Assembly (NCBI GenBank): GCA_012735355.1
Contig: JAAYHP010000068.1
Location: 1-7,200, forward strand
DNA: 7,200 bases
Origin: Lysinibacillus sp.
GTDB lineage: Bacteria; Bacillota; Bacilli; Bacillales_A; Planococcaceae
Direction of reading: 5' to 3'
Both the position numbers and the translations under genes were made by a program. Positions 1 through 7,200 of this stretch are shown piece by piece. The notes beneath the pieces are model-generated. The model saw nothing but the letters and a program-made list of their open reading frames with translations. It searched no databases and was not told the origin of the DNA. The stretch's first letter is position 1. Each line of letters begins with the position of its first letter.

Positions 1-724
1 ATTCCGTATCTTCAGAAAGGGCCTTTTCATCCCAACCCCCTAGCTCTTCTAGAATAGATCTGCGAATTGCAAAGTTTGTGCCAGGAATGGTAGTCATCTT
101 AAACCAGAACCAGCGTCCTGCTTGAGCAAGCCATTGGAATGTTAACGTTTCAATATTGATTAACCTTGTAAGTAAATTTTTGTCTGCATTTTCTACTCGG
201 AACTTTCCTACTATCGCTCCGGCACTCTTATCATTGCATAACCCTAAAGCAAGATAGTAGATTGCATCGGGTTCTGGCATGTTATCGGCATCATAAACTA
301 CGATAATTTCCCCAGTGGAATGCTTTAGTCCCTGATTTAAAGCACTTGACTTTCCTTTCCCGGCATTTGGGGGCTTTGTATGAACAGCCTTAATAAAGGG
401 ATATCGTTTCGAATAGTCTTCAATAATTGCCCCAGTATGGTCGCTTGAATTATCATTAATAATAATGACTTCCAATTTATTTTTAGGATAGTTTAGCTGA
501 ATCATGGATTTAATTGTATCCTTAATGACAACCTCTTCATTATGGGCTGGGATTAGTATGCTAACTTTCGGAAAACCTTCTTTAGGTATTGTTAGGTTTT
601 TCTTGAATTTTTCGTCCTTCAATGAATGTAAAAATCCCCCAAACATGAGAAACGCATGATAAAACAACATGAACCAAATTAAGAATAGTGAAATATACAA
701 AAGTAGATTCGCCAAAAAATTCAT
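1..724 (-). CDS. ydaM: Family 2 glycosyltransferase, YdaM-like, processive type (3' end outside window)
   Basis: The gene runs off the left edge; 241 codons of the N-terminal part are visible. The enzyme should transfer sugars from a nucleotide-sugar donor to a growing extracellular polysaccharide at the cytoplasmic membrane. An N-terminal membrane segment (about residues 5-33) precedes the GT-A domain. Motifs visible in order: IPAHNEE (58-64), the nucleotide-binding DNSSD (91-95), the metal-binding DAD (145-147), GTNFAIRR (215-222) and SEDTE (237-241), which supplies the catalytic-base Asp of the cellulose-synthase/PgaC type. The acceptor QxxRW motif and C-terminal membrane helices would lie beyond the edge. 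The start ATG overlaps the ydaL stop as ATGA (721-724), and AAGGTGG at 729-735 lies just upstream, so the two genes are translationally coupled. In B. subtilis the homologue belongs to the ydaJKLMN operon, whose polysaccharide production is linked to c-di-GMP. Family assignment is firm; the symbol rests on the ydaL linkage and the product sugar cannot be inferred. Confidence 0.88.
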   Translation of the reverse strand, partial: MNFLANLLLYISLFLIWFMLFYHAFLMFGGFLHSLKDEKFKKNLTIPKEGFPKVSILIPAHNEEVVIKDTIKSMIQLNYPKNKLEVIIINDNSSDHTGAIIEDYSKRYPFIKAVHTKPPNAGKGKSSALNQGLKHSTGEIIVVYDADNMPEPDAIYYLALGLCNDKSAGAIVGKFRVENADKNLLTRLINIETLTFQWLAQAGRWFWFKMTTIPGTNFAIRRSILEELGGWDEKALSEDTE

Positions 725-2460
725 CCTTCCACCTTAGTTTTTCTATTTTGATTAATGATGGCAAGTGCAATAAATGCTATAACCGCTATTCCCCCTATAA
801 TCGCCATTTCCCAAATAACCATTTCGACGAACTTTTTAAAGTGAAATAAAGGGAAGTCCAAAGAGGATAACAGTAATCCTAATCGATTGATATCTACTTT
901 TATTTCACCATTCTCAGTATATATCTCGACATTATCAGCTTTTACCCATAAATCCATCTGTTTTAAATCAATCCATGAAATATTCGGTAGTTTCTCCATT
1001 TCTGTAATTAACTCTTCAAAGCCTTCAACACCCAAATATGGATGATAAAAGGCAGCAAACATTCCATCTTGCGTTAGATGAAATCCTTCAACCTTTTTCA
1101 TCATATTTTGTACTGCATTAGGGTCTTCTGGCCTCACGTACCCAAGAGTTTCTGGGAGCAGTTGCATTCCATTTAAAAATGATGGGGAAGTGATATACGG
1201 TGTTGTATCCATAATCTCCCAATTTTTATCACTTAATTGAATTTGCCCAACATAGGTAGAAAAGTATTCGGAAACTACACTATATCCATTTTGTGACATT
1301 GTATAATGTGGCGCTTCAAAAGCTAAAGGGTATAGTCCATAGTTAACTAGTTCTTGAATACCTCTCGTTATCTTTGTCTCAATATAATCCCTTTCCACCT
1401 TTTTTAATTTTTCAATGTAGCTTTCATATTCTTCCTTTGTAGCAAAATCACTTTCTTTTTTTAAGGTGAATGGTTCATTAGGTGAGGAGTAAATCGGAGT
1501 ATTATGTTCAACATCCCAAAATTCAAAGCCTTCTCCTGTCTCACTATCCCTAAACTGATGGGTATAACCATGGAGAACAATACTTCCTCCATTTTTCTGC
1601 ATCTCTTTTAGCACTTTTAACAACTTTGGGGAATTTGAAAAATGGTGTTTTTCCCCAGTTTCAGGGTTCGTATAAACTGGAATAACCGCTACCATATATG
1701 GGATATTTTTTTCCTCTAATATTTTACCAATTTGCTTTACATTTTCCGGGTCTACTAATGGGTGGATATCTTCAAGACGGATATACGCTGGATGTTTAGC
1801 ATGATTAACGTTAAAAACATCGTGGAGGATTTCTCCAAATAAGATAGACTTTTGTGCCGATATGTTATCTACCGCATAATAATATTGATTTTGCTTTTTT
1901 ACTAATATAGGATAAGAAGTTGTTTCACCGGTCCTTCTTCCTTCTAATAATATTTCAGTACCTTCAGTTACCTCGATATGAATAATATTTTGACTTATTA
2001 CATTTAACACCGATTCCCTATTATTTGTTAAATATACTTCGTTAACTTCTCTTTCATGCAATGGAGTAACAAATTCAAATTTATCACCGAGCTTATCGGA
2101 ATTATAACCAATCGCTACAAAAATCCCATCATAATCATCAAATAAGGTAACAAACTTGGTTGGTAGTTCATCGTTGACCTGACCAAAATAGAACAGATGA
2201 GTAACGTTTAGTAAATCCTTTTTCTCCACTTCCTCGCTGCTAATAAAGGTGACGTTGTTCGTAAAGTGGCTGATTAGCATATCTAAGGATCGCTGGTATT
2301 CATCGATTTCCCCATCCCTTGATGTATAGATTACTAATACTTTCACTTCATCTTTATCTTCTGCACTTCCATTCCGTACATTCGACAAAAAAATAAAGAC
2401 AGTTGTGATAACTAATAAAAGAATGGTTCCTTTACTAATTATCCATCGGCTTTTTGCCAT
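721..2460 (-). CDS. ydaL: DUF2334 polysaccharide-deacetylase-like membrane-anchored protein, YdaL
   Basis: This 579-residue protein has an N-terminal signal/anchor helix (about 12-28) and a C-terminal membrane helix (about 548-569) followed by a basic tail, so the bulk should lie outside the membrane. Residues 38-220 form an alpha/beta region that I do not recognise beyond its occurrence in YdaL-type proteins. Residues 224-500 are the DUF2334 domain, distantly related to NodB-type carbohydrate esterases: RLEDIHP (228-234) gives a candidate metal-binding Asp231, LHGYTH (296-301) gives His297 and His301, and FEAPHY (381-386) and FYHP (471-474) are further conserved-looking motifs. By analogy it may deacetylate or otherwise modify the polymer made by the adjacent glycosyltransferase; that role is inferred. 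The ATG start has a purine-rich GGGGGA site (2467-2472) 6 nt upstream. In B. subtilis, ydaJ (GH8) and ydaK (degenerate GGDEF receptor) precede ydaL; here neither does, and ydaL is the first gene of its transcript. Confidence 0.88.
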   Translation of the reverse strand: MAKSRWIISKGTILLLVITTVFIFLSNVRNGSAEDKDEVKVLVIYTSRDGEIDEYQRSLDMLISHFTNNVTFISSEEVEKKDLLNVTHLFYFGQVNDELPTKFVTLFDDYDGIFVAIGYNSDKLGDKFEFVTPLHEREVNEVYLTNNRESVLNVISQNIIHIEVTEGTEILLEGRRTGETTSYPILVKKQNQYYYAVDNISAQKSILFGEILHDVFNVNHAKHPAYIRLEDIHPLVDPENVKQIGKILEEKNIPYMVAVIPVYTNPETGEKHHFSNSPKLLKVLKEMQKNGGSIVLHGYTHQFRDSETGEGFEFWDVEHNTPIYSSPNEPFTLKKESDFATKEEYESYIEKLKKVERDYIETKITRGIQELVNYGLYPLAFEAPHYTMSQNGYSVVSEYFSTYVGQIQLSDKNWEIMDTTPYITSPSFLNGMQLLPETLGYVRPEDPNAVQNMMKKVEGFHLTQDGMFAAFYHPYLGVEGFEELITEMEKLPNISWIDLKQMDLWVKADNVEIYTENGEIKVDINRLGLLLSSLDFPLFHFKKFVEMVIWEMAIIGGIAVIAFIALAIINQNRKTKVEG

Positions 2461-2516
2461 TCTTTTTCCCCCATAATTAAAATATACTTTATAAAAAACA
2501 TTATGCTATCTTAATG

Positions 2517-2545
2517 AGAATATGTATGGATAGAATAATTATCAA
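2517..2545 (-). promoter_or_regulatory. Candidate sigma-A promoter for ydaL-ydaM
   Basis: On the minus strand, TTGATA (plus-strand 2540-2545) is followed after exactly 17 nt by TATTCT (2517-2522). The -35 matches the consensus at five of six positions and the -10 at four of six. A transcript starting near 2510 would have a leader of about 50 nt before the ydaL ATG. The region is AT-rich, so chance matches are common. The optimal spacing and position favour it, but there is no experimental support. Confidence 0.4.
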
Positions 2546-2784
2546 AAAATTTTTACAAACCACATTTCTAGATGGAGGGAAACAAATAATATTATTTTTC
2601 GTTCCGAATAAAACTATCGAGATATTTTTTCAAATAAAACTAACTTATTATTTAGGAATATTAAAAATATCCTCTTTAAATAGAAAAACACATTTATTTA
2701 TAATGCGATTCTTCGTAAACAATGGGTTTGAAAACTTATGATAAACGCAAAATCTCAAAAACGGAACTTATTTCCCTTATTTAG

Positions 2785-2790
2785 TATAAT
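2785..2790 (+). promoter_or_regulatory. Candidate -10 element for the Ig-like protein gene
   Basis: A perfect TATAAT lies 113 nt upstream of the ATG at 2903. The -35 position shows only CGGAAC or GGAACT, a poor match, so the promoter would be weak, activator-dependent or read by another sigma factor. A leader of roughly 105 nt would result. Confidence 0.35.
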
Positions 2791-2902
2791 AGGGACTATA
2801 TTAATAATGAACGCAATATTAGGAGATGGTGAAACGGTGAAATAATTTGTTTTACATGATGATTTTAGGTTCCAAATTCACTTAATTTTAAGGAGATATG
2901 TA

Positions 2903-3724
2903 ATGGAGAAATTGAAAATATTTTGGAGTTCTATCTTAGTAATTTTATTGTTCGTTACGATGGATACTAGTTTTGCAAATGCGGAAGATTATCAAATTTG
3001 GAATGAAAAAACTAATGTTGACCAAAATCATGATTGGGTCATTACATTTAATCAAGAAATCGATCCATTAACGATTAATAACGAAAATATCTATATTCAA
3101 TACAATGGACAAGCAGTAAAAGATATTATTTTATCCCTTAGTACAGATAAAAAATCAGTTAAAATTGAAGCGCCTCAAAACGGATATAAAGAACAAGAAA
3201 CGTATTTTTTATACATAGAGAAGAATGTAAAATCAATAACAGGGAAAGAATTAAATAAGCCAATCAAAATGAAGTTTACTATTGGACAATCTAATTTAGC
3301 AAGTAAATTATTAATTAAAGTAAGAGGAACTGAAACACCTGAAGAACTTTGGGATTTATTAGATCAAGCACCCTACTTAACAAAAATTGATAACGAATAT
3401 TTCGTGAAACATCGAGTAAACGATGAACTTAGTTCTGAAATTTACGATCTATTCGGTACTGAAACTCACTTTACATACGGATTTTACCTCGGTAGATTAA
3501 GCGATTTAGCATATCGTTTTGATCCAGATGAACAAATGTTTTCCGTTCTTAAGGATGAATTAATTTCTGTTTTAGGCGCTCCATATGAAGACGAATACGC
3601 AAACAACAGCGAATATTTTATTGAATGGAGAATACATGACGAACAGAGTGAATATAGCTACGGTCCAAGAATCGTCTTATATTTAAATGAATACAACCTT
3701 ACGTTGACACAAGTGTCACTTTAA
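2903..3724 (+). CDS. Secreted protein with SbsA-type Ig-like domain
   Basis: This 273-residue protein has a clear signal peptide: MEKLK, a hydrophobic core (about 9-20) and a cleavage site after Ala27 (FANA-ED), with no lipobox Cys. Residues about 32-127 fit the bacterial Ig-like Big_5/SbsA domain: a DWVITFNQEID strand pattern, a central NGQAVKDIILSLSTDKKSV section, then YFLYIEKNVKSITGKELNKP and a closing MKFTI strand. Such domains occur in cell-surface and S-layer-associated proteins and often repeat; here there is a single copy. The C-terminal half (about 134-273) is not one I recognise. It is acidic, begins LLIKVRGTETPEELWDLL, and includes a VLGAP turn (223-227) before two beta-like strands ending at the C-terminus. 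No catalytic motif or wall-anchoring signal (LPxTG, SLH) is visible. AAGGAG (2890-2895) sits 7 nt before the ATG. It appears monocistronic, closed by its own terminator. The function is unknown. Confidence 0.85.
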   Translation: MEKLKIFWSSILVILLFVTMDTSFANAEDYQIWNEKTNVDQNHDWVITFNQEIDPLTINNENIYIQYNGQAVKDIILSLSTDKKSVKIEAPQNGYKEQETYFLYIEKNVKSITGKELNKPIKMKFTIGQSNLASKLLIKVRGTETPEELWDLLDQAPYLTKIDNEYFVKHRVNDELSSEIYDLFGTETHFTYGFYLGRLSDLAYRFDPDEQMFSVLKDELISVLGAPYEDEYANNSEYFIEWRIHDEQSEYSYGPRIVLYLNEYNLTLTQVSL

Positions 3725-3731
3725 AACGAAA

Positions 3732-3766
3732 CAGCACCAACTCTAGTACGAATTGGTGCTGTTTTT
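3732..3766 (+). terminator. Rho-independent terminator of the Ig-like protein gene
   Basis: CAGCACCAA (3732-3740) pairs perfectly with TTGGTGCTG (3753-3761) across a 12-nt loop and is followed at once by five Ts (3762-3766). It begins 8 nt after the stop codon at 3722-3724. Confidence 0.9.
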
Positions 3767-3903
3767 CAAAATTATTCGATTCCATCCTTAGTCCCCATTC
3801 TCAAGTAACTTTACATACTTCTATAACAAGTAGAAACCCATTCATATAAGCTTTAACATCAATACAAAAATACTCTCCCAAATAATACTTTTTTCCACTT
3901 AAA

Positions 3904-3934
3904 TTGAATCTTTTAAGAACTAAATGAATATATT
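3904..3934 (+). promoter_or_regulatory. Possible ggt promoter region
   Basis: TTGAAT (3904-3909) is a four-of-six -35 match. Downstream lie overlapping -10-like hexamers GAATAT (3926-3931, 16-nt spacer) and TATATT (3929-3934, 19-nt spacer). Neither combination is good, and the surroundings are AT-rich. It is listed because ggt must be transcribed from the 3767-3975 gap, since a strong terminator lies upstream. The rest of that gap contains nothing else I can support. Confidence 0.25.
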
Positions 3935-3976
3935 TTAGTAGACATTAGACGTAATGATTTCGTCGCTTTACTCAAA

Positions 3977-3994
3977 AAGGAGGAGAGGAAAATT
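3977..3994 (+). promoter_or_regulatory. Shine-Dalgarno site that defines an ATT start for ggt
   Basis: AAGGAGG (3977-3983) is a near-perfect complement to the 3' end of 16S rRNA. Eight nucleotides later comes ATT (3992-3994), then AAA AAG TTT, the typical beginning of a signal peptide. The frame is open back to a TAA at 3914-3916 and contains no ATG, GTG or TTG before the GTG at 4028. No Shine-Dalgarno-like sequence precedes that GTG. ATT is therefore the best-supported initiation codon. Confidence 0.75.
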
Positions 3995-5752
3995 AAAAAG
4001 TTTCTAAACCACTTCACAGTTGTTCTCGTGACCACTTTTTTAGTTATTGGATTTTTACCTGTAAAAGGATTTGCTGCAATTTACAACACTGATTACGACA
4101 ATTATAAGCTTGTGGCAACTGCCAATGGTGGAATGGTATCTACCTCCCATGGAATAGCTACACAGATTGGCGTAGATGTACTTAAGAATGGTGGAAATGC
4201 TATTGATGCTGCCATCGCTATACAATTTGCCTTAAATGTGGTTGAGCCTATGATGTCTGGTATAGGTGGCGGTGGATTCATGATGGTTTATGATGGTAAA
4301 ACAAAGGACACAATCATCATTAATAGCCGTGAGCGTGCTCCAGCTGGGGCAACACCTGATATGTTTTTAGATGAAAATGGTGAGCCAATTCCATTTGCAG
4401 AGCGTGTACAACATGGGACATCAGTTGGTGTACCTGGTACATTACAAGGATTAGAGCTTGCTCACAATTTATGGGGCTCAAAATCAATGAAGGAGCTAAT
4501 TCATCCTTCCATTATCCTTGCAGAAGATGGCTTTCCTGTAACCGACTATTTAGCATTGGAGATTGCAAATAACAAGGACAAACTGTTGCGTACCGCTGCA
4601 AAAGATGTATTTTTCAAAAATGGTAAACCTCTTCAAGAAGGTGAACTTCTTGTTCAAAAAGATTTAGGAAAAACATTAAGATTAATTGCTGAAAAAGGCT
4701 CTGATGTCTTCTATTACGGAGAAATTGGAGAAGCTTTAGCTAAAACAGTACAACAATTTGGTGGCTCGATGACAACAGAAGATTTAGCTAACTATAATGT
4801 TACGATTGATAAGCCTATTTGGGGTAAATACCAAGGCTATGACATTGCGAGCATGCCACCTCCAAGTTCAGGTGGTGTTTTCCTATTACAAATGCTAGGC
4901 ATATTAGATGGTTTCGACCTTTCTCAATATGACATAAGCTCTTGGGAGAAATATCATTTACTAGCTGAAACAATGCATTTAGCATATGCTGATCGTGCTG
5001 CTTATGCGGGAGACCCAGAATTTGTGAAAGTACCTGTAAACGGTTTGTTAAACGAAAATTACATTGCTGAAAGACGGAAATTAATTGACCTAAACAAAGT
5101 GAACAAAAACCCAGTAGCAGGAGATCCATGGAAGTATGAGAATAGCACTGCAAACTATAAAGTAACGAGTCAACCTGACGACAAAGAACCTGGACAAACA
5201 ACACACTTTACTGTAGCAGACAAATACGGAAATGTTGTTTCTTATACAACAACGATTGAACAAGTTTTTGGTTCAGGTATTATGGTACCTGGCTATGGAA
5301 TAATGCTAAATAATGAATTAACGGATTTTGATGCAATTCCTGGTGGCGCTAACGAGGTACAACCAAACAAACGTCCGTTAAGTAGTATGACTCCTACAAT
5401 AGTATTTGATGATGGTAAGCCAGTTCTAACAGTAGGATCACCTGGTGGGCCAACAATCATTACTTCTGTGTTACAAACAATTATTAATTACATTGAGTAC
5501 GACATGAGCCTAGAAGATGCGGTATTAGAGCCACGCATCTATACAAACAATCTAAATTCCTATCGTTATGAAGAGGGGATTTCAGCAGATGTAATTAAGA
5601 AACTAAATGAAATGGGTCATTCATTCGGTGATACACCTACTAACATAGGTAATGTTCAAAGTATCTCCATCGATCATAAGAAAGGTATCTTTAAAGGAGT
5701 AGCGGATGACACAAGAAACGGCTCCTCTATTGGGATTCAATTAGAGAAATAA
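3992..5752 (+). CDS. ggt: Gamma-glutamyltransferase (glutathione hydrolase), secreted, ATT start
   Basis: This N-terminal-nucleophile hydrolase removes or transfers the gamma-glutamyl group of glutathione and related peptides; Bacillus homologues also trim poly-gamma-glutamate outside the cell. From the ATT start the precursor has 586 residues, close to B. subtilis Ggt. The signal peptide is (M)KKFLNHF, a hydrophobic core and a cleavage region near GFAA (26-29). Autocleavage is expected between Gln402 and Thr403 in GQTTHFTVAD, giving a large subunit (about 30-402) and a small subunit (403-586); the nucleophile number matches Thr403 of B. subtilis. Other active-site features are NSRERAPA (Arg113), Glu423 where E. 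coli has Asn411, NNELTDF (Asp445), PLSSM (Ser464, Ser465) and GSPGG (482-486). Between TDFD and PNKRP it lacks the roughly 12-residue lid loop of E. coli GGT, as Bacillus enzymes do. Starting at the GTG (4028) would remove the basic n-region of the signal peptide. The gene is monocistronic with its own terminator. Confidence 0.96.
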   Translation: MKKFLNHFTVVLVTTFLVIGFLPVKGFAAIYNTDYDNYKLVATANGGMVSTSHGIATQIGVDVLKNGGNAIDAAIAIQFALNVVEPMMSGIGGGGFMMVYDGKTKDTIIINSRERAPAGATPDMFLDENGEPIPFAERVQHGTSVGVPGTLQGLELAHNLWGSKSMKELIHPSIILAEDGFPVTDYLALEIANNKDKLLRTAAKDVFFKNGKPLQEGELLVQKDLGKTLRLIAEKGSDVFYYGEIGEALAKTVQQFGGSMTTEDLANYNVTIDKPIWGKYQGYDIASMPPPSSGGVFLLQMLGILDGFDLSQYDISSWEKYHLLAETMHLAYADRAAYAGDPEFVKVPVNGLLNENYIAERRKLIDLNKVNKNPVAGDPWKYENSTANYKVTSQPDDKEPGQTTHFTVADKYGNVVSYTTTIEQVFGSGIMVPGYGIMLNNELTDFDAIPGGANEVQPNKRPLSSMTPTIVFDDGKPVLTVGSPGGPTIITSVLQTIINYIEYDMSLEDAVLEPRIYTNNLNSYRYEEGISADVIKKLNEMGHSFGDTPTNIGNVQSISIDHKKGIFKGVADDTRNGSSIGIQLEK

Positions 5753-5755
5753 GTT

Positions 5756-5778
5756 CTTTGTAAGCACATTTTACAAAG
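5756..5778 (+). repeat. Perfect inverted repeat just after ggt
   Basis: CTTTGTAA (5756-5763) and TTACAAAG (5771-5778) form an 8-bp perfect stem with a 7-nt loop, starting 4 nt after the ggt stop codon. No T-run follows, so it is not itself an intrinsic terminator. It may stabilise the 3' end of the ggt mRNA, or be chance. Confidence 0.5.
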
Positions 5779-5805
5779 CGATTAGACACAAGAAACTTGT
5801 TAATA

Positions 5806-5843
5806 AAAAGCAGGGAATCATTTTGCGATTTCCTGCTTTTTTT
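5806..5843. terminator. Bidirectional terminator between ggt and rlmH
   Basis: A 13-bp stem (5807-5819 with 5827-5839, one G-T pair, core GCAGG/CCTGC) with a 7-nt loop is followed on the plus strand by a seven-T run (5837-5843). It is preceded by AAAAA (5805-5809), giving five Ts on the minus strand. It can end ggt transcripts and, from the other side, transcripts of the convergent rlmH gene, whose stop codon lies about 100 nt away. Confidence 0.88.
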
Positions 5844-5862
5844 GATGTTATTAATTTTTTTG

Positions 5863-5886
5863 AATTTTATTTTTGAAAATAAAATT
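5863..5886. repeat. AT-only palindrome between ggt terminator and rlmH
   Basis: An 11-bp inverted repeat, AATTTTATTTT (5863-5873) and AAAATAAAATT (5876-5886), with a 2-nt centre, lies in the convergent intergenic region. It has no G or C in the arms, and on the minus strand it is followed by As rather than Ts, so it does not look like an rlmH terminator. No function can be assigned. Confidence 0.4.
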
Positions 5887-5940
5887 AAATGCTATGCCTA
5901 GTGTTAATTGTTCAATATTAAAAATATCTACTGGAACCTC

Positions 5941-6420
5941 TTACTTATGATACGGTTCGCCTTTCATAATTCGAAAGCTGCGATAGATTTGTTCTAGCAA
6001 TACGAGTCGCATTAATTGATGAGGGAGGGTCATGCGACCGAAGCTCAATTTTTCATCCGCTCGATTCAGTACGTCTTTATGTAATCCAAGGGATCCACCA
6101 ATGACAAAAGCGATTTTGCTCGTTCCATAAGTCATTAATTTTTCCAACCCTTCAGCTAGTTCTTCCGACGATTTCATCTTCCCATCAATAGCAAGGGCAA
6201 TTACATACATGCCATCAGGAATTTTCGATAAAATTCTTTCTCCTTCCTTCTTCTTCACAATTTCCATTTCCGCCTCACTTAGTTGCTCTGGCGCTTTTTC
6301 ATCCGCCACTTCAATTAGCTCAATTTTCGCATAGCCCCCAAGGCGCTTTACGTATTCATCGATCCCCATTTTTAAATACTTTTCCTTTAACTTTCCTACA
6401 GAAACAATTGAGATATTCAC
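5941..6420 (-). CDS. rlmH: 23S rRNA (pseudouridine-1915-N3) methyltransferase RlmH
   Basis: RlmH (SPOUT superfamily, formerly YbeA/YydA) methylates N3 of pseudouridine 1915 (E. coli numbering) in helix 69 of 23S rRNA, acting on assembled 70S ribosomes with S-adenosylmethionine. From the chosen GTG (6418-6420) the protein has 159 residues, the family's usual length, and begins [20 protein letters not shown]. The trefoil-knot SAM-binding segment FVIGGSLGL (105-113), the PHQLMRL motif (133-139) and the invariant C-terminal GEPYHK (154-159) are all present. The frame stays open to an ATG at 6444, but those eight extra residues (MFCKGGSC) translate the ribosome binding site, since AAGGTGG (6428-6434) lies 7 nt before the GTG. 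It is the last gene of the htrC-yyzF-rlmH block. Its upstream region is filled with DnaA boxes, so control by DnaA is plausible. I found no convincing promoter hexamers. Confidence 0.96.
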
Positions 6421-6456
6421 ACATGATCCACCTTTACAAAACATTCATCATTCATA

Positions 6457-6616
6457 TTATCCACAAAAACGTTTTTTTCGCTGTAGTGATTAAACGGTTG
6501 TCATCTATAGCTTTCTAATTAATCAATAAATCAAATATTTTAGATAATCACACGTTACCCACATTTACATTTTATTTACAAACACGTTGTCCACAAAAAT
6601 TATGCACATATCCACA
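6457..6616. promoter_or_regulatory. DnaA-box cluster A, upstream of rlmH
   Basis: Boxes are compared with TTATCCACA. There is one perfect match at 6457-6465. One-mismatch sites are TTACCCACA (6555-6563), TTGTCCACA (6587-6595), TTATGCACA (6600-6608, which still fits TTATNCACA) and ATATCCACA (6608-6616). All have the same orientation. The segment lies between yyzF and the rlmH start, 37 nt from the rlmH GTG at its near end. DnaA bound here could regulate rlmH or titrate DnaA. In B. subtilis the yydA (rlmH) upstream region is, as I recall, one of the known non-oriC DnaA-binding clusters. Confidence 0.82.
6550..6595. repeat. Direct repeat pair with DnaA boxes, 32-bp period (cluster A)
   Basis: ACACGTTACCCACA (6550-6563) and ACACGTTGTCCACA (6582-6595) match at 12 of 14 positions. 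Their starts are 32 bp apart, about three helical turns. Identity extends upstream of the 9-bp DnaA box into the ACACG flank, so the repeat unit is longer than the box alone. Confidence 0.7.
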
Positions 6617-6640
6617 AGCTAAACTATATTTTGTGTTAAG

Positions 6641-6805
6641 TTATTTTCTTGATACAATATATTCAGCATCCTTTTCACAGTAATCGCATTTTGTGGATAA
6701 CTTTTCTTCTTCACTTAGTTTATCCAAAATGGGAAAGTCTTTCGTTTCCGCAATATACATATCTAATGCATGATTTACGTGCATCTCGCAGCAATAATAT
6801 TTCAA
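6641..6805 (-). CDS. yyzF: Small CxxH/CxxC protein, YyzF-like
   Basis: From the chosen TTG start (6803-6805) this is a 54-residue protein beginning (M)KYYCCEMHVNHALDMYI. It contains a C-E-M-H motif (residues 6-9) and a C-D-Y-C motif (residues 40-43), together a likely four-ligand zinc site. This matches the small CxxH/CxxC family found beside rlmH in Bacillus (YyzF in B. subtilis, BA_5709 in B. anthracis); its function is unknown. AAGGAG (6815-6820) precedes the TTG by 9 nt. The frame also opens from a GTG at 6848-6850, but that start has no proper ribosome binding site and would add 15 residues that family members lack. A perfect DnaA box (6692-6700) lies inside the gene and encodes Leu-Ser-Thr. 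A terminator separates it from htrC upstream; rlmH lies 220 nt downstream on the same strand. Confidence 0.82.
   Translation of the reverse strand: MKYYCCEMHVNHALDMYIAETKDFPILDKLSEEEKLSTKCDYCEKDAEYIVSRK
6692..6700 (-). promoter_or_regulatory. Perfect DnaA box inside yyzF
   Basis: TGTGGATAA on the plus strand is TTATCCACA read on the minus strand. It lies between box clusters A and B and is one of only two boxes here pointing that way. A further weak site, TTATCCAAA, is at 6720-6728. Confidence 0.7.
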
Positions 6806-6818
6806 TTTAAAAATCTCC

Positions 6819-6872
6819 TTTTCCCTTATTTTTTCCACAATGTTATTCACATTTTCCTTATTTTATCCACAA
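6819..6872. repeat. Direct repeat pair with DnaA boxes, 32-bp period (cluster B)
   Basis: A 22-nt unit at 6819-6840 and a 21-nt unit at 6852-6872 align with one substitution and one single-base gap. Both read TTTTCC(C)TTATTTT and end in a DnaA box plus A: TTTTCCACA at 6831-6839 and the perfect TTATCCACA at 6863-6871. The boxes start 32 bp apart, the same period as in cluster A. A third box, TTATTCACA (6843-6851), sits between them. Confidence 0.75.
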
Positions 6873-6969
6873 TTCATTTTAACAAACTAAAAAAGAGTAG
6901 GAAAGAAAAGGCTTTTCTTTCACCACTCTTTTGTGAAAAACTCTCTGTGGATTACTTAATTTATCCACA
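6831..6969. promoter_or_regulatory. DnaA-box cluster B, between yyzF and htrC
   Basis: Perfect boxes lie at 6863-6871 and 6961-6969. One-mismatch boxes are TTTTCCACA (6831-6839), TTATTCACA (6843-6851) and TGTGGATTA (6946-6954, opposite orientation). The last perfect box begins 2 nt from the htrC stop codon. The cluster overlaps the region from which yyzF would be transcribed, so DnaA could affect yyzF-rlmH expression. A terminator (6889-6932) sits in its middle. Confidence 0.82.
6889..6932 (-). terminator. Terminator of htrC
   Basis: Two stacked stems, AAAAGAGT/ACTCTTTT (6891-6898 with 6925-6932) and GAAAGAAAA/TTTTCTTTC (6901-6909 with 6913-6921), enclose a 3-nt loop with a small interior bulge. 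On the minus strand the hairpin ends in a six-T run (complement of 6889-6894), in the right place about 40 nt after the htrC stop codon. Confidence 0.82.
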
Positions 6970-6970
6970 A

Positions 6971-7200
6971 TTATAATTGTGTACTTTCCGATAATTTTAA
7001 TTGTATCTCAACGATTTTTCCAGAGCGATATACTTTCATATTCAGTATATCTCCTATTTCCGTTTTGTTATATAAATGTTGTCGTAAATCAATGGAGTTT
7101 TCAATTTTTTCCCCATTCATTTCTACAATGACATCATATTGTTCTACGCCTGCTCGATCTGCAGGAGAACCCGGCACGACTTCTGTTACAACTACTCCCG
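6971..7200 (-). CDS. htrC: HtrA-family serine protease, C-terminal PDZ domain only (5' end outside window)
   Basis: Only the last 75 codons are present; the gene enters from the right edge and stops at 6971-6973. The visible residues read V-V-V-T-E-V-VPGSPADRAGVEQYDVIVEMNG, then a helix with DLRQHLYNKTEIGD and closing strands LNMKVYRSGKIVEIQLKL. This is a PDZ domain with the PGSPA..AG binding-groove signature of trypsin-like HtrA/DegP proteases, which degrade or refold damaged proteins at the outer face of the membrane. The protease domain with its His-Asp-Ser triad lies outside the window. The neighbours yyzF and rlmH identify it as the HtrC (YyxA) paralogue, which in B. subtilis follows the walRKHIJ genes, rather than HtrA or HtrB. 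Apparent start codons within the visible part (such as GTG at 7175-7177) are internal. Confidence 0.88.
   Translation of the reverse strand, partial: GVVVTEVVPGSPADRAGVEQYDVIVEMNGEKIENSIDLRQHLYNKTEIGDILNMKVYRSGKIVEIQLKLSESTQL

What the first reader, a model, noticed from the sequence alone, without database searches (positions are those of the whole stretch)
6457..6969. Dense non-oriC DnaA-box cluster spanning the rlmH-yyzF-htrC junctions
Four perfect TTATCCACA 9-mers (6457, 6692 minus, 6863, 6961) and at least eight one-mismatch sites (6555, 6587, 6600, 6608, 6720, 6831, 6843, 6946) fall within 513 bp. A given 9-mer is expected on either strand roughly once per 130 kb of random sequence, so this is not chance. 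No dnaA, dnaN or rpmH is present, so it is not a standard oriC. From memory, B. subtilis has DnaA-binding clusters outside oriC, one of them at yydA (rlmH), proposed to titrate DnaA or regulate genes. The cluster here would be a conserved example, apparently extending over both sides of yyzF and into its coding sequence.
Basis: partly seen in the sequence, partly recalled or inferred. Interest (0 to 1): 0.72.

Follow-up and report, generated by a model that had tools for sequence, protein, structure and literature searches.

The report
Ancient DnaA sink beside rlmH
A 513-base stretch beside the gene rlmH carries twelve exact or near copies of the docking site for DnaA, the protein that starts DNA replication; clusters at this same place recur in nearly all close Bacillus relatives examined, one site even inside a protein-coding gene, and the stretch likely ties up DnaA to hold back new rounds of replication.

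Summary
In detail: 4 perfect and 8 one-mismatch TTATCCACA sites lie in 6457-6969, none elsewhere in the window; 0 of 2000 local shuffles reach this. The cluster matches in gene position a known Bacillus subtilis element, the DnaA-binding region "upstream of yydA, spanning yyzF" (PMC4447404), so it is a new member of a known kind.

New here are its depth and anatomy. At least two TTATNCACA boxes lie within 700 bp upstream of rlmH in 59/60 same-order, 78/80 named and 40/90 class-wide loci (168 of 221 distinct); a reversed control motif does so in 0/230. Eight of the twelve sites lie at stations kept in relatives, four do not. One box is read as in-frame Leu-Ser-Thr in yyzF, with unusually fixed codons; in-gene boxes occur in 112/148 yyzF genes with a cluster and 0/32 without. 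Three other box clusters of this genome sit at other known B. subtilis cluster loci (tsaD, mnmE, ywlC).

The most likely role, inferred, is an oriC-proximal DnaA titration site that also represses yyzF-rlmH. No DnaA binding was measured here.

The parts
6457..6969 (.). DnaA-box cluster (4 perfect, 8 one-mismatch TTATCCACA sites)
6961..6969 (+). conserved box next to the htrA-type gene's stop codon
   Evidence: TTATNCACA at this place in 45 of 60 aligned loci
6946..6954 (-). one-mismatch site TAATCCACA, not conserved
   Evidence: 0 of 60 exact; not kept in the second copy C227
6863..6871 (+). conserved box upstream of yyzF
   Evidence: 53 of 60
6843..6851 (+). conserved box TTATTCACA (fits TTATNCACA), 20 bp from 6863
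   Evidence: 48 of 60
6831..6839 (+). one-mismatch site TTTTCCACA, poorly conserved
   Evidence: 1 of 60 exact, 8 of 60 with <=1 mismatch
6720..6728 (+). one-mismatch site inside yyzF, not conserved
   Evidence: 0 of 60 exact, 10 of 60 with <=1 mismatch
6692..6700 (-). conserved box inside yyzF, read in frame as TTA TCC ACA (Leu-Ser-Thr)
   Evidence: 51 of 60; codon fixation; in-CDS boxes
6608..6616 (+). conserved variant site ATATCCACA, shares one base with 6600
   Evidence: 6 of 60 exact, 52 of 60 with <=1 mismatch
6600..6608 (+). conserved box TTATGCACA, 13 bp from 6587
   Evidence: 43 of 60
6587..6595 (+). conserved box station (here TTGTCCACA)
   Evidence: 35 of 60 exact, 49 of 60 with <=1 mismatch
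6555..6563 (+). variant site TTACCCACA at a weakly box-like conserved place
   Evidence: 0 of 60 exact, 27 of 60 with <=1 mismatch
6457..6465 (+). perfect box in a segment of roughly 131 bp that most relatives lack
   Evidence: aligned sequence absent in 58 of 60; offset read
5941..6420 (-). rlmH (yydA), likely GTG start at 6420
   Evidence: NF000985 and PF02590; start inferred from where the family match begins
6641..6805 (-). yyzF (CxxH/CxxC protein), likely TTG start at 6805 behind AAAGGAGAT
   Evidence: TIGR04129 and PF14116; start inferred
6971..7198 (-). 3' end of an HtrA-type serine protease gene (PDZ domain)
6891..6932 (-). hairpin, likely the terminator of the htrA-type gene, between boxes 6863 and 6946
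   Evidence: folding energy -19.7 kcal/mol, z -4.42; the simple terminator scan did not list it

Best explanation
This is a non-origin DnaA-box cluster at the same genes as the yydA/yyzF cluster of Bacillus subtilis, and it likely works as a docking platform that ties up DnaA after initiation and would also repress the yyzF-rlmH operon. Shown by sequence: the boxes, their syntenic position, their conservation, the recurrent head-to-tail 13-bp and 21-bp spacings in relatives (13 and 20 bp here), and the box inside yyzF. Inferred: DnaA assembles cooperatively on the array; because rlmH lies some 30-75 kb from dnaA in the relatives measured, the site is copied soon after initiation, so the doubled boxes would lower free DnaA and delay the next start. 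Boxes upstream of yyzF and rlmH would block transcription, as published for this operon in B. subtilis.
For: Clustering beyond chance. Published B. subtilis region at the same genes, 7 sites, ATP-DnaA Kd 0.16 uM, with DnaA appearing to repress yyzF-yydD (PMC4447404, passages; PMC8203912, passages); removal of six clusters outside oriC gives early initiation (PMC5295017, passages). Conservation: >=2 TTATNCACA upstream of rlmH in 59 of 60 same-order, 78 of 80 named and 40 of 90 class loci, control motif 0 of 230; 8.3 boxes/kb in the 500 bp before rlmH against at most 0.39 in each other 500-bp bin. Conserved islands include seven on boxes. Codon-level constraint on the in-gene box. Tandem spacings 21 bp in 13 and 13 bp in 10 of 27 named genera or species groups. 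The genome's other clusters sit at other known B. subtilis loci. Boxes also lie between converging gene ends, where no promoter is expected (tsaD/ABC-F), and at rlmH where my search found no yyzF (six of six f9 loci), which favours more than plain promoter control.
Against: No binding, timing or expression data for this organism. The titration idea is debated: one review says clusters with a significant role in B. [quoted passage not shown] The cluster is absent in whole families as sampled, including 16 of 16 f21 loci, 14 of which have a yyzF match. L085 (same family f1) has no box, L175 one. Six of 13 conserved islands are not on boxes, though they are short. A simple scan found no sigma-70-type promoter on the operon strand.
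Confidence: 0.75

Rival explanations
1. The cluster is chiefly a transcription switch: DnaA bound upstream of and inside yyzF represses yyzF-rlmH, tying a ribosomal RNA methyltransferase to replication status; titration is a by-product.
For: DnaA appears to repress yyzF-yydD in B. subtilis (passages); conserved boxes lie just upstream of yyzF and rlmH; three of the other clusters also flank tRNA-modification genes.
Against: Boxes extend into the coding sequence and next to the htrA-type stop codon; the tsaD cluster lies between converging gene ends; rlmH keeps its cluster where no yyzF was found (f9).
Confidence: 0.3
2. A datA- or DARS-like site that changes the nucleotide state of DnaA rather than merely binding it.
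For: Recurrent head-to-tail spacings of 13 and 21 bp suggest an ordered complex.
Against: B. subtilis lacks homologues of IHF and Hda according to a review (PMC13220808, passage); the in vitro Kd at yydA is 0.16 uM for ATP- and 0.33 uM for ADP-DnaA, with a small ADP preference at one concentration.
Confidence: 0.1
3. A second or decayed replication origin.
For: Many boxes in AT-rich DNA (29% G+C in 6421-6970).
Against: No dnaA or dnaN found in the window; no DnaA-trio run in 6380-7000 while the own dnaA contig and that of G250 carry TAGTAATAG; of 20 loci of up to 20 kb around rlmH, 19 show no dnaA.
Confidence: 0.02
4. Chance in AT-rich DNA, or a by-product of yyzF protein constraint.
For: One-mismatch sites are common genome-wide.
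Against: Shuffle and control-motif tests; conserved islands; synonymous codons fixed at the box far more than at other Leu, Ser and Thr codons; in-gene boxes of two main kinds, Leu-Ser-Thr and, on the other strand, Val-Asp-Lys/Asn.
Confidence: 0.01

Closest known systems
B. subtilis yydA/yyzF DnaA-binding region (DnaA-box cluster outside oriC)
   Same: Same genes (rlmH/yydA, yyzF), a box array spanning yyzF, TTATNCACA sites
   Different: Here 12 sites with <=1 mismatch against 7 sites listed there; a segment of about 131 bp with box 6457 is extra compared with most same-order relatives; no binding data here
Other B. subtilis clusters: gcp/ydiF, trmE, ywlC
   Same: The same genome carries clusters at tsaD (gcp), mnmE (trmE) and ywlC
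   Different: Their spread over families differs from that of the rlmH cluster
E. coli datA
   Same: Box-bearing chromosomal site outside oriC that limits initiation (passage)
   Different: datA needs IHF and promotes DnaA-ATP hydrolysis (passage); its genes and sequence were not compared here
Bacillus-type oriC with DnaA-trios
   Same: Same box consensus
   Different: No dnaA or dnaN beside it, no DnaA-trio run

Membership tests
B. subtilis-type DnaA-box cluster outside oriC (yydA/yyzF) | several TTATNCACA boxes within a few hundred bp, outside oriC | tested here: met
   6 exact TTATNCACA in 700 bp; no dnaA/dnaN found in the window
B. subtilis-type DnaA-box cluster outside oriC (yydA/yyzF) | located upstream of rlmH/yydA and spanning yyzF | tested here: met
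B. subtilis-type DnaA-box cluster outside oriC (yydA/yyzF) | near oriC | tested here: inconclusive
   own genome too fragmented; rlmH about 35 kb from dnaA in same-genus G250, about 32 kb in G247 as inferred from its box pattern
B. subtilis-type DnaA-box cluster outside oriC (yydA/yyzF) | DnaA binds it in vitro or in vivo | not testable with these tools
   seen for B. subtilis only
B. subtilis-type DnaA-box cluster outside oriC (yydA/yyzF) | affects initiation timing or yyzF-rlmH expression | not testable with these tools
   published for B. subtilis
oriC / DnaA-trio unwinding system | DnaA-trio run beside boxes | tested here: not met
   none in 6380-7000; present in the own dnaA contig and in G250
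oriC / DnaA-trio unwinding system | beside dnaA/dnaN | tested here: not met
   dnaA and dnaN are on contig C161
E. coli datA | IHF-dependent DnaA-ATP hydrolysis | not testable with these tools
   cannot be judged from sequence; an IHF site was not searched for

The most novel reading that the evidence does not exclude
The rlmH cluster is an ancient DnaA titration element of the Bacillus-Listeria-Staphylococcus side of the Bacilli, strong enough to write part of a protein: DnaA boxes in two orientations dictate the linker of YyzF, and clusters of this network are fixed at RNA-modification genes (rlmH, tsaD, tsaC-like ywlC, mnmE), coupling replication starts to translation fidelity; in Staphylococcus the rlmH (orfX) site may be its last remnant.
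Probability: 0.3. Interest if true: 0.72.

Novelty: new member of a known kind. Interest (0 to 1): 0.46.

Why it matters
What the B. subtilis clusters outside oriC are for is debated: removing six of them makes initiation early, yet a review doubts their importance. Deep, position-specific conservation with codon-level constraint inside a gene says that this site is under selection in many genera, which argues for a real role. It also gives a catalogue of natural variants (present, absent, shifted, missing in whole families as sampled) with which the titration model can be tested, and points to a candidate site upstream of rlmH/orfX in Staphylococcus-like genomes that my paper searches did not turn up.

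Tried and rejected
Chance, protein constraint alone, second origin: rejected. Spo0A box TGTCGAA: none in 6380-7000. Sigma-70-type promoter scan of 6380-7000: four + strand hits, no more than in shuffles (4 against 3.9), none on the operon strand. My first table of boxes around tsaD, mnmE and ywlC picked a neighbouring longer reading frame in some loci; it was replaced and its gene table is not used. L085 (no box) was left out of the alignment, which holds the other 59 same-order loci plus the window. Two named loci were not in the within-locus maximum test because they are short (L134, L184). Nine pairs of loci are the same sequence in two sets, so the sets overlap; distinct loci number 221. 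In the own genome, contig C276 also has two perfect boxes, about 640 bp apart; its genes were not identified, and clusters made only of near matches were not surveyed (one search list was cut). Papers of Okumura 2012 and Ishikawa 2007 are not held; whether they report conservation outside B. subtilis I could not check. For Staphylococcus, the searches gave no paper; that listed 10 of 30, and two S. aureus papers from it, searched for set terms only, showed no mention of rlmH or orfX.

Full report
Observation. Shuffles of the window never reach 12 (0 of 200); shuffles of the segment 6421-6970 itself give on average 0.009 perfect and 0.30 near matches, against 4 and 12 observed (0 of 2000). The genome is a fragmented assembly (641 contigs); it holds 46 perfect sites against 25 for the reversed word and 816 against 701 with one mismatch, so single near matches mean little by themselves.

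Genes. On the minus strand the order is: an HtrA-type protease gene (PDZ end, stop near 6971), yyzF (CxxH/CxxC family, likely TTG start at 6805), rlmH (likely GTG start at 6420) (both starts are inferred). The boxes fall in the htrA-yyzF gap, in yyzF and in the yyzF-rlmH gap. A stable hairpin at 6891-6932 (z -4.42), likely the htrA terminator, lies between boxes 6863 and 6946; the simple terminator scan did not list it.

Known counterpart. In B. subtilis, region 8 of the table of DnaA-binding regions in vitro is described in a figure legend as "upstream of yydA, spanning yyzF", with seven sites and a Kd of 0.16 uM for ATP-DnaA; the same paper says DnaA appears to repress yyzF-yydD (PMC4447404, passages). 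A review lists yyzF-yydABCD as directly regulated (PMC8203912, passages). Reviews report that deletion of six clusters outside oriC gives early initiation, re-introduction of a single one partly relieving it, and one of them doubts a significant role (PMC5295017, passages; PMC13220808, passages). yydA is rlmH: a PDB entry named yydA matches an RlmH protein.

Conservation. I collected 230 rlmH loci: 60 from the same order (30 best-scoring plus 30 chosen over genera), 80 named genomes (the best 80 of 564 confirmed, so close relatives by RlmH), and 90 from the class in 48 families (30 best-scoring, 60 chosen to cover families). Nine pairs are the same sequence in two sets. In the 700 bp upstream of rlmH, at least two TTATNCACA occur in 59 of 60, 78 of 80 and 40 of 90 (168 of 221 distinct); the reversed motif reaches two in 0 of 230 and one in 6. 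The misses are L085 (no box), L134 (only 53 bp of upstream sequence) and L175 (one box). Of the 48 class families, 22 have at least one positive locus, 21 without f25, whose rlmH is near dnaA. Negative are, among others, all 16 f21 loci (14 with a yyzF match), f35 and f7. In the 80 named loci the density is 8.3 boxes/kb in the 500 bp before rlmH and at most 0.39/kb in each other 500-bp bin over 12 kb; the densest 600-bp window is at rlmH alone in 76 of 78 loci tested, tied in one, elsewhere in one.

Anatomy. In an alignment of the window with 59 same-order loci (60 rows, the window counted in), exact TTATNCACA stands at 6961 in 45 of 60, 6863 in 53, 6843 in 48, 6692 in 51, 6600 in 43, 6587 in 35; 6608 is kept as a variant (52 of 60 with at most one mismatch) and 6555 weakly (27 of 60). 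Sites 6720, 6831, 6946 and 6457 are exact in 0, 1, 0 and 1 of 60. Of 13 smoothed conserved islands, seven lie on boxes (2 to 11 columns long) and six do not (1 to 5 columns). Mean column conservation in and outside boxes is 0.76/0.60 in the htrA-yyzF gap, 0.79/0.72 in yyzF and 0.72/0.37 in the yyzF-rlmH gap. Same-strand box pairs are spaced 21 bp in 13 and 13 bp in 10 of 27 named genera or species groups (43 of the 80 named loci were used); each other spacing up to 60 bp occurs in at most two. I read this as an ordered, cooperative array (inference).

The in-gene box. The box at 6692 is read in yyzF as TTA TCC ACA, Leu-Ser-Thr. Over 180 yyzF genes (some from duplicated loci), at these codons TTA makes up 112 of 123 Leu, TCC 98 of 119 Ser and ACA 120 of 120 Thr, while TTA is 31-41% in the other three Leu columns, and ACA is 45% and 71% in two other Thr columns. 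The other columns share the same ancestry and serve as the control; no tree-based test was made. Boxes inside yyzF occur in 112 of 148 genes whose locus has at least two boxes and in 0 of 32 others; the control motif in 0 of 180. The 148 are defined by boxes that include the in-gene one, so the contrast is not fully independent. The 117 boxes come in two main forms: Leu-Ser-Thr (96, plus one Leu-Phe-Thr) and, on the other strand, Val-Asp-Lys/Asn (19), with one further case. So the DNA site, not the protein, is the likely target of selection.

Network. In this genome, perfect-box groups lie downstream of tsaD (contig C9), upstream of mnmE (C120), at the start of ywlC (C256) and at dnaA (C161), the known B. 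subtilis loci gcp, trmE, ywlC and oriC; C227 is a second copy of the htrA end of this cluster, and C276 has two boxes 640 bp apart that I did not place. In complete same-genus genomes G250 and G247 (56 and 69 perfect sites; reversed word 17 and 22) the spots with at least three perfect boxes in 600 bp are: in G250 oriC, rlmH, the tsaD/ABC-F gap and ywlC; in G247 a spot taken as oriC from its box pattern, rlmH, ywlC and a tandem array. In G247 two IS-type transposase genes lie between tsaD and the boxes beside the ABC-F gene. Over 30 genomes from 27 families, at least two boxes occur at rlmH in 18 (f25 included), upstream of ywlC in 18, downstream of tsaD in 17 and upstream of mnmE in 14; the reversed motif never reaches two at any of the three added genes (my count). 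The patterns differ: the three f21 genomes and the one of f35 have 2-4 boxes upstream of ywlC and 1-2 upstream of mnmE but none at rlmH; the single genomes of f9, f4, f15, f30 and f46 have boxes at rlmH only among the four. f9 is called Staphylococcus-like because the RlmH of one f9 locus, L114, matches S. aureus PDB entries best.

Position. Where the contig starts at dnaA, rlmH lies about 31-43 kb away in eight genomes that have the cluster and about 75 kb in one (coordinates; circular contigs assumed); in G250 about 35 kb, in G247 about 32 kb by inference.

Mechanism. Shown: a conserved, non-origin box array, oriC-proximal in the relatives measured. Inferred: DnaA fills it cooperatively, is thereby titrated just after initiation, and represses yyzF-rlmH. 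Not an origin: no DnaA-trio run here, while both dnaA loci checked for one have it.

Novelty. The element is known from B. subtilis. In the searches (listings, then passages of six papers) I saw no report of its spread, of the in-gene codon constraint, or of a Staphylococcus counterpart; the two most relevant papers are not held, so this is no proof of absence.

Noticed in passing
L400:1836-2169 (G247, same genus): Intergenic tandem array of 7.9 copies of a 42-bp unit with seven perfect DnaA boxes, between a sensor kinase gene and an undecaprenyl-diphosphatase gene; possibly a species-specific DnaA sink.
   Followed up: partly
window 6829-7200 and contig C227 (L019:1-370): The assembly holds a second copy of the htrA-end/yyzF-upstream region, about 82% identical, with boxes 6843, 6863 and 6961 kept and 6946 changed; the bin likely mixes two related populations.
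   Followed up: yes
C9, C120, C256 (L001, L010, L021): The four non-oriC clusters identified in this genome flank genes for tRNA or rRNA modification (rlmH, tsaD, mnmE, ywlC); a shared reason is unknown.
   Followed up: partly
window 6421-6554: About 131 bp more between the box array and rlmH than in most relatives, holding perfect box 6457; named Ureibacillus and some Lysinibacillus loci (L128-L133) have a similar or longer gap.
   Followed up: partly
L110, L127, L155, L172, L177, L190, L196 (f36 and named Anoxybacillus/Parageobacillus; L127/L177 and L110/L190 are the same sequences): The in-yyzF box sits at the same distance from rlmH (-153) as in many relatives but in the opposite orientation and another reading frame.
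   Followed up: partly
L378 (G282, f25): rlmH lies about 2.5 kb from dnaA, so its boxes may belong to oriC.
   Followed up: yes
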